A DNA stretch of 64,000 nucleotides from Porticoccaceae bacterium. Its GTDB lineage: Bacteria > Pseudomonadota > Gammaproteobacteria > Pseudomonadales > Porticoccaceae. Both the position numbers and the translations under genes were made by a program. Of this stretch, positions 1 through 64,000 are shown piece by piece (position 1 is the stretch's first letter; each line of letters starts with the position of its first letter). The stretch spans positions 62,001-126,000 of the forward strand of contig JAJFKC010000030.1 in the NCBI GenBank assembly GCA_021773435.1, written 5' to 3'. Below the pieces are notes generated by a model, which saw only the letters and a list, made by a program, of their open reading frames with translations, was not told where the DNA came from and did no database searches.

Positions 1-152
<152 letters not shown>

Positions 153-200
153 TTATTTTCAGATAACTGATTATATGTTTGTTCTTATATATGTGCTCTG

Positions 201-776
201 CTAATTCGCTGCCCAGTCATGAAGGGGCATATCGCTAAGAATAGCTGAGATTTGCTCAGCATTAAGTTCCTGTTTTTCTATCAGCCCTCGCGCCACTAAG
301 CCTACGTAGTGGATATATTCCTGGTCAACCAACAAATTAATAATATCTTCGGCAACTTTATCGAGCACATTTTCATTTTTATAACTAGTTTCTAGCTGAT
401 CCGCATCGGGCAAACTAATCCGTAGCTTTTCGAGTAGCAGCAACTCAATAATGGCATCGCGGTAATCCTGCCCACCATGCACCTGTTTAAAAGGTTTTTT
501 CAAATAAATCGCCTGGGAAATTGGCCCCGCAAAGCGGATTTTAGTGGTCACCAGGGTCTCGCGGACTGCCAACGGCCATAGTTCGCCAAGTTTCCCTGGA
601 TGCAGATGCAATGTGCGTACACCTGGTGTGACATCAAAGCGGACAACGCTGCGATCACTGCGCGACTGATGCTCGCCAATTTTTGCTCCAAATACCTTGC
701 GCGAAAAATAGTGTGACACCACGACGTGACCCGCTTCGTGCATGGCGACCGTGCCCAGTTCTTTCTCTTCACTCAT
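201..776 (-). CDS. Stand-alone M41-like (FtsH-type) zinc peptidase domain protein
   Basis: This 191-residue protein opens with a HEAGH motif at about residues 13-17, in the context AMHEAGHVVVSHYF, which is the zinc-binding helix of peptidase family M41 (FtsH). About 90 residues later there is GGQDYRDA, matching the region where FtsH carries its third zinc ligand, an Asp. No AAA ATPase module, transmembrane helix or signal peptide is seen, so this is only the peptidase half of an FtsH-like protein and is probably cytoplasmic. It is divergent from the hotdog gene at 927. The ribosome site upstream of the ATG at 776 is weak. Substrate and partner are unknown. The family call is good; activity is inferred. 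Confidence 0.75.
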   Translation of the reverse strand: MSEEKELGTVAMHEAGHVVVSHYFSRKVFGAKIGEHQSRSDRSVVRFDVTPGVRTLHLHPGKLGELWPLAVRETLVTTKIRFAGPISQAIYLKKPFKQVHGGQDYRDAIIELLLLEKLRISLPDADQLETSYKNENVLDKVAEDIINLLVDQEYIHYVGLVARGLIEKQELNAEQISAILSDMPLHDWAAN

Positions 777-926
777 GGCTTAACCATGTCTTGCCCAGGG
801 GTTCTGGTAAATCGGAGGCTAAGAGTAAGCGAATGCGTTTATCTTTGCCATTGCCGACTATACAATCGCTTTGCACAAGCGCGCAGTCTATCGATTCAAT
901 GCAGCCCACCCCTCCGGCGGAACAAA

Positions 927-1712
927 ATGGCGGAACAAACCGTTTCTATCAACAAAATATACAACGGCGCAATCAATGCGGCAAATGGCGGCTACATTTG
1001 CGGACTGATGGCCAGCCTTCTCGACAGTATGGGTATGGATAAGGGCGATGCTGAGGTACGTATAAACGCCAGCTTCCCTGTAGAAACGCCTCTGCAACCG
1101 GTGATGACAGAAGACGGCGGCATTGAGATGTATCTTAACGACAAGCTGCTGGGTAGCATTCGTCCAGCCGTATTAGAGCTGGATATTCCGACCCCACCTG
1201 ATGTCGAAACCGCTCGCCGCGCCAGCGAAAACTTTATATTTCTGCATAGCATTGATGCCAAAGGCTGCTATGTTTGTAGCCCGATACGCACACCGGATAA
1301 GGGCTTAAGGCTATTTATTGGGCCGTTGGATAATATCGCCAGACGTTCTGTGGGTGAAAACCTTGTCGCCGCCCTATGGCGTCCGACTCAAAACCTGGCT
1401 ATAAGCAATCCAACTGTAAATAAGGCCACTATCGAAAATATCTACGTGTGGTCGGTGCTGGATTGTCCCGGCGTTTACTCTCTCAAATTACGCTATCCGG
1501 AATCCGGCGTACTGGTGCTCGGCAGTTGTACTGCCAGCATTAAACGACCTCTGCCTGTCGACCAAAACTATATTGTTAGTGCGTGGCAGATAGCCCCAGC
1601 AGACGGCCCCAAGCTATATATGGGTGTCGCCATCCATTCCATCGACGGTGAACTGATGGCCTGCGCGAAACAGGTCTGTTTTGATATTGGCAGTAGCTTG
1701 CCACCGGTGTAG
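927..1712 (+). CDS. Hotdog-fold (acyl-CoA thioesterase-like) protein
   Basis: This 261-residue protein starts MAEQTVSINKIYNGAINAAN and has an early NGGYICGLMASLLDSM segment. That resembles the GGY/GGF-containing central helix of double-hotdog acyl-CoA thioesterase-like proteins. The second half (LPVDQNYIVSAWQIA, LYMGVAIHSIDGELMACAKQ) fits the second hotdog repeat, with its edge strand ending in a hydrophobic AKQVCFD. The reading frame is open upstream to 726, but that part has no ribosome site and an unnatural composition. The ATG at 927 follows a GGCGGAAC sequence and gives a normal family start. A role in acyl-CoA hydrolysis or binding is inferred only from the fold. Confidence 0.6.
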   Translation: MAEQTVSINKIYNGAINAANGGYICGLMASLLDSMGMDKGDAEVRINASFPVETPLQPVMTEDGGIEMYLNDKLLGSIRPAVLELDIPTPPDVETARRASENFIFLHSIDAKGCYVCSPIRTPDKGLRLFIGPLDNIARRSVGENLVAALWRPTQNLAISNPTVNKATIENIYVWSVLDCPGVYSLKLRYPESGVLVLGSCTASIKRPLPVDQNYIVSAWQIAPADGPKLYMGVAIHSIDGELMACAKQVCFDIGSSLPPV

Positions 1713-1838
1713 CCTTCTCTTTTAACAAAGACAGTCTTAACAAAGCCGGTATCCGCAATAGCAGATCAAAAGCAGCACCCACGAAAATAGTATCCGCAAA
1801 GACGCCACCTCCAAAGCAAGCGCCAGCCAGCTAAATAA

Positions 1839-2156
1839 TCAAGCCAGCAGCTTCTTGGCTAACGGCTCCATACGTTTGGCGAGGTCAAAATCCAGGTGGG
1901 TAATACCCCCAGCACCGTGGGTAAACAGACCGATTTCAACCACATTCCAGACATTCACCCAGCGCGGATGATGGCTGAGGATTTCACACTCAAGAGCCGA
2001 CTGAGTCATAAAACCAAAAGCATCGCTGAAAGAGCCAAAATCGTAGCGGCGCAGTAATTTGCCATCTTTCACTTCCCACGGCGCCAATGCGTCGGCATTT
2101 AGCTCGGCAAGGGCTTTGGCGATTTCGTCCTCGGTATACAGGGGTGGTTTGCTCAT
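1839..2156 (-). CDS. Pterin-4a-carbinolamine dehydratase (4a-hydroxytetrahydrobiopterin dehydratase)
   Basis: This 105-residue protein matches the whole length of the PCD/DCoH family. It dehydrates 4a-hydroxytetrahydropterin during regeneration of the cofactor of aromatic amino-acid hydroxylases. The signature active-site stretch is present: a His pair in ILSHHPRW, followed by WNVVEIGLFTHGAGGIT and the second conserved Asp in HLDFDLA. The start at 2156 follows GAGGAT eight bases upstream. No phenylalanine hydroxylase (phhA) is adjacent, so a role as a general pterin recycling or moonlighting enzyme is possible. Cytoplasmic, single-gene unit. Confidence 0.88.
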   Translation of the reverse strand: MSKPPLYTEDEIAKALAELNADALAPWEVKDGKLLRRYDFGSFSDAFGFMTQSALECEILSHHPRWVNVWNVVEIGLFTHGAGGITHLDFDLAKRMEPLAKKLLA

Positions 2157-2243
2157 AAACTTATCCTCTTAATTTGATGAGAGTGCTTAATGGGAATGTC
2201 CTGTCGCCAGTATAGACGCAAGGCAGGATTTCGGGCAGCCATG

Positions 2244-2261
2244 CTAGCAAAGTTTTGCTAG
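2244..2261. repeat. Perfect 18-bp palindrome
   Basis: CTAGCAAAGTTTTGCTAG is an inverted repeat of 8-bp arms around GT, lying 35 bases beyond the stop of the membrane protein at 2296. There is no run of T on either side, so it is not a standard intrinsic terminator. It could be a protein-binding site or a remnant of a cassette recombination site. Confidence 0.6.
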
Positions 2262-2295
2262 AGCGTCCTGTTAAAGGCTCAATTGAAGCAGCTGG

Positions 2296-2799
2296 TCAGG
2301 CGGCGTTTTCATCTGTGTCGATCAGAAATGTGGATAGCAAAAAGAGATAACCAGCATCCACAAGTGCGAGAAAAAGGCCCGCGATGTGAATTGCGCCGAT
2401 CTTTTCGGTTGGGACCACCACATTCATGATAAACAGGCCAATCCCCACGACCGTTATAGCTGCCGCATACGCGAGGCTTCTATCGCTCAATATGGAGTGT
2501 CCTGCACGAGCGTATCTGACAAGCGCCCACGAGAACGTGGCACCCCAAAACAGGGCTGTGCAGCCACTTCCCACCCGCCAGGTAGTTTCCGCCGATAACC
2601 CGAAAGTTTGGACAACCAAAACGACCAGAGCACCCGCGCAAGAAATCATCGCTAGCTCTGCGACCGAATGCATTGCCTGTTTACGTAACTTTGCTCCAGG
2701 CTGATTAGCCTGGAGCAAACCGATCGCCAGGGAGAAACCGACGAAAGTAGCTGACACTTCCGCTATTAGCGTGAGGACATCGGTGTGTGCCAATTCCAT
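2296..2799 (-). CDS. Small integral membrane protein of unknown function
   Basis: This 167-residue protein is highly hydrophobic, with about five predicted membrane segments (around residues 10-30, 45-65, 75-92, 106-126 and 134-156). It has no recognisable catalytic motif. It begins MELAHTDVLTLIAEVSATFV and ends in a short acidic tail, LIDTDENAA. The start has AGGAGG ten bases upstream, directly inside the attC-like palindrome at 2812-2877. The open frame therefore begins almost immediately after that element, the usual layout of an integron gene cassette. I do not recognise the family. The coding call rests on length, membrane pattern and ribosome site. Confidence 0.7.
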   Translation of the reverse strand: MELAHTDVLTLIAEVSATFVGFSLAIGLLQANQPGAKLRKQAMHSVAELAMISCAGALVVLVVQTFGLSAETTWRVGSGCTALFWGATFSWALVRYARAGHSILSDRSLAYAAAITVVGIGLFIMNVVVPTEKIGAIHIAGLFLALVDAGYLFLLSTFLIDTDENAA

Positions 2800-2811
2800 A
2801 CTTCTTTAGCC

Positions 2812-2877
2812 TCCTAACGTTTTAACTAAGACGCGGGCGCTCTTTGCGCTGTGCGATTGATCCGCGCTTTGTTATCC
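2812..2877 (-). other. attC-like recombination site (candidate)
   Basis: Read on the minus strand, the element starts GGATAACAAAGCGCGG and ends AAAACGTTAGGAG. Outer arms TAAC (2815-2818 on the plus strand) and GTTA (2871-2874), then CGCGG/CCGCG, then GCGC-TCTTT-GCGC fold into one imperfect hairpin. TAACAA at one end and CGTTAGG at the other resemble the R'' and R' core sites of integron attC elements. The match to the strict consensus is imperfect, so this is a candidate only. Confidence 0.45.
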
Positions 2878-2880
2878 ATT

Positions 2881-3276
2881 TTAAGGCGTACCTTCTTGAT
2901 ATTGGGGCACGCCTTCAGGGATAAATTCCCAACTAGCTTTTGAGCCGACAAAAATATGCCTGCCTAACTCAATGCCTGGATCACCATTAACACAACCCAA
3001 GGTGACACCATGAACCGTGCCATTGTAAACGGCACAAAGTGTGGAGCCGCATTTACTACAAAACTGAAGACCAAAACCGTGGGAACCAATGTAGGATGTG
3101 AGAAGGGTTTTCCCCAACAACCAACTAAACTCTTGAGGCTCGACGAGAGCATAAGCTGATGCTTGAGAACTAAATGCTTTGCGGCAACGTGAACAGTGAC
3201 ATGACCTCGCATCACGCAAAGACCCATTTACTTCATACTTGATTTCGCCGCAAAAGCACTCACCAGTTATTTTCAC
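2881..3276 (-). CDS. GFA-family zinc protein (CENP-V/GFA domain)
   Basis: This 131-residue protein has the Cys pattern of the glutathione-dependent formaldehyde-activating (GFA) family: GECFCGEIKYEV near the start, CHCSRCRKAF at about residue 30, and FCSKCGSTL at about residue 75, giving two zinc sites. GFA members are small zinc enzymes of mostly unproven substrate; some act on glutathione adducts. The chosen start is the GTG at 3276, with GGAG six bases before it. An upstream TTG at 3288 is less likely. The gene fills the space between two attC-like palindromes, and GFA proteins are known as integron cassette cargo. Function beyond zinc binding is inferred. Confidence 0.85.
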   Translation of the reverse strand: MKITGECFCGEIKYEVNGSLRDARSCHCSRCRKAFSSQASAYALVEPQEFSWLLGKTLLTSYIGSHGFGLQFCSKCGSTLCAVYNGTVHGVTLGCVNGDPGIELGRHIFVGSKASWEFIPEGVPQYQEGTP

Positions 3277-3290
3277 TTCACTCTCCAATA

Positions 3291-3361
3291 CTCATAACTC
3301 CTACAGCAGCAGCCGGCGAAGCCCTGATCTTCACCCCACAATTGCCTATACTTGTTATGCA
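3291..3361 (-). other. attC-like recombination site (second candidate)
   Basis: Outer arms CATAAC (3293-3298) and GTTATG (3354-3359) are perfect inverted repeats 67 bp apart end to end. Inside them the minus strand can pair CAGGGC with GCCGGCTG around TTC, leaving two unpaired bases. Read on the minus strand it starts GCATAACAAG and ends GAGTTATGAG, similar to the core ends of cassette attC sites. It lies just upstream of the GFA start. Candidate only. Confidence 0.45.
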
Positions 3362-3454
3362 TATATCGCCCAAATAACAGAGGTCTTGCATTGCTATGCT
3401 TTCATCATGACAAGTTTAGCGATCAAACTGGGCGACCCCTTGATCCCCCTCCAT

Positions 3455-4270
3455 TTACCACTCAGCAGGATCAAGGCCATAGAATGTCTGCAACTGCTGA
3501 TAAAGCTCTGGTAGTCTCTTTTTCATCTGTTTTGATTTTTCAAAAAAGGATTCGGTAGCAACAGCGAAAAACTCAGGGGCAGAAACCGCCCCATATTCAT
3601 CAATGACCTTATTCTTACCCCGTTCAGCACGGTCAAGAAATTCATCATACTCCCGCGTTAACACCTCTGCCCATGCTTTGTAGTGAGCACTTTCCCGAAG
3701 AACTGGCAAGCCGTCCATAAACCCGTTTTCTTCATCTAGTTTATGGGCAAACTCGTGCAGAACCACATTATGTCCATCCTGCTCACTACTAGAACCTCGC
3801 ACTACATCTGCTAAGGACAAAACGATTGGCCCGCGATACCAGGACTCACCGGCCCGAGTGCTGTCCTCATGCACTTCGACCAAGCCGTCATAGCTGACGT
3901 TTCTCGCCACATAAGTATCGGGATAAACCAGAATAGTTTCAAAACCAGGGAAGCATCTCATCTTCCTGTTTACCAGCAGCATGCAAGCATTAGCCGCTAT
4001 GACCAGCCGGATCTCATCGGTGATTTCAAGGCCTTCACGACCAACAAAGACTTTTTCATCCAGAAAATAATTGATACAACCCTGTAGTGATTCACGGAAC
4101 TCTTCAGGCAAGCGTGTGTACAGCGGTACATTATTCTCAAGAATTGTAATGTGCTCAGGAGCAAGCGGCTCCTGGAGAAGGCGATTACGGCGGGCCTTCA
4201 CTCTATATCGTTGGATTCCCCAAATGATTGCGGCCAGGGCAAGGAAAATAATAATGATTGAGGCTTGCAA
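3455..4270 (-). CDS. MtfA/M90-family zinc metallopeptidase
   Basis: This 271-residue protein belongs to the MtfA (YeeI, peptidase M90) family. It has one N-terminal membrane helix (about residues 4-20, IIIIFLALAAIIWGI), then a cytoplasmic domain with the zinc motif HEFAHKLDEENG at about residue 172 and a later EFFAVATESFFEK helix carrying the third ligand Glu. In E. coli MtfA binds the glucose repressor Mlc and has aminopeptidase activity. That role is known for the family, not shown here. Length matches the family. The start is a TTG at 4270 with AGGTGA eight bases upstream. Confidence 0.85.
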   Translation of the reverse strand: MQASIIIIFLALAAIIWGIQRYRVKARRNRLLQEPLAPEHITILENNVPLYTRLPEEFRESLQGCINYFLDEKVFVGREGLEITDEIRLVIAANACMLLVNRKMRCFPGFETILVYPDTYVARNVSYDGLVEVHEDSTRAGESWYRGPIVLSLADVVRGSSSEQDGHNVVLHEFAHKLDEENGFMDGLPVLRESAHYKAWAEVLTREYDEFLDRAERGKNKVIDEYGAVSAPEFFAVATESFFEKSKQMKKRLPELYQQLQTFYGLDPAEW

Positions 4271-4519
4271 CGTGAGATCACCTTAAGGAATCTTTGATTA
4301 ATCCTGGATGAAACAGAGAGCCTGCCTCATGAAAAAACGAAAAAGCGGGGCCAGATTGCATTGCTATATTTTTACCCGAACGTATCAAGCTGACTTGACC
4401 CCTTGACAAACCTAATTTAACTGTCCGTGGATACCAGGACACTCCAGTCTGACCCTTGTTTCTGTTGTTTACTTGTTTTTCGATCTTTTAGACTGTAATT
4501 TTCTAGAACTCGACCTCGT

Positions 4520-5208
4520 TTATGTAGGCGCTTTGTTAAGTGTTGTAAGGAGCTTTACCAGATCAAAAATGCCTGTATAGGGTTCGGGATCATCGTAAGC
4601 TGTATATCTCTCGGCTAATCGTTCTGCCCGCCTGGTAGCGACCTCCAGGTTTCCGCGGGTAATTGCAAAGGTGTTGTTCATTCCTTTGTCGTAAGTTGGA
4701 AGGTTCCCTGGCTTTTTCAATAATCGCATTACCTCGACACGGTTTAGCGGTGCCTGGATATCCTCAAAGTGCAACAGTAGCCACAGCTCAAAATTCGGCA
4801 CTGAGGCAACTGCCCTAAAGCTTATGGGGCGTCTGGCATCATTTTTAATTTTCCGTCCAGCGATTCGGCTCTTTGTAGCGCATTGAAATAACTCTGGTGG
4901 TCATCGCGATCGAACAGGGCATAGACCTGCTCGAAAGCGCGGGGCTGGACTTTCTTGTGACGGTCGCCCTGAATAAATAATTCTTCAGCGTACTTCACAA
5001 CCTGAATTGGCGCGGTACCCAGTTCGCTGGGACGCACCTCTATATTGGCGGTATGCAGACGATAAGCAGAACGTATTTCACTGAAATACATTGGCTCCGT
5101 TTTACTGCCTTCAGAGACAATCAAAATACGGTCATAAACGGCACGCCGCTTTTGTTTTCGTTCTAACTGCTTTTTCTGGCGTATTCTTGGAGAATTATCT
5201 AGCGCCAT
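4520..5208 (-). pseudogene. RloB-like (AbiLii) gene broken by a frameshift
   Basis: Two open frames carry the two halves of one RloB-family protein. The N-terminal half (start 5208) has the typical RILIVSEGSKTEPMYF segment and ends at 4822. The C-terminal half resumes as ISFRAVASVPNFELWLLLHF, the family's hallmark, and ends at 4520. The break is at a run of four C (4826-4829 on the plus strand); one base inserted or two removed restores a single frame. The start overlaps the rloA stop as TGATG, so both were translationally coupled. RloB/AbiLii is the likely toxin or effector of AbiL-type phage defence; here it appears inactive unless this is an assembly error or phase variation. Confidence 0.75.
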
Positions 5209-6476
5209 CAGGAGGCGAGTCCTAAGCCGCCACTTAGAAAAGGCACACCACCATAGCGCCCACTTAGGTAGCCACGCTCTCGAGCTTCATTCTTCCGAAG
5301 TTTATATTCAGACAGCCCCACTAATATCGATGCTTGCTCGCCATCCTTTTCCACGAACCAGATTTGATCACGGCGGAAAAGATCGGGCGCATCCAGCAAA
5401 GATGTGTCGTGGGTAGTAAATATCAGCTGCGCCCCGCTTGAGCTGGTTTCTGGCCGGTGAAACATATGTACCAATTCACGCACCAACAGAGTGTGCAAGC
5501 TGGTATCGAGTTCATCAATCACCAGGGTCACCCCCTTCTTAAGAATATCTAACACCGGGCCTGCCAGAAAAAGCAGGTTACGTGTGCCGCTGGATTCATC
5601 GGTTAATTGGAACACCGCCTCACCCCTTTCGGTTGAGTGGCTAAAGAGGAGTTGATCCTCTTCCCTCTCCTCGTCGCGTACTTCAGTTTTTCCTGCAGCC
5701 AGATCAAAACGTACAGCTTGCCCCTGCACTTTACGAGTAACTACTTCAATGGCGTCGATGCTGATATCCGCAGCATTTAGAAAATCACAAATTTCTTTGC
5801 GTCCTTCCGCCCGTTTAAGTCTCTGAATGGATATTTGCTGATTAAGCTGGGCTTGCTCGTTAAAAATAACCAGTTTGTCTCTGAACCAATCGAACAGGGG
5901 TTGCAGGGCTTCACTGTTGAGCTGCGCTGCCATAGAGAGAAACAGGGCGTTTGGTCGGGTAGCGCCTTCCCAAACACTCTTGGAGCCTTTGAGGCCTGAA
6001 CCAAAGCTATAAATATCCTCGCCAGACTCAGTATCAAAATGGCGCTCGAACCACCGTTGTGGTTTGAAGGCTTTATAGACCAGCAAATATTCGTTGACGA
6101 TTCGCTGCTGGGTCATGGCAAAGCCATACTGGTAGCGCACATCATCGATAAGAAATGTTACCTCAAACTCAGTGGGCTGGTTGGTCGATTCGGTGTCCAA
6201 ACGAAAGGGTTGTACAGCATAAGCCTGCCCGGGCTGAATGACCGTTGCAGATTCCATCACCACAGCACGCATATATTGTAGAGCCTTGACAAGATTGGAT
6301 TTTCCGCTAGCGTTAGCGCCGTAAATCACGGCACTTCTTAGCAACGCAGGCGCTGCCTTAATTCCAGTAGTAATAGTGTGGGTATCTACTAAAGATTTAT
6401 CCTTGGATGCGACAAGGCTTAACACCTGCTCGTCACGCAGGGAACGAAAGTTTTTGACACGAAACTCAATAATCAT
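5208..6476 (-). CDS. RloA-like (AbiLi) AAA15-family ATPase
   Basis: This 422-residue protein starts MIIEFRVKNFRSLRDEQVLS, as OLD/RloA-type ATPases do. It has a Walker A GANASGKS at residues 53-60, a Walker B region VTLVIDELDTSLH around residue 315, and an H-loop IFTTHDTSLLD around residue 355. The family acts as the sensor ATPase in AbiL/RloAB phage-defence pairs. The stop overlaps the start of the frameshifted rloB by one base, so the two formed one transcript and were coupled. Without functional RloB the pair may be inert. The gene ends only about 150 bp from a broken IS4 element, in a region rich in mobile-element debris. Confidence 0.82.
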   Translation of the reverse strand: MIIEFRVKNFRSLRDEQVLSLVASKDKSLVDTHTITTGIKAAPALLRSAVIYGANASGKSNLVKALQYMRAVVMESATVIQPGQAYAVQPFRLDTESTNQPTEFEVTFLIDDVRYQYGFAMTQQRIVNEYLLVYKAFKPQRWFERHFDTESGEDIYSFGSGLKGSKSVWEGATRPNALFLSMAAQLNSEALQPLFDWFRDKLVIFNEQAQLNQQISIQRLKRAEGRKEICDFLNAADISIDAIEVVTRKVQGQAVRFDLAAGKTEVRDEEREEDQLLFSHSTERGEAVFQLTDESSGTRNLLFLAGPVLDILKKGVTLVIDELDTSLHTLLVRELVHMFHRPETSSSGAQLIFTTHDTSLLDAPDLFRRDQIWFVEKDGEQASILVGLSEYKLRKNEARERGYLSGRYGGVPFLSGGLGLAS

Positions 6477-6625
6477 TGAAAATTCACTTAAAAGCGAAAT
6501 AATAATGAACTATGCGTAAAATATGCAAGATATGCAATTAATTTAACTGTTTAGTTAAAATATAGTGGGTTGGCTCGCATAATAAGAGCTGTTGTTGGAA
6601 TCAAGCAATTTCTCGGAATCAAAGA

Positions 6626-6652
6626 GTCAGACCCGAATGGTACTTACTTAAG
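6626..6652 (+). repeat. IS4 element inverted repeat, left
   Basis: GTCAG, four variable bases, then GAATGGTACTTACTTAAG. It pairs with the complement at 8190-8216 with a single mismatch in the inner 18 bases. Confidence 0.8.
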
Positions 6653-8085
6653 CTTTTCAGGATGACCATTTTTTCTTATTTCCTCTCTTGCAATCGCCCG
6701 TGTTTTGGATAGTAGCGGGAATGGTTTAGGCCTTCGTTTCACTGCCCTGGGTTCAATCCTTCCTGGTCGGTTGCCGACCTTATTTTGTGCTATAAGCCTC
6801 AGCACCGCTTCCCAAAGATCATCATCGATCCCACCTGCCTGTTGATCCAACAAGAGCCAGAATTGAAGGCTGTGCTTAAAGCTGATCTGCCTTGGCGATA
6901 TATCAGCCAACAAGGCGGAATGAAGCATGATGTAACGGATGAGATTATAAGCCAGTAGGTACACTTGAATCTCTTTTTGTATCATCTGGGGTGTACGACA
7001 ACTCAAGACATCCATGCCCAGCGTGGTTTTGATATTTCTGAGATCAAGCTCAACATTCCAGCGCTTTTTGTACAATGCCTGCACGTCCTTTTTGGGGGTT
7101 GTTTTGGCACATAATAGCGTGGTGACCAGGATTTTCCCGCCCGTATAAAGCTCTCTAATAACGACTGAATCAGGGGCTTGATCATAGTCTTCTTGCGTCA
7201 TCCATCGGGGGCACTTTCGGGCCTTACTGAGAGTGATCAAGTGATCACGTTCACCTAAGCGGGTGCCTTTTCTGAAGTCGGTATTCAAGCGCCTGGAGCC
7301 CTGCTACCCAAAGCGTTTCACGGGGCAGGCTCTGCTCAAAGACCGCATCCACCCCCATCTTCTGCAAGGAACAATACAGAAAATACGTCGCATAATAAGC
7401 ATCGCCCAGTAACACATCATTCTGGTTTAACGTTCCCAGCATGGAACGCAGTAGCGATTGTTCATCATTTCCCTTGCCTTTCAGGGGTGAGATGGCTGAA
7501 TCCAGCAAGGCTCCACTACCAAGACAGAGCAAACCCACTAACCGGCATATAGGAAAGCCCAATCCCGGTTCCTGTCCAGACAACTGGGGATAGGTAGTTT
7601 GATTATCCGCTGTATCTGGCATGGAAATCGTGGTGCCATCGACCAACTTGACCGAGCGGTTGCGCCAGCGCCATTGCGGTAAGCTTTGCTGGCTAATCGT
7701 GTTGCCTACACAGCAGGTCAGGCTGCTTAGCATGGATAAAGGCAAGCGCTGCCTGGCTCGGCAATAAGCGCCGGTACGGGTACTGCATGAGGGTAATCCT
7801 CCCACTAAACGTTTGATAGCAGCATCGTTGACGATGCGCTGGCAGGAGCGATCTTCATTCATAGCCTGAGCCAGAAACATCGACTGGCCACTACGCTACG
7901 CGGGCCACGCTGAGGGTTTCGGTGGGAGGAAACAGCCGCTCGCGATGCGCTGGTAAATGTTCTTCCAGGTGATCGAAGAACTCTGGCGTGGTGAGCAGAT
8001 TGAAAAACTGGTAGGAATCGTTGTGAGTGGCGTGATAATTGACACGTTTCTGTTGATAATGGGTTGAGCGTTGGCTAGAGTGCAT
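6644..8085 (-). pseudogene. IS4-family transposase, broken in two places
   Basis: Three consecutive frames give one IS4 transposase. The N-terminus (8085 down to 7909) contains NDSYQFFNLLTTPEFF and RERLFPPTETLS. The middle (7880 to 7332) contains VKLVDGTTISMPDT with the first catalytic Asp and VLLGDAYYATYF with the second. The C-terminus (7303 to 6644) contains YKKRWNVELDLRNIK, the Y-(2)-R-(3)-E-(6)-K signature. About 28 extra bases at 7881-7908 and at 7304-7331 separate the parts and shift the frame; each extra segment includes a stop or leads to one. The catalytic residues are intact, so the decay looks recent. The IS4 call is strong; transposition activity is not expected. Confidence 0.85.
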
Positions 8086-8189
8086 AAAGGCTGGCTCCTG
8101 AGCTTGAATCTAGTTTTGGTCAACCAAATTTTAGCTCGTTAGCCAGCCTCTTTTTCCCTTAAACACAGCCTGTATTCAACGACTTAACT

Positions 8190-8216
8190 CTTAAGTAAGT
8201 GCCATTCCTAGCTGAC
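8190..8216 (-). repeat. IS4 element inverted repeat, right
   Basis: CTTAAGTAAGTGCCATTC, four variable bases, then CTGAC. It is complementary to the left repeat at 6626-6652. Confidence 0.8.
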
Positions 8217-8372
8217 CCCTTAATTTTTCCTTAATGGAAGGCTGGGTGAGGGTACCTGGGGATGTGTTTTAGGCGCTTGCTACAACAAAGCCGGAGTAAC
8301 ATCATTGATATTTCCTTTGTTTACAAAGCAGTTACAATTCTAGACCCAAGATCGCTGCACAAAATTTCTGTA

Positions 8373-9038
8373 TTATTTAACAAATAAAGTAAAATCGTAA
8401 TTTTTATGTCGTCCTTTTTGCTCGTAAACTATATGGAAACCGCCATCGATTAATGTTTGTTGATGAACGGGATTATTATATATAATGCAAACGTTTTTAT
8501 TGCCAAGCAAAGAAATAAATTCCGATAGAATATTTTCATCAAAAGGGTTGTACATATATATAACAAGGTTCCTTTTAAAACTGTCAAAATCAATCTTTGT
8601 AATATCGCCCTCAATTATATTAATATCACGTTTAGAACCGGCCTTGTCGAGGTTGTTTTTACATATTGACACCAGGCTTTTAGAGTAATCAATACCAATA
8701 ATTCTTATATTCTCATCTAACATTTCATCCCAAACGAGAATCACCTTTCCTTTACCACAACCAACATCAATAAAATCAGCCTCTCTAAAATCAAAGTTAG
8801 CTAGCTTTCGCATTTTTTTTGTTGACTGTTTTATAACACTACTCGAGCTACACATATAAAGCACGCCATGTTCCAAATTTCTAATGCCATTATCAAAGTT
8901 TTCAATTGGAAGCCAAGCATGGGTATCCACACCTCTTTTTATGTCAAAAAAATGATTTTCAATAAAATATTTATAGATATACCGAAAACCTCTTTTCTTT
9001 AACATGTTCAAATAATCACTAATTCCAAACTTGACCAT
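8373..9038 (-). CDS. Class I SAM-dependent methyltransferase, AT-rich
   Basis: This 221-residue protein has the SAM-binding motif I FIDVGCGKGKVILVWDE at about residues 90-106, the acidic motif II in IRIIGIDYSKSL, and motif IV-like LVIYMYNPFDEN, where NPF is typical of an active-site loop. It lacks a signal peptide and has no domain to indicate the acceptor. Base composition is visibly richer in A and T than the neighbours, and it is enclosed by an IS4 element and an IS30 relic, which suggests lateral acquisition. The open frame of the IS30 relic overlaps its start by 31 bases. An accessory modification role (lipopolysaccharide, protein or small molecule) is possible but not shown. Confidence 0.78.
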   Translation of the reverse strand: MVKFGISDYLNMLKKRGFRYIYKYFIENHFFDIKRGVDTHAWLPIENFDNGIRNLEHGVLYMCSSSSVIKQSTKKMRKLANFDFREADFIDVGCGKGKVILVWDEMLDENIRIIGIDYSKSLVSICKNNLDKAGSKRDINIIEGDITKIDFDSFKRNLVIYMYNPFDENILSEFISLLGNKNVCIIYNNPVHQQTLIDGGFHIVYEQKGRHKNYDFTLFVK

Positions 9039-9907
9039 AGTTTTAATGTCTCGTAGCCGGAGGTCACTGTTGGCTGCGAATGCAATCGCCTGCTACATGC
9101 CAAAAGGTTCCGGGCCCACCCAGTCTTAGCCGACGGCCACATACAATCTACAAGTGCACCACAAGCCTGTTTAAACACCTCGTAGGGTGTTTGGTGATTC
9201 AAACATTTTTTTGGTCGGTTGTTGAGTAGTTTTTCAACTCGGTTGATATCATGAGCGCTTACCTCATTGAAGTCCGTGCCTTTGGGAAAGTAGCGTCTGA
9301 TCAGGCTGTTTATTTGCTCTACGGTGCTCTTTTTCCAGCTGTGGTAGGGCGTATAAAAATTAGATCTGGCGTCCAGCTTGTCGTTAATCTCGTGGCGCAA
9401 GACATTTTCTGAGCCGTTATCGTAGGCGATACTTTTAAAGAGTGTGCCTGGGTGTTTGGACAGGCACCGGAGGGTCACCACTTTTGTTGCTTGCGGTGCT
9501 TTATTTGGCATCAAAGAGATGTTCACCAAGCGGCTGGCTCGCTCGACGATAATATTTAACCCTGATTGTCTGTCGGTGCCCATCACTGAGTCACTTCCCA
9601 GGTGGCTGACGGCTTCTCGTGTCTCAACATCATCGGGTCGAAGCGCGATGGAGGCTCTGTTTTTAATGCGTTCAACACGATATCGGCAGGAATGTTTCGT
9701 ACGTCGTTTCTTATGTTTCCTGACCAGGTAGGTTATGGGGTGAGGAGCCTTTTGTAGATGTACTGATAAATCAATTCATGACAAATGTAACGTTCAGGTG
9801 CGCAGGTTTTGAGTCGTCCAGCAATTAATTCGACTAAGACCTTGGCCATGCCAATCTTTAATCAGGGTTCTTTCTCGCTTATCCAGATGTGAACAATGAA
9901 TACCCAT
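9008..9907 (-). pseudogene. IS30-family transposase relic
   Basis: The N-terminus MGIHCSHLDKRERTLIKDWH (start about 9907) is the IS30 helix-turn-helix beginning. It is out of frame with CHELIYQYIYKR (around 9770), and that in turn with the long frame containing RKHKKRRTKHS, SDSVMGTDRQSG (first Asp), AYDNGSENV (second Asp) and YHSWKKSTVEQINSLIRRYF (Glu). Thus at least two frameshifts are present. Family homology ends near 9140 after NNRPKKCLNHQTPYEVF; the frame then runs on to 9008 into the methyltransferase start, so the true C-terminus has been lost or altered. The DDE residues are still recognisable. Confidence 0.82.
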
Positions 9908-9923
9908 GTCAGACCTCTTATAC

Positions 9924-9956
9924 CCAGTGATTAATAATATCCAGTGATTAATAATA
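9924..9956. repeat. Tandem duplication, 16-17 bp unit
   Basis: CCAGTGATTAATAATA occurs at 9924-9939 and again at 9941-9956, separated by one T. It lies exactly between the N-terminal end of the IS30 relic and the RAYT relic, so it may be a scar of insertion or slippage. Confidence 0.8.
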
Positions 9957-10195
9957 GCCGGGATAAAGTGGCGCATTTGCAACCTGAATTCGGGGTTGAG
10001 CAGATACAGAAACTTCTTAAAGACACGCTCGAGCTCAAAGAAATACCGGGAGCGCAGCGTCGCTCACGGGTTAAGCCGTTAGCTTATTACCAGGCGGATC
10101 ACCAGACCAGAAAAATAGCGATGGCAGAAGCGTATGCGACAGCTGATTACACAATGAATGAGATTGCAGATTATTTGAAGTTCATTATTCGATAG
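9944..10195 (+). pseudogene. RAYT-type (REP-associated tyrosine) transposase, C-terminal relic
   Basis: The 83-codon frame carries the C-terminal tail of Y1-transposase/RAYT proteins: a helix ending LKEIPGAQRRSRVKPL, then MAEAYATADYTMNEIADYLK, which matches the conserved helix-turn-helix (usual form YTMxEIAxHFGVHYSTVSR). The HTH is cut short (YLKFIIR then stop). The N-terminal catalytic HUH domain with the Tyr is absent. The first dozen residues are unrelated and read through the tandem repeat. There is no sign of expression. It is a decayed gene fragment in the same mobile-element scar zone. Confidence 0.65.
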
Positions 10196-10300
10196 TGAGT
10201 CGGGCGGTTAAAAATGCTTGATTCGGTTTTTCCGAGTCTTTCTTTCAACATATAAAATCGCGCGATTCCTGCCTAAATTATTTTGAGCTATTCTTAAAAT

Positions 10301-11374
10301 TCAGTGCGCAGCAAGCTCCTCTTTTTCAGCCTGGCGCGCGCCTTTTAGCATTCCCGGCATGGCGTAGTTACCCTCGTGGCAGGCATATTCAAACATCTGG
10401 TTTTCGGATGCTTTCATGGGGATGGCGACTGTGAAGGGTTGGGTAAAGGTATTGGGATCGTTGATTGTATATTCGTAATGTAAACGTGAATCACTGATCG
10501 GGGTGAACCGTTCGGTCAGGTAAAAGTTCTTGCCAAACCCTGTTGCACCGCTCTCGCCAGGCTTATCCAGAGCGAACGGCAATTGGAAAACCGGGATTTT
10601 GTTTGAGAAGTTTGTGGTTTCGACGACCAGGGTATTGCCCTCCCAGTGACCGCGTGAATCGCCTGACCACTCAGTTAGCTCTTCTGGCAAATGTGGGCGT
10701 CCATCCATCGGCACGACACGGGCGTTGTGAATCATCTCCGTGACCAGCACGACGTGATTCGGCGTCTGAATTATTTGGAGGTTATTGTTGTAAGCACTTG
10801 GGCTGAGCGGTGGGCCGGCATTGAAACCAGAGAGGCAGCGCTCGGAAAGCCCTAGAGATTCTGGCCCTGCGGGGCGAAATGTAGACATACCAAGCGAGCC
10901 GAGATCACGCACGGGCGGGATTCTTCTGGCATTCTCTTTTAAAATTGCCAATGCTTCTGGAGTGAGGTCAGGCAAACGTCCATTTGGCGGATCCACTATG
11001 AGAGATGTCCGCCGATCTTCGGTCATACTCGTGCCGAAATCCCACCAAAAACTGTTGTAGGCTCCCTCAACATCAAAAGCAGCGGGAATATCTCTTTGGC
11101 TATCAGTATCATTTTTTTGCACGGCTTGCTGACGAAACGCTTCGGCTTCTTCCGGCGTAAATATCGCTTTGTTATCAGCCAGTTCGGCTGGGCGCTCAAG
11201 GGGCGTCAAGGTGCGGAAATCCCATATACCCTGGATATCAGGGTGGCCCTGTGAATTACGTGGCGGTTCATAAGATGAAGAAGTCATTTGATCCGACTCA
11301 GAACAGGCGGATATATAAACGATGACCATGGCACCAAGGCTCAGGCTGGCGATTATTTTGTGGATGCTTTTCAT
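10301..11374 (-). CDS. Secreted lipoprotein of unknown function
   Basis: This 357-residue protein starts MKSIHKIIASLSLGAMVIVY and has a lipobox ISAC at residues 21-24, so it is probably membrane-anchored after export. The start at 11374 has GGAGG eight bases upstream; an in-frame ATG at 11386 lies inside that ribosome site. The mature part begins with GHPDIQGIWDFRTLTPLERP and contains a Trp-Glu-Gly segment, RGHWEGNTLVVETTNFSN. That pattern is shared by uncharacterised exported proteins abundant in Acidobacteria and marine Gammaproteobacteria. No catalytic motif is recognised. It is not obviously in an operon with the methyltransferase gene downstream at 11663, which starts after a 1-kb interval on the same strand's far side. 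Confidence 0.75.
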   Translation of the reverse strand: MKSIHKIIASLSLGAMVIVYISACSESDQMTSSSYEPPRNSQGHPDIQGIWDFRTLTPLERPAELADNKAIFTPEEAEAFRQQAVQKNDTDSQRDIPAAFDVEGAYNSFWWDFGTSMTEDRRTSLIVDPPNGRLPDLTPEALAILKENARRIPPVRDLGSLGMSTFRPAGPESLGLSERCLSGFNAGPPLSPSAYNNNLQIIQTPNHVVLVTEMIHNARVVPMDGRPHLPEELTEWSGDSRGHWEGNTLVVETTNFSNKIPVFQLPFALDKPGESGATGFGKNFYLTERFTPISDSRLHYEYTINDPNTFTQPFTVAIPMKASENQMFEYACHEGNYAMPGMLKGARQAEKEELAAH

Positions 11375-11662
11375 GTCACCCTCCATATCTGTTGGGAATG
11401 ATTATTACGTCGGTAAGCTATCATAAAGCTGTTGTCGAATACAGCTGTCTCTGCCGCTCGTGCTGATATTCTAGACGTAAAAAGGTGGCGGTGTTTTCTA
11501 TACAAGAAATTGAGGGGCCAGCCAATTCGATTCGTTTGGAAGTCTTTGGCAGTGCTTTGAGTTACAACCTGTCTAGCCTGTCGTCGGCAATGTATTGACT
11601 GAGGGTGAAGCTGTTCGCTTTCACCTTACCGATATTTTTATCTGGCCAGTAAGAGGATCGAT

Positions 11663-12427
11663 CTACATCGGCCTGCGGGCACGCACGAGAATTCGGTCGG
11701 TGTGATATCGCAAGCCATCAGTGTAAATTGACTGGCTGTGATCATCGTCGGGATTGGCAAGCAAATTAGACTTTGCCTCGATAACGAATCCCGCCTTGTT
11801 GAGCAGATCAACAATGGTAGCTGTCTCTATTCGGTGTAGCGCTTCGTTGTCATTGCCGGCAACGCCAATATGATCGCTGATCGCCATAACTCCGCCGGGC
11901 TTAAGTGCCAGCCGCATGGCTCGCAGATCGTTAAGTGCGGCCTTTTCGCCACCGCTGTTGTAAACATCGTGGAGATTAAAAGCCCAGAACACCAGGTCGA
12001 TCGAATGCTGAAATGGCATATCCTTGGCATTGACGACGATGTATCGAACATTGGCAAGGCGGTCTTCATCCAGCCGAGCGAGTATCGCCTTGTGGTGAGC
12101 ACCGTTCAACAGGCGCAATACAAGATGTGAGTTCTGAGCGTAAACAATGCCCTTTGGACCTACCGCTGCTGACAGTATCTCGGCGTTGTAGCCGCCCCCG
12201 GTGGCCATATCGAGCACTGTCATTCCATTTTCGACGCCAAAAAAACGCGCCACTTCAATGGGTTTTCTGCCGGCATCCTTAATGTTGTCGTATTGATTGC
12301 GCCCGGTCGCGTTTAGTTGTTTGGTTATTCGTGCGGCCATAGTCTCATCCATATCAACGGCCAGACTATTAACGGTAATCATGCTGAGTGAGGCAAACAG
12401 GAGGGCAAGGAAGTACCTTTTCATCAT
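11663..12427 (-). CDS. Exported methyltransferase-like protein (COG4798 type)
   Basis: This 254-residue protein starts MMKRYFLALLFASLSMITVN, a Sec signal peptide with probable cleavage near residue 23. It is followed by a Rossmann methyltransferase domain with motif I VLDMATGGGYNAEILSAAVG at about residue 70 and a post-motif region WAFNLHDVYNSG. The family consists of predicted methyltransferases that unusually carry export signals, although SAM is cytoplasmic. It is not known whether they act outside or have lost catalysis. The start at 12427 has GGAG four bases upstream; an adjacent ATG at 12424 gives seven. Two copies of a 15-bp repeat (12585-12616) lie upstream. Confidence 0.78.
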   Translation of the reverse strand: MMKRYFLALLFASLSMITVNSLAVDMDETMAARITKQLNATGRNQYDNIKDAGRKPIEVARFFGVENGMTVLDMATGGGYNAEILSAAVGPKGIVYAQNSHLVLRLLNGAHHKAILARLDEDRLANVRYIVVNAKDMPFQHSIDLVFWAFNLHDVYNSGGEKAALNDLRAMRLALKPGGVMAISDHIGVAGNDNEALHRIETATIVDLLNKAGFVIEAKSNLLANPDDDHSQSIYTDGLRYHTDRILVRARRPM

Positions 12428-12584
12428 TATTCTCCGTCTCGACAAGAGGGGCTCATTTTAGAATTACCTAGTCATTCAGCATGATTGGTTTATCTGGGAA
12501 ATATGTGCAATGAAACAATTCAACTTGCTCTCACCGTTCCCAAGTGTGACCCTACAGGTCTCGCTTGAAAACCTGATACTTGTC

Positions 12585-12616
12585 AGATCAATATTGAATT
12601 TAGATCAATATTGAAT
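12585..12616. repeat. Two direct repeats with palindromic core, upstream of the exported methyltransferase
   Basis: AGATCAATATTGAAT occurs at 12585-12599 and 12602-12616, a 17-bp period. Each copy contains the palindrome CAATATTG. The pair lies between the stop of the monooxygenase and the start of the methyltransferase, a position suited to an operator. A regulator is not identified. Confidence 0.7.
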
Positions 12617-12646
12617 GGCCATATTATGGGAAATTATTCAGCCAGA

Positions 12647-14467
12647 TTAGGAAATGACGAGGCCTGGCATCAGGTCGCCGTCCCGAAATTCCTCTAGTTT
12701 TTCAAAATACTTATTGGCACCCATCATGCCGCCGTAGGGCTGGTTATGTCGGGCTCTTGGGTCGTGTTGCCCCTCAAGATTGTAGTAACCTGGCGTACAG
12801 CCTGAACCGCCCTGAGGCCCGCGGGCTTTGGTGCCGACGACTTCGGCTGACCACGCTTTTTCAGCATCTTCGGTAGTATCTACGCGGGTGATATTATTTT
12901 CATCAAAGTATTTCACCAGGTAGGCGATGTGCTTAGCGCCTTCGTCCAGGCCATCAGGATAGTTGGCAGTAAACGAGGCCTGGCCGTTGCCAATGAGGAA
13001 ACAATTGGGGAAGTCATGGCTGTGAATACCATAGTAGGAGATCATGCCCTTGCTCCATTTTTCTTCAAGGCTAATACCGTCTACGCCAATTAAATTGTAG
13101 CCGGAGCGGCGGGTGTAATCGGTGCCCACTTCAAATCCGGTGGCGAATATAAGGCAGTCGACTTCGTACTCTTTGCCATCCACCACTACGCCGTTTTCAG
13201 TAATCACATCGACACCCAGACCTTTGGTATCGACCAGCTCGACGTTGTCACGGTTGAAGGTGGACAGGTAGCGATCGTCCAGGCAGGGCCGCTTGCACAT
13301 AAAGGCGTAATAGGGTTTCAGGGCTTCGGCGACATCTTTGTCTTTAACGATGTTATCGACGCGATTGCGAATGTTTTCCATCTTTTCGAAGTTAGCTAAC
13401 TCATAGACTCTGGCAACTTCCTCTTTTGGCACGTCTTTACCGGCTTCGCGCATACGGCGACGATAAATTTTCCCCATCTCGACCCAGGCGTCATCGAATT
13501 GATCCAGCTGATCGATCTCGCCGCGACGGCCGCCGCGCCCGGTCAATATGGCGGTAAAATCCTTTTGTCGCTGTTTTTGCCAGCCGGGTTCCAAACTGGC
13601 CGCCCACTCCATATCGGTGTCATGATCATTTCTGGGATCGACACCGGATGGTGTACGTTGAAAAACATACAGTTGGTCAGCGCTTTCCCCGACAAAAGCC
13701 ACACATTGGACAGCTGTTGCGCCGGTGCCAATAATGCCGACACGCTTGCCTTTGAGGCCGGTCAAATTGCCACGAGCATCACCGCCGGTATAGTTGTAGT
13801 CCCACCGGCTGGTGTGGAAGGTGTGACCCTTGAAGTCGCTAATACCCTTTATGCCGGGGAGTTTTGGGCGGTTCAAAGGCCCGTTGACCATGATGACAAA
13901 GCGCGCTTTTATTTTGTCATTGCGGTCGGTATGGATCGTCCAGCGTCTGGTGCCTTCGTCCCAGACCATCTCTGTAACTTCTGTTTGCAGGCAGGCCTTG
14001 TCATAGAGCCGATAGTGTTCGGCAATTCTTCGACAGTGGGCCAAAATCTCAGGCGCATCACAGTACTTACGCGGCGGCATGAAGTTGAGTTCTTCTAATA
14101 AAGGCAGATAAGTGTAGGCCTCGATATCACAGGCTGCACCTGGGTAGCGGTTCCAGTACCAGGTGCCGCCAAACCCCGCGCCTTTTTCTATGACTCGAAT
14201 ATCTTCTATACCGGCCTCACGCATGCGCGCGCCCGCTAACAGGCCGCCAAGTCCGCCACCGATGATTGCCACTTCCACTTCGTCTTCTAAAGGTTCTCGA
14301 ACGATGGGCTCCTCCACGTAGGGGTCTTCGAGGAAATACGAAAAATCGCCTTTCATTTCCTGATATTGCGCGTTGCCGTCAGCGCGCAGGCGCTTCTCTC
14401 TTTCCTCGTTATATTTTTGTCTTAAAGCGTCTGGATCAAAGTTTTCGATGGAAGCGACGGTAGTCAT
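12647..14467 (-). CDS. Baeyer-Villiger flavin monooxygenase
   Basis: This 606-residue protein is full length for a type I Baeyer-Villiger monooxygenase. It has an N-terminal extension (DPDALRQKYNEEREKRLRAD), an FAD Rossmann motif GGGLGGLLAGARM at about residue 70, the family fingerprint FKGHTFHTSRWD at about residues 211-222, and an NADPH Rossmann motif GIIGTGATAVQ at about 245. The N-terminal extension and a CTPGYYNLEG segment near the C-terminus resemble the cyclopentadecanone and steroid monooxygenase subgroup. Such enzymes insert oxygen next to a ketone to give an ester or lactone, using NADPH and O2. AGGAG precedes the start. The nearby aldehyde dehydrogenase fits a ketone-oxidation context; the substrate is not known. 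Confidence 0.92.
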   Translation of the reverse strand: MTTVASIENFDPDALRQKYNEEREKRLRADGNAQYQEMKGDFSYFLEDPYVEEPIVREPLEDEVEVAIIGGGLGGLLAGARMREAGIEDIRVIEKGAGFGGTWYWNRYPGAACDIEAYTYLPLLEELNFMPPRKYCDAPEILAHCRRIAEHYRLYDKACLQTEVTEMVWDEGTRRWTIHTDRNDKIKARFVIMVNGPLNRPKLPGIKGISDFKGHTFHTSRWDYNYTGGDARGNLTGLKGKRVGIIGTGATAVQCVAFVGESADQLYVFQRTPSGVDPRNDHDTDMEWAASLEPGWQKQRQKDFTAILTGRGGRRGEIDQLDQFDDAWVEMGKIYRRRMREAGKDVPKEEVARVYELANFEKMENIRNRVDNIVKDKDVAEALKPYYAFMCKRPCLDDRYLSTFNRDNVELVDTKGLGVDVITENGVVVDGKEYEVDCLIFATGFEVGTDYTRRSGYNLIGVDGISLEEKWSKGMISYYGIHSHDFPNCFLIGNGQASFTANYPDGLDEGAKHIAYLVKYFDENNITRVDTTEDAEKAWSAEVVGTKARGPQGGSGCTPGYYNLEGQHDPRARHNQPYGGMMGANKYFEKLEEFRDGDLMPGLVIS

Positions 14468-14545
14468 TTTTCGATCTCCTTAGCAGCAGGTTAATTGTTA
14501 ATTAATAGATTTTAATTTCTATCATGTTTAGGTCTCGGTGTACAT

Positions 14546-14569
14546 TTGTTTGGTTTGGTTTGGTTTGGG
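14546..14569. repeat. Pentanucleotide tandem repeat (TTTGG, about 4 units)
   Basis: TTGTTTGGTTTGGTTTGG followed by TTTGGG forms four to five TTTGG units in the intergenic region between the divergent monooxygenase gene (start 14467) and the peptidase gene (start 14690). Slippage here could change promoter spacing. Confidence 0.75.
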
Positions 14570-14689
14570 TAAGTTCGGATTGAGCGCGAGGGTAGGGTAG
14601 ACGCAACTATCCCGATTCCTGTTAGTCAGATTTATTGTGCAGGTATAAATTTATCCGATGCTAATCATTACTGACGGGGGCACCACGGA

Positions 14690-15550
14690 ATGCAATATCG
14701 CCGATATTCTTTGGTAAACGACTTAAATCAGCAGTGGTGGGGACACGTCATTTTCTTTATTGTGGTATTTCTGATTGGTCTTTGTGCACCAATGATTACC
14801 CGCGCTGACTCATCTATTCACTGGAAAGACAGGTTCACCACGGCCGAGCAACAAAAGTTGAGAGCCTGGAGTTCAGAGGTTATTACGCATGTTGAAAAAC
14901 TGGTAGGACCTTTACCATTCAAGTTCCATATCAACATATATCGCCAAGATGGGGCCAGTGAACCAGTACCCTGGGCAAATACCCGTCGAGGCCATAAGCT
15001 GGGAGTCGATTTCTATGTCGATCCCGCTTATCCCCTTGATGCTTTTCGCAACGACTGGACAGCGGCACATGAATTTAGCCATTTAATATTACCCTATCTT
15101 GGCGCTCGTCATGCCTGGTTTGCAGAAGGTTTTGCCAGCTTTATGCAATATCAGGTGATGGAATCTATGAGCGTGCTAAGTAAGCATGAAAAAGGGCATC
15201 GCTACACGCGCAGTCTAGACACGGCGAGGCGCAATTTTGCTTATCCTGCCAGGCCATTCGTTAAGACAATCACTCGTCTGAGGAGAGACGGTAAATATTC
15301 AGTGATGTATTGGGGGAGTGCTGTTTATTTCCTGCAAATCAATGATTATCTTTTGCGATCACAAGGGTCAGGGTTAATCGACGTACTTAAGGACTATGTT
15401 GACTGTTGTCGTCGCAGCTATGGCGGCTTATACGAGCTGATTGACGAACTGGATAGTGTCGCAAACTACAAAATTTTTAGCCGCCACCTGAACAAGTTTA
15501 AATCAGCAAATGGCTTTCCAGAATATCGACACCTCGATCTAGCTGTTTGA
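14690..15550 (+). CDS. Secreted or membrane-anchored gluzincin-like metallopeptidase
   Basis: This 286-residue protein has an N-terminal hydrophobic segment (about residues 18-40, VIFFIVVFLIGLCAP) ending in TRAD, suggesting a signal peptide or anchor. Zinc-peptidase residues follow: AHEFSHLILPYL at about residue 125 (HExxH) and WFAEGFASFMQYQ about 20 residues later, where the Glu is the usual third ligand of gluzincins. The remainder is Arg- and Tyr-rich without a known domain. It would act in the periplasm or at the cell surface on unknown substrates. It is divergent from the monooxygenase; GGGGG stands eleven bases before the ATG. Confidence 0.75.
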   Translation: MQYRRYSLVNDLNQQWWGHVIFFIVVFLIGLCAPMITRADSSIHWKDRFTTAEQQKLRAWSSEVITHVEKLVGPLPFKFHINIYRQDGASEPVPWANTRRGHKLGVDFYVDPAYPLDAFRNDWTAAHEFSHLILPYLGARHAWFAEGFASFMQYQVMESMSVLSKHEKGHRYTRSLDTARRNFAYPARPFVKTITRLRRDGKYSVMYWGSAVYFLQINDYLLRSQGSGLIDVLKDYVDCCRRSYGGLYELIDELDSVANYKIFSRHLNKFKSANGFPEYRHLDLAV

Positions 15551-15679
15551 ATTCTGTCAGGCAGTTTTGCATTTGAGCCGAAAATTAAGAGGTCACCCAG
15601 CTCGATGCCTGTTTATGGCATTGCGATGAGCTAGCAAGAGTATTTTACCAGTCACAAGTTTTTAGCGGGGCAAAAAACA

Positions 15680-17107
15680 CTAAGTGCCATAACCCTCAAC
15701 AGCTTTAATCTCCAGGTAATCAGCAAAGCCATGATGGCCCCATTCCCGACCGTTACCAGATTGTTTGAAGCCTCCAAAGGGCACACCGAAGCCGCCAGAA
15801 GCCCCGTTGATATGAACGTTCCCAGCCCTTAATTTTGTGGCGACTTCTCTGGCATGTTTGATATCGCCGCTGTGTATATAGGCTGCCAGGCCATAGGGTG
15901 TATCGTTGGCGATTCGAATGGCTTCTGCCTCGGTTTCGTAGGGGATCATGGTGAGCACCGGACCAAATATTTCTTCCCGGGCGATAGTCATCTCATTGTT
16001 CGCTTCCGAGAAGACTGTTGGTCGAATGTAATAACCTTTATCCAGGCCCTCCGGGCGATCAGGGCCACCAATAACCACTTTGGCACCTTCTTCAATACCT
16101 TTTCTAATTAAGCCCTGAATTTTGTCAAACTGTACTTCAGATACCACCGGGCCGATGGTGGTGCTATCAGCAGTTGGATCGCCGACGACGACCTTTTCGG
16201 TGACTTTAGCCGCAATAGCTTCCGCTTTGCTTAGCTTGGCGGCAGGCACAAGCATGCGTGAGGGAGCATTGCAGGATTGGCCGCTATTGCCATACATATC
16301 CTTGACACCCCAGGTCACAGCGGCTTCGAGGTCGGCATCGTCCAGAATAATATTAGGTGATTTACCGCCGAGCTCCTGAGTGACCCGCTTTACGGTAGGT
16401 GCTGCATTCTGGGCCACCAGTGAACCTGCCCGTGTTGAACCGGTAAAAGACACCATATCAACATCTGGATGAGTCGATAGCGCTGTACCGACGACCGCAC
16501 CGTTGCCATTTACCATATTAAATACACCGGGGGGTACACCAGCCTCATGCATTACTTCAGACCATATATAGGCTGAAAGCGGAGCCACTTCGCTAGGCTT
16601 GAGTACCATGGTGCAACCCACCGCCAGTGCCGGGCCAACCTTGCAGCCAATCTGGTTGACGGGCCAGTTCCAGGGAGTTATTAATGCGCATACGCCGATA
16701 GGCTCTTTGAATATGCGATGCTTACCCATGTCCTCTTCAAACTCAAAGGTCTTTAGCACCCTGGCTGCTTCTTCTAAATGTCCCTGGCCACAATAGGCCT
16801 GAGCGCCGTTGGCAAAGCCTTTGGGCGCTCCCATTTCTTCACAAATGGCATCAGCGATATCTTTGTAGTGTTTCTTGTAAACCGCTATGCAGCTTTCGAG
16901 TAACTCAATGCGCTCTTTGCGAGAAGTACGACTAAAGCTTTCAAAAGCAGCTTTCGCAGCAGCGACAGCTTTATTAACGTCGTCTACTGTGCCTTGAGAG
17001 ATATGAGCACAGACTTCCTCGGTGGCGGGGTTTATGACATCTATTTCATCGGCTACGGTGGGATCAACCCATTGACCATTGATATAAAATCGCTTGTATT
17101 CACGCAT
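15680..17107 (-). CDS. NAD(P)-dependent aldehyde dehydrogenase
   Basis: This 475-residue protein covers the whole ALDH superfamily. Visible are the proton-relay region PWNWPVNQ, the coenzyme motif FTGSTRAG, the general-base Glu in QELGGKSPN at about residue 250, and the nucleophile Cys in GNSGQSCNAPSRM at about 283. The C-terminal EEIFGPVL signature is also present. The start is the ATG at 17107 with GGAG six bases upstream; a TTG at 17119 overlaps that site. It is on the same strand as the TPR lipoprotein gene 33 bases upstream, so the two are probably cotranscribed. It oxidises an aldehyde to the acid, perhaps linked to the nearby monooxygenase; the substrate is unknown. Confidence 0.93.
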   Translation of the reverse strand: MREYKRFYINGQWVDPTVADEIDVINPATEEVCAHISQGTVDDVNKAVAAAKAAFESFSRTSRKERIELLESCIAVYKKHYKDIADAICEEMGAPKGFANGAQAYCGQGHLEEAARVLKTFEFEEDMGKHRIFKEPIGVCALITPWNWPVNQIGCKVGPALAVGCTMVLKPSEVAPLSAYIWSEVMHEAGVPPGVFNMVNGNGAVVGTALSTHPDVDMVSFTGSTRAGSLVAQNAAPTVKRVTQELGGKSPNIILDDADLEAAVTWGVKDMYGNSGQSCNAPSRMLVPAAKLSKAEAIAAKVTEKVVVGDPTADSTTIGPVVSEVQFDKIQGLIRKGIEEGAKVVIGGPDRPEGLDKGYYIRPTVFSEANNEMTIAREEIFGPVLTMIPYETEAEAIRIANDTPYGLAAYIHSGDIKHAREVATKLRAGNVHINGASGGFGVPFGGFKQSGNGREWGHHGFADYLEIKAVEGYGT

Positions 17108-17140
17108 AGTTTTCTCCAAATTTAGTTGGACATTTTTTAG

Positions 17141-18868
17141 TTAAATTCTTGATCCGGTGACTTCAATATCGGCCATTTGCCAAATCTGATTAAAGGTTTC
17201 GCTAAGTTCTGTAGCTTCCTCAGTTTTGCCCTGGGCCTCAAGCGCATTGACCAGTCCGCGCATGGACCAGCCGTTGCGGGGATATTCTTCAAGGTCTCGA
17301 CGATAAACCGCTTCTGCGTCAGCATTACGTCCCGCTTCCACGAGGGCCTGGCCGAGGGATTGTCTTGTAGGGTAGTACCAGAAGGGTGGCTCGGTATAAG
17401 GCAGGCTATCCTGCTGCGCGACGGCTTTTTCAAAATATTGAATCGCCTTGCCATGGTTATCCTGACGATAGGCCAGTTCGCCCAGTAATAAATTATCTGC
17501 GATATTCAGCAGGGTGCTGGCCGGGAAATCTCGGCGATCTAAAAAGTTTATTGATGCGGTTTCGGCCAGCGGCGGAATCTGTGCCTGCTCGGCCCGGGCC
17601 GCATCGAGGTCGCCTATCGCGGCATAAGCAACACCTTTTGCGTAATGCCTGATCCCCGCAGAAAAATTATATTTTTCTGGCTCCTCCGGGTGATCCATTA
17701 TTTCCTGCCATTTGCCAAAGCGCACGTAAGAGAGCAGGGGAATAGTGCGAAAAAACTCTATGGTCGGGAACTGCTCGACCTGTTCTAACTTAATATTTTT
17801 TGCAACACGAAGGGCCGATTCTATTGACAGTTCGCTGCGTCCTTCCATCGTGGATGCCGCCCACAGAAAGTGGATGTTATGTGGATAATAAAGGGCCGGG
17901 TAGAAGCCCTGAGCGTTACATTGGGCGATGTATTCTTCGTCTATGCGAGCTGCTTCAATATTTGCGCTGGAGGCGTCATGATACCGGCCTAAACGCCAAT
18001 AGATGTGCGCGGGCATATGAACCAGGTGCCCAGCGCCAGGCACCAGTGCCGCTAAACGATCAGCACTAGCTTCGGCTCGATCTGGCGCCGATGACGCTTC
18101 TACGGCATGGATATAGAGATGAATTGCTAGTGGGTGATTGGGAGATTTTTCGAGCACACGTTCAAGCGACGAAATGACTTTAACAGTATCTGGTTTTGGA
18201 TTGCCATCATCCGCCCAGTAGTTCCATGGCATGGTATTCATCAGGGCTTCGGCATAAAGGGCAGCGGCGTCCATATCATCTGGGTATTTTTCCGCAAGCT
18301 GACCCATTGTTGCGGCATAGGCTTCATCAAGGGGAGCGCGGGGAGTCGAAGCATCGCCGTTATATCGCGCACTTAAGGCCTTGATGTAATCCTGCTCTTG
18401 CTCGCTTGCCTGGTCAGCCAGAAGGAGCGCCTTCTGTAATGCGATATAGGCTATTTCACGATCTTTGTCGGCCATAATGGCCTTACCATTACTCGTGACA
18501 TTGATATTTGGTCCAGTTGCCAGCGCTTCACCCCAGTAGCACATAGCACAATTTGGGTCGAGCTTCTGGGCAGCCTTAAAGCTGCGGATCGATTCCGCAT
18601 GATTGAATGCAAAAGCCAGTATTAGCCCTTGATCGAAATAGCGTTGAGCGCCCGGAGCACTGGTTGTGATGTTATGGCGATGGGTACCCATACCTGCAAA
18701 TAATGGCGCCCCGGCACGGGCAATCAACTGTGCTTCGGTTTCGACGTCGGCTTTAGTCTGCTCGCTTTGTCCATCCTGCTTACTAACGGGTCCATCACAT
18801 GCACTGAGGAGCAGCGCGACACCAAGTACTAACGAGAAACCAAGTGATCTAACCAATTCTAATTTCAT
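17141..18868 (-). CDS. TPR-repeat lipoprotein
   Basis: This 575-residue protein starts MKLELVRSLGFSLVLGVALL with a lipobox LSAC at residues 21-24. The mature part is helical with tetratricopeptide-like repeats, for example ESIRSFKAAQKLDPNCAMCY near residue 90, RVLEKSPNHPLAIHLYIHAV near 230, and AIQYFEKAVAQQ and AEAVYRRDLEEYP near the end. The segment CAMCYWGEALATGPN with a CxxC pair and the HMPAHIYWRLGRY segment recur in a family of exported TPR proteins of unknown role. It lies upstream of the aldehyde dehydrogenase on the same strand and probably forms an operon with it. A scaffold role is inferred only from TPRs. Confidence 0.82.
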   Translation of the reverse strand: MKLELVRSLGFSLVLGVALLLSACDGPVSKQDGQSEQTKADVETEAQLIARAGAPLFAGMGTHRHNITTSAPGAQRYFDQGLILAFAFNHAESIRSFKAAQKLDPNCAMCYWGEALATGPNINVTSNGKAIMADKDREIAYIALQKALLLADQASEQEQDYIKALSARYNGDASTPRAPLDEAYAATMGQLAEKYPDDMDAAALYAEALMNTMPWNYWADDGNPKPDTVKVISSLERVLEKSPNHPLAIHLYIHAVEASSAPDRAEASADRLAALVPGAGHLVHMPAHIYWRLGRYHDASSANIEAARIDEEYIAQCNAQGFYPALYYPHNIHFLWAASTMEGRSELSIESALRVAKNIKLEQVEQFPTIEFFRTIPLLSYVRFGKWQEIMDHPEEPEKYNFSAGIRHYAKGVAYAAIGDLDAARAEQAQIPPLAETASINFLDRRDFPASTLLNIADNLLLGELAYRQDNHGKAIQYFEKAVAQQDSLPYTEPPFWYYPTRQSLGQALVEAGRNADAEAVYRRDLEEYPRNGWSMRGLVNALEAQGKTEEATELSETFNQIWQMADIEVTGSRI

Positions 18869-19451
18869 AACATATGCCTCAATTTAGGAAGATTGGCCCA
18901 GTCGAAACTCGTTGGGGTTGGTGGCCTTTTCCCTATTTAATTCTAGTAGATCTTTTTCACGATGCCATTTCCCGTGCAGGAATAACCAAACGGGACGAAA
19001 TCGCTAAACTTTGCCCATAGGACGAGGGAGCACTAACTTAATACGGCACTAACACCAAGAATACAGATCATCTCGGCGGCTTCGCCAATGAAGTAGGTAT
19101 CGATGGCGAGCCTAGTAGTTTCTGGGTTTATTGACATGATTGTCTTACGACCTTGACGGTTATTGGGTTAAAGGATCCTTTGTTGTTTCGCTGAATAATT
19201 CAACTCGGCCTATAATCAACTTACACGATACGCTAGTTACCTGGTTCAACCAACACGGTGTGGGCATCATCACCTTTGTTCTGACCTTTCAAGTTTATCT
19301 TTACCTGGGCTGATGGTTCCGGATTCATCATGGACGGTATTTGTGTTGTAGTTCTCAAAATTGGCAAGAAATACCGAGTATCTAGTTAATGTATTACTTT
19401 AGAATAGTATGGTAAAGTTCCATCCTATCTAATTGATATATTGACTAAAAT
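18869..19451. other. 583-bp intergenic region without a convincing gene
   Basis: This stretch separates the TPR lipoprotein gene (minus) from mshL (plus), so promoters for both are expected here. I saw no strong hairpin, tRNA or repeat. A 32-residue minus-strand frame (19233-19331, starting MMNPEPSAQVKINLKG) is open but lacks a ribosome site and is not called. The 100 bases before mshL are AT-rich, fitting a promoter. Confidence 0.6.
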
Positions 19452-21128
19452 ATGATCAAAATAAGAATAATTGGCAGAATTGCTGCGCTGTCATCAATCC
19501 TCCTGTTTGCTTGCGCATCGCCACCGACTAAAATTTCAGACCAGCACATTAATGCCGATAGTGAAACGGGTGTTATTGCAGGACAGATTCCCGCTCCGGT
19601 ATTAAGCCCTACTTTGCACCATGTAGGTTCCGATAAAGGGGAGGAGGAATTTTATTCTGTCGTCGTAAATGATGTTGATTTGCGTGGATTATTGTTTGCC
19701 CTGAGCCGGGACGCTGCTTTAAATATCGATATTGCATCAGATATTGAGGGGCGCGTTACCATAAACGCTGTAGACCAAACCTTGTTCCAGATTCTTGATC
19801 GTATTGTTGTGCTGTCGGATATCCGTTATAGCTATGTAAATAATGTTTTAGTTATAGAAAAAGATCGACCATATTTTGTTCACTACGATGTGGATTACCT
19901 TAATATGGATCGATCAAGTCACTCTTTGGTGTCGATATCGACAGAAGTAGCGACAACGGGTGTTGGCGCGGTAGAGGGCGGGTCAACTGGCGGTGGAAGT
20001 GGTAACAATAATTCCTCAACAGTTATTGAAAACGTATCAGGCAACCATTTTTGGCAAACGTTGGTGCAGAATATTCAGGCAATCGTGTATGGCGGCGATA
20101 GTACCCAGTCGGTTTTGTTTGGTGATGCGGGTGGAGATGAAGGGGGCGAGAGCGCGGAATTAGACCAGGCACAAAACGTAGAAAACAGCATTATTGTCAA
20201 CGCTGAAAGTGGCACTCTGACTATCAAGGCTACGCAAAAAACCCATCAGCAAATACAGGCGTTTTTGGATGAGGTGGTCGATGGCGCAAAACGCCAGGTA
20301 TTGATTGAAGCGAGCATTATCGAAGTAGAGCTTAATGATGATTTTCAAGCTGGGGTAGATTGGACTCGATTGATACAGAACGGCGCAAGTGGTCTCAACT
20401 TCACCCAGAGCTTGCTCGGCGCCAATCTAAGCGGCGCACCGGTCTCAACCGTTACTTACACCGGTTCTGGCAAGCATGATATCAATGCCACTTTGAGTTT
20501 GTTAAGCGAGTTTGGTAATGCCAAGGTGTTGTCTACGCCTAAGCTTATGGTTTTAAACAATCAAACTGCACTATTAAAAGTCGTCGATAATCTGATTTAT
20601 TTCACTATTGATGTCGAAGAGGATGTGCAAGACAACTTTGTCAATCGGACATTTACGTCTGATATTCATAGTGTGCCTGTCGGGTTAGTGATGAGTGTCA
20701 CCCCACAAATATCGACTGTTGATACGGTAACCCTAAGTGTTCGCCCCACTATTTCACGAGTCTTGAGGTTTGTCACAGACCCTAACCCGGCGTTGGCTGC
20801 GAGTGATACGGTAAGCTTAATCCCTGAGATTTCTGTGCGCGAGATGGAATCGGTGATGCAAATTGAAGGTGGTGATACAGCAATTATTGGTGGTTTGATG
20901 CAAGATCAGCACGAGGAAGATACTTCTGGAGTGCCTGGGCTTTCGAAGCTTCCATATATTGGCGATCTATTTAGTTACCGGAATAATAGCTATTCCAAAT
21001 CGGAGCTGATTGTTTTCATCCGTCCAACAATAATAAAACGGGCAAGTTTGGCAAGTAAAGAGTTAAGCGTGTATCGCAACTATTTACCTGGAAATATCGT
21101 GGAGCCGGGCAATGGGTCAACGGAGTAA
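19452..21128 (+). CDS. mshL: MSHA-type pilus secretin MshL
   Basis: This 558-residue protein has a lipoprotein signal with Cys21 (SSILLFAC). A short N-terminal domain follows, with DVDLRGLLFALSRDAALNID, the STN/secretin N-domain, around residues 75-140. The C-terminal secretin channel (about 275-545) shows VLSTPKLMVLNNQTALLKV, IEGGDTAIIGGLM and LSKLPYIGDLFSYR, standard for PilQ/GspD-type outer-membrane rings. A Gly/Ser-rich linker (GGSTGGGSGNNNSS) lies near residue 180. It forms the outer-membrane pore of the pilus. It is the first gene of a run continuing with mshN six bases downstream. Ribosome-site match at the ATG is weak. Confidence 0.92.
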   Translation: MIKIRIIGRIAALSSILLFACASPPTKISDQHINADSETGVIAGQIPAPVLSPTLHHVGSDKGEEEFYSVVVNDVDLRGLLFALSRDAALNIDIASDIEGRVTINAVDQTLFQILDRIVVLSDIRYSYVNNVLVIEKDRPYFVHYDVDYLNMDRSSHSLVSISTEVATTGVGAVEGGSTGGGSGNNNSSTVIENVSGNHFWQTLVQNIQAIVYGGDSTQSVLFGDAGGDEGGESAELDQAQNVENSIIVNAESGTLTIKATQKTHQQIQAFLDEVVDGAKRQVLIEASIIEVELNDDFQAGVDWTRLIQNGASGLNFTQSLLGANLSGAPVSTVTYTGSGKHDINATLSLLSEFGNAKVLSTPKLMVLNNQTALLKVVDNLIYFTIDVEEDVQDNFVNRTFTSDIHSVPVGLVMSVTPQISTVDTVTLSVRPTISRVLRFVTDPNPALAASDTVSLIPEISVREMESVMQIEGGDTAIIGGLMQDQHEEDTSGVPGLSKLPYIGDLFSYRNNSYSKSELIVFIRPTIIKRASLASKELSVYRNYLPGNIVEPGNGSTE

Positions 21129-21134
21129 AAACCG

Positions 21135-22721
21135 GTGAGTCTTTTACTGGACGCCCTCAAAGAGGCGGCGAAAGGACGAAAAGAGGCAGAAAGAGTTGAC
21201 GATCCAGCTCCGCCTCAAGAAGAGAGGCTTGCTTTAGATCTTGATCCAGAACCAGGGCCGCAACCCGGTCTAACAACAGAATCACCAAAAAGTATCAGTC
21301 CAGAAGTTTCTGTTACTTCTGATTCAGACCCTGTGAGTAATAGTCAAAGAGCAACGGATTTTGCCGGCAGCGCCTCCGAAGAAAAACTTCAAGATACAGA
21401 CGCTTCACAAAATAAGACTGTTAAAGATAAGGAGACATTGACACTGACCCCGCTTGCCGAGGGGAGTTTCTCGAGTCAGAGCTCGCCAGCGGCAGAACGC
21501 CATGAAGATTTAGCCCATCCTCATCATAACCAGGGCCGCAATTTGGCCACAAATGTCTTTCAAAACCGAGTGAAGCCTAGCCCGTTAGTTAGGTACGGAA
21601 TTCCGATAGTGCTTGTTCTGCTGGGGTTTTTTGTGGTGACAGGTGCGGTGCTGTATCTCAACGGGGACTGGTCTACTGGCAGCCCTAAGTTGCCAAATCA
21701 GCAGGGGGGATGGGAGGACGATTCTCTAGAAAAGAGCGTAATGGGATCAACGGGGGTAACTAATAATGAAATCGTATCGACAAATCTGGAAAGTGCTCGG
21801 GAAATAGAGGGTTCCGCTTTACAAGAAAGCTCTAAAGGTCAGCTGGCGGTATCTCCATCCATTAACCTTAACAATTCAAAAGTGAATGATGGGACTCTGA
21901 TAGAGAAACAGGAAGTTATTAATTCAATTACGGAAGAATCAACGGAACAAGAGATCGGCTCGACGGGTGTGTTGATATCTGACAAAAATCCATCCGTAGC
22001 TAGCCAGGCAGATAGATATATGGCCGCGCGAGAGAATATGCGACCTGGCAACTACGGTAACGAAGCCGGGCGTGATTTATCCGGAGACACAACTGAAACT
22101 GTAGCCAGTGGTATTAAAATCAGCAAAAGACAAATGCCCGATTATGCTCTGCGTGAAAGATCTATCATTGAACGAGCACTTCAACAAGGCGACATGGATC
22201 TAGCTGAAGAGGGATATCGTCGAGTATTGAAGTTAAAATCTGATGACGTTAGTGCGATGGTCGGGCTAGCCAATATCCTGTCTAATCGTGGCTTATTGGC
22301 GCAAGCTAAAAACGCTTATTTTTCGGTGCTAAATAAAAACCCTGAAAATCTTTTTGCCAAAGTAGGTTTGATTAATATTGAGGCCATGGATTCAAGCAAT
22401 CTTGCCGCAGGTAGCCAGCTCAAGCAATTGCTTGTCGATTATCCAGATCAGCATATTCTCCACGCAAGTCTGGGTAGCTTCTATGTCCGCCGAAACAACT
22501 GGCCGGCAGCTCAAGCCGCCTATTTTGAAGCGCTTTCTCTTGATTCTGAAAACCCAGACTATGCGTTTAATTTAGCCGTTAGTCTAGATCAAATGAATAA
22601 ACCCGAAATCGCTGTACGCTACTATAGAAGGGCGTTAGAGCTCCTCAGCAAACAGGCCGCCGGGTTCTCTGAGAGTGATATTCGGCGACGTTTGCAGGAA
22701 TTGTCAAAGGTTTTGCCATGA
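21135..22721 (+). CDS. mshN: MshN-like TPR pilus assembly protein
   Basis: This 528-residue protein starts at a GTG with MSLLLDALKEAAKGRKEAER, the typical MshN/GspB-like cytoplasmic beginning. A long acidic linker and a membrane segment (about residues 154-175, YGIPIVLVLLGFFVVTG) follow, then another disordered stretch. TPR repeats lie near the C-terminus (about 350-515): GDMDLAEEGYRRVLKLKSD, AKNAYFSVLNKNPEN, AQAAYFEALSLDSENPDY. In Vibrio and Shewanella, MshN is encoded with mshL and mshE and is thought to organise the secretion complex. It overlaps mshE by four bases. Confidence 0.85.
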   Translation: MSLLLDALKEAAKGRKEAERVDDPAPPQEERLALDLDPEPGPQPGLTTESPKSISPEVSVTSDSDPVSNSQRATDFAGSASEEKLQDTDASQNKTVKDKETLTLTPLAEGSFSSQSSPAAERHEDLAHPHHNQGRNLATNVFQNRVKPSPLVRYGIPIVLVLLGFFVVTGAVLYLNGDWSTGSPKLPNQQGGWEDDSLEKSVMGSTGVTNNEIVSTNLESAREIEGSALQESSKGQLAVSPSINLNNSKVNDGTLIEKQEVINSITEESTEQEIGSTGVLISDKNPSVASQADRYMAARENMRPGNYGNEAGRDLSGDTTETVASGIKISKRQMPDYALRERSIIERALQQGDMDLAEEGYRRVLKLKSDDVSAMVGLANILSNRGLLAQAKNAYFSVLNKNPENLFAKVGLINIEAMDSSNLAAGSQLKQLLVDYPDQHILHASLGSFYVRRNNWPAAQAAYFEALSLDSENPDYAFNLAVSLDQMNKPEIAVRYYRRALELLSKQAAGFSESDIRRRLQELSKVLP

Positions 22722-24442
22722 GCTCTGCTGCGGTTCAGTCTGCACCCAAGAAAAAGAGAATCGGTGACCAGCTGATTGATAAGGGCGTTATTGGCCCGGA
22801 CCAACTGAAAATTGCGTTACTCGAACAGAAGCGATCACCTGCCAAATTGGGTGAAATACTCGTCAACCTTGGGTTTTTAACCGAGTCTGTTCTTAACGAC
22901 GCGCTAGGTGAATCACTTGGCTATGACAGCGTTAAACTTAACGATGTAGTGCCGGATGCAGAGGCTTTCGCCTTTATCGACAAAGAACTAGCCACGAAAC
23001 TCAATGTTATGCCGTTCAGCTTCGATCCCGATCAAAATAAATTAATGATCGCGATGTCTGATACTTTCGATATTTTGTTACTTGATCGTATTGATGCGCT
23101 GCTACCAGCCGAGATACAGGTGGAGCCTGTGCTAAGCAGTGATGCGGACATTATTGCTGCCATCGACCGTTTTTATGGATATGAATTATCTATAGACGGT
23201 ATTTTGCAGGAGATTGAGACAGGTGAGGTTGACGCACAGACACAGAATATTGAGCGTGCCGAATACAGTCACCCAACGGTTCGTTTGGTCGATGCATTTC
23301 TAACCGATGCGGTCAAACAAGGTGCATCGGATATACATTTTGAGCCGGAAGAAGGTTTTTTACGGGTGCGTTATCGCATCGATGGTGTGCTCCGCCAAGT
23401 AAGAAGTTTGCACAGGAAATACTGGCCATCCATTGTCGTTAGAGTAAAAGTGCTTGCTGACATGAACATTGCTGAAACACGAGCGCCTCAGGATGGCCAT
23501 ATATCGCTGAAAATTTCTGGATTTCCGATTGATTTCAGAGTCGCGGCCCAGCCAACCGTGCATGGAGAAAATATTGTTCTGCGTATTCTGGACAGGAGTA
23601 AAGCGATTATTCCGCTGGACGATCTCGATATCCCGGACCATCATCGCACTACGCTGAAACTTATGATGGCTCGGCCCGAAGGTATTATTCTGGTGACTGG
23701 ACCTACTGGTAGCGGCAAGACGACAACACTCTACTCCTTGCTTAACCACTTAAACGATGAAACCGTAAACATAATGACGTTGGAGGATCCGGTTGAATAT
23801 TCTATGAATATGATTCGACAGTCATCCTTAAATTCGTCAGTCAAAATGGATTTTGCCGATGGTATTCGCTCATTAATGCGTCAAGACCCCGATATTATCC
23901 TGGTCGGCGAGATGCGAGATCTTGATACTGCCAACATGGGTTTTAGGGCGGCGATGACAGGCCATCAGGTATTTTCAACCTTGCATACAAACTCCGCTCT
24001 CGGATCATTTGCGCGATTGTTGGACATCGGAATCCAGCCAGGCATTGTTGCTGGCAATATCATTGGTGTGGTTGCGCAAAGACTGATTCGCAAATTATGT
24101 ATCGATTGTCGCGAGCAGGTTGCACCAGGTGAAATCGAAAGGCAGTTATTGGCGACTTCGGGGCATGTCCCGGAATATATCTACCAAGCAGTGGGCTGTG
24201 AACGCTGTGGACAAAGAGGCTACAAAGGGCGTCTGGCATTGTTAGAGATTCTTAAAATGGACGATGACCTGGACGAGCTTGTTGCCAAAAGTGCTTCAGT
24301 CCGAGCACTCGGAGAATTGGCGGAATCAAAAGGTTTTACTCGCCTCATTGACGATGGTCTGGCCCGTGTTCATATCGGCGATACGACTCTCGATGAATTA
24401 TCACGGGCGGTAGATTTTAGCGCCAGGTTAAACCCGACATGA
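22718..24442 (+). CDS. mshE: MshE pilus extension ATPase with cyclic di-GMP-binding MshEN motifs
   Basis: This 574-residue GspE/PilB-type ATPase powers pilus extension. The N-terminus carries two MshEN motifs: RIGDQLIDKGVIGPDQLKI with ALLEQ following (residues about 12-35), and KLGEILVNLGFLTESVLNDA a short distance later. Both match the R/K-[LI]-G-x-x-[LVI]-[VI]-x-x-G pattern known to bind cyclic di-GMP. The motor has Walker A GPTGSGKTTTLYS at about residue 328, an Asp box and Walker B region PDIILVGEMRDLDTA at about 390, and the Cys motif CIDC...CERC near residue 465-495. It is translationally coupled to mshN (ATGAGC overlap) and followed by mshG. Confidence 0.94.
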   Translation: MSSAAVQSAPKKKRIGDQLIDKGVIGPDQLKIALLEQKRSPAKLGEILVNLGFLTESVLNDALGESLGYDSVKLNDVVPDAEAFAFIDKELATKLNVMPFSFDPDQNKLMIAMSDTFDILLLDRIDALLPAEIQVEPVLSSDADIIAAIDRFYGYELSIDGILQEIETGEVDAQTQNIERAEYSHPTVRLVDAFLTDAVKQGASDIHFEPEEGFLRVRYRIDGVLRQVRSLHRKYWPSIVVRVKVLADMNIAETRAPQDGHISLKISGFPIDFRVAAQPTVHGENIVLRILDRSKAIIPLDDLDIPDHHRTTLKLMMARPEGIILVTGPTGSGKTTTLYSLLNHLNDETVNIMTLEDPVEYSMNMIRQSSLNSSVKMDFADGIRSLMRQDPDIILVGEMRDLDTANMGFRAAMTGHQVFSTLHTNSALGSFARLLDIGIQPGIVAGNIIGVVAQRLIRKLCIDCREQVAPGEIERQLLATSGHVPEYIYQAVGCERCGQRGYKGRLALLEILKMDDDLDELVAKSASVRALGELAESKGFTRLIDDGLARVHIGDTTLDELSRAVDFSARLNPT

Positions 24443-24452
24443 GTCTACGATA

Positions 24453-25658
24453 ATGGCGCAGTTTGCATACAAGGCCATCGACCGAAAGGGTAAGCGAATC
24501 ACTGGCTCAATCGCGGCAAACAACATCGAAGACCTGGAGTTTCGTCTCGATAAATATGGTCACGAATTAATTAGTGCCAAACCGGCAAAAAAACACAGTC
24601 GATTATTCTCTGGCTCTAGCATTGATCGACGCGCCCTAATTGTATTCTTTATCGATTTAGAGCAAATGGCTGGCGCTGGCATAGCCATTATAGATGCCTT
24701 GATTGAAATGCGCGACAGTGCCTCATCATATGCCATGCAGGAAATGACTGCGGGGTTGATCGAAGGAATTTCTGGCGGGCAGACACTATCGGAAGCTATG
24801 GAAGAGCACCCTCGAATATTTAATGAGATGACGACAAAACTGATTGTTGCAGGCGAACAAACGGGCAATATGGTACACATTTTTGGCGAACTCAAGGACA
24901 CATTGCGCTGGCAGGACGATGTAATTAATAAAACTAGAAAACTGTTGATGTATCCGTTGTTTGTAGGCGTGATCGTATTTTCGGTGATCTGCTTTTTGAT
25001 GATCTACCTGGTGCCTAAACTGGTTAGCTTTATTTTATCGATGGGCCAGGATGTGCCTTTGGTCACTCGGGTGCTTATTTATGTATCTGAAATATTTGTC
25101 AATTACTGGGGGTTTATTCTTGTGGCTCCTCCCATTTTGTTCCTGGTGGGTAAACAGGTGTTAAAACAAAGTGTTCGAGCGCGGTACTGGTTTGATGAGC
25201 ATAAGTTAAAAATCCCCCTTATGGGTGAAGCGCTAAAAAAAATTATGCTATCGCGCTTTACCCGTAATTTCGCGCTGCTTTATGACGCTGGAATCAGCGT
25301 ACTTGATTGCCTGGAAATCAGTAAAGAAACCGTTACCAATGCATACTTAGCGGGCGAGCTCGCCTATACACGTCAACAAATAGAGGAAGGCGCCAGCATA
25401 AACGAAGCATTTACCAAAGCTGAATTATTTCCAGCCCTGGTGTTGCGAATGATTCAGGTAGGGGAAGTGACTGGCGGGTTGGGTAAGTCCCTTGCCAACG
25501 TGAGCGACTTTTACACGCGGGATGTCAACGATTTGATCGACAAAGTTCAAGCCATGATCGAGCCTTTCATGACTGTTTTTATGGGTTTGATCCTGGGCTG
25601 GATTATGTTGGCGGTGCTCGGCCCCATCTATGACACCATTAGTACGATACAGTTTTGA
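24453..25658 (+). CDS. mshG: MshG inner-membrane platform protein (GspF family)
   Basis: This 401-residue protein has the GspF/PilC duplication. Each half opens with a cytoplasmic helical domain (FFIDLEQMAGAGIAIIDALI; TRNFALLYDAGISVLDCLEI) with a conserved QTLSEAM/SINEAF Gly-Ala pattern. Membrane segments occur near 170-190, 215-235 and 370-395 (GLILGWIMLAVLGPIY). It anchors the pilus motor in the inner membrane. It follows mshE by ten bases and overlaps the next gene's TTG start. Confidence 0.92.
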   Translation: MAQFAYKAIDRKGKRITGSIAANNIEDLEFRLDKYGHELISAKPAKKHSRLFSGSSIDRRALIVFFIDLEQMAGAGIAIIDALIEMRDSASSYAMQEMTAGLIEGISGGQTLSEAMEEHPRIFNEMTTKLIVAGEQTGNMVHIFGELKDTLRWQDDVINKTRKLLMYPLFVGVIVFSVICFLMIYLVPKLVSFILSMGQDVPLVTRVLIYVSEIFVNYWGFILVAPPILFLVGKQVLKQSVRARYWFDEHKLKIPLMGEALKKIMLSRFTRNFALLYDAGISVLDCLEISKETVTNAYLAGELAYTRQQIEEGASINEAFTKAELFPALVLRMIQVGEVTGGLGKSLANVSDFYTRDVNDLIDKVQAMIEPFMTVFMGLILGWIMLAVLGPIYDTISTIQF

Positions 25659-27304
25659 GCGGCTTAAATGTGAAAAAAGAAAAAACAATTTTTCGCTTTA
25701 CCGACCAGAAGCTGCTCGTCTACCGATGGGCAGACGAGCAGCTATCCATCGAAGCCTGTTACTCTTTACACGAGCCGGAAAGCGAATCGCTTTTTGATGA
25801 GACGAGCCAGCACTGGAAAGACACGTTTGGCTACATACTGCTGGATTTGTCCAGCGAGGAGTTTCATCAGGAACAACTGCCTCATATCCACGGCAAAGAT
25901 CGCAATCGGATGCTCGAAAGAAAACTGAATAAACTATTTCCAACCAGCGAATACACCAGTTTTAAATTATTGGAAAGGCAAAAAACCGATCGTCGGGACG
26001 ACCTCTATCTGTTGGCCGGTGTCACTGAGATATCCACCATCGAACCATACATGGATATCCTGGTTGCCCAAGGCATAGAAATATGCAGCGTATATTCCAT
26101 GCCCCTGTTGATCCCGGAAATAATAAAGCCGCTGAACCGCGAAGCACAGGCAATCGTGATTGTTGCTGAGCAAGAAGTCGAGGGCAAACTTACCTATCGC
26201 CAAACCTTTTATGACAAGGATCGGCCCTATTTCAGCCGAGTTAGCTCGACAGAGAGCGATGATAGCGAACAGTTAGCCGCAACCATCAACCGAGAAATAG
26301 AGCGAACCTGGCAATATCTAAACAGCCGGCGCATGTTGACTCAGGGTGGCGAACTGCAGGTTCTGCTTATCGTTCCCCGCGCAGTTGGGGCCGCTCTCGA
26401 TATCAGCGCTCGGGCCGAAAATTGCAGTTACGTGTTTGTCAGGCCAGCAGAGTTGGTGGCCCATCACGGTGCCAGCGATATCGCCGAGCAAGTCAATTTC
26501 ACCTCCCTCGCTGCGTTTATGCTAGGGAAAAAGCCTCGTCGGAAAGCCCATTATAAGCCTGAAAAACTGGCTTTTTTCAGGCGCCATCAACAACTTAACC
26601 GATATTTGTTTGCTGCCAGTATTACCGCCGTAGTGCTTTCTCTTGCGATATTTACAAACAGTTTTTTGACCGCTAGAAGTATCGACCAATCGGCGAATCA
26701 GCTCGGCATACGATTAGCCAGCACTGGCGAGCAACTACAGACTTTGCAGGACTGGTTTAAAGATCGCGATACTTCACCTGAAAAAATGAGATCCGTGGTG
26801 ACGGCCGCAAGAAACCTTGCCAAGCCGAACCCGCTACCGAGTCAGGTATTCGAAGTGATCAGCGCTGGTTATCAACATTTTGACGACCTGTCGATTACCG
26901 CGCTCGAATGGAAGGTCGTCGCTGTTGCCTGGCAGGGCGGCCTTTTTAATGAAAACGACGGTGGTGATTTGCAATCCGCGGTGACATCACAACAACGTGT
27001 AGAAGCCAGCATGGATCCCGAAGACGATTCTGGTCTCGACCTTTCTAGTCCGCCGAACCCGACAAAAAAAGTGCAAGTTATGCTGGCCGGCGAGATAGAT
27101 AACTTTAGTGGTAACTACCGCCTGGCTATCGAGCGAATAGAATCCTTTGCCAAAGTGCTGGAACTACACGAGGCCGTGGCGCAGGTGGCTATCAAAAAAT
27201 TGCCTCTCGATATTCATCCGAGCACCGATGTCAATCGGTCAGTGGCGGAACGGGCACCACCCTCCTTTGAAATCGAATTTGAAATTGAGCGGGACTACCT
27301 GTGA
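25655..27304 (+). CDS. mshI: MshI/GspL-like bitopic pilus platform protein
   Basis: This 549-residue protein has a cytoplasmic N-terminal half with a PilM/GspL-like actin-type appearance (LLDLSSEEFHQEQLPHIHGK, IVIVAEQEVEGKLTYRQTFY), then one membrane helix at about residues 318-340 (YLFAASITAVVLSLAIFTNS), then a periplasmic PilN-like C-terminal part. This combination is expected for the MshI/GspL component linking the ATPase to the periplasmic ring. The start is a TTG overlapping the mshG stop (TTGA); a GTG at 25670 is possible. The gene symbol rests on synteny and architecture, not close recognition. Confidence 0.72.
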   Translation: MSGLNVKKEKTIFRFTDQKLLVYRWADEQLSIEACYSLHEPESESLFDETSQHWKDTFGYILLDLSSEEFHQEQLPHIHGKDRNRMLERKLNKLFPTSEYTSFKLLERQKTDRRDDLYLLAGVTEISTIEPYMDILVAQGIEICSVYSMPLLIPEIIKPLNREAQAIVIVAEQEVEGKLTYRQTFYDKDRPYFSRVSSTESDDSEQLAATINREIERTWQYLNSRRMLTQGGELQVLLIVPRAVGAALDISARAENCSYVFVRPAELVAHHGASDIAEQVNFTSLAAFMLGKKPRRKAHYKPEKLAFFRRHQQLNRYLFAASITAVVLSLAIFTNSFLTARSIDQSANQLGIRLASTGEQLQTLQDWFKDRDTSPEKMRSVVTAARNLAKPNPLPSQVFEVISAGYQHFDDLSITALEWKVVAVAWQGGLFNENDGGDLQSAVTSQQRVEASMDPEDDSGLDLSSPPNPTKKVQVMLAGEIDNFSGNYRLAIERIESFAKVLELHEAVAQVAIKKLPLDIHPSTDVNRSVAERAPPSFEIEFEIERDYL

Positions 27305-27927
27305 TGGCAGCAGTTAATTTTTCACTGATTCGCGGTCGAGTCATACTGTTTGTGACGGTTTTATGCGGTTGTGGGTTACTGCTGGCGGGTGGTTTTTCGC
27401 TGGTCTCGAAGAAGCAGGGCACCTTGTTCTCAGTACAAGCTAAACAAAGTGGAGTCGAACTGGAAATCGAGCGCCTTCAGGGCATGATGGCCTTATTTGA
27501 AAATTACCAGGCAGAATATAGAAGTTATGTGGAGAAGGGGTTTCTGGGGCGGGAAAATCGACTGTCCTGGGTGGAGAGTTTGGAAAACATCGCGCACCAG
27601 CTTGGCCTGAATGATTTACGCTACCACATTGAACCACAACGGAAGGTTTCATCGCTGTTGACCGAGATACCCCTGAATATTGAAATTTCAGCTTCTAAAT
27701 TGTCCGTCGAGACAAGCCTGGTTCATGAGGGCGACCTGATTGCTTTGCTGGATGATTTAGGGGGCGTGGAATCAGGTCTATTAATCGTCGACAACTGTAA
27801 AGTGGAGCGTCTAGCCAGTGGTCCTGAGCTATCCTCAAGCGGAAACTTTGAGGCCAAATGTAGTACACAACGGTATACAGCAAGCTATACAGACGCTGTC
27901 GTAAGCCAATGGGATGACGAGACATGA
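27301..27927 (+). CDS. mshJ: MshJ/PilO-like pilus assembly protein
   Basis: This 208-residue protein has a single N-terminal membrane helix (about residues 11-32, RVILFVTVLCGCGLLLAGGF), a coiled-coil-like stretch (VELEIERLQGMMALFENYQAE), then an alpha/beta periplasmic domain. This is the GspM/PilO/MshJ layout. It overlaps the previous gene at a GTGATG (GTG 27301 or ATG 27304) and the next by an ATGA, so coupling is tight. It likely pairs with the MshI-like protein in the inner-membrane ring. Sequence identity to named MshJ proteins is not apparent by eye; the call depends on order and topology. Confidence 0.65.
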   Translation: MMAAVNFSLIRGRVILFVTVLCGCGLLLAGGFSLVSKKQGTLFSVQAKQSGVELEIERLQGMMALFENYQAEYRSYVEKGFLGRENRLSWVESLENIAHQLGLNDLRYHIEPQRKVSSLLTEIPLNIEISASKLSVETSLVHEGDLIALLDDLGGVESGLLIVDNCKVERLASGPELSSSGNFEAKCSTQRYTASYTDAVVSQWDDET

Positions 27928-28514
27928 GTTCTGGTTTCTCGCCATATATTGGGGGCTTGCTAGCGGTCTTGTTTGCTAGCGAATGCGCAGCGTTCGGCAT
28001 ACTGTTCACCTCGCCGGAACAGCGCCAAAAACTGGATGCGCAGCGAGAAAAGGGCACATTATTTGAACCATCAGGACACGAGACCGCCGCGCCGATCTAC
28101 AGAACTGAATCTGATCGTCTGTTTTTTAATGGCTATGTGCTACGCAAGTCTGGCCCTGGCACCGCCTGGGTGAATAATCAAATGCTCGACGAAAACAATG
28201 ATCTTGTTAACGGGTCAAATTTTTATAGGGGCGCGACAAATAGCGATGTCTCTGTAAATTTAAAAAGTGTCACAAAAACCGCCGTGCCCATAAAACCTGC
28301 TCCTGAAATGCCAGCGGTAAAGTTGCAGCCAGGACAAAGTCTATTGCTACAAACCGGTCAGGTACTTGAAAATTATACGACGCAAAATTCAGCCGTTATT
28401 TTCGAATTAAACTCGATGTCCCCAAAAACGAATTTCACTAGAAATTCAAAAAGCGTGCCAAAAGAGAATAGCAACAAGGCGTTAGAAGCTGCCGATAGTC
28501 TGGACCAGCAATGA
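27924..28514 (+). CDS. MshK/PilP-like periplasmic pilus protein
   Basis: This 196-residue protein has a hydrophobic N-terminus ending CAAFGILFTSPEQRQKLD, suggesting a signal peptide with cleavage before FGILF. The segment FFNGYVLRKSGPGTAWVNNQ recalls MshK-type proteins that carry an (I/F)NG(Y/L)VxRSxGxxTxWVN pattern. The C-terminal third is Ser/Asn/Lys-rich and probably flexible. It overlaps both neighbours by four bases, as ATGA, typical of a fixed pilus assembly operon. It likely links the inner-membrane ring to MshL. Confidence is moderate because the pattern is short. Confidence 0.65.
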   Translation: MSSGFSPYIGGLLAVLFASECAAFGILFTSPEQRQKLDAQREKGTLFEPSGHETAAPIYRTESDRLFFNGYVLRKSGPGTAWVNNQMLDENNDLVNGSNFYRGATNSDVSVNLKSVTKTAVPIKPAPEMPAVKLQPGQSLLLQTGQVLENYTTQNSAVIFELNSMSPKTNFTRNSKSVPKENSNKALEAADSLDQQ

Positions 28515-29212
28515 CAGAGCAACTCGCTATCGATAGTTCTCGTTACCTGCAGCGAGGGGCCGTGTTAATCGTGTTTGTTCTACTGTTAGTGTTGGCGATG
28601 TCGACCATTTTGCTGACGAGTTTAAGCAGCCGGCAACAACTGGAGCAAGATCATCGTCAGGAAACCCGACAAGTTTTACTTGAAATTCGCGAAGCCTTAA
28701 TAGGCTTCGCGATGGTCAATGGTCGACTACCTTGCCCGGATATTACAATCCCCCCCGACGGGATTGCGGATTTTGGTGCTACATGCGCCAATAGCGAGGG
28801 ACGTCTCCCCTGGGTGGATCTTGGCGTCGGTCAATTTGACGCATGGGGACATGCGTTAACTTACCGAGTGACCGCAAGTTTTGCAGATAATACCGATGGT
28901 ACCGGCTGTGGCGTTCCTACCGCCGGGGTTTCTTTCGAATTATGCTCATTGGGCGATATTATTGTTCGCGATGCCGCCGGTACGCCTGTCGAGAATCAGA
29001 TTCCCGCGATAGTGGTTTCCCAGAGTAAAAACTGGTTGTTGATACCGCCGGGGCCACTTCCTGGCAGCGTGAATGAACGGGAAAATGTCGATAATGATGT
29101 TGCTTTTGTCGATGACCAAGTTTCGACGGTGGTGCCGCGATTTGATGATTTGGTGATCTGGCTCCCTCTGACTGTGCTGCTTAGCAGAATGCAGCTCGCC
29201 AATCAATTATGA
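28511..29212 (+). CDS. Minor pilin, PilX-like N-terminus with the shared C-terminal domain
   Basis: This 233-residue protein starts with a leader then RGAVLIVFVLLLVLAMSTIL, a PilX-type hydrophobic helix without the usual Glu5. Its globular part from about residue 60 (IGFAMVNGRLPCPDITIPPD, LGVGQFDAWGHALTYRVTA, TDGTGCGVPTAGVSFELC) is nearly the same as that of the next gene, both in protein and in DNA. Such LPCPD...DG...LPW...WG domains occur in minor pilins. It overlaps the previous gene by four bases. The different N-terminus and shared head suggest a partner pair from duplication or recombination. Confidence 0.78.
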   Translation: MTEQLAIDSSRYLQRGAVLIVFVLLLVLAMSTILLTSLSSRQQLEQDHRQETRQVLLEIREALIGFAMVNGRLPCPDITIPPDGIADFGATCANSEGRLPWVDLGVGQFDAWGHALTYRVTASFADNTDGTGCGVPTAGVSFELCSLGDIIVRDAAGTPVENQIPAIVVSQSKNWLLIPPGPLPGSVNERENVDNDVAFVDDQVSTVVPRFDDLVIWLPLTVLLSRMQLANQL

Positions 29213-29218
29213 ATTGGG

Positions 29219-30004
29219 GTGAAGAAGATGGGCCTCACAGGGACAAATATTAGGATTTATGATCGTGATATTGCCGGATGGGATATGCATAGGAGCAGGT
29301 TGATCGCTGGACAATCGTCACAGCGTGGTTTTTCGCTGCTTGAAATGGCAGTGGTGATGGTCGTGCTGGGCTTGATCCTCGGCGGTATGTTATTGCCTTT
29401 ATCCACACAACTAGAAAAGCAGGACCGCGATGAAACTCAGCTGATTCTAGAAGATATACATGAGGCACTGGTAGGCTTTGCAATGGCCAATGGTCGACTT
29501 CCTTGCCCGGATATCACGCTTCCCCCTGATGGTATCGCAGATTTGGCCGCGACCTGTGCGGGCAGTGGCGGGAGTCTGCCCTGGGTAGACCTTGGCGTTG
29601 GTCAATTCAATGCGTGGGGTCAACCGTTTACTTACCGAGTGACCGTCAGTTTTGCGGATAATACCGATGGTACCGGCTGTGGCGTTCCTACCCCCGGGGT
29701 TTCCTTCGAATTATGCTCATCGGGCGACATTAACGTCCTCAATGCTGCTCCGCCTCCTGGAGCAGCCATCGCTAGTCTGGTACCCGCAATAGTAATTTCA
29801 CATGGCAAAAATTGGGCCAGCATGACCAGCCTGGCTGCTGCCGGTGCAGATGAATGGGAAAATAGGCCTAATGATACCAATTTTGTTGATACAACATATT
29901 CGAAAACCAGCGGCGGCGGTAATCCAACCTTTGACGATCAGGTAATATGGATTTCACCTAATATCCTTAAGGCACGGATGGTCGCGGCAGGTCAATTACC
30001 GTGA
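29219..30004 (+). CDS. Minor pilin with type III prepilin signal, paralogue of the preceding gene
   Basis: This 261-residue protein has the canonical prepilin motif QRGFSLLEMAVVMVVLGLIL (Gly before Phe is the peptidase cut; Glu5 is present), then the same head domain as the preceding gene (LVGFAMANGRLPCPDITLPP, NAWGQPFTYRVTVSF, CGVPTPGVSFELCSSGD), extended at the end by a Gly-rich region and MVAAGQLP. The start could be the GTG at 29219, ATG 29228 (GGGG upstream) or ATG 29285, giving a leader of 38, 35 or 16 residues. The last is more usual in length. It is probably a component of the pilus tip or shaft. Confidence 0.85.
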   Translation: MKKMGLTGTNIRIYDRDIAGWDMHRSRLIAGQSSQRGFSLLEMAVVMVVLGLILGGMLLPLSTQLEKQDRDETQLILEDIHEALVGFAMANGRLPCPDITLPPDGIADLAATCAGSGGSLPWVDLGVGQFNAWGQPFTYRVTVSFADNTDGTGCGVPTPGVSFELCSSGDINVLNAAPPPGAAIASLVPAIVISHGKNWASMTSLAAAGADEWENRPNDTNFVDTTYSKTSGGGNPTFDDQVIWISPNILKARMVAAGQLP

Positions 30005-30148
30005 TATGGTTCACAAACAGGCATGTAATAGTTACGTGATATTAAAAGGTTGCTGTTCTTAATTAATGTGATTTATGGTATTATTATAAATAATCAGTGC
30101 GTCCCATAACAACAGGTATGCAAGACAATATGTAACGGAGGATTATTG

Positions 30149-30820
30149 ATGAACAATAAGCAATTAATACAACACAAGGCCTTCAGTAACCGTACAGGCA
30201 ATAACCGTACACGCAGTGTTACTGGCAAATTCAGTCAATCGGGTTTTACGCTGGTCGAAATTGCTATCGTACTGGTAATTATTGGTCTAATTCTGGGCGG
30301 TGTTTTGCAGGGTCAGGTCATGATTGAGAACGCTAAATTTAAGCGATTTGTCAAAGAGATCGACAGCTATCGCGCGGCTTATCACACGTTTCAGGATACA
30401 TATCGTGGTCTTCCTGGTGATCTTGCAAGTGTGGCTGCTTTGGATGCGGCTGCTACAGCGGGCAATGGCAACGGACAAATAGTTTCGGGCTACTGTGGCA
30501 CTAATAACGAAGAGGCCTGTCTCGTATGGTCCCACTTACGTTATGCCAAATTGATAGCGGGCGATCCTACATTGACAGATGCTGCGGCTCGACCAAGTCA
30601 TCCCTATGGTGGTCCCGTAAGTTCGATTGCTTATGGTAACTGGGGCAACGGCGTACAAGAAAATAAATTGATGCTTCAGACCGTTCCGGGAGAAATCGCT
30701 CAGCGTTTTGATAATGAATACGATGACGGTGACGCTACCAGTGGCAATGTAGGACGTATTGGCGGCGCTGGGGCAACCTATAATCCTAATGGCACTGTGA
30801 ACGTTGCTGTTACGATGTAA
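30149..30820 (+). CDS. Major-type type IV prepilin (MshA-like)
   Basis: This 223-residue protein has a long leader then SGFTLVEIAIVLVIIGLILG, the prepilin peptidase/N-methylation motif with Glu5, and the Lys-rich helix ENAKFKRFVKEIDSYRAAYH followed by YRGLPGDL, typical of MshA and related pseudopilins. The globular head has a single Cys pair (CGTNNEEAC). The ATG at 30149 has GGAGG seven bases upstream; a TTG at 30146 lies next to it. The 144-bp AT-rich leader region after 30004 suggests its own promoter. It is probably the shaft pilin, though it is only assigned by position and features. Confidence 0.85.
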   Translation: MNNKQLIQHKAFSNRTGNNRTRSVTGKFSQSGFTLVEIAIVLVIIGLILGGVLQGQVMIENAKFKRFVKEIDSYRAAYHTFQDTYRGLPGDLASVAALDAAATAGNGNGQIVSGYCGTNNEEACLVWSHLRYAKLIAGDPTLTDAAARPSHPYGGPVSSIAYGNWGNGVQENKLMLQTVPGEIAQRFDNEYDDGDATSGNVGRIGGAGATYNPNGTVNVAVTM

Positions 30821-30883
30821 GTTCTGCTATCGCTTCGCGGCGAGTGATTACTGCCGCTGCTTGAGATAAATAGAGGCACAACA

Positions 30884-31624
30884 TTGGTGGATCTTACGCT
30901 CAACCGTCGGCAGGATTTTCGTTTAAGTGCCTCGTTTGTAAACGTAAAAATTCGCAAACGCAACATTGGTTTTAGACGGTGGTCGGATGACTGTACTTTA
31001 CTCGACATAAGCCCAAATGGTTTATCACTTACCTCGGAGAGTCTTAATCTTAAGACCCTACAAAAAGTCGAGTTTGAATTAGACCTGGAAGAACGGAAAA
31101 TATTTGGAATTGCCATCGTCTGCTATTCTGGTCATGTAAACCACCAAAAAAAATATGGGCTTTTGTTTATACAGACTAACCCCGAATTTGATGAAATTTT
31201 CGCTGGCAAAATGTTGTCTGTTCAGGAAGTGAAATCTCTCGGTGAGGAAGTTGCAGATAATTTTATGTTTCAACGCAATGTTGGAACCAATGATTCTGAA
31301 CTGAACAACCAAAATCAACTTATGATCGACGCTGTTAAGTCCATGGCTGCTCGTCTTGGTGGTATGGGCATGAAAATCAGGGATGAGTCAGGTGGCATTC
31401 TAAATCCTGATGTATCTCTTCAGATCTTGAGTAACGGGCAATTGAGCTTTCCTGTCTTGTCATCTGATTCAAACGAGATCCTTCGCTCCGTGATTACGAC
31501 TACGTGGAAAAGGGGAGAAATCCAGGCCCATTATCGACTGACATCCGGAAAGGTATTCGAATCTTTGGTTGATTTGCTGGAATACGTCTGCGCTTCATTT
31601 GGGAACCTGTCTGCTCTGCGGTAA
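30884..31624 (+). CDS. PilZ-domain protein (cyclic di-GMP receptor candidate)
   Basis: This 246-residue protein starts at TTG (or GTG 30887) with AGAGG eight bases upstream. Residues 8-13, RRQDFR, fit the RxxxR half, and DISPNGLSL, about 32 residues on, fits the [D/N]xSxxG half of a PilZ domain. The second half (about 130-246) has no recognised domain. It lies between the pilin gene and mshM in the pilus locus, 63 bases after the pilin stop, so a role in pilus regulation through cyclic di-GMP is likely. With MshE it may form a two-point control of the same apparatus. Confidence 0.82.
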   Translation: MVDLTLNRRQDFRLSASFVNVKIRKRNIGFRRWSDDCTLLDISPNGLSLTSESLNLKTLQKVEFELDLEERKIFGIAIVCYSGHVNHQKKYGLLFIQTNPEFDEIFAGKMLSVQEVKSLGEEVADNFMFQRNVGTNDSELNNQNQLMIDAVKSMAARLGGMGMKIRDESGGILNPDVSLQILSNGQLSFPVLSSDSNEILRSVITTTWKRGEIQAHYRLTSGKVFESLVDLLEYVCASFGNLSALR

Positions 31625-31832
31625 GTTAATTTTTTGTCTGATATGGGTTCACTATAAACCACGCTATAAACCACAAATGAGATTTCCCCAGGTTAGCCCG
31701 CTAACCTCGAAGTTAAATTACTACACGATCATTTGATAGTCGATAATCTTGTTTGTTATATTTATCGCAAATTCCCGATACACTCGGTTTAGTTAATGTA
31801 ATCGACACTGAACCGCAGGCAGCCTAAATAAC

Positions 31833-33347
31833 ATGTACGCTGAATATTTTGGTCTCAAAACGCAACCATTTCGGGTTACGCCGGATACCAGCCGTTTCTA
31901 CGCTGGCGGCGAACGTCAGCCCCTTCTCAATGCTGTGCTTTATGCCATTTCGCATGGTGACGGCATTATCAAAATCGTCGGTGAGGTGGGTAGCGGTAAA
32001 ACAATGCTTACCCGTATGTTGGAGAAAAGTTTACCGAGTAGTGTGAGAGTTATTTATTTGCCGAATCCCAGTCTCAAGGCAGACGATCTAATTTACACTA
32101 TTGCCCATCAGCTAGAACTCAGTATTAGCCATGCGAATAGCAAAAGTTCTGCTTTGCAAGCCGTTCAAACCAAGTTGTTAATCCTGCATTCCGAAAATAT
32201 AAGGGTTGTGGTATTTATTGATGAAGCGCAGTGTATGCCCCTTGAATCACTTGAGGAGCTGCGCTTATTAAGTAATCTTGAGACCGAGACGGAAAAGTTA
32301 CTGCAAATTGTGCTGTTCGGACAGCCTGAGCTTGATGAGCACCTTAGTCATGTTTCCGTTAGACAAATCAAAGAACGCATTATTCATAATTTATATCTCA
32401 AGCCGCTTGGTTACACCGAAGTTGCTGAATATATAGCCTTCAGGCTACATAAAGCCGATTATAACGGCCCACCGCTTTTTACTAAACAGGCATTGAAAGC
32501 GCTCGCCCGTTACTCTGGGGGATTACCTAGAAGGCTAAGTATATTGGCTGATAAAAGTTTATTGGCGGCATTCGCAGCACAATCATCGACGGTCAAACTC
32601 AAACATATACGATTAGCCCATGAAGATAGTCGAGTTGATTCAAATTTAGGTAAAACGATTAGTTATTATTTTGGTGGCCTTTCTTTTCTCGCATTAATCG
32701 GGTTTGTGATTTGGAATTATTATTCTAATGCGGTGGATGGTGGGGCTATGGAGCACCGCCAATTAAAGCCTTTGGCTAAAGAGATTGAAGCCCCGACAAC
32801 ATTAGGGTTATCTTTAAAAAGTAAGCTAATAATTAAACCTCCTCCGCAGCCTGTCCTGGCGGAAATTGGTAAAGAGGCCACCGGGAATGAGCCTATACCT
32901 GAGGCTTCAGCGGTAAAGGAACAGCACAACGACGTGGTTGATAGAGGATCAAATGTCGCAGTAGCTTTATCTTATGGCTTAGATAATGACCAAACTCCCT
33001 TACTCAATGATTTAGTAAAAAAAACAGTGCAGAGGGCAAACGGGACCGCGAAATCTGGGTATACCATTCAGATTATGACCGCTTACACAAATGACACGGC
33101 AAAGTTAGAAGCGTTTTTTCAGCGGCTTAATAACAGTAAGTATAAAAATAAGATATATGTCCACCCATTTGCGCGCGGAAAGCATATAGCGCATACGGTA
33201 ACTTTTGGTGAAGTCGCTGACTATCAAAGCGCCGTTCAACTATTACAAGCCATGCCTGATACGCTAAAGCGATACAAGCCGTTTATCCGAACACTTTCAA
33301 GCCTTAGAGAATATCCAGATTTGATAATCAATAAACGCGATAGTTAA
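31833..33347 (+). CDS. mshM: MshM-like ATPase with C-terminal SPOR-like domain
   Basis: This 504-residue protein starts MYAEYFGLKTQPFRVTPDTS, the ExeA/MshM opening. It has Walker A GEVGSGKTML at about residue 50, Walker B VVVFIDEAQCM at about 128, and a C-terminal AAA+ lid GGLPRRLSILADKSL near 235. A single membrane helix follows at about 275-290 (YYFGGLSFLALIGFVIW), then a Pro/Glu linker, then SGYTIQIMTAYTN to the end, similar to SPOR peptidoglycan-binding domains. ExeA/MshM/DamX proteins remodel the cell wall for secretin insertion. It follows a 208-bp gap and is placed at the end of the locus rather than beside mshL. Confidence 0.82.
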   Translation: MYAEYFGLKTQPFRVTPDTSRFYAGGERQPLLNAVLYAISHGDGIIKIVGEVGSGKTMLTRMLEKSLPSSVRVIYLPNPSLKADDLIYTIAHQLELSISHANSKSSALQAVQTKLLILHSENIRVVVFIDEAQCMPLESLEELRLLSNLETETEKLLQIVLFGQPELDEHLSHVSVRQIKERIIHNLYLKPLGYTEVAEYIAFRLHKADYNGPPLFTKQALKALARYSGGLPRRLSILADKSLLAAFAAQSSTVKLKHIRLAHEDSRVDSNLGKTISYYFGGLSFLALIGFVIWNYYSNAVDGGAMEHRQLKPLAKEIEAPTTLGLSLKSKLIIKPPPQPVLAEIGKEATGNEPIPEASAVKEQHNDVVDRGSNVAVALSYGLDNDQTPLLNDLVKKTVQRANGTAKSGYTIQIMTAYTNDTAKLEAFFQRLNNSKYKNKIYVHPFARGKHIAHTVTFGEVADYQSAVQLLQAMPDTLKRYKPFIRTLSSLREYPDLIINKRDS

Positions 33348-33391
33348 TTGTAGGCCGGCCGATTCTGAAAATATTGACATCTAAGAAATTT

Positions 33392-33436
33392 AGGCACACC
33401 ACTGATTTTTGGGCAGTGTTAGAGTATGCCTTTTTA
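33392..33436 (+). terminator. Probable intrinsic terminator after mshM
   Basis: Outer arms AGGCA (33392-33396) and TGCCT (33427-33431) enclose inner arms CACTG (33400-33404) and CAGTG (33414-33418), then TTTTT follows at 33431-33435. It lies 45 bases beyond the mshM stop, and on the minus strand just beyond the stop of the beta-propeller gene at 33469. Confidence 0.5.
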
Positions 33437-33468
33437 AAAATATTATCTTGCCAGTTACAGGTTAATCG

Positions 33469-35190
33469 CTATTGGGGTGTTATTTTGTATAGTGCTGTAT
33501 TTAGGTCAGAAGTGACATAGATATTACCCGCGTCAGATACCGCTACACCGGTCTGGATATAGACAGCAGGGGTTCCCTCGGCTGGCGTCAGACCTATGGA
33601 CAGGTTGCGTGCCACTTCGGTTACATCGCCCGTTTTCGGATCAATGCGCACAATACGTTGCTTGCCCACTTCGGCTAGGACAATACTGCCATCAGGCGCC
33701 ACATCAAAGCCCTCCGGCTTATCAAGCCCTTTGGCGATAATTTCAATATCGCCGTCGTCAATATCCACTTCCAGTAATTGTCCCTTAATGACGTCGGTGA
33801 CATAAACCGTGTCATCGTCAGAGCCAGGACGCAACGCGGCAAGACCTGGCATATTTTCGATAATAGCTACTCGGTCTTTGCCGTGTTTGCCCGAGACGAC
33901 TAATAGTGAACCGCTACCCGGTTCAGCGACCAGCACTTCATCTTCACTAATAATGACGGCATCCACCGGGTGTTTAAAATTATGATAAGTCGCCAATATC
34001 TGGTGAGTGTTTCTGTCATATACCTCAACGGCATTGGTAAACCAGCTGGTGGTAACCACCTTATCGCCCTGAATATTTAGCGACATGGGCAGCTCAAAGA
34101 CATCCCGCAATGCTCGCTTCATATCGATTACAACACCACTGGCACCATCAACCATGCTGTAGGTAAACAGGTCGGCCAACAACACTATTTCAATGCCCAG
34201 CTCGTCGCTGTAGACATCGAGACCTCCGGGAACAGAGAGCTCACTCTTGACAATATTGCGGGTATTGCCGGTGCGGGTATCGATTTTATAAACCGCGTTA
34301 TCATTCATATTGGTGATAAACAGCTCGTCCTTTGAATTGATAGCCAGGTTGTCGATACCTGGATCGACCGTAGCGACCAGGGTTTTTTCACCGGTTTTAA
34401 TTTCGATACGCACCATGCGGCCGAGCGCCGTATCAGCTACGTATAATTGATCGTTACTATCCAGATTCACAGCTACGGGAATTTTGAAGCCGGTGGCGAG
34501 CACGGTCAGTTCGCCACTATCGACATCAACGCGGGCAACTTTACCTTTAAATAACAGGGGTCCGTAGAGGTAGCCATCTTTGTCAAAATCAAAACCATTC
34601 AAATGGCCCATATTTTCGATGACTTTGCGTGGCTCCTTTTTACCCTCTAAGTCTAGCTCCCATAGTGCATCCCCCCACAATACCTGGGTAACAAACAGGC
34701 GACCATTTTTGCCGAAGGCTACTGAGTTGATGCCCGGCAGATTATCGGCGACAACAAAAATCTCGCCGTTAGGGCGACGGGCATGAACTTTGCCGGTGAG
34801 AATCGATGTCCACACCAGGGTGCCGTCCGGACCAAATTCCAGATCGTCGGCCATGCCTTCCGGTGGGCCAACAAAGACTGTCGATTCGCCGGTAGTGGTA
34901 TCAATTTTGTGGATGCTCTGACCCATGACGCTGCCAGCATAGTAGTTGTCGTCTTTATCGAAAGTGGAGCCATGGATACTCAGGAAATCGGAGCCGCCCA
35001 CCAGGTATTGCACCAGATACGGGTCTTTTGTGCCATCAGACTCCAGTAGGCCTTTAGCCTCATGGGCTTCGTGGCTGTCACCGCATCCTGCCAGGCCTAT
35101 AACCATGCTCATTGATAGAGCTAAGGTGATGGCACTGGGCACTTTTCTAGGTTGGTGAAATCTTTTGATAGCTGGTTTGAGTACACCCAT
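33469..35190 (-). CDS. Beta-propeller (SMP-30/NHL-like) lipoprotein
   Basis: This 573-residue protein has a lipobox LAGC at residues 33-36 after a long N-region, so it is exported and lipid-anchored. The mature part has repeated blades of a lactonase/SMP-30-type propeller, each with a pattern like (V/I)(A)xxLD(K/S)PxGFDVAPDGSI: for example IAKGLDKPEGFDVAPDGSIV near the end, VLATGFKIPVAVNLDSN near 245, and HLNGFDFDKDGYLYGPLLFK near 200. About eight to ten blades suggest two propellers. The start at 35190 has AGGA eight bases upstream; a GTG at 35211 is less likely. Substrate binding or lactone hydrolysis is possible. Confidence 0.78.
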   Translation of the reverse strand: MGVLKPAIKRFHQPRKVPSAITLALSMSMVIGLAGCGDSHEAHEAKGLLESDGTKDPYLVQYLVGGSDFLSIHGSTFDKDDNYYAGSVMGQSIHKIDTTTGESTVFVGPPEGMADDLEFGPDGTLVWTSILTGKVHARRPNGEIFVVADNLPGINSVAFGKNGRLFVTQVLWGDALWELDLEGKKEPRKVIENMGHLNGFDFDKDGYLYGPLLFKGKVARVDVDSGELTVLATGFKIPVAVNLDSNDQLYVADTALGRMVRIEIKTGEKTLVATVDPGIDNLAINSKDELFITNMNDNAVYKIDTRTGNTRNIVKSELSVPGGLDVYSDELGIEIVLLADLFTYSMVDGASGVVIDMKRALRDVFELPMSLNIQGDKVVTTSWFTNAVEVYDRNTHQILATYHNFKHPVDAVIISEDEVLVAEPGSGSLLVVSGKHGKDRVAIIENMPGLAALRPGSDDDTVYVTDVIKGQLLEVDIDDGDIEIIAKGLDKPEGFDVAPDGSIVLAEVGKQRIVRIDPKTGDVTEVARNLSIGLTPAEGTPAVYIQTGVAVSDAGNIYVTSDLNTALYKITPQ

Positions 35191-35243
35191 GATAATTATC
35201 CTATTATTCACTTTCGATAGTATTTATAACTATTTGAAATATA

Positions 35244-36461
35244 TTATTTATTTGGTAAATTAACTAACTTTCTAGCCATGGCAATCCGCTGTATTTGCCC
35301 GGTGCCTTCAACAATATCCATGGCCTTAACATCACGAAACAGTTTTTCAACGATATGCTCACCACGCGCGCCGGCCAGACCTAACAATTCCATGCCGAGA
35401 CTTGCAGCTTCAAAAGCAGCTGTCGGTGCGAAGGCCTTGGACATAGATGCTTCGACTATATTGGGCAATTGATGATCGGTGAGCCAGGCGGCTTTCAAGC
35501 AGAGCAGTCGCGCCATACGCATTTTTCGGGCGACGCGTTCGAGGCGATCTCGCACTCTGGGGTCATCGAACATCTGGTTTTCTCTGGCGAAGGCCAGGCT
35601 TTCGTCCAGCGCGGATCGGCCGATGCCTACCGCCATAGCCGCGATCAGGGGCCGAGTGGCGTTAAATGTCGCCATCGCACCTTTAAAGCCCTGGCGGGTT
35701 TCGTAGTAGCTTTCTCCGCCGAGTAAATTCTCGCCGGGCACCCGGCATTCTTCCAGCCGGAACGATGTGGATTCATAAGCTTTTAGCCCCATCTTTTTTT
35801 CGATGTGGAAATCCTGTAAGCCGGGAAAGCCCCGCTCGACAATAAAGGCGCGATGTCCATCACGACCTAATTTAGTGTCAACAGTTGCCCAGACCAGGAT
35901 GAAGTCAGCACGGCTGGAATTGCCCGAAAAGGATTTGTTGCCAATTAATATCCAATCATTGCCATCTTTTACGGCTCGGGTCTGAATACCGGCGACATCG
36001 GAGCCTGCCGCCGGCTCGGTCATGGCGAACGCACCCCAGCGGGGTTTATCCAGCTCGATAAAGGGGCTGAGATAACGTTCCTTTTGTTCCTCTGTGCCCA
36101 TGGAAATAATCGCACCTTCGCCCAGACCTGGGCCGGGACCCGAGACGGATACGCCTCTGTCCCAGTAAGACATTTGCTCGGATACCAAGAGTGAGGTGCG
36201 AGATCGGCCGATTTTCTTTTCGTCAGCTTTTTTTTGCTGGCTGTCGACTACCGTCTTTTTTTTACCTTTGCTTGCGGTAGGGCCGCGGTAACGGGTTCGT
36301 CCAAACCCCATGGCCACCAGCTTTTCGAAGTAAGGGTGCTCCGGTGGCGTCGGACGACCGAGCCGGTCGGCTTCGAGCCCAAGCGGACGCATATGCTCGC
36401 GGCCCAGTTTATCGAACCGCTGGATACGTTTTAATGTGGACGGAGCAATCGAGAAATCCAT
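35244..36461 (-). CDS. Acyl-CoA dehydrogenase, catalytic-type subunit
   Basis: This 405-residue protein has the FAD-binding signatures of acyl-CoA dehydrogenases: AFAMTEPAAGSDVAGIQTRA around residue 160 and FSGNSSRADFILVWA soon after. It ends in VEGTGQIQRIAMARKLVNLP, where the Glu of EGT is the usual catalytic base. A Lys-rich insertion (KGKKKTVVDSQQKKADEKKI) near residue 65 is unusual. It is followed on the same strand by a second acyl-CoA dehydrogenase 57 bases upstream (36519) and then an enoyl-CoA hydratase, all reading toward 35244. It dehydrogenates an acyl-CoA; electrons would go through EtfAB at 51150. Confidence 0.9.
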   Translation of the reverse strand: MDFSIAPSTLKRIQRFDKLGREHMRPLGLEADRLGRPTPPEHPYFEKLVAMGFGRTRYRGPTASKGKKKTVVDSQQKKADEKKIGRSRTSLLVSEQMSYWDRGVSVSGPGPGLGEGAIISMGTEEQKERYLSPFIELDKPRWGAFAMTEPAAGSDVAGIQTRAVKDGNDWILIGNKSFSGNSSRADFILVWATVDTKLGRDGHRAFIVERGFPGLQDFHIEKKMGLKAYESTSFRLEECRVPGENLLGGESYYETRQGFKGAMATFNATRPLIAAMAVGIGRSALDESLAFARENQMFDDPRVRDRLERVARKMRMARLLCLKAAWLTDHQLPNIVEASMSKAFAPTAAFEAASLGMELLGLAGARGEHIVEKLFRDVKAMDIVEGTGQIQRIAMARKLVNLPNK

Positions 36462-36518
36462 GGTTTTACTCAGCTCTTTAACGTTGCGCTAACGTAGTGT
36501 TGTCGACAGCCTGAATCA

Positions 36519-37652
36519 TCATCTTAGATCACCGTGCTCAGCCAGCGCCGATAGCTCGACGAGGCCCTCATTAGCACAGATATCCCGCCCGGCAATTTCG
36601 CGAGCCAGATCAACTCCACCGGCCATCAGCCCCAGGGTGCGCGCCTCGCGCATATATTTTTCGAGGGGCAGGTCTTGCATAAAACCCTGGCCGCCAAAAA
36701 TTTGCAAAGCATTGGGTGTGATAAACATCGAAGCCTCGATCACCTCGACAAAGGCCGTTGCGGCTGCGGCTTCGAAGGGGAGATTAGCATCCGCGCGGCA
36801 GGCGGCGTCATGCATCAATAGTCGCGCACCATCAACAGCGGTGCGCATATCGGCAATTAAAAAGGCGAGGGCCTGATGGTGGGCGATGGGTTTGCCAAAG
36901 GCGACCCGCTCCATGGCGTATTCTCGGGAGGTTTCTGCGGCGACACGAAACACGCCAATCATCAACGCGGATATATACAATTGCCAACGCGCCAGGGCGC
37001 GGGCGGCACCGGCGGTATTTTCCCAGCGGGCGGCAGCTGGTGCAGGCTTATCATCGGTGCCAAGCACAAGTTCGGCGGCCCCGGCAGCGCGTAGGCCACT
37101 GCCTTTAACCTTATTGAAGCTATAACCGTGTTCAAGCACCGATACACCATCCGCATCTAATACCACAATAAGATCGGCCCGATTGGCAGACACCCACGGC
37201 ACCAATCCTTGATAGCCAATTTGGTCGGCTGTATCGACTCGGCTGAAAGTGGCGCGATAGCTCTGGTTATCATCCCAAATCAGTAATACACGGGCTTCAG
37301 GTTTATCCAGCAGGGGTAGGATATATTGTTCAAGCGCACTATCGCCGCCGGTTTCCGCTATGGCATAGAGTGCTGAACCGATACCATCAAGGGCGACGGC
37401 TGCACCGGCATCACCAAAACCCAGCTCCTCAAGCACGATAGTTTTGGCCAGACTACCCAGTGCTGCGCCACCGAGGCTCTCGGACAATTCCAGACCGGCC
37501 AGGCCCAGCTCTGCATAAGCTGTTAATACAGATTCCGGTATGGCTTTGTCGGCCTCAAAATCCCGGTAGTGTTCTGAAAGTACATCGCTTGCAAAACGGC
37601 ACACCACATCTTGAATCATGGCGAGGTCATCGTTCAATGCTAAATCAAACAC
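36519..37652 (-). CDS. Acyl-CoA dehydrogenase-like subunit without the usual C-terminal base
   Basis: This 377-residue protein shares the acyl-CoA dehydrogenase fold (MERVAFGKPIAHHQALAF; FGGQGFMQDLPLEKYMREA), but the C-terminal segment that normally reads EGTxEIQR is MAGGVDLAREIAGR, so the catalytic Glu is replaced. The N-terminal FAD region is also reduced, lacking the TEPxAGSD motif. This pattern is known in alpha2-beta2 dehydrogenases of steroid side-chain breakdown, where one subunit is non-catalytic. The adjacent 35244 gene is the natural partner. Tail-to-head spacing of 57 bases supports one operon. Partnering is inferred. Confidence 0.82.
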   Translation of the reverse strand: MFDLALNDDLAMIQDVVCRFASDVLSEHYRDFEADKAIPESVLTAYAELGLAGLELSESLGGAALGSLAKTIVLEELGFGDAGAAVALDGIGSALYAIAETGGDSALEQYILPLLDKPEARVLLIWDDNQSYRATFSRVDTADQIGYQGLVPWVSANRADLIVVLDADGVSVLEHGYSFNKVKGSGLRAAGAAELVLGTDDKPAPAAARWENTAGAARALARWQLYISALMIGVFRVAAETSREYAMERVAFGKPIAHHQALAFLIADMRTAVDGARLLMHDAACRADANLPFEAAAATAFVEVIEASMFITPNALQIFGGQGFMQDLPLEKYMREARTLGLMAGGVDLAREIAGRDICANEGLVELSALAEHGDLR

Positions 37653-37708
37653 GTTTAGCTCCCTTAGCTTTTCTTGTTGCTTTGCTAAAACTCGGCCTAA
37701 CCAGTTCG

Positions 37709-38521
37709 TTATTTCGCTGCGAAGTTTGGCTCGCGTCGCTCGGCCGTGGCTTTGATACCTTCTTTGGCATCTTCAGTTTGTAGCAGCCACTCCTGCTCCT
37801 GCAGCTCCCGGTCGGTGGCGGCCCGAACCCGATCACTGAGGCCCCGGCGCACAGTTTCTCGGATCGACTGCACTGCCAATGGTGCTGAACCGGCGATTTC
37901 TCTGGCCAGTTCGGCGGCAGTTTTAAGCAGCTCCTCTTTGGGCACGACCATATCGGCCAGGCCCCATTCAAGCGCCTGTTCGGCTTTAATACGACGGCCG
38001 GTATAAAACATTAAGTGAGCCTTCTGTTGACCAATCAAGGCGGGCAGGGTATGGGTCAGACCAAAACCAGGGTGAAAACCCAGGCGGGAAAAATTTGCGC
38101 TAAAACGGGCTTCGGGACACGCGACTCTAAAATCCCCGACCAGGGCGAGGCCGAGGCCACCGCCGATAGCCGCACCTTGCACTGCGCAGACCACCGGTTT
38201 TTTAGCGTTAAACAAGCGTACGGCTTCGCCATATAAGCGCCCGGAGCGGCGGCGAAAAGCGTTTTCTTCCGGCTTACTTTTGTCTTCTTTATTGATGGCA
38301 TCGTCACCACCAAAATTGGCACCGGCACAAAATGACTTACCTTCGGCGGTGAGAACAATGGCCCGACAATCGTCATTTTTGTCTAAATCCTCAAAGGCAT
38401 CGGCGATGGAACAGATCAGATTGAAATCGAAAAAATTGTGGGGTGGCCGTTGAATGGTCACGGTGGCAACATAATCGTCAAGGGTGATTTCAATATCGTC
38501 ATAGGTTCCGAGGGCAGTCAT
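37709..38521 (-). CDS. Enoyl-CoA hydratase/isomerase family protein
   Basis: This 270-residue crotonase-family protein has the oxyanion-hole segments AEGKSFCAGANFGGD near residue 60 and VQGAAIGGGLGLALVGDFRV near 115, then FGLTHTLPALIGQQKAHLMF, the family signature with Gly-rich turns. The first conserved Glu equivalent is not seen at the usual hydratase position, so whether it hydrates or isomerises is uncertain. It lies at the upstream end of the minus-strand group with the two acyl-CoA dehydrogenases. The start at 38521 follows AGGAGCTTGTA, with AGGAG about eight bases upstream. Confidence 0.88.
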   Translation of the reverse strand: MTALGTYDDIEITLDDYVATVTIQRPPHNFFDFNLICSIADAFEDLDKNDDCRAIVLTAEGKSFCAGANFGGDDAINKEDKSKPEENAFRRRSGRLYGEAVRLFNAKKPVVCAVQGAAIGGGLGLALVGDFRVACPEARFSANFSRLGFHPGFGLTHTLPALIGQQKAHLMFYTGRRIKAEQALEWGLADMVVPKEELLKTAAELAREIAGSAPLAVQSIRETVRRGLSDRVRAATDRELQEQEWLLQTEDAKEGIKATAERREPNFAAK

Positions 38522-38688
38522 TACAAGCTCCTGAATGGGTGAAATGGCTTTTGATCATTTTCACAATGAATAAATGGGTGGATAAACGGCAGGCTAATCT
38601 AGCGCGCCTGAAGAAAATAAGAAAGCAGCTCTGTTAATTTTTGGTCAAGAATTCGACCGAGAAATTACTCAATCAGCCACAATTGCCA

Positions 38689-38901
38689 CTAAAACTTGCT
38701 CGGTGGCGGGCAGACAAACTCCAGTTCGTCTTCATGGACATGAAGCTCAAAGCGATTCAGCTTAGCGATTCTTCGCGCGATGGCCAGGTAGACAAACTTG
38801 TCGTCTTCATCGCACCGATCACGAAAATCCTGACGTGGCATTTTGATAATTTCGCCGCGCACCATTTGCTCAAATTCTTCGTATAAATCGGCTGTAGACA
38901 T
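38689..38901 (-). CDS. Small conserved-looking protein of unknown function
   Basis: This 70-residue frame starts MSTADLYEEFEQMVRGEIIK and ends FELHVHEDELEFVCPPPSKF. It has a plausible ribosome region (GAGATTGATC) before the ATG at 38901 and a normal acidic/hydrophobic mix, including an amphipathic helix DDKFVYLAIARRIAKLNRF. No known motif is recognised. The gene is short, and a plus-strand frame overlaps it, so the call is moderate. It could be a small regulatory or binding protein. Confidence 0.55.
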   Translation of the reverse strand: MSTADLYEEFEQMVRGEIIKMPRQDFRDRCDEDDKFVYLAIARRIAKLNRFELHVHEDELEFVCPPPSKF

Positions 38902-39151
38902 GATCAATCTCAGTGATAGTCGGTATGATCTCTAGTGTATCACCGCCCCAGAAATATTCCGCAAATGCTTGGTTTCGTATTGTTTGAGTTTATGCGATGG
39001 GTAAGGCAATCAGTAAGTTTATGGCTGTCCGTTTGTTTCTGAAGGTACGAAGCAGTAACATCATTGCCATTAAAATATTCATGTCCTGGCCATTTAAATG
39101 ACGAAACAAGTGACAAATGGGCTGTGATAAAACCAATAAAGGGGAAGCTCT

Positions 39152-40525
39152 ATGTCCAATAACGCTGGCGCTAAAACACTCTTCAGCAACGCTCGTTTAA
39201 TCGATGGTATCGCGGATCAGCCGAGCAGCGGTATATCGATGCTGATTGAAGGCGAGCGCATAAGTCAGATTAGCCAGGGCAATATAGATGTTGGAGACGA
39301 TGTCACTAAGGTGGACCTAAGTGGTAAAACCCTGGTGCCCGGTCTGATCGACACCCATATCCATACGGTCATGATGGACAGCGAGTGTTTTCCGTTATTT
39401 CTTGCTGCGGGCGTGACCACGGCAAGGGATGTAGGCGGGCGGCTCGATCTCGTTTTGCAGAATCGAGAGGATCTCAATACCGGCAAAAAACTGGGCCCAC
39501 GTTTATTTGTTTGTGGCCCCTTACTGGATGGCCCCGGGGCCAGTTTTGAAAGCCCCAGCTTTACCATCATGCTTGATCGCGTGCAGAGCGTTGAGTCAGT
39601 GCCTGGCAAGATTGGTGATTTGCTTTCTGCTGGTGTTGATGGCATTAAATGCTATTTCACCATGACACCGGAAATCGTCCGCAGTGTTATTGAGTTTGTT
39701 GACAAGCGCGTGCCCGTCACCGGACACCTGGGTTATTGCTCGTCGATGGATGCCATCGAGGCAGGTATCGATGGCCTCGAACATGTATGGATATCCCCTT
39801 ACAATGATATTTGCGCGCTAAACATGCGCTTCGGTAATGATGCGTCGATGATGGATCCCTCCTTCTGGAGCACCACTATGGCGGGCTGGGAAGAAGCCGA
39901 CCTCGATAGCGAACGTGCTCATAAGTGGATCGATGCAATGGTTGAAAAGCAGGTCCATATGGGCACCACATTAGATTTACTGTGGACCGCTAAAGCCGGT
40001 CTTGAGGGGGCCCTAAAAGACCCAGACCGTAAACTAATTCCTCCGGCGGCTCTGGCAAGGCAAGCCAAAATGAAGAAACACCTGGGTGATCGCCCTGATT
40101 GGGATATTCATCCCGGCTTTTTTGAAACCGGGGCAGGGAGTCTGGCGCTGGAAAAACATCAACAGGTCACACGTATGCTGCACGAAGCAGGTGGTCGCGT
40201 GGTCGGTGGTACGGATTGCGGTGCCCTGGCTTATCCACCGCCCGGATTTGCTCTGTTGCGTGAGATAGAACTGCTGGCCGAGGCCATTGGCAATATGGAT
40301 GCCATCCGAGCGGTAACGTCTGTAGCGGCTAATTATCTGCGTGCTGATAAAGATATTGGCGCCATTGCGCCTGGCCGTTATGCGGATTTTCTGGTGTTGA
40401 CCGGCGACCCATTGAAAAGTGTTACTGAATTGCGCACGTTGGAGACTACTTATCGGGGCGGCACGGCATATGATCCTCAGGCATTAATCGCGGCTGCGCC
40501 ACAACATCAACCGGACGGCTTATAA
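39152..40525 (+). CDS. Amidohydrolase-family protein (prolidase/imidazolonepropionase-like)
   Basis: This 457-residue metal hydrolase has the binuclear amidohydrolase residues in order: DTHIH at about residue 66 (HxH), a Lys in GVDGIKCYF at about 170 as the bridging carbamate candidate, GHLGYC at about 190 (His), LEHVW at about 210 (His) and GGTDCGALAY at about 350 (Asp). A C-terminal AIAPGRYADFLVLTGDP matches the family end. It cleaves an amide, peptide or ring bond; the substrate is unknown. GGGGAAGCTCT stands before the ATG. It is a single unit, followed by an alpha/beta hydrolase 148 bases downstream. Confidence 0.88.
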   Translation: MSNNAGAKTLFSNARLIDGIADQPSSGISMLIEGERISQISQGNIDVGDDVTKVDLSGKTLVPGLIDTHIHTVMMDSECFPLFLAAGVTTARDVGGRLDLVLQNREDLNTGKKLGPRLFVCGPLLDGPGASFESPSFTIMLDRVQSVESVPGKIGDLLSAGVDGIKCYFTMTPEIVRSVIEFVDKRVPVTGHLGYCSSMDAIEAGIDGLEHVWISPYNDICALNMRFGNDASMMDPSFWSTTMAGWEEADLDSERAHKWIDAMVEKQVHMGTTLDLLWTAKAGLEGALKDPDRKLIPPAALARQAKMKKHLGDRPDWDIHPGFFETGAGSLALEKHQQVTRMLHEAGGRVVGGTDCGALAYPPPGFALLREIELLAEAIGNMDAIRAVTSVAANYLRADKDIGAIAPGRYADFLVLTGDPLKSVTELRTLETTYRGGTAYDPQALIAAAPQHQPDGL

Positions 40526-40673
40526 GCGGCCTTTAGGCATGTGTTACAGTCTCAAGACGATTAAATATAGGCGAATTGATGATTAACATTCTGTTACCAC
40601 TGCTTCCGCATAAACAGCTTGGTAGGAATAGTCATCGGTTTAAACAATCCATTTTAAATATCAGGAATTGATT

Positions 40674-41624
40674 ATGAGTGCAGGAACCAGATTACCGGGC
40701 ACACCGGATCCAATGCGCCACTTCAAAGGCCATGACGGCCTCGACATTGCTGCGGACTTCTGGGGTGACCCCAATGGCCCCCTGGTACTACTTCAACATG
40801 GCGGTGGGCAAACCCGTCATGCGTGGAAAAGCGCTGGCGAAATCCTTGGCGCGGCCGGATATCACGCTGTAGCCTTTGACGCCCGAGGTCATGGCGACTC
40901 GGAATGGTCGAAGGATAGCGTTTATGGCATGGATATCATGGTCGAAGACTTGAAATGTATTATCGATGAGCTTGGCGATAAACGCCCGGTTCTGGTCGGT
41001 GCCTCCATGGGTGGTGGTACCAGTCTTGTGGCCACCGGCGAAGATCATGTCGATGCTACTGCGTTGGTACTGGTGGATATTGCACCCAGGGTGGAGCCGG
41101 AAGGCGTTGATAAAATTCAGGCTTTTATGAGTCAAAAACCGGAAGGGTTTTTATCTCTTGAAGAGGTGGCCGAAGCGATTGGAAGTTATCAACCCCATCG
41201 TAAAGCACCTAAAAATCTCGATGGCCTGGCCAAGAATGTTCGCCTGACTCCGGACGGTAAGTACAAATGGCATTGGGACCCTGGCTTTCGCGCCATGCGT
41301 AGGGATATTTCAAAGCGCCAGGCGCGCCTTGAAGCCTGCTCACGTAATTTGAGCCTGCCAACATTACTGGTGCGTGGCGGTTTGTCTGATGTTTTAAGTG
41401 AGGAGGGCGCCCAGAGCTTTTTAGAGATGTGCTCCCATAGTGAATATGTCAACGTAACCGGTGCTGGTCATATGGTGGCGGGCGATCGTAATGATGTTTT
41501 TTCAACCTCCGTGATAGAATTTTTGTCGCGCACCGTACCCATTAAAGGCGAGCCAGTGCAGAAACCTCATGAGATGCATCCTCACCATGAAGGCCCACCG
41601 GGGGATGTCAACGATATACCCTAG
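40674..41624 (+). CDS. Alpha/beta hydrolase
   Basis: This 316-residue protein has the hydrolase fold with the oxyanion region LLQHGGGQTRHAWK (HGGG), the nucleophile elbow GASMGGGTS at about residue 112, a likely acid Asp in RGGLSDVLS, and a catalytic His in VTGAGHMVAGDRNDVF near residue 265. A hydrophobic cap region with several Arg residues lies between. The start at 40674 has AGGA eight bases upstream; TTG 40668 is unlikely. It would cleave an ester, epoxide or C-C bond in the cytoplasm. The substrate is unknown. The C-terminus ends in a His/Pro tail (EMHPHHEGPPGD). Confidence 0.86.
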   Translation: MSAGTRLPGTPDPMRHFKGHDGLDIAADFWGDPNGPLVLLQHGGGQTRHAWKSAGEILGAAGYHAVAFDARGHGDSEWSKDSVYGMDIMVEDLKCIIDELGDKRPVLVGASMGGGTSLVATGEDHVDATALVLVDIAPRVEPEGVDKIQAFMSQKPEGFLSLEEVAEAIGSYQPHRKAPKNLDGLAKNVRLTPDGKYKWHWDPGFRAMRRDISKRQARLEACSRNLSLPTLLVRGGLSDVLSEEGAQSFLEMCSHSEYVNVTGAGHMVAGDRNDVFSTSVIEFLSRTVPIKGEPVQKPHEMHPHHEGPPGDVNDIP

Positions 41625-41758
41625 AGGTTTATGCTTAGGCGGAATAGACAGAGTGATATTAACCCTGAAGTTTGGCTCCATGATAGACAGACAAAAGCGC
41701 AACTGGTTGTCAGACTTCAAAGAAATATTTCCAGGAAAATATAAAGATACAATGTAGC

Positions 41759-41787
41759 TTGACAGCAATAGGTGGGGTTTTTAGAAT
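41759..41787 (+). promoter_or_regulatory. Sigma70 promoter for the tRNA pair, with GC-rich discriminator
   Basis: A consensus -35 TTGACA (41759-41764), a 17-base spacer, and a -10 TAGAAT (41782-41787) are followed by GCGCGCC directly downstream. A GC-rich discriminator of this kind is the hallmark of rRNA/tRNA promoters under stringent (ppGpp/DksA) control. Transcription would start near 41794, about 45 bases before tRNA-Glu. Confidence 0.85.
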
Positions 41788-41838
41788 GCGCGCCTCTCTG
41801 CTCAATCACCTATCGTGTGCGAAAGGTTAGAGAGGATA

Positions 41839-41914
41839 GTCCCGTTCGTCTAGAGGCCTAGGACACCGCCCTTTCACGGCGGTAACAGGGGTTCGACTCC
41901 CCTACGGGACGCCA
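41839..41914 (+). tRNA. tRNA-Glu (anticodon TTC)
   Basis: GTCCCGTTCGTCTAGAGG... folds into a full cloverleaf. The acceptor GTCCCG pairs with CGGGAC, the anticodon stem CCGCC with GGCGG around loop CTTTCAC (anticodon TTC at 41873-41875), and the T-arm carries GGTTCGACTCC. The 3' CCA is encoded at 41912-41914. Confidence 0.97.
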
Positions 41915-41923
41915 AAAAATTAA

Positions 41924-41999
41924 GCGGGAATAGCTCAGTTGGTAGAGCGCAACCTTGCCAAGGTTGAGGTCGCCGGTTCGAACCCGGTTTCCCGCTCCA
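41924..41999 (+). tRNA. tRNA-Gly (anticodon GCC)
   Basis: GCGGGAATAGCTCAGTTGG... has acceptor GCGGGA pairing with TCCCGC, anticodon stem CAACC with GGTTG around TTGCCAA (anticodon GCC at 41957-41959), and T-arm CGGTTCGAACCCG. The 3' CCA is encoded at 41997-41999. It follows tRNA-Glu by nine bases, so both share the promoter at 41759. Confidence 0.97.
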
Positions 42000-42259
42000 A
42001 TTTTTAACTCTGCACCACGAGTGCATTGAATTTTGCCGCATTTTCAAAAAAGGCCGTGCTCACATCAGCCACGCCTACGTTTAAAACGCCCCACACAAAT
42101 GTCCCGCTAGCTTCGTATCGTTAGCTGGCGAGGTAATTTGGTGCACATCGATGCGGTTATTCGATACTGACCATAAAACGGTACACTATCGCCCCGCCCA
42201 TTAAAAAACAGCAATTTTGTCACGCCGAGAATGGCTTACCGGATAAATAAAAAACGACA

Positions 42260-43204
42260 ATGAGTGATAATGTTCCGGCCCTCCACATCAGAGATTTAAC
42301 CAAAATCTATAACAACGGTTTTGAAGCGCTCAAAGGCGTCAGTTTTGACGTGTTACCCGGCGACTTTGTCGCTTTGTTAGGTCCCAACGGAGCTGGCAAA
42401 TCAACCATTATCGGTATTCTGTGCTCTCTGGTAAGAAAGAACAGCGGCCAGGTGGAAATCTTCGGCAACAATATTGATAGCCATTTTTCACGGGCTAAAA
42501 AAGATATTGGTGTCGTACCCCAGGAATTTAACTTCAATCAGTTTGAGAAAGTCTTTGATATTGTTGTTACCCAGGCCGGCTACTATGGTTTGCCAAGGAA
42601 ATTGTCGCTGTTCAGGGCCGAAAAATATCTGCGGGAACTCGGTTTGTGGGATAAACGCCAGGATCGTGCCCGCACATTATCCGGTGGCATGAAACGAAGA
42701 TTGATGATCGCAAGAGCTTTGGTGCATGAACCCCGGCTGCTGATTCTAGATGAGCCAACTGCAGGCGTTGATATTGAACTGCGCCGTTCGCTTTGGGAGT
42801 TTTTAACGGAAATAAACGACCAGGGCACAACAATTATTCTAACCACTCACTACCTGGAAGAAGCCGAAAGCTTATGCAGAAATATCGCCATTATTGACCG
42901 TGGTGTTATTGTCCAAAATACAACGACCAGAGATTTGCTAAGCCAGTTAAATAGAGAGGTGTTCATCCTCGACACCCAAGAAAAGCTTGCTGATTTCCCG
43001 ACGATAGAAGGTTATTCCGGGCGTGTAGTCGATGGCTATTGTATCGAGATTGAAGTAGAAAAAAGTCAATCGTTAAATGAATTATTCGTCGCTTTGTCAG
43101 AGCAGGATATTCATGTGCTTAGTATGCGCAATAAAGCCAATCGGCTGGAAGAGCTATTTATCTCAATGACCCAAAGTACGGATGATCAAAGGCCGTCTCA
43201 ATGA
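42260..43204 (+). CDS. ABC transporter ATP-binding protein (YadG-like)
   Basis: This 314-residue ATPase has Walker A GPNGAGKSTIIG at about residue 40, the signature LSGGMKRRLMIARAL at about 140, Walker B RLLILDEPTAGVD and an H-loop TTHYLEEAE near 195. The C-terminal region after residue 230 is a YadG/CcmA-type tail. It energises an exporter formed with the permease 14 bases downstream. The substrate is unknown; YadGH-type exporters are often near queF in Gammaproteobacteria. The ribosome site is weak at the ATG. Confidence 0.9.
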   Translation: MSDNVPALHIRDLTKIYNNGFEALKGVSFDVLPGDFVALLGPNGAGKSTIIGILCSLVRKNSGQVEIFGNNIDSHFSRAKKDIGVVPQEFNFNQFEKVFDIVVTQAGYYGLPRKLSLFRAEKYLRELGLWDKRQDRARTLSGGMKRRLMIARALVHEPRLLILDEPTAGVDIELRRSLWEFLTEINDQGTTIILTTHYLEEAESLCRNIAIIDRGVIVQNTTTRDLLSQLNREVFILDTQEKLADFPTIEGYSGRVVDGYCIEIEVEKSQSLNELFVALSEQDIHVLSMRNKANRLEELFISMTQSTDDQRPSQ

Positions 43205-43217
43205 GGGCAACGGAATA

Positions 43218-43991
43218 ATGGGTATCCGTGAACAATGGATTGCTTATGTCACCCTGGTTGTCAAAGAGGTGCGACGTTTTACTCGTATCTGGCTGCAAAC
43301 ACTGTTGCCGCCAGCAATTACCATTGCGCTTTATTTTGTGATTTTTGGCACGTTGATCGGGCCAAGAATAGGGCAGATGTCCGGTTTTAATTATATGGAA
43401 TTTGTAGTCCCAGGGTTGATTATGTTAGCAGTGATTACCAATTCTTTTGGTAATGTTGTGTCGTCATTTTTCGGCAATAAGTTCGCTGGAAATATCGAAG
43501 AGATGCTGGTTTCGCCAATGCCAAATTATATTATTTTGCTGGGTTTCCTTACCGGCGGTGTAGCTCGCGGTTTAACGGTCGGAGTCATTGTAACGCTACT
43601 ATCGTTATTTTTTACTGATCTAAATATACAGCATCCGTTGGTGACAGTTAGTGTGGTGATACTTACCTCGATATTGTTTTCTTTGGCGGGTTTGGTGAAT
43701 GCTATTTACGCCGAAAATTTCGATGATATATCGATTATTCCCACCTTTGTATTGACACCGCTGACCTATCTTGGCGGTGTCTTCTATTCGATGAGTTTGT
43801 TGCCTGAATTTTGGCAGGGCGTGTCCAAGCTCAATCCCGTGCTTTATATGGTTAACGCATTCAGGTACGGGTTTCTAGGTATTTCAGATATTGAGATTAG
43901 CTGGGCCTTCACTATGCTGACTGGATTTGTTGTCGCCTTGTTCGTCTTCGCACTGTATTTGTTGAAAACAGGCAAAAATTTACGCGCTTAA
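43218..43991 (+). CDS. ABC-2 type permease (YadH-like)
   Basis: This 257-residue protein has six membrane segments, for example LPPAITIALYFVIFGTLIG, FVVPGLIMLAVITNSFGNVV, and TMLTGFVVALFVFALYLLKT at the end. The ABC-2 signature SPMPNYIILLGFL and the FxYxG-like LTYLGGVFYSMSLLP are typical. The start at 43218 follows AACGGA six bases upstream; the longer frame to 43182 overlaps the ATPase gene and is unlikely. It forms the membrane part of the exporter with the ATPase gene. The queF gene begins four bases after its stop. Confidence 0.88.
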   Translation: MGIREQWIAYVTLVVKEVRRFTRIWLQTLLPPAITIALYFVIFGTLIGPRIGQMSGFNYMEFVVPGLIMLAVITNSFGNVVSSFFGNKFAGNIEEMLVSPMPNYIILLGFLTGGVARGLTVGVIVTLLSLFFTDLNIQHPLVTVSVVILTSILFSLAGLVNAIYAENFDDISIIPTFVLTPLTYLGGVFYSMSLLPEFWQGVSKLNPVLYMVNAFRYGFLGISDIEISWAFTMLTGFVVALFVFALYLLKTGKNLRA

Positions 43992-43995
43992 TGCC

Positions 43996-44835
43996 ATGAC
44001 CGATCAACCACCGAATCCACATCAGACTTTACTGGGTAAGGCTGTCGATTATCCTAATAAATACGACTCAAATATTTTGCAGGGAATTGCTCGTAGTGAG
44101 AGCCGTAAAGTACTTGGTATCGATGGCGCCAGCTTGCCTTTTACAGGTGCAGATATCTGGACTTGCTATGAGCTCAGTTGGCTCGACTCATGGGGTAAGC
44201 CCCATGTAGGTATATGCGAAGTAACTATTCCTTGTGACTCTCAAAATATTATTGAATCGAAATCCTTTAAACTTTATTTGAACTCATTAAATGAACATAA
44301 GTTTGATTCAGTTGCTGAACTACGAACAACCCTTGCATCTGATCTTGCTGGCGTGTGTCATGCTAAACCAGGTGTCGATATATTTACGATTGACGAATAT
44401 ACCGAGCAAGGGCTCCATACCATGCCCGGTTTTTGCCTGGATGATCTTGAGGTTGAAAACAGGCGTTCTTTGCCCGACCCGAACCTGCTGGAGGTCGAGA
44501 ATGATGGTGATTTAGTAGAGGAAAAGCTCTATAGTCACCTACTCAAAACTAATTGTCCAATTACAGGCCAGCCAGATTGGGCAAGTGTGCAATTTAGCTA
44601 TCAGGGTTTAGCCATCACCCACAGGAGTTTACTCGCCTACATTGTTTCATTTCGTGATCATCAGGATTTTCATGAACAGTGTGTTGAGAAGATGTTCACT
44701 GAAATATTGGCACAGTGTAAACCGGTAACGTTGACTGTTGCCGCTCGCTATTCCCGCCGGGGTGGACTCGATATTAATCCCTGGAGATCTACGGATTTCT
44801 GTACGCCAAGCCTATTTAGAACAGGTCGTCAGTAA
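43996..44835 (+). CDS. queF: NADPH-dependent 7-cyano-7-deazaguanine reductase (queuosine)
   Basis: This 279-residue protein is the long QueF type found in Gammaproteobacteria. It starts PHQTLLGKAVDYPNKYDSNI, with the N-terminal half carrying the fold duplication. The active site lies in LLKTNCPITGQPDWASVQFS, where Cys forms the thioimide with preQ0, and HEQCVEKMFTEILAQCKP continues to AARYSRRGGLDINPWRST, which is the family's C-terminal signature. It makes preQ1 for tRNA wobble queuosine. It probably shares a transcript with the ABC exporter genes. Confidence 0.95.
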   Translation: MTDQPPNPHQTLLGKAVDYPNKYDSNILQGIARSESRKVLGIDGASLPFTGADIWTCYELSWLDSWGKPHVGICEVTIPCDSQNIIESKSFKLYLNSLNEHKFDSVAELRTTLASDLAGVCHAKPGVDIFTIDEYTEQGLHTMPGFCLDDLEVENRRSLPDPNLLEVENDGDLVEEKLYSHLLKTNCPITGQPDWASVQFSYQGLAITHRSLLAYIVSFRDHQDFHEQCVEKMFTEILAQCKPVTLTVAARYSRRGGLDINPWRSTDFCTPSLFRTGRQ

Positions 44836-44920
44836 TCAGGCCAGTTTGATAGGCAGCAGAGGGCACGTCATCAAAAACTTACAAATATTGTCGCATCCAA
44901 AATAACCATGAACGATTATC

Positions 44921-46279
44921 TTAAGGTTTTTTATTTTGAAAGTGGTGAATGGCCTGGTTCAGTGTTGCCAGTATTTTTGTTTCGTCATAATTGGCTACCT
45001 TTTCGCCATCCATAAGGAGCGAAAAGCCTCCTGTCGTGAAGTCAAGAAAGTTTTGGTCTTTGCCAAGGTTTTTACGAAAATCGATTGCAGCATAGGTTTT
45101 GATCGGAGATTTAAATCCTTTTACTTCCACAGTTCCTCGATCTTCACAATAAATTATGTCCTTAACCAATTCATAGGCGGATTGGGATATAAGTATTTCT
45201 CCTGCTTTAGCGGAGGTTTCAAGTCGGCTAGCAAGGTTAACTTCGGAGCCAAGCAGTGTGTAATCAAGACGAGTCTCCGTACCAAAGTTTCCAACCGTGC
45301 AGAAACCGGTACTAATACCCATTCGTACTTGAAGTGGTTGAACTAAACCGTTGCTCTTCCATCTCGTCTGCAGCACTGCGGCCTTTCTTCGCATCGTCAA
45401 AGCCATCGAAACGCACGCAATACAATCTTCCTTTGGTCCGCTGGTGTTGGGATCACCGAAAAAAACCATCACGGCATCACCGATAAATTTGTCTATGGTT
45501 CCGCCAAATTCAAGGGCAATTTTTGACATTTCTGTTAGATAATCGTTGATCAGCACTGTCAATGCTGATTCATCCATTTCATCTGCGATCTCACTAAATC
45601 CAACAATGTCAGAGAAAAAAACAACAAGCCTTTTACGCTGGCTTGACAATTTAACTTCACGACCACGTTCAATTTTTTCCCGCACATTTGGAGAAAGGTA
45701 CTTTGAGAATTGATAATTGAGCATTTTAAGCCGAATCTGATTTTGCTCTATTTCCGCAAGCTTTTTCTGCAAATTGCTATTTTTTTCAAAGAAATAGTAG
45801 CCACTGACGCAGAAATAAACACCCACAAAAACCAGCGCAATAATGCTTATTGGCTGGTCCAGTCGTGTATTAAATTCTGGAGAATTAAATAGGACGATTA
45901 GGAGTAGGCCAGTTGTAAAAGCAAGGTTGTCTTTGATCCAGCGTGGTGCTCCGCCGCTAGATAATGCGCGAAACTGGACAATGCTAAATAAGAGGCCGGT
46001 AGCCATAAGATCGAAGTTTATTATTGCTAAGAATGAGCCAATAAGCATCGCATCTGCATGGCCGATGTAATTTAAAATTACTGGGAGTCTTTCCTTATCT
46101 AGATGATAACGTTCCACGATAGCTGTGCCTAAAAGGTATATCAGCACCAGTATCAGGCAAATAATGAACTGCGGATTTAGTACATCCAGGTTGGGAATAT
46201 ACGTCTCAAGGCTCGCGACAGCACCAACCGCGATAATGGATCTGAAAAGTAATGTTTCATAAGGAGCTGAATGAATCAT
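44921..46279 (-). CDS. Membrane class III adenylate (or guanylate) cyclase
   Basis: This 452-residue protein has about six N-terminal membrane segments (residues about 15-180), a short coiled-coil (SNLQKKLAEIEQNQIRLKML), then a class III nucleotide cyclase domain at about 215-400. The metal-binding Asp lies in VVFFSDIVGFSEIAD and the second in FIGDAVMVFFG. TIDKFIGDA has a Lys and RLDYTLLGSEVN a following Asp/Thr region, as in adenylate cyclases, so ATP rather than GTP is likely. The Asn-Arg pair occurs in EVNLASRLE. It is an inner-membrane signalling enzyme; its input is unknown. Confidence 0.88.
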   Translation of the reverse strand: MIHSAPYETLLFRSIIAVGAVASLETYIPNLDVLNPQFIICLILVLIYLLGTAIVERYHLDKERLPVILNYIGHADAMLIGSFLAIINFDLMATGLLFSIVQFRALSSGGAPRWIKDNLAFTTGLLLIVLFNSPEFNTRLDQPISIIALVFVGVYFCVSGYYFFEKNSNLQKKLAEIEQNQIRLKMLNYQFSKYLSPNVREKIERGREVKLSSQRKRLVVFFSDIVGFSEIADEMDESALTVLINDYLTEMSKIALEFGGTIDKFIGDAVMVFFGDPNTSGPKEDCIACVSMALTMRRKAAVLQTRWKSNGLVQPLQVRMGISTGFCTVGNFGTETRLDYTLLGSEVNLASRLETSAKAGEILISQSAYELVKDIIYCEDRGTVEVKGFKSPIKTYAAIDFRKNLGKDQNFLDFTTGGFSLLMDGEKVANYDETKILATLNQAIHHFQNKKP

Positions 46280-46770
46280 TTGTAAAAATCTACACTGTGT
46301 ACTTCATTTGCATATCGCAAGTTTATTTTTGTCCTTTGAAATGGACTTTAATGTGTGGAGTATAAAATGGCCGACGAGATTAAGACAATTTCTCTTACCA
46401 CGACTAATAACCAGTAGATTACCGTCGGGGTGATTTATAACGGTCACTATCAATACTAGTCCAATTGGGCTAGTGGCTTTGATATTTACCGTCTATGCGA
46501 TGTTAATATGTTATCTAAGTAACTGGACAGGAATATACTAAGGGCATTATATAGTATCGCAGACGTCACGAGTATGCGCATAATGTATATTATGTTAAAT
46601 TAAAGGTAAAAGTGCGGATTCTTGTAATTTACACTGATACCACTGCCGATAGCTAAATTAAAATGCTTGAATTATATTAGGCTTAGAGAGTCAATATTGA
46701 CTGACTACCAGCTTAGACGTACGTAGTCACCCTTCCTTAAGCAAGTTTCATTTATTGAGTGATCAATTAT
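46280..46770. other. 490-bp intergenic region upstream of prc
   Basis: This AT-rich region separates the cyclase (minus) from the protease gene (plus), so two divergent promoters are expected. One palindrome, CATAATGTATATTATG (46579-46594), stands 176 bases before the protease start. A 16-codon frame starting ATGGCCGACGAG at 46367 is too short to call. I see no RNA gene or strong terminator. Confidence 0.55.
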
Positions 46771-48858
46771 ATGCGCAATGTGATTTGGGTTTTGTTTCTA
46801 ACGTTAACCGTTCTATGCAAGGGCGCAAATGCGGATATAACTCCTCTTATCCATACCCCTGAACAGGCTCAAACGGCTAAAGATATTATTGATAAGCTAT
46901 CCGAAAATCATTACCGAAAAATCAACGTGGACGATACGCTTTCTGCGCTTTTATTCGATAATTATTTCAGCAATATCGACCCATTAAAAAGTTACTTGAC
47001 GCAATCTGATATTGACGAATTTACACAGTTCAAATACAGATTTGACGATGCCTTATTAGAAGCTGACTTAGCTCCGGGGTTCGATGTGTACAACCGGTTT
47101 CGTGCTCGCATGAATGAACAATTGAACGCTAATGTTGCTCTGCTCAAAAGTGATTTTCAATTTGATTTCCTTAAAGACGAAATGCTATCGACGGGCAAAG
47201 ACAAGCGTTCATGGGCAAAATCAAAATATGAGGCGGATGATTATTGGAGAAAACGCATTAAAGACGCCCTGCTACGACTTATTTTATCTGGCAAAGAACC
47301 CGAGTCGGCTAGAGAATTGCTAATAAAACGCTATACCAACCAAATAAAGCAGCTGGATCAACAGGACAGTGACGACGCCTTCCAGTTTTTTATAAACGCA
47401 TTAACAGAAATTTATGATCCACACACGAGCTATTTATCGCCGCGCAGGTTAGAAAACTTCAATATTGCCATGTCTCTGTCTCTTGAAGGCATCGGTGCTG
47501 TTTTGCAGAAGGAAGATGAGTTTACCAAAGTTGTTCGTATCGTCCCGGCTGGTCCGGCAGATAAAGAAGCGAGCTTAAGAGCTGGCGACAAAATAATAGG
47601 AGTTGGACAAGGTGAAAGTGCTGATATGGTCGATGTCATTGGCTGGCGTCTTGATGATGTTGTAGAGTTGATACGAGGGAAAAAAGATACTTTAGTGCGT
47701 TTAGAGGTTATCACGGGTGCTACAGAAAATTCTGATCAAAATCAGATAATCTCGATCATAAGAGAAAAGGTTCGGCTAGAAGAGCAGGCAGCACAGAGCG
47801 AAGTGCTAGAAATTCCATTTGACGACAACAACTTTAAGATTGGAGTCATAAACATACCTGCTTTCTATATGGATTTTGAAGCTTATCGCGCGCGGAATCC
47901 TGATTTCAAGAGCACTACAAGAGACGTTCAGAACTTACTCGTGGAGCTACAGGAAAAAAACGTAGACGGAATAATCCTGGATTTGCGTAATAATGGTGGA
48001 GGATCATTACTAGAAGCTACCGGACTAACCGATCTATTTATTGACCCAGGTCCCGTCGTGCAGATCAGGCATGCCAACCAGCGTATTTCCCGAGACCAGC
48101 GATCACGACGGCGGCCTTTTTATAACGGCCCATTAATTGTACTGGTTAATCGCTTAAGTGCTTCTGCGTCGGAAATTTTTGCAGGAGCCATTCAGGACTA
48201 TGGTCGCGGACTCGTGTTAGGCAGCCCTAGTTTCGGTAAAGGCACTGTGCAAGTAATGGCACCTTTAAGGCGCGGGCAATTGAAGTTTACTGAATCCAAG
48301 TTTTATCGAGTATCGGGAAATAGCACGCAGCACCGGGGCGTTATTCCCGATATTGAGTTTCCGTCTTACTACGATAAGGACGATATTGGTGAAAGTAGTC
48401 AAGACTATGCTCTGCCCTGGGACAGCATTCACGCTGTAAATCATACAACGCATAACAAAATTAACAAGGTGGTTGTTGACCTGAAAGCGCTTCACGATAT
48501 ACGCATTTCAACCGAACCAGACTGGCAATTTATGCTGGATGAAATTGAACTGATTAACGAACAACGCAACATTGATGAACTAACATTACATAAAGAGCAG
48601 CGGGAAGAGCTACAAAAAAAACGAGAAGAGAAAATCCTGAATATAGAGAATAAGCGGCGCCAAGCGTTATCGATCGAGACATTTGCGAATTACATCGAAT
48701 TACAGACCTTTCGAGAAAAAACCAAGGACGAAGACCTAGATACTACATCCGACAAAAGAGACCCACTGCTAAAAGAAGCTGGGATGTTACTTCTGGACTT
48801 TATTAATATTAACTCTTCTTTAACAACAGCCAAGTTAGTGAAAAACGCTAGTAATTAA
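46771..48858 (+). CDS. prc: Tail-specific protease Prc (C-terminal processing peptidase, S41A)
   Basis: This 695-residue periplasmic protease has a signal peptide (MRNVIWVLFLTLTVLCKGAN ADI) and a helical N-domain. A PDZ domain near residues 235-320 contains SLEGIGAVLQKEDEFTKVVR. The S41 catalytic domain has Ser in LVNRLSASASEIFAGAIQDY and Lys in GSPSFGKGTVQV, the dyad of Prc. A coiled-coil C-terminal region (residues about 580-640, EELQKKREEKILNIENKR) follows. In E. coli Prc trims PBP3 and degrades lipoproteins and tagged proteins. Length agrees with the family. The ATG at 46771 is chosen over GTG 46759. Confidence 0.92.
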   Translation: MRNVIWVLFLTLTVLCKGANADITPLIHTPEQAQTAKDIIDKLSENHYRKINVDDTLSALLFDNYFSNIDPLKSYLTQSDIDEFTQFKYRFDDALLEADLAPGFDVYNRFRARMNEQLNANVALLKSDFQFDFLKDEMLSTGKDKRSWAKSKYEADDYWRKRIKDALLRLILSGKEPESARELLIKRYTNQIKQLDQQDSDDAFQFFINALTEIYDPHTSYLSPRRLENFNIAMSLSLEGIGAVLQKEDEFTKVVRIVPAGPADKEASLRAGDKIIGVGQGESADMVDVIGWRLDDVVELIRGKKDTLVRLEVITGATENSDQNQIISIIREKVRLEEQAAQSEVLEIPFDDNNFKIGVINIPAFYMDFEAYRARNPDFKSTTRDVQNLLVELQEKNVDGIILDLRNNGGGSLLEATGLTDLFIDPGPVVQIRHANQRISRDQRSRRRPFYNGPLIVLVNRLSASASEIFAGAIQDYGRGLVLGSPSFGKGTVQVMAPLRRGQLKFTESKFYRVSGNSTQHRGVIPDIEFPSYYDKDDIGESSQDYALPWDSIHAVNHTTHNKINKVVVDLKALHDIRISTEPDWQFMLDEIELINEQRNIDELTLHKEQREELQKKREEKILNIENKRRQALSIETFANYIELQTFREKTKDEDLDTTSDKRDPLLKEAGMLLLDFININSSLTTAKLVKNASN

Positions 48859-49098
48859 TTTGAGTAAAGACTCTTGATGAACATATGGCACTTTAAGTAG
48901 CCCCAATAAAGTGGCAAGACTTTCTCAGAAAGCAAGTATTAAGGCGCAAATCGCCTATTCACTTAAAGCTCAGGCACGTGTTGGCAAATTAATGGCCAAT
49001 TACCCTAATTCAAAAACTTGGATCGCTCCCAAGTTAACGTCAACCAGAACACTGTCAAAACGTTAAAAGTATGTATTGAAGACTGTTTGAGGTGGATT

Positions 49099-49617
49099 AT
49101 GACAAAGAGTAAGCTTTTACTTAGCGTAGGCGTTATTACAATTTTTCTGACATCGAGTTGTTGGGCCGAAGGCCGCAGCAGAGATCGCCACAATTCAGGC
49201 TATCAAGACCGATATCGGTCCAGTGATTCCCGACACCACAGCGGTCGAGAATACCGCTCCAACCGATATGACCAAGGCCGTAAAGCACACCGTTCGGGCG
49301 GGCACGCTGAAGAATATAGCTCCTCTCGATATAGACAGCATGGCTCCAGACATTCATCGAAACGCCATCATTCCTATGGTGGCCGTGCCCATCATGGATC
49401 GAGCGACTATCAATACAAACATCACTCTCGTCCCCGCTATTATCGGGGACATGATTACGGTAAGCATGGTTATGGAGGACACGGTTACAGACCTCACAAC
49501 TATGATCGTCACCATTACGGCCATCGTCACTCAGGCCACCATGGGGATGGTGACGCCTATAAGTGGTTAGTAGGTGGCATCCTGCTTAATGAAGCGATAC
49601 ATTATTCACGGCACTGA
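49099..49617 (+). CDS. Secreted His/Arg/Tyr/Gly-rich protein
   Basis: This 172-residue protein has a Sec signal, MTKSKLLLSVGVITIFLTSS CWAEG, and then a low-complexity tail very rich in His, Arg, Ser, Tyr and Gly, such as RHHSGREYRSNRYDQGRKA and GHGYRPHNYDRHHYGHRH, ending in a hydrophobic VGGILLNEAIHYSRH. His clusters suggest metal binding, or an RcnB-like surface role, but no domain is recognised. The ATG at 49099 has GAGGTGG nearby; the open frame to 49018 is not translated. It stands 14 bases before the sigma factor gene, so it may be part of a stress operon. Confidence 0.75.
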   Translation: MTKSKLLLSVGVITIFLTSSCWAEGRSRDRHNSGYQDRYRSSDSRHHSGREYRSNRYDQGRKAHRSGGHAEEYSSSRYRQHGSRHSSKRHHSYGGRAHHGSSDYQYKHHSRPRYYRGHDYGKHGYGGHGYRPHNYDRHHYGHRHSGHHGDGDAYKWLVGGILLNEAIHYSRH

Positions 49618-49631
49618 TTAAGCAATCAGTC

Positions 49632-50261
49632 GTGAGCAGGCAAGTTAGTGCCGTCGTGCTAAATGGAAAACTTACTTCCGGCAATGCCAAATTAATGGCT
49701 ACGGCCAGTGAGGCGGATGATCTGGACAATTTTTTGGCAAGCGTGCAGCACCGGGCCTTTGCTATGGCCCGGGCCGCAACCCGGCATGATGAGGATGCCA
49801 TGGATATTGTTCAGGACGCCATGTTGCAGCTGGTTAGACGCTATAGCAACAGAACTCCGGATGAATGGCGAATGCTTTTTTTTCGTATCCTGCAAAATCG
49901 TATCAATGACAATTTTCGTCGCCAAAAGGTGCGCAACAAAGTTATTGGTTGGCTGCCGGGTTCTCACGGGACTGACTCTAAAGAAAATGACTTCGGTGAA
50001 GAAGACAAGTTTGAGCAGGTGCCTACACCGGCTACCGATGAGCCAGATCGGCACCTCGAACGACAACAGAATATCGAGAAACTACATATTGCTGTTGGAT
50101 TATTGTCCCGCCGACAACGAGAAGCATTTATGCTGCGTTGCTGGGAAGGGTTATCTACCACTGAAACCGCAGCGACCATGCAGTGCAGTGAAGGTAGCGT
50201 TAAAACGCACTACTCCAGGGCTATGGCTGCACTGAGATCCTGGTTGGAGGAAAATGAATAA
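49632..50261 (+). CDS. ECF-type RNA polymerase sigma factor
   Basis: This 209-residue protein has sigma region 2 (ATRHDEDAMDIVQDAMLQLV, then WRMLFFRILQNRINDNFRRQ) and region 4 (LLSRRQREAFMLRCWEGLST, then CSEGSVKTHYSRAMAALRSW). The linker is acidic. The open frame begins with GTG at 49632; the family homologues usually start near MATASEADDLDNFLASVQHR at ATG 49695, which gives 188 residues and is also possible. It overlaps the next gene by one base (ATGA overlap). With the DUF3619- and DUF3106-like proteins it forms a known type of gene trio, likely an envelope-stress regulon. Confidence 0.88.
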   Translation: MSRQVSAVVLNGKLTSGNAKLMATASEADDLDNFLASVQHRAFAMARAATRHDEDAMDIVQDAMLQLVRRYSNRTPDEWRMLFFRILQNRINDNFRRQKVRNKVIGWLPGSHGTDSKENDFGEEDKFEQVPTPATDEPDRHLERQQNIEKLHIAVGLLSRRQREAFMLRCWEGLSTTETAATMQCSEGSVKTHYSRAMAALRSWLEENE

Positions 50262-50599
50262 TGCAAAATGAATTCGAGAAACAATTAAGAGCTAATTTGA
50301 TTATAGGTGAACGAGCAATTGATCCTGCGATAACCAGGCAACTTAACGCTGTACGCCAACAGGCAATAGAGGGCTATCGAAAACCCCGATTCTGGCAATT
50401 ACGTGGTGGCTTATGGCCCGCTACTGGCATGGTAACTGCCGCGTTGTTGGTGTTTATGGTGGTACTTAGCCCCCTGTCGCCGTTGCCGAGCCATAACACT
50501 GCTGCTGTAAATGAACAGGGTATTGAGAGCATGGAAATGTTGGAAGACCTTGATTTTTATTACTGGCTCGCTGAGAACGAAGCGGAGTTGCGAGGCTAA
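50261..50599 (+). CDS. DUF3619-like membrane protein, putative anti-sigma factor
   Basis: This 112-residue protein begins MQNEFEKQLRANLIIGERAI, has one membrane helix (about residues 53-72, WPATGMVTAALLVFMVVLSP) and a short acidic end, EDLDFYYWLAENEAELRG. The layout (cytoplasmic N-terminal helix region, one TM, small periplasmic tail) suits an anti-sigma factor, and DUF3619 proteins are usually found immediately after such sigma genes. The start overlaps the sigma stop (ATAATG). Anti-sigma activity is inferred from position only. Confidence 0.75.
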   Translation: MQNEFEKQLRANLIIGERAIDPAITRQLNAVRQQAIEGYRKPRFWQLRGGLWPATGMVTAALLVFMVVLSPLSPLPSHNTAAVNEQGIESMEMLEDLDFYYWLAENEAELRG

Positions 50600-50601
50600 G
50601 C

Positions 50602-51078
50602 ATGATCAGAATTATCGGCGTTTTATGGCTGATCTTGCTTGTGCAGAGTTCAGGTTCTGCGCTAGCTAATGTCTCCCATCTGTCATCAAGGAATCTGGCA
50701 AATTCAGGGTTTTCAACATTAGAACTGTCGAACCACTTATCGACCTCTTTTCAAAAAGAGGAAAGACCAACGCACAATATTTGGCTTGTTGCCGATCACC
50801 GGCCAGAGAAAGGCGCAGACAAGCCTAGCAACTCGAACAGACAACGTTGGGAAAATTTAACGCCCAGCCAGCGTGAAAAAATTGAACAGCGGCGTAAACA
50901 TTACGAATCGTTGCCACCGATGGAAAAACAGCGGATTAAGAGAGCCAGAGAACAGTTTCGAGACCTGCCGCCGAATCGACAACGGGAACTACGTGATCGC
51001 TGGAAAAAATCCACCCCTGACAAAAGACGGGACAAATATAGTAAACCCAAGCGCAAAGATAAAAATAAGAAGCAGTAA
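50602..51078 (+). CDS. DUF3106-like exported basic protein
   Basis: This 158-residue protein has a signal peptide (MIRIIGVLWLILLVQSSGSA LAN), then a charged helical domain with WENLTPSQREKIEQRRKHYE, LPPMEKQRIKRAREQFRDLP and PNRQRELRDRWKKSTPDKRR, the repeating W-x-x-LxPxxR pattern of DUF3106. It ends in a very Lys-rich tail. It acts in the periplasm or membrane. It follows the DUF3619 gene by two bases and is the last gene before the strong terminator at 51101. Confidence 0.82.
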   Translation: MIRIIGVLWLILLVQSSGSALANVSHLSSRNLANSGFSTLELSNHLSTSFQKEERPTHNIWLVADHRPEKGADKPSNSNRQRWENLTPSQREKIEQRRKHYESLPPMEKQRIKRAREQFRDLPPNRQRELRDRWKKSTPDKRRDKYSKPKRKDKNKKQ

Positions 51079-51100
51079 AATTGATAATTTTCATACAAAA

Positions 51101-51126
51101 AAACCGGCATTTTCGCCGGTTTTTTT
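51101..51126. terminator. Strong bidirectional intrinsic terminator
   Basis: AAACCGGC-ATTTTC-GCCGGTTT forms an 8-bp GC-rich hairpin followed by T6 on the plus strand and preceded by A-run (T-run on the minus strand). It ends both the DUF3106 gene on the plus strand and etfA on the minus strand. Confidence 0.92.
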
Positions 51127-51149
51127 AACGAGAAGCTCGCAACTCGAAA

Positions 51150-52079
51150 TTACAGACCTGCGTCCAGCTCGGGCAAGGCTTTGAATAGATCTGCTACCAG
51201 GCCGTAGTCTGCAACCTGAAAAATAGGCGCTTCCTCATCCTTATTAATCGCGACAATCACTTTAGAGTCTTTCATGCCAGCCAGATGTTGAATGGCACCA
51301 GAAATGCCCACGGCAATGTATAAATCAGGCGCAACAATTTTACCGGTTTGCCCAACCTGCATTTCATTCGGAACAAAACCTGCATCAACCGCAGCACGCG
51401 ATGCACCAACGGCGGCACCAAGCTTGTCAGCAACACTATAGAGTAAATCGAAATTGTCACCGTTCTGCATGCCACGGCCGCCAGAGATAATGATGCTGGC
51501 AGCGGTTAATTCAGGACGATCAGATTTAGCGACTTCTTCGCCGAGATACTCCGACAATTCGGCATTGTGGACACTATCAACAGCTTCGGTAGCAGCGCTA
51601 CCACCCTCTTCCGCCACCGGATCAAATGCGGTAGTCCGAACGGTCATGACTTTTATTGCGTCACTGCTTTGTACGGTGGCAATGATATTGCCCGCATAAA
51701 TAGGTCGTTGAAAAGTGTCAGGGCTATCAACACCGGATATCTCAGAAATAGGCTGAACATCCAGTAACGCGCCAACACGGGGAATAACGTTCTTGCCGTT
51801 AGTACTTGCTGGGGCCAAAATGTGGCTATAGTTAGCCGCTAACTCAGCAATTAGGGGCGAGACATTCTCCGTTAGCATAAATTCATAAACTGGATTATCT
51901 GCCACCAGCACCTTGCTGACACCAGTGATCTTGGCAGCTGCTTCACCAGCGGCCACACAATTTGCTCCAGCAATTAAAACATCGACATCGCCACCAATCT
52001 CACCGGCAGCAGCAATAGTATTTAGCGTTGCACCTTTGATTACACTATTGTCATGCTCTGCTATAACCAGAATACTCAT
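51150..52079 (-). CDS. etfA: Electron transfer flavoprotein alpha subunit
   Basis: This 309-residue protein begins [20 protein letters not shown] and has the C-terminal FAD-binding signature: [20 protein letters not shown] near residue 195, [20 protein letters not shown] and [20 protein letters not shown]. It forms a heterodimer with EtfB and takes electrons from acyl-CoA dehydrogenases. It overlaps etfB by four bases, so they are coupled. The hairpin at 51101 terminates it. Confidence 0.96.
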
Positions 52080-52828
52080 GAAATCACCTTGGCTTCGTTT
52101 TTCAGTTTATCAATCAGTTCTGCGACATCTTCTACCTTGACACCAGCCTGGCGTTCGGCCGGCGGTGCGGCTTTTAACAACGTTACACGCGGTGATGTGT
52201 CAACGCCCAGTTCTTCCGGTGTTGTGTTATCAATGGTTTTTTTCTTGGCTTTCATAATGTTCGGTAAGGATGCATAACGGGGCTCATTAAGCCTTAAGTC
52301 AGCCGTAATAACGGCAGGGAGCTTTAATTTTACCGTTTGTAACCCAGCATCTACTTCTCTGATCACAGTAACTGCATCGCCGTCGATGGTTATTTCTGAA
52401 GCAAATGTCGCTTGCGACCAACCTGTCAGAGCGGCGATCATCTGGCCGGTCTGGTTGTTGTCACCGTCGATGGCCTGTTTGCCCAGCAACACCATGTCTG
52501 GCTTTTCATTGTCGCAAATTGCTTTAAAACACTTGGCAATGGCCAACGGCTCTAAGTCGGTATCGGTTTGCACTAATATTCCGCGATCAGCACCCAGTGC
52601 CAGGGCCGTGCGAACCTGTTCCTGAGCGGACTGAGGGCCAACGGATACCGCGATAATTTCGCTGGCGATACCATTCTCTTTCATACGTACCGCTTCTTCG
52701 ACGGCAATTTCGCAGAATGGGTTAATCGCCATTTTGACGTTGGCCAGGTCCGGACCAGTATTATCGGATTTGGCTCGCACTTTGACGTTGTAATCCGCTA
52801 CGCGTTTTACGGCAACAAGTATCTTCAT
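52076..52828 (-). CDS. etfB: Electron transfer flavoprotein beta subunit
   Basis: This 250-residue protein starts [20 protein letters not shown] and has the ETF-beta signature [17 protein letters not shown] and the conserved [21 protein letters not shown]-binding stretch. The recognition-loop region is [17 protein letters not shown] near residue 185. It binds AMP and docks dehydrogenases. It has AGG seven bases before the ATG and is the first gene of the etfBA pair, divergent from ETF-QO with 254 bases between. Confidence 0.96.
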
Positions 52829-53082
52829 GAATTACCTATGCTAAATTATTGAAAATTAAGGTATTTATGCGTCGCATACTCTGCGAGCAGAAGCGTCCCA
52901 ATTTTGGGAGGCGACATGATGCCGCGCTGTCGATAAGAAATCAACTATTGCCCGGCCGCCGAAGAGTATCGCCGTGTCGGAATCAAAGATTCGCATTTTC
53001 TGTGGCGAGAAATCGGTGAAAACGCTAGAATTCGCGAGCATTTAAACGCTCAATTGATAATCGTTTTGTGGAGGATCACCCT

Positions 53083-54723
53083 GTGGAAAGAGAGTTTATG
53101 GAGTACGACGTCGTCATCGTCGGTGCCGGCCCCGCTGGCCTTTCTGCAGCGTGTCGGTTGCGCCAGCTGAGTGACGCACTCACCGTTTGCGTTGTGGAAA
53201 AAGGCTCAGAGGTCGGCGCCCATATTCTCTCCGGTGCGGTCTTCGAACCCACCGCCCTCAACGAGTTATTTCCTGATTGGAAGGCAAACAATGCGCCCTT
53301 AAATACAAGTGTTAATGGCGATGATGTTTATGTTCTGACAAGTGCCACTAAAGGCATAAAAGTGCCCTCATTGTTTGTGCCGAAAACCATGCATAACAAA
53401 GGCAATTATATCGTCAGCCTGGGTAATTTATGCCGCTGGCTCGCTGAACAAGCTGAGGCTTTGGGTGTGGAAATTTTTCCAGGCTTTGCCGCCTCAGAGG
53501 TGATCTATAACGATGATGGTTCAGTCAAAGGTATTGCTACCGGTGATATGGGTGTCGGCGCTGACGGAGAGCATAAGGACTCCTATATGCGAGGCATGGA
53601 GCTGCACGGTAAATATACGTTGTTTTCAGAGGGTTGCCGGGGCCATCTCGGCAAGCAACTGATTGCTAAATTTGGACTAGACGCAGGCAAAGATCCGCAA
53701 CACTATGGTATAGGAATCAAGGAGCTATGGAAGATTCATGATGATAAACATAAGAAAGGTTTGGTGGTGCATACAGCAGGTTGGCCCCTCGACGAGAGTA
53801 AGTCAGCGGGCGGCGCCTTTTTATATCACCTTGAAGATAATCAGGTGGCATTGGGTTTGATTGTGGATCTGTCATATAGCAACCCTCATGTCAGCCCTTT
53901 TGATGAATTTCAGCGCTATAAACATCATCCTGTTATCAGTCAATACCTGGAGGGTGGCGAGCGTATTTCCTATGGCGCCAGAGCTATAGTGAAAGGTGGT
54001 TTGCAGTCGCTGCCCAAAATGGCTTTCCCAGGTGGGCTGCTGATTGGTGACGATGCGGGCACTCTTAATTTTGCCAAAATCAAAGGCTCACACACTGCCA
54101 TGAAGTCCGGTATGCTCGCGGCTGAAGCAGCAGCTGAAGCGTTAAGCAAAGAACGTAGTGGTGATGAGTTGGTTGAGTACACCCAGGCTTATGAGAGTTC
54201 CTGGGCCCACAAAGAATTGCATTTGCAGCGCAACTTTGGTCCTGCGCAACACAAGTGGGGCAATATTCTTGGTTCGGCCTTTGCGTTTATCGATATCAAT
54301 ATATTCAACGGCAAACTACCGTTTACACTCCATGATCCAACGCCGGATCATGCGACCATGAAGCCTGCCAAAGATTGCAAGGTGATTGATTATCCGAAAT
54401 ACGACAACAAGCTAAGCTTTGATAAGCCGTCGTCGGTATTTTTGTCCAATACCAATCATGAGGAAGATCAGCTCTGCCATCTCACGCTAAAAGATGAGAG
54501 CGTGCCATTGGCGCATAATCTACCCGTTTATGACGAGCCTGCGCAACGTTACTGCCCAGCCGGTGTTTATGAGGTAATTGAAGACGAAGCCGGAGAAAAG
54601 GTTTTTCAAATTAACGGACAAAACTGTGTCCACTGCAAAACCTGTGATATTAAAGACCCATCGCAGAATATCGTCTGGGTGTGCCCGGAAGGTACTGGCG
54701 GGCCGAACTATCCGAATATGTAA
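53083..54723 (+). CDS. Electron transfer flavoprotein-ubiquinone oxidoreductase
   Basis: This 546-residue protein transfers electrons from EtfAB to ubiquinone. The FAD motif is VVIVGAGPAGLSAACRLRQL at about residue 10, the quinone region is near AHILSGAVFEPTALNELFP, and a C-terminal 4Fe-4S domain reads FQINGQNCVHCKTCDIKDPS. The GTG at 53083 (MEREFMEYDVV, the usual family beginning) has GGAGG eight bases upstream; the longer frame to 53068 covers that site and is unlikely. It is divergent from etfBA, as in many Gammaproteobacteria. It is a peripheral membrane protein. Confidence 0.96.
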   Translation: MEREFMEYDVVIVGAGPAGLSAACRLRQLSDALTVCVVEKGSEVGAHILSGAVFEPTALNELFPDWKANNAPLNTSVNGDDVYVLTSATKGIKVPSLFVPKTMHNKGNYIVSLGNLCRWLAEQAEALGVEIFPGFAASEVIYNDDGSVKGIATGDMGVGADGEHKDSYMRGMELHGKYTLFSEGCRGHLGKQLIAKFGLDAGKDPQHYGIGIKELWKIHDDKHKKGLVVHTAGWPLDESKSAGGAFLYHLEDNQVALGLIVDLSYSNPHVSPFDEFQRYKHHPVISQYLEGGERISYGARAIVKGGLQSLPKMAFPGGLLIGDDAGTLNFAKIKGSHTAMKSGMLAAEAAAEALSKERSGDELVEYTQAYESSWAHKELHLQRNFGPAQHKWGNILGSAFAFIDINIFNGKLPFTLHDPTPDHATMKPAKDCKVIDYPKYDNKLSFDKPSSVFLSNTNHEEDQLCHLTLKDESVPLAHNLPVYDEPAQRYCPAGVYEVIEDEAGEKVFQINGQNCVHCKTCDIKDPSQNIVWVCPEGTGGPNYPNM

Positions 54724-54813
54724 GCTGGAAAGTAAAACAACCTCCCGGCTAAGCCTTAAAAGCTGTTTTTACCAAGCTGTTCCTGTAAGCGATCCTGGAA
54801 GACCATTGCCCTT

Positions 54814-54850
54814 CCCAAACCTGCTTTAAATCCTTTGCGGCAGGTTTGGG
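54814..54850. terminator. Hairpin between convergent genes, terminator-like without T-run
   Basis: CCCAAACCTGC (54814-54824) and GCAGGTTTGGG (54840-54850) form a perfect 11-bp stem with a 15-base loop. No uridine run follows on either strand. It lies between the ETF-QO stop and the CoA-transferase stop, so it may act as a transcript barrier or 3'-end protector. Confidence 0.5.
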
Positions 54851-54863
54851 ATGAATACCCTAA

Positions 54864-56081
54864 TCAGTTATTCGCGCGGGAAATCAATACGCCCTGCTCC
54901 GCCAGGCTACTTATCCTGTTATCGCTATAGCCCAACATATCGCCGAGAACATTCTTATTATGCTCGCCCAGGAATGGTGCCTCCAGAGGGAGGAAGTCAG
55001 GAAACTGTGAAAAACGCAGCGGTACACCGGGAATTTCCACCTTGCCAAAGCTGCGGTCGGTAACGGTTCGAACTGTATTACGTTCTTTTAAATGGGGATG
55101 AGCCATGGCCTGAGGAACCGTCAGCATAGGCGCCACTGGCACGCGATGCTCTTCCAGCACACGGATTGACTCTTCATCACTGGGCATTGACGCCAGCCAG
55201 CCTTCGATAATTTCAACCAGCTCAAAGCGATTTTCTACCCGAACACGAATATCTTTAAACTTGGGATCTTTAAATAGCTCGGGTTTACCCATGGCCTCAC
55301 ATAAATTTTCCCATTGGGTAATCATGGCGATAATCACAATTTGTGATGTTTTACCCTGGAATAGACCGAGAGGAGAGACTGCAAAGTGATGCTGTCCAGA
55401 ACGGGAAGGCTCGATATTGCCATCGCTGGCGCTATACATTTGCACGTTGATTTCGTGGCAATGAAAATATGAATCGAGCAGAGATATATCTAGATACTGT
55501 CCGTTGTGACCACGCTCTCGATGGAATAGCGCGGCATTTATTGCCGCTAGAGCATGAACGCCTGTATTAACGTCACCCAAACCGAGCATGGGCAAATAAG
55601 CGGGGCCATCAGCCTCACCTATCATGCTGGTCACTCCAGAATAGGCCTGGGCGATATAATCAAAGCCAGACAGTTTCGCCAATGGGCCGGTCTGACCAAA
55701 TGCCGATAGCGAGCACATAATCACTTCCGGGTTGATGTCATGGACAGTATCCCAATCGAGGCCGAGCCGTGCGATAACCCCTGGCGAGTAATTCTCCATT
55801 ATGATGTCCACATGGGGCACAATTTCTTTGATAATTTCTTTAGCCTCCGGCTTGCTGAAATCCAGGCACAAGCTCTGCTTGCCGCGGTTTTGCTGAATAT
55901 AGTAAGCGCTGCGTTTGTCTTTGATATAGCCCACACCGCGCACTGGATCCCCATGAGGCCCCCACTCTACCTTGATAATGTCAGCGCCCATTTCAGCCAT
56001 TAATCGCGTGGTGGTTGGCCCGGCAAGGTACTGTGTAAAATCGAGCACTTTGATCCCATCTAATACGTGTTTTACTGCCAT
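54864..56081 (-). CDS. Class III CoA-transferase (CaiB/BaiF family)
   Basis: This 405-residue protein shows the family's ordered features: VLDFTQYLAGPTTTRLMAEM at the start with ADIIKVEWGPHGDPVRG, the active-site region GLGDVNTGVHALAAINAAL near residue 170 with the catalytic Asp in GDVN, and SGFDYIAQAYSGVTS before it. It moves CoA between acids, in acyl-CoA activation. GGGGAAAGAG precedes the ATG. It is the last gene in the minus-strand catabolic group, 205 bases downstream of the SDR gene. The substrate is unknown. Confidence 0.9.
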   Translation of the reverse strand: MAVKHVLDGIKVLDFTQYLAGPTTTRLMAEMGADIIKVEWGPHGDPVRGVGYIKDKRSAYYIQQNRGKQSLCLDFSKPEAKEIIKEIVPHVDIIMENYSPGVIARLGLDWDTVHDINPEVIMCSLSAFGQTGPLAKLSGFDYIAQAYSGVTSMIGEADGPAYLPMLGLGDVNTGVHALAAINAALFHRERGHNGQYLDISLLDSYFHCHEINVQMYSASDGNIEPSRSGQHHFAVSPLGLFQGKTSQIVIIAMITQWENLCEAMGKPELFKDPKFKDIRVRVENRFELVEIIEGWLASMPSDEESIRVLEEHRVPVAPMLTVPQAMAHPHLKERNTVRTVTDRSFGKVEIPGVPLRFSQFPDFLPLEAPFLGEHNKNVLGDMLGYSDNRISSLAEQGVLISRANN

Positions 56082-56286
56082 CTCTTTCCCCTTTTAGTGG
56101 TATTTGCAAGAACTGTCATCTATCAAAACTGGTCAGCCGTCGGGCTTTACAAGATTTTATCTGGACGCTTCTATTAACCTCAATTATTGACCTCAATCCG
56201 TTGCCCTTTGCCTCTGACTAATTGCCTGGTTAAAGCACTATTATTTGACAAATGTAAGCGATCATATTGATGAAACTAGCATAGCA

Positions 56287-57048
56287 CTATGCTGGCATAT
56301 ACATACCGCCATTGACATGCATCGTCTGGCCGGTAACGTAGGACGAACCCTCGGACATAAAAAAGGCAGCAGCTTCTGCGATCTCTTCAGGCTTACCAGG
56401 CCGCTTCATAGGAATGTCTTTTCCCAGATTTTCAAAAAATTTGTCGGGAATTGTGCTCCGCAAACCTTCATGCATAATCAAGCCAGGAACGATGCAATTG
56501 ACGGTAACACCATAGCGGGCGAGATCCTGAGCTAATGAGCGGCTGTAACCCAGCACGCCAGCCTTGGCGGCAGCATAACTCCCCCAGTCCCGGGGTGGGT
56601 TGTAAGCAGCGCTAGAGGAAAAATTAAGAATCCGACCAAAACCAGCATCGACCATAGACTTTGAAAATGCACGTGACATATAAAAAGACCCGTACATATT
56701 GACCTTAATAACGCGATCCCAGGTTTTGGTGTCGTAGTCCCAGGCCTTACCAGGCCCTTGAATGCCGGCGTTATTAATCAAGTAGGCAATGTCAATACCT
56801 CTCTGCGCTAACTCGGTAACGACTGCCTCGACATGTTCCTCTTTAGTAACGTCGAGGGGAAACAAGGTCACCATTTTGCTTTGCTCTGCATCAAGTTCTT
56901 GCTTTCGCCAACCATCCAGTTCATCAGCTTTGCGATCACACCCGATCACGGGAATGCCCTGACTAATTAATTTTTTGGTCATGGCTGTACCGAGACCACC
57001 AATAGCCCCGGTTATCAAGGCATGGCCCCTCTCTATTTCTCTAGTCAT
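56287..57048 (-). CDS. Short-chain dehydrogenase/reductase
   Basis: This 253-residue SDR has the coenzyme motif ALITGAIGGLGTAMTKKL (TGxxxGxG), the NNAG segment INNAGIQGPGK near residue 95, and the active site with SSSAAYNPPRDWGSYAAAKA (Ser, Tyr and Lys in YAAAK) around 145-165. It would interconvert a hydroxyl and a keto group, probably using NAD(H), as Asp follows VIGCD. AGGAGC lies five bases from the ATG. It is on the same strand as the CoA-transferase and the thiolase-like group, so a beta-oxidation-type or side-chain pathway is plausible. Confidence 0.9.
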   Translation of the reverse strand: MTREIERGHALITGAIGGLGTAMTKKLISQGIPVIGCDRKADELDGWRKQELDAEQSKMVTLFPLDVTKEEHVEAVVTELAQRGIDIAYLINNAGIQGPGKAWDYDTKTWDRVIKVNMYGSFYMSRAFSKSMVDAGFGRILNFSSSAAYNPPRDWGSYAAAKAGVLGYSRSLAQDLARYGVTVNCIVPGLIMHEGLRSTIPDKFFENLGKDIPMKRPGKPEEIAEAAAFFMSEGSSYVTGQTMHVNGGMYMPA

Positions 57049-57254
57049 ATTTTGCTCCTATAAACATAAAGTTTTGATGCTAACTATAGCGTCAAAACAA
57101 ATGCGGATATATGGAAGAAGAGCAAGCACTGACAGCCCTGCCAAAGAACCGGCTAGGGCGATAAAGAAGTAAAATTAAATATATTTAAGCAGAAGTGCGA
57201 ATCGAGGAATTATCCGTGCAGAATTATCAGTTTTTTAATCTTGGATTTTCAAGA

Positions 57255-57590
57255 TTACCAATCTCTTGGTTTAAGTCGTTGTTCGCTATCAAGAGTTTGA
57301 AGAAGTGGCGGCCTGTTATTGCGGAACTTAACCCCAACGCCATCGCCAACTCTATGGGCTACCACCGCCGAAATGCGGTATAAACGAATAACACTTGAAG
57401 ATGAAGCATCAACCGTAAATAGTAAATCCAGGGGTGTATCGACAGGCATATCAAACGCCTCAGTATTTAGAAAAACACCACCGGTACTGAGATTAAATGC
57501 TGAGCACTGTCCTATCCGCTGCCCGGCAAAATACAGGTAAACTATTACCTCAGAATCGATAATTTTACGTGCATGAAGACGGCGTTCCAT
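57255..57590 (-). CDS. Small PilZ-domain protein
   Basis: This 111-residue protein begins MERRLHARKIIDSEVIVYLY, with RRxxxR (RRLHAR) at residues 3-8, and continues with CSAFNLSTGGVFLNTEAF, the NxSxxG half of PilZ. The remainder is a beta-strand pattern ending VVAHRVGDGVGVKFRNN. Such single-domain proteins bind cyclic di-GMP and regulate a partner. GAGGAATAAAC precedes the ATG. It is isolated within catabolic genes, with no clear operon partner. Confidence 0.85.
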   Translation of the reverse strand: MERRLHARKIIDSEVIVYLYFAGQRIGQCSAFNLSTGGVFLNTEAFDMPVDTPLDLLFTVDASSSSVIRLYRISAVVAHRVGDGVGVKFRNNRPPLLQTLDSEQRLKPRDW

Positions 57591-57862
57591 GTTTATTCCT
57601 CGGGAATAATTTGGCCGCGCAGCTTAGAGATCAATTTGTTTCATTGATATTTTTGGGCTGCTTTTGTATAGCCTGGCCCCGTTTTATATGCATTTAGCTT
57701 GACCAGATAAAGCTGACATAGACGAAAGGCGCAGTGTGCCGACTAAAATGTAGTTACACAGGATAAAAGCGCAAAAATGACGACAAACGGTAATACCCGG
57801 ATATCCGTTAGCAAGCCAAGGGAAGTAGTTAATTTGCGTTTGAAAGTCCCAATAAGATTGGT

Positions 57863-58331
57863 TTACAACGCTAATTGCCTTGCCGCCAGATCCCGCATTA
57901 TTTCTTCCCAACCACCATCAATGGCGTAAACACAGACTTCTCGACAGATTCGCTCGACCTTGTTAGCACGCATAAATCCCATACCAACAAATATCTGCAC
58001 CGCTTCACGGGCGCACCGATAAGACTTGCGACCGGCACTCGGCAATTATCGAAATGCAGGCTCTCCGTGGCTTTGAGATTGGCAATATTAGAGCCAGCCG
58101 CTCTTTCATCGCTTTGCTGCGAAGGGCGAGTATAGGGGCGTACCGATAGTATGACTGCCCAGGCTGATATGAACACCAGCGCCGCAGCTTTCTTATATAG
58201 GTCGCGCGGAAAAATACCTGCCTCTTCCCATTCATCGATGTTGGTCGCAATTTTTTTATCGATAAACTGTCGCAGTGCGCAGCGCCAGGCTTCGTGATCC
58301 TAGTTGGAGTACTGCTCTGACGGCAGATCAA
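57863..58331 (-). pseudogene. Acyl-CoA dehydrogenase pseudogene with large internal deletions
   Basis: Three separate parts of an acyl-CoA dehydrogenase survive in different frames on the minus strand. An N-terminal part reads HEAWRCALRQFIDKKIATNI and DEWEEAGIFPRDLYKKAAAL (about 58300-58170). A middle part reads NLKATESLHFDNCRVPVASL (about 58090-58020). A C-terminal part reads AVQIFVGMGFMRANKVERIC and GGWEEIMRDLAARQLAL (about 58010-57863). Together they would span only about 150 codons instead of about 380, so most of the FAD and substrate regions is lost. It lies within the MaoC/thiolase-like catabolic group, where an active dehydrogenase would be expected. Confidence 0.82.
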
Positions 58332-58427
58332 ACCACGGTCAAAAATTGTTTAATCCCGTATCAGTGCTCCAAATCAGTCAATTAACCGTCGGCTACACAA
58401 CCTTCTCACATTTAGCATCCAGCGGCG

Positions 58428-58874
58428 TTATTTACGCGGTAATTCCAGGGTTAATTGGGCTGGCACGCAAGGACCGGAGCCTGTAGAAATCATGATAGAT
58501 ATATCTACTAACGCGCGCTCGTCCTGCGCGTAATGCTTTTCTACTTTGCCCTCACCAACCATGGTATCGCCGGCATAAATTGAGGCGCGCATATTCATGG
58601 CGCGTTTTCGAATAAAGGTATGAGGGCCGGCCCAGTCTGTTGCGACTCTATCAATAAAGCCTTCGATAGCCATGGTGTTGAGATAAATATTTTTTTGGCC
58701 CTGGTGCTGTGCATAAGCGGGATTATGATGGCCGGGAAAATAGTCCTGAGTGGCAGCCGCATCGAGAATAACTTTTTCAAAAGGCACGGCCATTTCGACA
58801 CGTGGCAGCACCTCCCCTTCACTGATTTCGTCCCAATATTTATAAGCGATTTGTTTGGTCGTTTGTTCGGTCAT
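58428..58874 (-). CDS. MaoC-type hotdog dehydratase subunit
   Basis: This 148-residue single-hotdog protein has the hydratase region DAAATQDYFPGHHNPAYAQH (Asp and His of the active site), followed by QGQKNIYLNTMAIEGF, which is similar to subunit ChsH1-type MaoC proteins. It probably pairs with the 184-residue neighbour, whose stop overlaps its start (ATGA), to make a heteromeric enoyl-CoA hydratase. It lies in the group with DUF35 and thiolase-like genes. The substrate is not known. Confidence 0.85.
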   Translation of the reverse strand: MTEQTTKQIAYKYWDEISEGEVLPRVEMAVPFEKVILDAAATQDYFPGHHNPAYAQHQGQKNIYLNTMAIEGFIDRVATDWAGPHTFIRKRAMNMRASIYAGDTMVGEGKVEKHYAQDERALVDISIMISTGSGPCVPAQLTLELPRK

Positions 58875-59425
58875 GAGTTTTCCTCTGGCGTTTTTTCTTC
58901 AGGCACATAGTAGCGAAACATATCGTTAGTCGTGACGGCGATTAGCTCGCTGTTCTGATTGGTAAATTCAGCGCGGGTAGTGAGAAAATGGCCGACACCC
59001 AAGCGGGTGCGTTTCTCTTCGCTTACCTGGACCAGACAATCAACAGCATATAAGCGATCACCTAAAAATAAATGACGATGGAATTCAGTACTGGTAGCAA
59101 CGTTGATTAAGGTGTCGCCTGGAAGCGGTATTTTCATGGCAACAAAATAATGCTGGCGATTTTTATCGGGATGCCATTGCAGGGCCATGCCCCAGGTCAA
59201 CAGTAAGCCCGGCGGGGCAACAATGCCGCCCCATTGTTTAGTGGCATATTCTTCATCCCAATAGCTTGGGTTGGGATCTTCCTCCATGGCGCAATAGACC
59301 TTGATCATTTCCCAGTTGACGGTGAACTCGGCGTGAATGGGGTCACCCTTTACGCCGACCAACTTAAGAGCATCTTCGTAACTGCCATACTCAAGGGGAA
59401 ATGGCACGGTAAATTCTTCTGTCAT
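58871..59425 (-). CDS. MaoC-type N-terminal dehydratase domain protein (partner subunit)
   Basis: This 184-residue protein is the MaoC_dehydrat_N (FAS1-like) type of hotdog: NWEMIKVYCAMEEDPNPSYW, then GGIVAPPGLLLTWGMALQWH, where the PP(G/T)xxx motif is typical. It lacks the Asp-His catalytic pair seen in its neighbour, so it is probably the non-catalytic half of a heteromeric hydratase, as in ChsH1-ChsH2. It overlaps the 58428 gene by four bases. It follows the DUF35 gene by 27 bases. Confidence 0.85.
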   Translation of the reverse strand: MTEEFTVPFPLEYGSYEDALKLVGVKGDPIHAEFTVNWEMIKVYCAMEEDPNPSYWDEEYATKQWGGIVAPPGLLLTWGMALQWHPDKNRQHYFVAMKIPLPGDTLINVATSTEFHRHLFLGDRLYAVDCLVQVSEEKRTRLGVGHFLTTRAEFTNQNSELIAVTTNDMFRYYVPEEKTPEENS

Positions 59426-59452
59426 TTTTAATTTCCCGGTTTTATTGTCGGA

Positions 59453-59884
59453 TTAAATCGTGGGTTGAAATTGTGGGATTTTCATATCACCACGTGCTTC
59501 GAAGGTGACTTCGACAGGCATATCGACACTAACCGCATCGACCTCGCAGTTGATTATATTGGTCATCATCCGTGGGCCTTCGGTCAGCTCTATCACCGCG
59601 AGAACATACGGTAAGTCTTCCTGGTACGAAGGCAATGGTGACTGGTGGATTACCGAAAAACTGTAGACCTTGCCCTTGCCACTGACATCCTGCCAGGACA
59701 GACCCTGATTAAAGCATTGTGGACACCACAGACGAGGATAGTAAAAACATGCCTCACACTGGTTACAGTATGGCAGGCGCAGTTTGCCCTCGGCACAACC
59801 TTGCCAAAGTGGTCCGGCCCAGGGTGTGATTTTGGGCTGGGGTTTCGCGGGTATCGAAGCACTGGATTGGGAATTCTCATCCAT
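59453..59884 (-). CDS. DUF35 zinc-ribbon/OB-fold protein
   Basis: This 143-residue protein has a rubredoxin-like zinc ribbon (LPYCNQCEACFYYPRLWCPQ, two CxxC pairs) and then an OB-fold (GKGKVYSFSVIHQSPLPSYQ, PYVLAVIELTEGPRMMTNII). DUF35 proteins bind thiolase-like partners and acyl-CoA. In steroid degradation the DUF35 part of ChsH2 pairs with the aldolase Ltp2. Here it stands immediately downstream (70 bases) of the thiolase-like gene at 59955, a fitting partner arrangement. Confidence 0.88.
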   Translation of the reverse strand: MDENSQSSASIPAKPQPKITPWAGPLWQGCAEGKLRLPYCNQCEACFYYPRLWCPQCFNQGLSWQDVSGKGKVYSFSVIHQSPLPSYQEDLPYVLAVIELTEGPRMMTNIINCEVDAVSVDMPVEVTFEARGDMKIPQFQPTI

Positions 59885-59954
59885 ATTAAACCTCTCGTTC
59901 CTGTCTGTTTAGCTATAAAAATTGGTTTTTGATACTAAAATAAGTGAGATTCAA

Positions 59955-61130
59955 TTAAGCCTGACGGCCAAGAATTAAGGTTGAATGCTCGCTCATCATG
60001 CCGCCGTATGAATGGACAATGCCGACATCAGCTTTGTTGAGCTGACGTTCTCCGGCAAGGCCCATAATCTGTCGGGCACCTTCGACAATCATCGACATAC
60101 CTGATGCATCTCCTGTGTGACCATAACTCAACAGACCACCGTAGGTGTTGACCGGGAAATCACCACCGGGACGACTGGCACCGGATTCAAAAAACTCCCC
60201 GCCTTTGCCCTTTTCACACAGCCCCAGGTCTTCCATAAAAACCAGAGGGTTGACTGAGAACGCATCATAGATTTCGGCAAAGTCGATATCCGATGGAGTC
60301 AAACCGGTGCGCTGGTAGGCTTGTTGTCCGGCGTAACGGCAACCGACATTGGTCAGGCTCGGTGCCTGATGTATATTGCGATGACTGTGATATTCGCCCA
60401 TACCCAACAAGTACGCCGGTTGATTGCTAAAACGTTTGGCGACCAATTCAGACGTCACCAACACTGCCGCACCCCCCTCTACAGGGATGGAGCAATCGAA
60501 AAGATGAAATGGCGTTGCGATGGGCCGTGAGCCTCTGACCGTTGCAACGGTCAGAGGCTCACTATCGTACATAACAGCATCGGGATTCTTCAGTGCCCAC
60601 TCTCTCGACGACACCGCGACTTCGGCAAATTGTTCTGGCGTGGTGCCGTATTCGAACATATGTCGCGAAGCCACCTGCGCGTAAATTGCAGGAATAAACG
60701 TGCCGTAGGGGAATTCGTAAATTTCATGACTAACCATGCGTGCCATCAACTCAGCGCCACCGGTGCCAACTTTGGGAAACTTACCCGCACCCAGACATAA
60801 CACACTATCGGCAACACCCTGTTTGATCGCCAGCGCGGCACGTTGCACCATCAAACCGTAAGTTGAACCACCCGCATTCATCGTGTCGGCAAAGAGAGGA
60901 TGAATGCCCAATTCCTCATAGAGCTGCTCGTGGACAAAAATATCATTGCTACCCCCTTCTGCCATACCTGATGGACAGGCCAGTAGCCCTTGTATATCAG
61001 ATGGTTTAACCGACCACTCGGCGAGAAACTGACGCACCACGTCGAGATAAAGGTCGAAGCCACTTTTGTCCGGGTACCGCCCCGGCTTCATTTCTGACAC
61101 AGCCGCGATAGCGACGGGATTAGACATCAT
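59955..61130 (-). CDS. Thiolase-like protein (SCP2/Ltp2 type) lacking the nucleophilic Cys
   Basis: This 391-residue protein has the thiolase fold (TPSDIDFAEIYDAFSVNPLV near residue 280; YGGLLSYGHTGDASGMSMIV near 335), but the segment where thiolases have CxxGS is MNAGGSTYGLMVQRAAL, with Asn instead of the Cys, and the C-terminal Cys site is SYGGMMSEHSTLI. It therefore is unlikely to do thiolysis. The Ltp2 family of retro-aldolases has such changes and works with DUF35 partners. Two Met codons start it (61130 and 61127) with GGGAG at four or seven bases. It is the first gene of the catabolic run. Confidence 0.85.
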   Translation of the reverse strand: MMSNPVAIAAVSEMKPGRYPDKSGFDLYLDVVRQFLAEWSVKPSDIQGLLACPSGMAEGGSNDIFVHEQLYEELGIHPLFADTMNAGGSTYGLMVQRAALAIKQGVADSVLCLGAGKFPKVGTGGAELMARMVSHEIYEFPYGTFIPAIYAQVASRHMFEYGTTPEQFAEVAVSSREWALKNPDAVMYDSEPLTVATVRGSRPIATPFHLFDCSIPVEGGAAVLVTSELVAKRFSNQPAYLLGMGEYHSHRNIHQAPSLTNVGCRYAGQQAYQRTGLTPSDIDFAEIYDAFSVNPLVFMEDLGLCEKGKGGEFFESGASRPGGDFPVNTYGGLLSYGHTGDASGMSMIVEGARQIMGLAGERQLNKADVGIVHSYGGMMSEHSTLILGRQA

Positions 61131-61366
61131 TAACTCCCAATATAGGATGAATAAAAAAGGCGCGGAAGATTAACATTTGCCCGCGATTAAAACATCCTGC
61201 TGTTCTTCCTCCATAGGTCAATTCCTTATTCAACTTGACTCACGGGTTTTATTTTATTCTTTTATATATCAATTTTTTTTGATAGGATGCGGCCCATTAT
61301 TTCCGCCTGACCGGGCCAAATTACACCTTGTCTGCCCGCTCCCAGAGTTAACTGGATATTACACCT

Positions 61367-62323
61367 ATGAAAAGTTGGATATGGACGGTGATTGTCGTCG
61401 TGATGATTGCCGCAGGCTCCTATGCCTTTTATATTTTCACGCTGCCTGCCGAACTTGAGGATGGCTTCCTCTACGGCAATGGCCATGTCGAAGGTACTGA
61501 GGTGAATATCAGCGCTGAAGTCACCGGACGAGTGCTGGAAACCAACCTGGTGGAAGGCAAAATAGTGGCGAAGGATTCGCTGCTAGTCGCACTGGATACC
61601 CGGGATAATCTCGCTCGTCTGGCCATCGCTCAGGCCAATGTCGATGCCCTGAAAATTGAACAGCAGCGCTATGTTGAAGACCTGGCGACCTGGCGCGAAC
61701 TGTTCGCTACTGCCGAACGAGACCTAAAGCGCTACACCGAATTGCGCGAAAGAGGCATTGTCACTATCCAGAAGCTCGACCAGATTACCAATGTTCATCG
61801 AGAGGCACTGGGTAGAGTCCGCGCCCTTACTGCTCAGGTCGGTGAAACCAGAGCTCGTACCACCGTTGCCGAAAAAGAAGCCGAGCTGCTGCAAATTGAT
61901 GTTGATAAGGCCAGGATTAGCACCCCGATGGATGCGACCATTCTGGCCAAAGGTATCGAATTAGGCGAGCTGGCTGTACGCGAAAGTCTGGTCGCGGTGC
62001 TGGTAGATATGGACGATCTGGAGTTAAAGGTCTACCTACCCGAAAAAGTTATCGGCAAAGTGAAGCTTGATGCTCCGTGTAAAGTGCAGGTGAGCGCTTT
62101 TGAAGACAGATACTTCGATTGCCGTGTCAAACGGGTCGATCAACGCGCCCAGTTTACGCCGCGAGATATCAACATGCCCGAAGAACGAGTTCGTATGGTG
62201 TTTGGTGTCGTCCTGGCCCTGGCTAATTCAGATGGTTATCTAAAACCCGGCATGCCTGCCGATTCCTGGATTCGCTGGGACGAAAGCAAGGCCTGGCCGA
62301 CCAGCCTGGTGGTACCTCGTTGA
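61367..62323 (+). CDS. HlyD-family membrane fusion protein (YhiI-like)
   Basis: This 318-residue protein has an N-terminal membrane helix (about residues 3-25, SWIWTVIVVVMIAAGSYAFY), a lipoyl-like domain (GHVEGTEVNISAEVTGRVLE, first half), a coiled-coil hairpin (RDLKRYTELRERGIVTIQKL, EKEAELLQIDVDKARISTPM) and a beta-barrel with ELAVRESLVAVLVDMDDLEL, ending LKPGMPADSWIRWDESK. Such adaptors join inner-membrane exporters to an outer-membrane channel. It is 66 bases before the double ATPase gene, in the YhiI-RbbA type order, so the substrate is probably a drug or metabolite. Confidence 0.9.
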   Translation: MKSWIWTVIVVVMIAAGSYAFYIFTLPAELEDGFLYGNGHVEGTEVNISAEVTGRVLETNLVEGKIVAKDSLLVALDTRDNLARLAIAQANVDALKIEQQRYVEDLATWRELFATAERDLKRYTELRERGIVTIQKLDQITNVHREALGRVRALTAQVGETRARTTVAEKEAELLQIDVDKARISTPMDATILAKGIELGELAVRESLVAVLVDMDDLELKVYLPEKVIGKVKLDAPCKVQVSAFEDRYFDCRVKRVDQRAQFTPRDINMPEERVRMVFGVVLALANSDGYLKPGMPADSWIRWDESKAWPTSLVVPR

Positions 62324-62389
62324 TGGCTGCTTTGCTAAAAAGGCACGCTCACAGCGTCATATTCGCCGGGTCGCTAGCAGCCTATTGTT

Positions 62390-64000
62390 ATGAACGCTTC
62401 TGAAGAATTGACCGCACCACCTTCCGCTGACGATACAAATGGCCTGGAAGGTGTGATTGTCACCCAAAATCTTTGCCGTGCCTACGGCGATAAAACCGTG
62501 CTGCGAAACGTTAACCTGTCTATCAAACCGAGTGAGATTTTCGGCTTACTGGGCCCTGATGGTGCTGGCAAAACCACCTTAATGCAGGTGATGGCGGCGA
62601 TTCTTGATCCCACTGAAGGCAGTTGCACTGTTATGGGTCACGATTCGGTGAAAGAGGCGTACTGGGTTAATTCCCATATCGGATACATGTTTCAGGGCTT
62701 TGCCCTATACGATAAATTATCCATCGAAGAAAATATGAGGTTTTCGGCAGATATTCGCGGCCTGTCCCGAGATGTCTTCGAAAGTCGTCAGGAACGCCTC
62801 TTAAAGATGGCTGGGCTGTTTAAGTTTTTGAGCCGCCCTGCTGGTAATTTGTCCGGGGGCATGCGTAAGAAATTATCTCTTTGTACCAACCTGATCCATG
62901 AGCCACGGCTGTTGCTGCTTGACGAACTCAGCCTCGGTGTTGACCCCGCTTCGCGCAAAGAGTTGTGGGATATGCTCCATGAATCGAGGGATGATGGGGT
63001 CAGTATTGTGATCAGCACGCCCTATATGGACGAAGCGGAGCATTGTGATCGACTGGCCTTTCTCCACGAAGGTGAAATCCTGGCCGTGGATACGCCTGAA
63101 AGCCTGCACAGGCGTTGTACCGGCCACGTTTACGAGCTAAGCACCGATGATCGGGGCGCAGCACATAATGCATTGGTAGCTCACCAGGACACTTTGAGTA
63201 TTCGTCATCTAGCTGAACGTGTACATTTTCAATTGCATACAGAGAATCATATTGCAGAAGATCTTGAAGCAGCGCTAAAACAGAACAATGGTGTTATCGA
63301 ACCCGTATCCTCGTCCCTGGATGATGCCTATACCATGCTCAGCGGCGGCGAGAAAAGTTCTGCCTATGCCGAGCGACCACCGAAAATCCATTTGCCGGAG
63401 CGGTTGCCGGAAGGCGGCCGTATTCGCACCGAGGGGCTGACGGTGCGCTTTGGTGATTTCGTCGCTAATGACCATGTCTCACTGGAAATTCGTCCCGGTG
63501 AAGTGTTTGGCTTTCTCGGCGCTAACGGCGCGGGGAAAACCACGTTTATTCGTACGCTCTGTGGCTTGCAACCGATTACCGAGGGCGACGCCTGGATTGG
63601 CGGAGTGAGTATTCGTAAAGAACATCGACGACTGCGCAACCATATTGGTTATATGTCCCAACGCTTTTCCCTCTACCCGGATTTAACTGTCGCTGAGAAC
63701 CTGAATTTTTTTGGCGGGATTTATGGTCTCAACCGCAGCGACCGGAAAAAAGCTATCGATTGGACCGTGAGTGTCACTGATCTGGGTGATGTCAAAGATA
63801 ACCTGGTCGCAGATATGTCCGGTGCCTTAAACCAGAGGCTGGCCCTGGCCTGTGCCATCATGCATGAGCCGGAGGTGGTTTTCCTTGATGAACCTACCTC
63901 AGGTGTCAGCCCCGCCGCCCGCTATAAATTCTGGCAACTGATTCAAACCCTGGCCGAAGTCGGCACCACTATCTTTGTCACCACTCACTATATGGAAGAA
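62390..64000 (+). CDS. RbbA/YhiH-like ABC protein with two ATPase domains (N-terminal part)
   Basis: 537 codons are visible before the window ends with the frame open. The first ATPase has Walker A GPDGAGKTTLM, signature LSGGMRKKLSL and Walker B LLLLDELSLGVDP, where DEP is replaced by DEL. The second has Walker A GANGAGKTTFI, a degenerate signature MSGALNQRLALA and Walker B VVFLDEPTSGVSP, with TTHYMEE as H-loop. Two fused ATPases followed by a permease are normal for RbbA/YhiH. The permease lies beyond the window or in the rest of this protein. It forms an exporter with the HlyD-like protein. Confidence 0.9.
   Translation, partial: MNASEELTAPPSADDTNGLEGVIVTQNLCRAYGDKTVLRNVNLSIKPSEIFGLLGPDGAGKTTLMQVMAAILDPTEGSCTVMGHDSVKEAYWVNSHIGYMFQGFALYDKLSIEENMRFSADIRGLSRDVFESRQERLLKMAGLFKFLSRPAGNLSGGMRKKLSLCTNLIHEPRLLLLDELSLGVDPASRKELWDMLHESRDDGVSIVISTPYMDEAEHCDRLAFLHEGEILAVDTPESLHRRCTGHVYELSTDDRGAAHNALVAHQDTLSIRHLAERVHFQLHTENHIAEDLEAALKQNNGVIEPVSSSLDDAYTMLSGGEKSSAYAERPPKIHLPERLPEGGRIRTEGLTVRFGDFVANDHVSLEIRPGEVFGFLGANGAGKTTFIRTLCGLQPITEGDAWIGGVSIRKEHRRLRNHIGYMSQRFSLYPDLTVAENLNFFGGIYGLNRSDRKKAIDWTVSVTDLGDVKDNLVADMSGALNQRLALACAIMHEPEVVFLDEPTSGVSPAARYKFWQLIQTLAEVGTTIFVTTHYMEE

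Follow-up and report, generated by a model that had tools for sequence, protein, structure and literature searches.

A conserved four-gene unit of a Porticoccaceae bacterium resembles steroid side-chain hydratase-aldolase systems and probably serves another substrate

The stretch of Porticoccaceae bacterium DNA that we analysed (64,000 nucleotides, hereafter the window) holds, on its minus strand, four adjacent open reading frames encoding successively an aldolase-like protein, a DUF35 protein, MaoC_N and MaoC_C, at the place and in the order given in a preliminary description of this DNA. We consider it fairly probable (roughly 0.6) that they encode a hydratase plus retro-aldolase unit acting on a probably non-steroid acyl-CoA, with an aldolase that uses Tyr288 and His338. 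The unit appears to be a variant of the steroid side-chain hydratase-aldolase systems, which probably works as they do and probably serves another substrate. Its genes and their neighbours in the window are as follows:

59955..61130, minus strand: Cys-less thiolase-fold acyl-CoA aldolase-like protein, 391 aa (Gly88, Tyr288-Asp-Ala290-Phe motif, His338)
59453..59884, minus strand: separate DUF35 protein, 143 aa (zinc ribbon C40-x2-C43-x10-C54-x2-C57 and OB fold)
58871..59425, minus strand: non-catalytic MaoC partner MaoC_N, ChsH2-like, 184 aa (Asp50 retained, Tyr55 for the catalytic His)
58428..58874, minus strand: catalytic MaoC hydratase subunit MaoC_C, ChsH1-like, 148 aa (Asp44/His49 dyad)
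57866..58353, minus strand: decayed acyl-CoA dehydrogenase (interrupted by stops and frame changes, with large internal parts lost)
56287-57048: SDR, near the unit
54864-56081: CaiB (CoA-transferase), near the unit

The four frames are separated by 70 bp and 27 bp and then overlap by 4 bp. It is solely this spacing that suggests co-transcription; scans for promoters and terminators stayed at chance level (9 found versus 11.0 expected and 7 versus 7.1, respectively). The arrangement itself is not due to chance, as the order is repeated in 16 of 116 genomes and dN/dS is low. A search for MaoC_C in these 116 genomes, the window's own (G000) among them, gave matches in 40 (E ≤ 0.001), and all four genes occurred together in identical order in 16, own genome included, from three genera (the carriers: G000-G005, G010, G016, G021, G026, G029, G033, G036, G039, G041 and G045). 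Three other genomes possess the MaoC pair and were not counted as carriers (G092, G075 and G093, with MaoC_C 68%, 49% and 46% identical to that of the window): a window-type aldolase or DUF35 match was not found beside the pair in the stretches read, and their best aldolase matches scored 310, 218 and 248 bits, respectively. Simple ORF calling missed DUF35 under overlapping frames in four loci (L051, L052, L065 and L066), and likewise MaoC_C in L057, L065 and L066 and all module genes in L063; all were recovered by other searches. Scanning GTDB with the aldolase alignment yielded 18 loci, a result that depends on two peptide patterns; 17 were labelled Porticoccaceae, Pseudomonadales, Cellvibrionales, Gammaproteobacteria or Deltaproteobacteria and the remaining one 'bacterium'. 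Most were judged to lie on the same contigs as the carriers, so they do not constitute a second sample.

Comparison of the window with G001 (NG86) gave dN/dS values of 0.034 for the aldolase, 0.033 for MaoC_N and 0.053 for MaoC_C, which are rough since dS was 1.3-2.6. Comparisons with G003 and G004 were mostly saturated, including both of those available for DUF35, which was compared with these two only. Thus, at least three of the four genes (aldolase, MaoC_N and MaoC_C) look constrained.

The MaoC proteins divide into a catalytic and a non-catalytic subunit, as had been proposed at the outset: in alignments, the Asp44/His49 dyad of MaoC_C and the Asp50/Tyr55 of MaoC_N fit such a split, the His being lost in the second. 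MaoC_N therefore shows the ChsH2 change, since the catalytic His is Tyr in ChsH2 according to the available part of PMC11321319. MaoC_C had no Pfam match at 1e-3 and matched ChsH1 in the PDB (E 4e-12), a chain that one entry names ChsH2 and another ChsH1. MaoC_N matched the Pfam family FAS1_DH_region (E 1e-15) and, weakly, ChsH2 in the PDB (E 1e-4); its single-chain model was poor (pLDDT 65.5). The DUF35 protein matched OB_ChsH2_C (E 7e-25) and zf-ChsH2 (E 3.5e-8), and its four ribbon cysteines (C40, C43, C54, C57) are invariant in 7 aligned sequences. Such a Cys4 ribbon is the canonical one of TcChsH2 and others, Shy having Cys3His1 (accessible text of PMC12329534). DUF35 has its own ORF in 16 of 16 carriers, in agreement with the preliminary description, and MaoC and DUF35 halves share one ORF in L034 and L070 (by HMM) and in L069 (by sequence reading). 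We do not regard this separation as the novelty of the system: several PDB complexes have a DUF35 chain of their own and, in the excerpts available from PMC12502768, the MaoC and DUF35 halves of the Comamonas testosteroni TA441 protein were expressed separately with both activities retained, so that a natural split would be no bar to function.

The aldolase-like protein matched Thiolase_C_1 in Pfam, with weaker matches to Thiolase_C and Thiolase_N. Its top PDB sequence match was 4U4E (E 1.9e-73), and for this protein and DUF35 the best or near-best PDB matches were the two solved aldolase complexes, 9MYR and 6OK1, alongside thiolase complexes. The best Foldseek matches of its AlphaFold2 model (pLDDT 78.4, below 50 in the His338 loop) were 4U4E, again in first place, and 9MYR, 6ESQ/6ET9 and 6OK1; VIA Z-scores were 38.0-43.7 for the first 27 matches (DUF35-paired, SCP2-type and similar) and 30.9-32.4 for the rest. 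In a tree of 41 sequences (L052 was left out), it belongs to a clade of 20 (support 100/99) that takes in two Myxococcota-labelled sequences as well as Cupriavidus necator N-1 and Sphingobium herbicidovorans plasmid proteins. It falls outside the clade of TcLtp2, a separate group of three with L069 and L070 (100/100), and CtSal forms a long lone branch. Judging from one tested residue each and from its clade, the window protein is neither an Ltp2 nor a Sal. The own genome encodes 12 thiolase-like proteins, nine of them without the Cys by alignment. A DUF35/OB-fold ORF adjoins eight of these nine (BLAST E ≤ 1e-6, simple ORF calling), and at the same threshold none was seen beside the three Cys-bearing paralogs, one of which adjoins an unassigned 147-aa ORF.

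The nucleophilic Cys of SCP2-type thiolases is absent from the window aldolase. The own genome has three paralogs that retain the Cys (L048-L050), and all of them align it with Gly88, which rules out Asn85 as its replacement and corrects the earlier reading of an Asn at this position. According to the available portion of PMC12329534, the catalytic residues are Tyr302/Cys304 in CtSal and Tyr294/Tyr344 in TcLtp2, with Gln352 of CtSal at the place of Tyr344. The window aldolase aligns Tyr288, Ala290 and His338 with these positions. Of the catalytic Tyr pair of Ltp2, which the preliminary description had proposed to look for, one residue is thus retained (Tyr288) and the other is His338, as it is in the 15 aligned orthologs. 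The Ltp2 motif YDHF keeps its Tyr-Asp but has Ala, not His, as third residue, and the same Ala290 means that the catalytic Cys of the Sal motif YDCY is absent. In a residue alignment of 39 sequences (36 Cys-less and 3 Cys-bearing; CtSal, with Gln at 338, is not among them), position 288 is Tyr in 36 of 36 Cys-less sequences and His in all three Cys-bearing ones, and position 338 is His in 29 of the 36 and Tyr in seven. L070, a member of the Ltp2 clade encoded beside a fused ChsH2 in a KshA-bearing genome (G099), has a YDAF motif and Tyr at 338. Since position 338 is always His or Tyr in the Cys-less sequences aligned and L070 has YDAF, the third motif residue would be variable in this group and the second catalytic function would be carried by position 338. 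This variability runs against a plain transfer of the CtSal C304A result, in which activity was abolished (PMC12329534, available portion); because of that result, an aldolase with Ala290 could instead be a dead or different enzyme. The conserved Cys213 of the protein would be a candidate for an alternative active-site Cys, the other argument that the preliminary description had named against itself.

From the gene content, its conservation, the residues and the clade observed, we infer the complex, its chemistry and its substrate. The set of parts matches the igr/Chs-Ltp2 system and is best read as catalysing hydration and then retro-aldol cleavage. The double bond would probably be made, in relatives, by the acyl-CoA dehydrogenase (ACAD) encoded behind the unit; in the own genome, where this gene is broken, another dehydrogenase would have to serve. 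By analogy with ChsH1-ChsH2, MaoC_C and MaoC_N would form a heterodimer with one active site, in which MaoC_N would make room for a bulky acyl group and Asp44/His49 of MaoC_C would add water to the alpha,beta-enoyl-CoA. The aldolase with its separate DUF35 would then cleave the beta-hydroxyacyl-CoA, releasing a short acyl-CoA together with a ketone or aldehyde; in this step, Tyr288 would take the proton of the beta-hydroxyl and a second residue would protonate the enolate. We propose His338 for this last role because it occupies the place of the Ltp2 acid Tyr344 and because the window aldolase has Ala290 in place of the Sal acid, Cys304. Homology and gene content support the proposal, already made for this locus, that a beta-hydroxyacyl-CoA undergoes C-C cleavage. 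More tentatively, the protein may represent a third class of DUF35-paired acyl-CoA aldolase, with a Tyr288/His338 pair instead of the Tyr/Tyr of Ltp2 or the Tyr/Cys of Sal, associated with a split ChsH1/ChsH2-like hydratase, acting on a non-steroid bulky or branched acyl-CoA and encoded in a genome with eight other paralogs of the thiolase fold that lack the Cys. A Tyr/His active site would offer a simple mutational test of the change from thiolase to aldolase.

Comparison with characterised systems supports the kinship to ChsH1-ChsH2-Ltp2 proposed earlier, and extends it to Sal-Shy. The igr system (Ltp2-ChsH2(DUF35) plus ChsH1-ChsH2; 6OK1, 4W78, 4WNB) shares with the unit the parts list, ACADs in most carriers, a His in only one MaoC subunit, a Cys4 DUF35 and the base Tyr (Y294 of Ltp2, Y288 here), whereas the window-type DUF35 is not fused to MaoC. 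Ltp2 itself differs by Y344 (His338 here), the His of YDHF (Ala290), its separate clade and the fact that KshA was not found in carriers. Sal-Shy of C. testosteroni (9MYR) likewise combines a thiolase-fold aldolase, DUF35 and a MaoC hydratase, with Gly for the nucleophilic Cys and a retained base Tyr (Y302 of Sal). However, Cys304 and Gln352 of Sal correspond to Ala290 and His338 in the window, and Shy is a single MaoC-DUF35 protein with a Cys3His1 ribbon instead of a MaoC pair with a Cys4 DUF35. The putative thiolase (by name) 4U4E of Sphaerobacter thermophilus has a YDSF motif and His at the 338 position but falls in another part of the aldolase tree. Benzoylsuccinyl-CoA thiolase BbsAB (7PXP) also combines a separate DUF35 subunit with a thiolase-fold subunit, but BbsB is a thiolase and carries the nucleophilic Cys, where the window protein has Gly88. 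ORF40-44 of C. testosteroni TA441 are a proteobacterial igr-like set with a naturally fused MaoC-DUF35, shown to act on the cholic-acid side chain (PMC12502768, excerpts).

These likenesses make it conceivable, though we think improbable, that the unit is a steroid or bile-acid side-chain module of the igr/Chs-Ltp2 type, with its ring pathway elsewhere, unrecognised or absent. Steroid-related homologues of the genes, whose absence the preliminary description had named as an argument against itself, do exist, and the igr operon content is matched (ACADs, ChsH1, ChsH2-like MaoC, DUF35, Ltp2-like aldolase), down to the two ACADs in a row in six carriers, which recall the two dehydrogenase subunits of the igr system, and to a ribbon that is Cys4 as in the Ltp2 partner, and not Cys3His1 as in Shy (from the part of the literature source available). 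Nevertheless, the aldolase lies outside the clade of TcLtp2 and its two relatives from KshA-bearing genomes, and neither a KshA match nor a strong HsaC match, the markers of aerobic 9,10-seco steroid degradation, was detected in the own genome or in the 15 other carriers. KshA_C (PF19298, E ≤ 0.001) matched in 30 of the 116 genomes, with 29 of the 30 matches exceeding the family's cut-off, and had no match in the own genome or any carrier. HsaC (NF045631, E ≤ 1e-80) matched in 15, all within the 30 KshA_C genomes and none a carrier, although none of the 15 exceeded the family's cut-off (450); in the own genome, no HsaC score above 221 bits was seen. The Fisher values for KshA (0.011; 0/16 carriers versus 30/100 others, or 0.0058 with G092 counted as a carrier, 0/17 versus 30/99) and HsaC (0.13; 0/16 versus 15/100) overstate the evidence, as the carriers come from only three genera and are not independent. 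The 14 control genomes gave no clear positive for either marker.

The steroid role suggested at first is not supported: because KshA and strong HsaC matches were not found in carriers, steroid use by the known aerobic route appears unlikely, although side-chain removal alone or another ring route would be possible. The hydratase-aldolase unit probably does not act on a steroid whose rings are then degraded by the known 9,10-seco pathway. The passages of PMC8269228, retrieved for Porticoccaceae and steroids, are not relevant to this point. In the open-licence PMC papers retrieved, the substrates reported for aldol cleavage by a Cys-less thiolase-fold enzyme with DUF35 are steroid side chains, and a search there for other retro-aldol routes from tertiary alcohols returned only steroid cases. 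A conserved relative in genomes without detected steroid-ring enzymes would broaden the substrate range of this chemistry, and gene order alone would be poor ground for annotating clusters of this kind as steroid genes.

The thiolase-fold protein could instead catalyse some other superfamily reaction (acyl transfer, Friedel-Crafts-like acylation or decarboxylation), with the MaoC pair belonging to a synthetic or different route, but this seems as unlikely as the steroid module. PhlC, the HMG-synthase complex and BbsB share the fold and the pairing with a separate DUF35 chain, and the window aldolase has Ala where the Sal motif has Cys and the Ltp2 motif has His. Yet the nucleophilic Cys that is the basis of acyl transfer in thiolases, and also in PhlC, is Gly88 here, and the association with an ACAD and a pair of hydratase proteins speaks for a degradative role.

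The ACAD lies directly behind MaoC_C in 14 of the 15 other carriers. It is full length (392 aa) in ten of the 15, the six with two in a row being among these, and incomplete in L052, L065 and L066, each at or near a contig end. In the window, directly downstream of MaoC_C, about 490 bp of the expected 1179 persist, as pieces in changing frames with stops, a ruin that the preliminary description did not mention. The G001 ACAD is interrupted by one frame change and one TAG, possibly through an assembly error, and G003 lacks an ACAD at the unit but has a copy (86%) on another contig. The damage in the window and G001 and the relocation in G003 indicate, from sequence comparison, that the ACAD has come loose from the unit within the window's genus. 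With its cognate ACAD broken, the pathway may no longer run properly in this organism, in whose genome no other ACAD above 38% identity to the ruined one was found. A decaying module, used by relatives only, is nevertheless less likely still than the preceding alternatives, since all four genes are open, dN/dS against G001 is 0.03-0.05 for aldolase, MaoC_N and MaoC_C, the motif residues are retained and the intact ACAD of G003 implies that this gene can be uncoupled from the unit.

The neighbouring genes give no clear pointer to the substrate of the proposed hydratase-aldolase unit. A hydroxyacyl-CoA dehydrogenase is not part of the unit common to all carriers. SDR and CaiB were left out of the core, without being disproved as parts of it. 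Against their membership, at ≥45% identity they are absent from the stretches read in 14 of the 15 other carriers, although several of these stretches are short or run up to a contig end; in G010 both genes are separated by contig from the module, and G049 (completeness 82%) has close copies of the two genes (86% and 79%) and no close MaoC_C match. In favour, the unit of G002 is followed by CaiB, split over two frames, and by part of an SDR-like gene (59%, residues 141-251), and CaiB- and SDR-like genes occur beside a distant locus, L088. In G001, SDR and CaiB share another contig and may or may not be linked to the unit. A Zn-alcohol dehydrogenase-like gene precedes the aldolase in five of the six carriers of one other genus. 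This gene and the CoA-transferase and SDR-type neighbours in the window and G002 could instead fit ordinary beta-oxidation.

As a guess, the substrate might be an acid, branched or cyclic, that arises when hydrocarbons or aromatic compounds are degraded. In the own genome, curated cut-offs are exceeded by a catechol 2,3-dioxygenase and by five enzymes of meta-cleavage; next to these lie genes that stay below their cut-offs, for an extradiol dioxygenase of the biphenyl-2,3-diol type, a DapA-like aldolase and a ferredoxin reductase. We take these aromatic meta-cleavage genes to be a naphthalene-type cluster. A p450 search of the same genome returned two matches.

Three genomes out of the genus's six, namely the source genome of the window and two other carriers of the module (G001 and G003), have a ruined, damaged or relocated copy of the acyl-CoA dehydrogenase gene that follows the four-gene module in relatives. 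The remnant of this gene in the window and the other neighbours of the module are as follows, those marked "by eye" having been named by visual inspection:

Window 51150-54723: frames resembling ETF subunits and ETF-quinone oxidoreductase (by eye)
Window 54864-57048, minus strand: class III CoA-transferase and SDR
Window 57866-58353, minus strand: acyl-CoA dehydrogenase remnant
Window 61367-64000 and locus L040 192-2417: HlyD-like protein, ABC ATPase and two ABC-2-like permeases (by eye)

The CoA-transferase and SDR occur together again in G001 (contig C85) and in G049 (contig C87), a genome with close copies of both, and part of the pair lies behind the module of G002 (L055). A distant bacterium has the following genes in a row:

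L088 6973-14127: two CaiB-like genes, aldolase, DUF35, MaoC_N, MaoC_C and SDR-like gene

The same ETF-like clusters adjoin the module in another genus (L062). The HlyD-like/ABC set, whose clusters recur at locus L051, is oriented divergently from the module.

The 3.4-Mb source genome encodes nine Cys-less thiolase-fold paralogs (loci L039 and L041-L047, plus the window), possibly representing several different aldolases; a DUF35/OB-fold ORF adjoins eight of them. Two further loci are:

L105 (source genome, C36:14000-33999): aromatic cluster that includes meta-cleavage enzymes and extradiol dioxygenases along with a DapA-like aldolase
L107 14629-18941, minus strand: two amidohydrolase-like frames of 579 aa each, near each other

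The L107 contig also carries a CoA-transferase, as well as an extradiol dioxygenase resembling HsaC.
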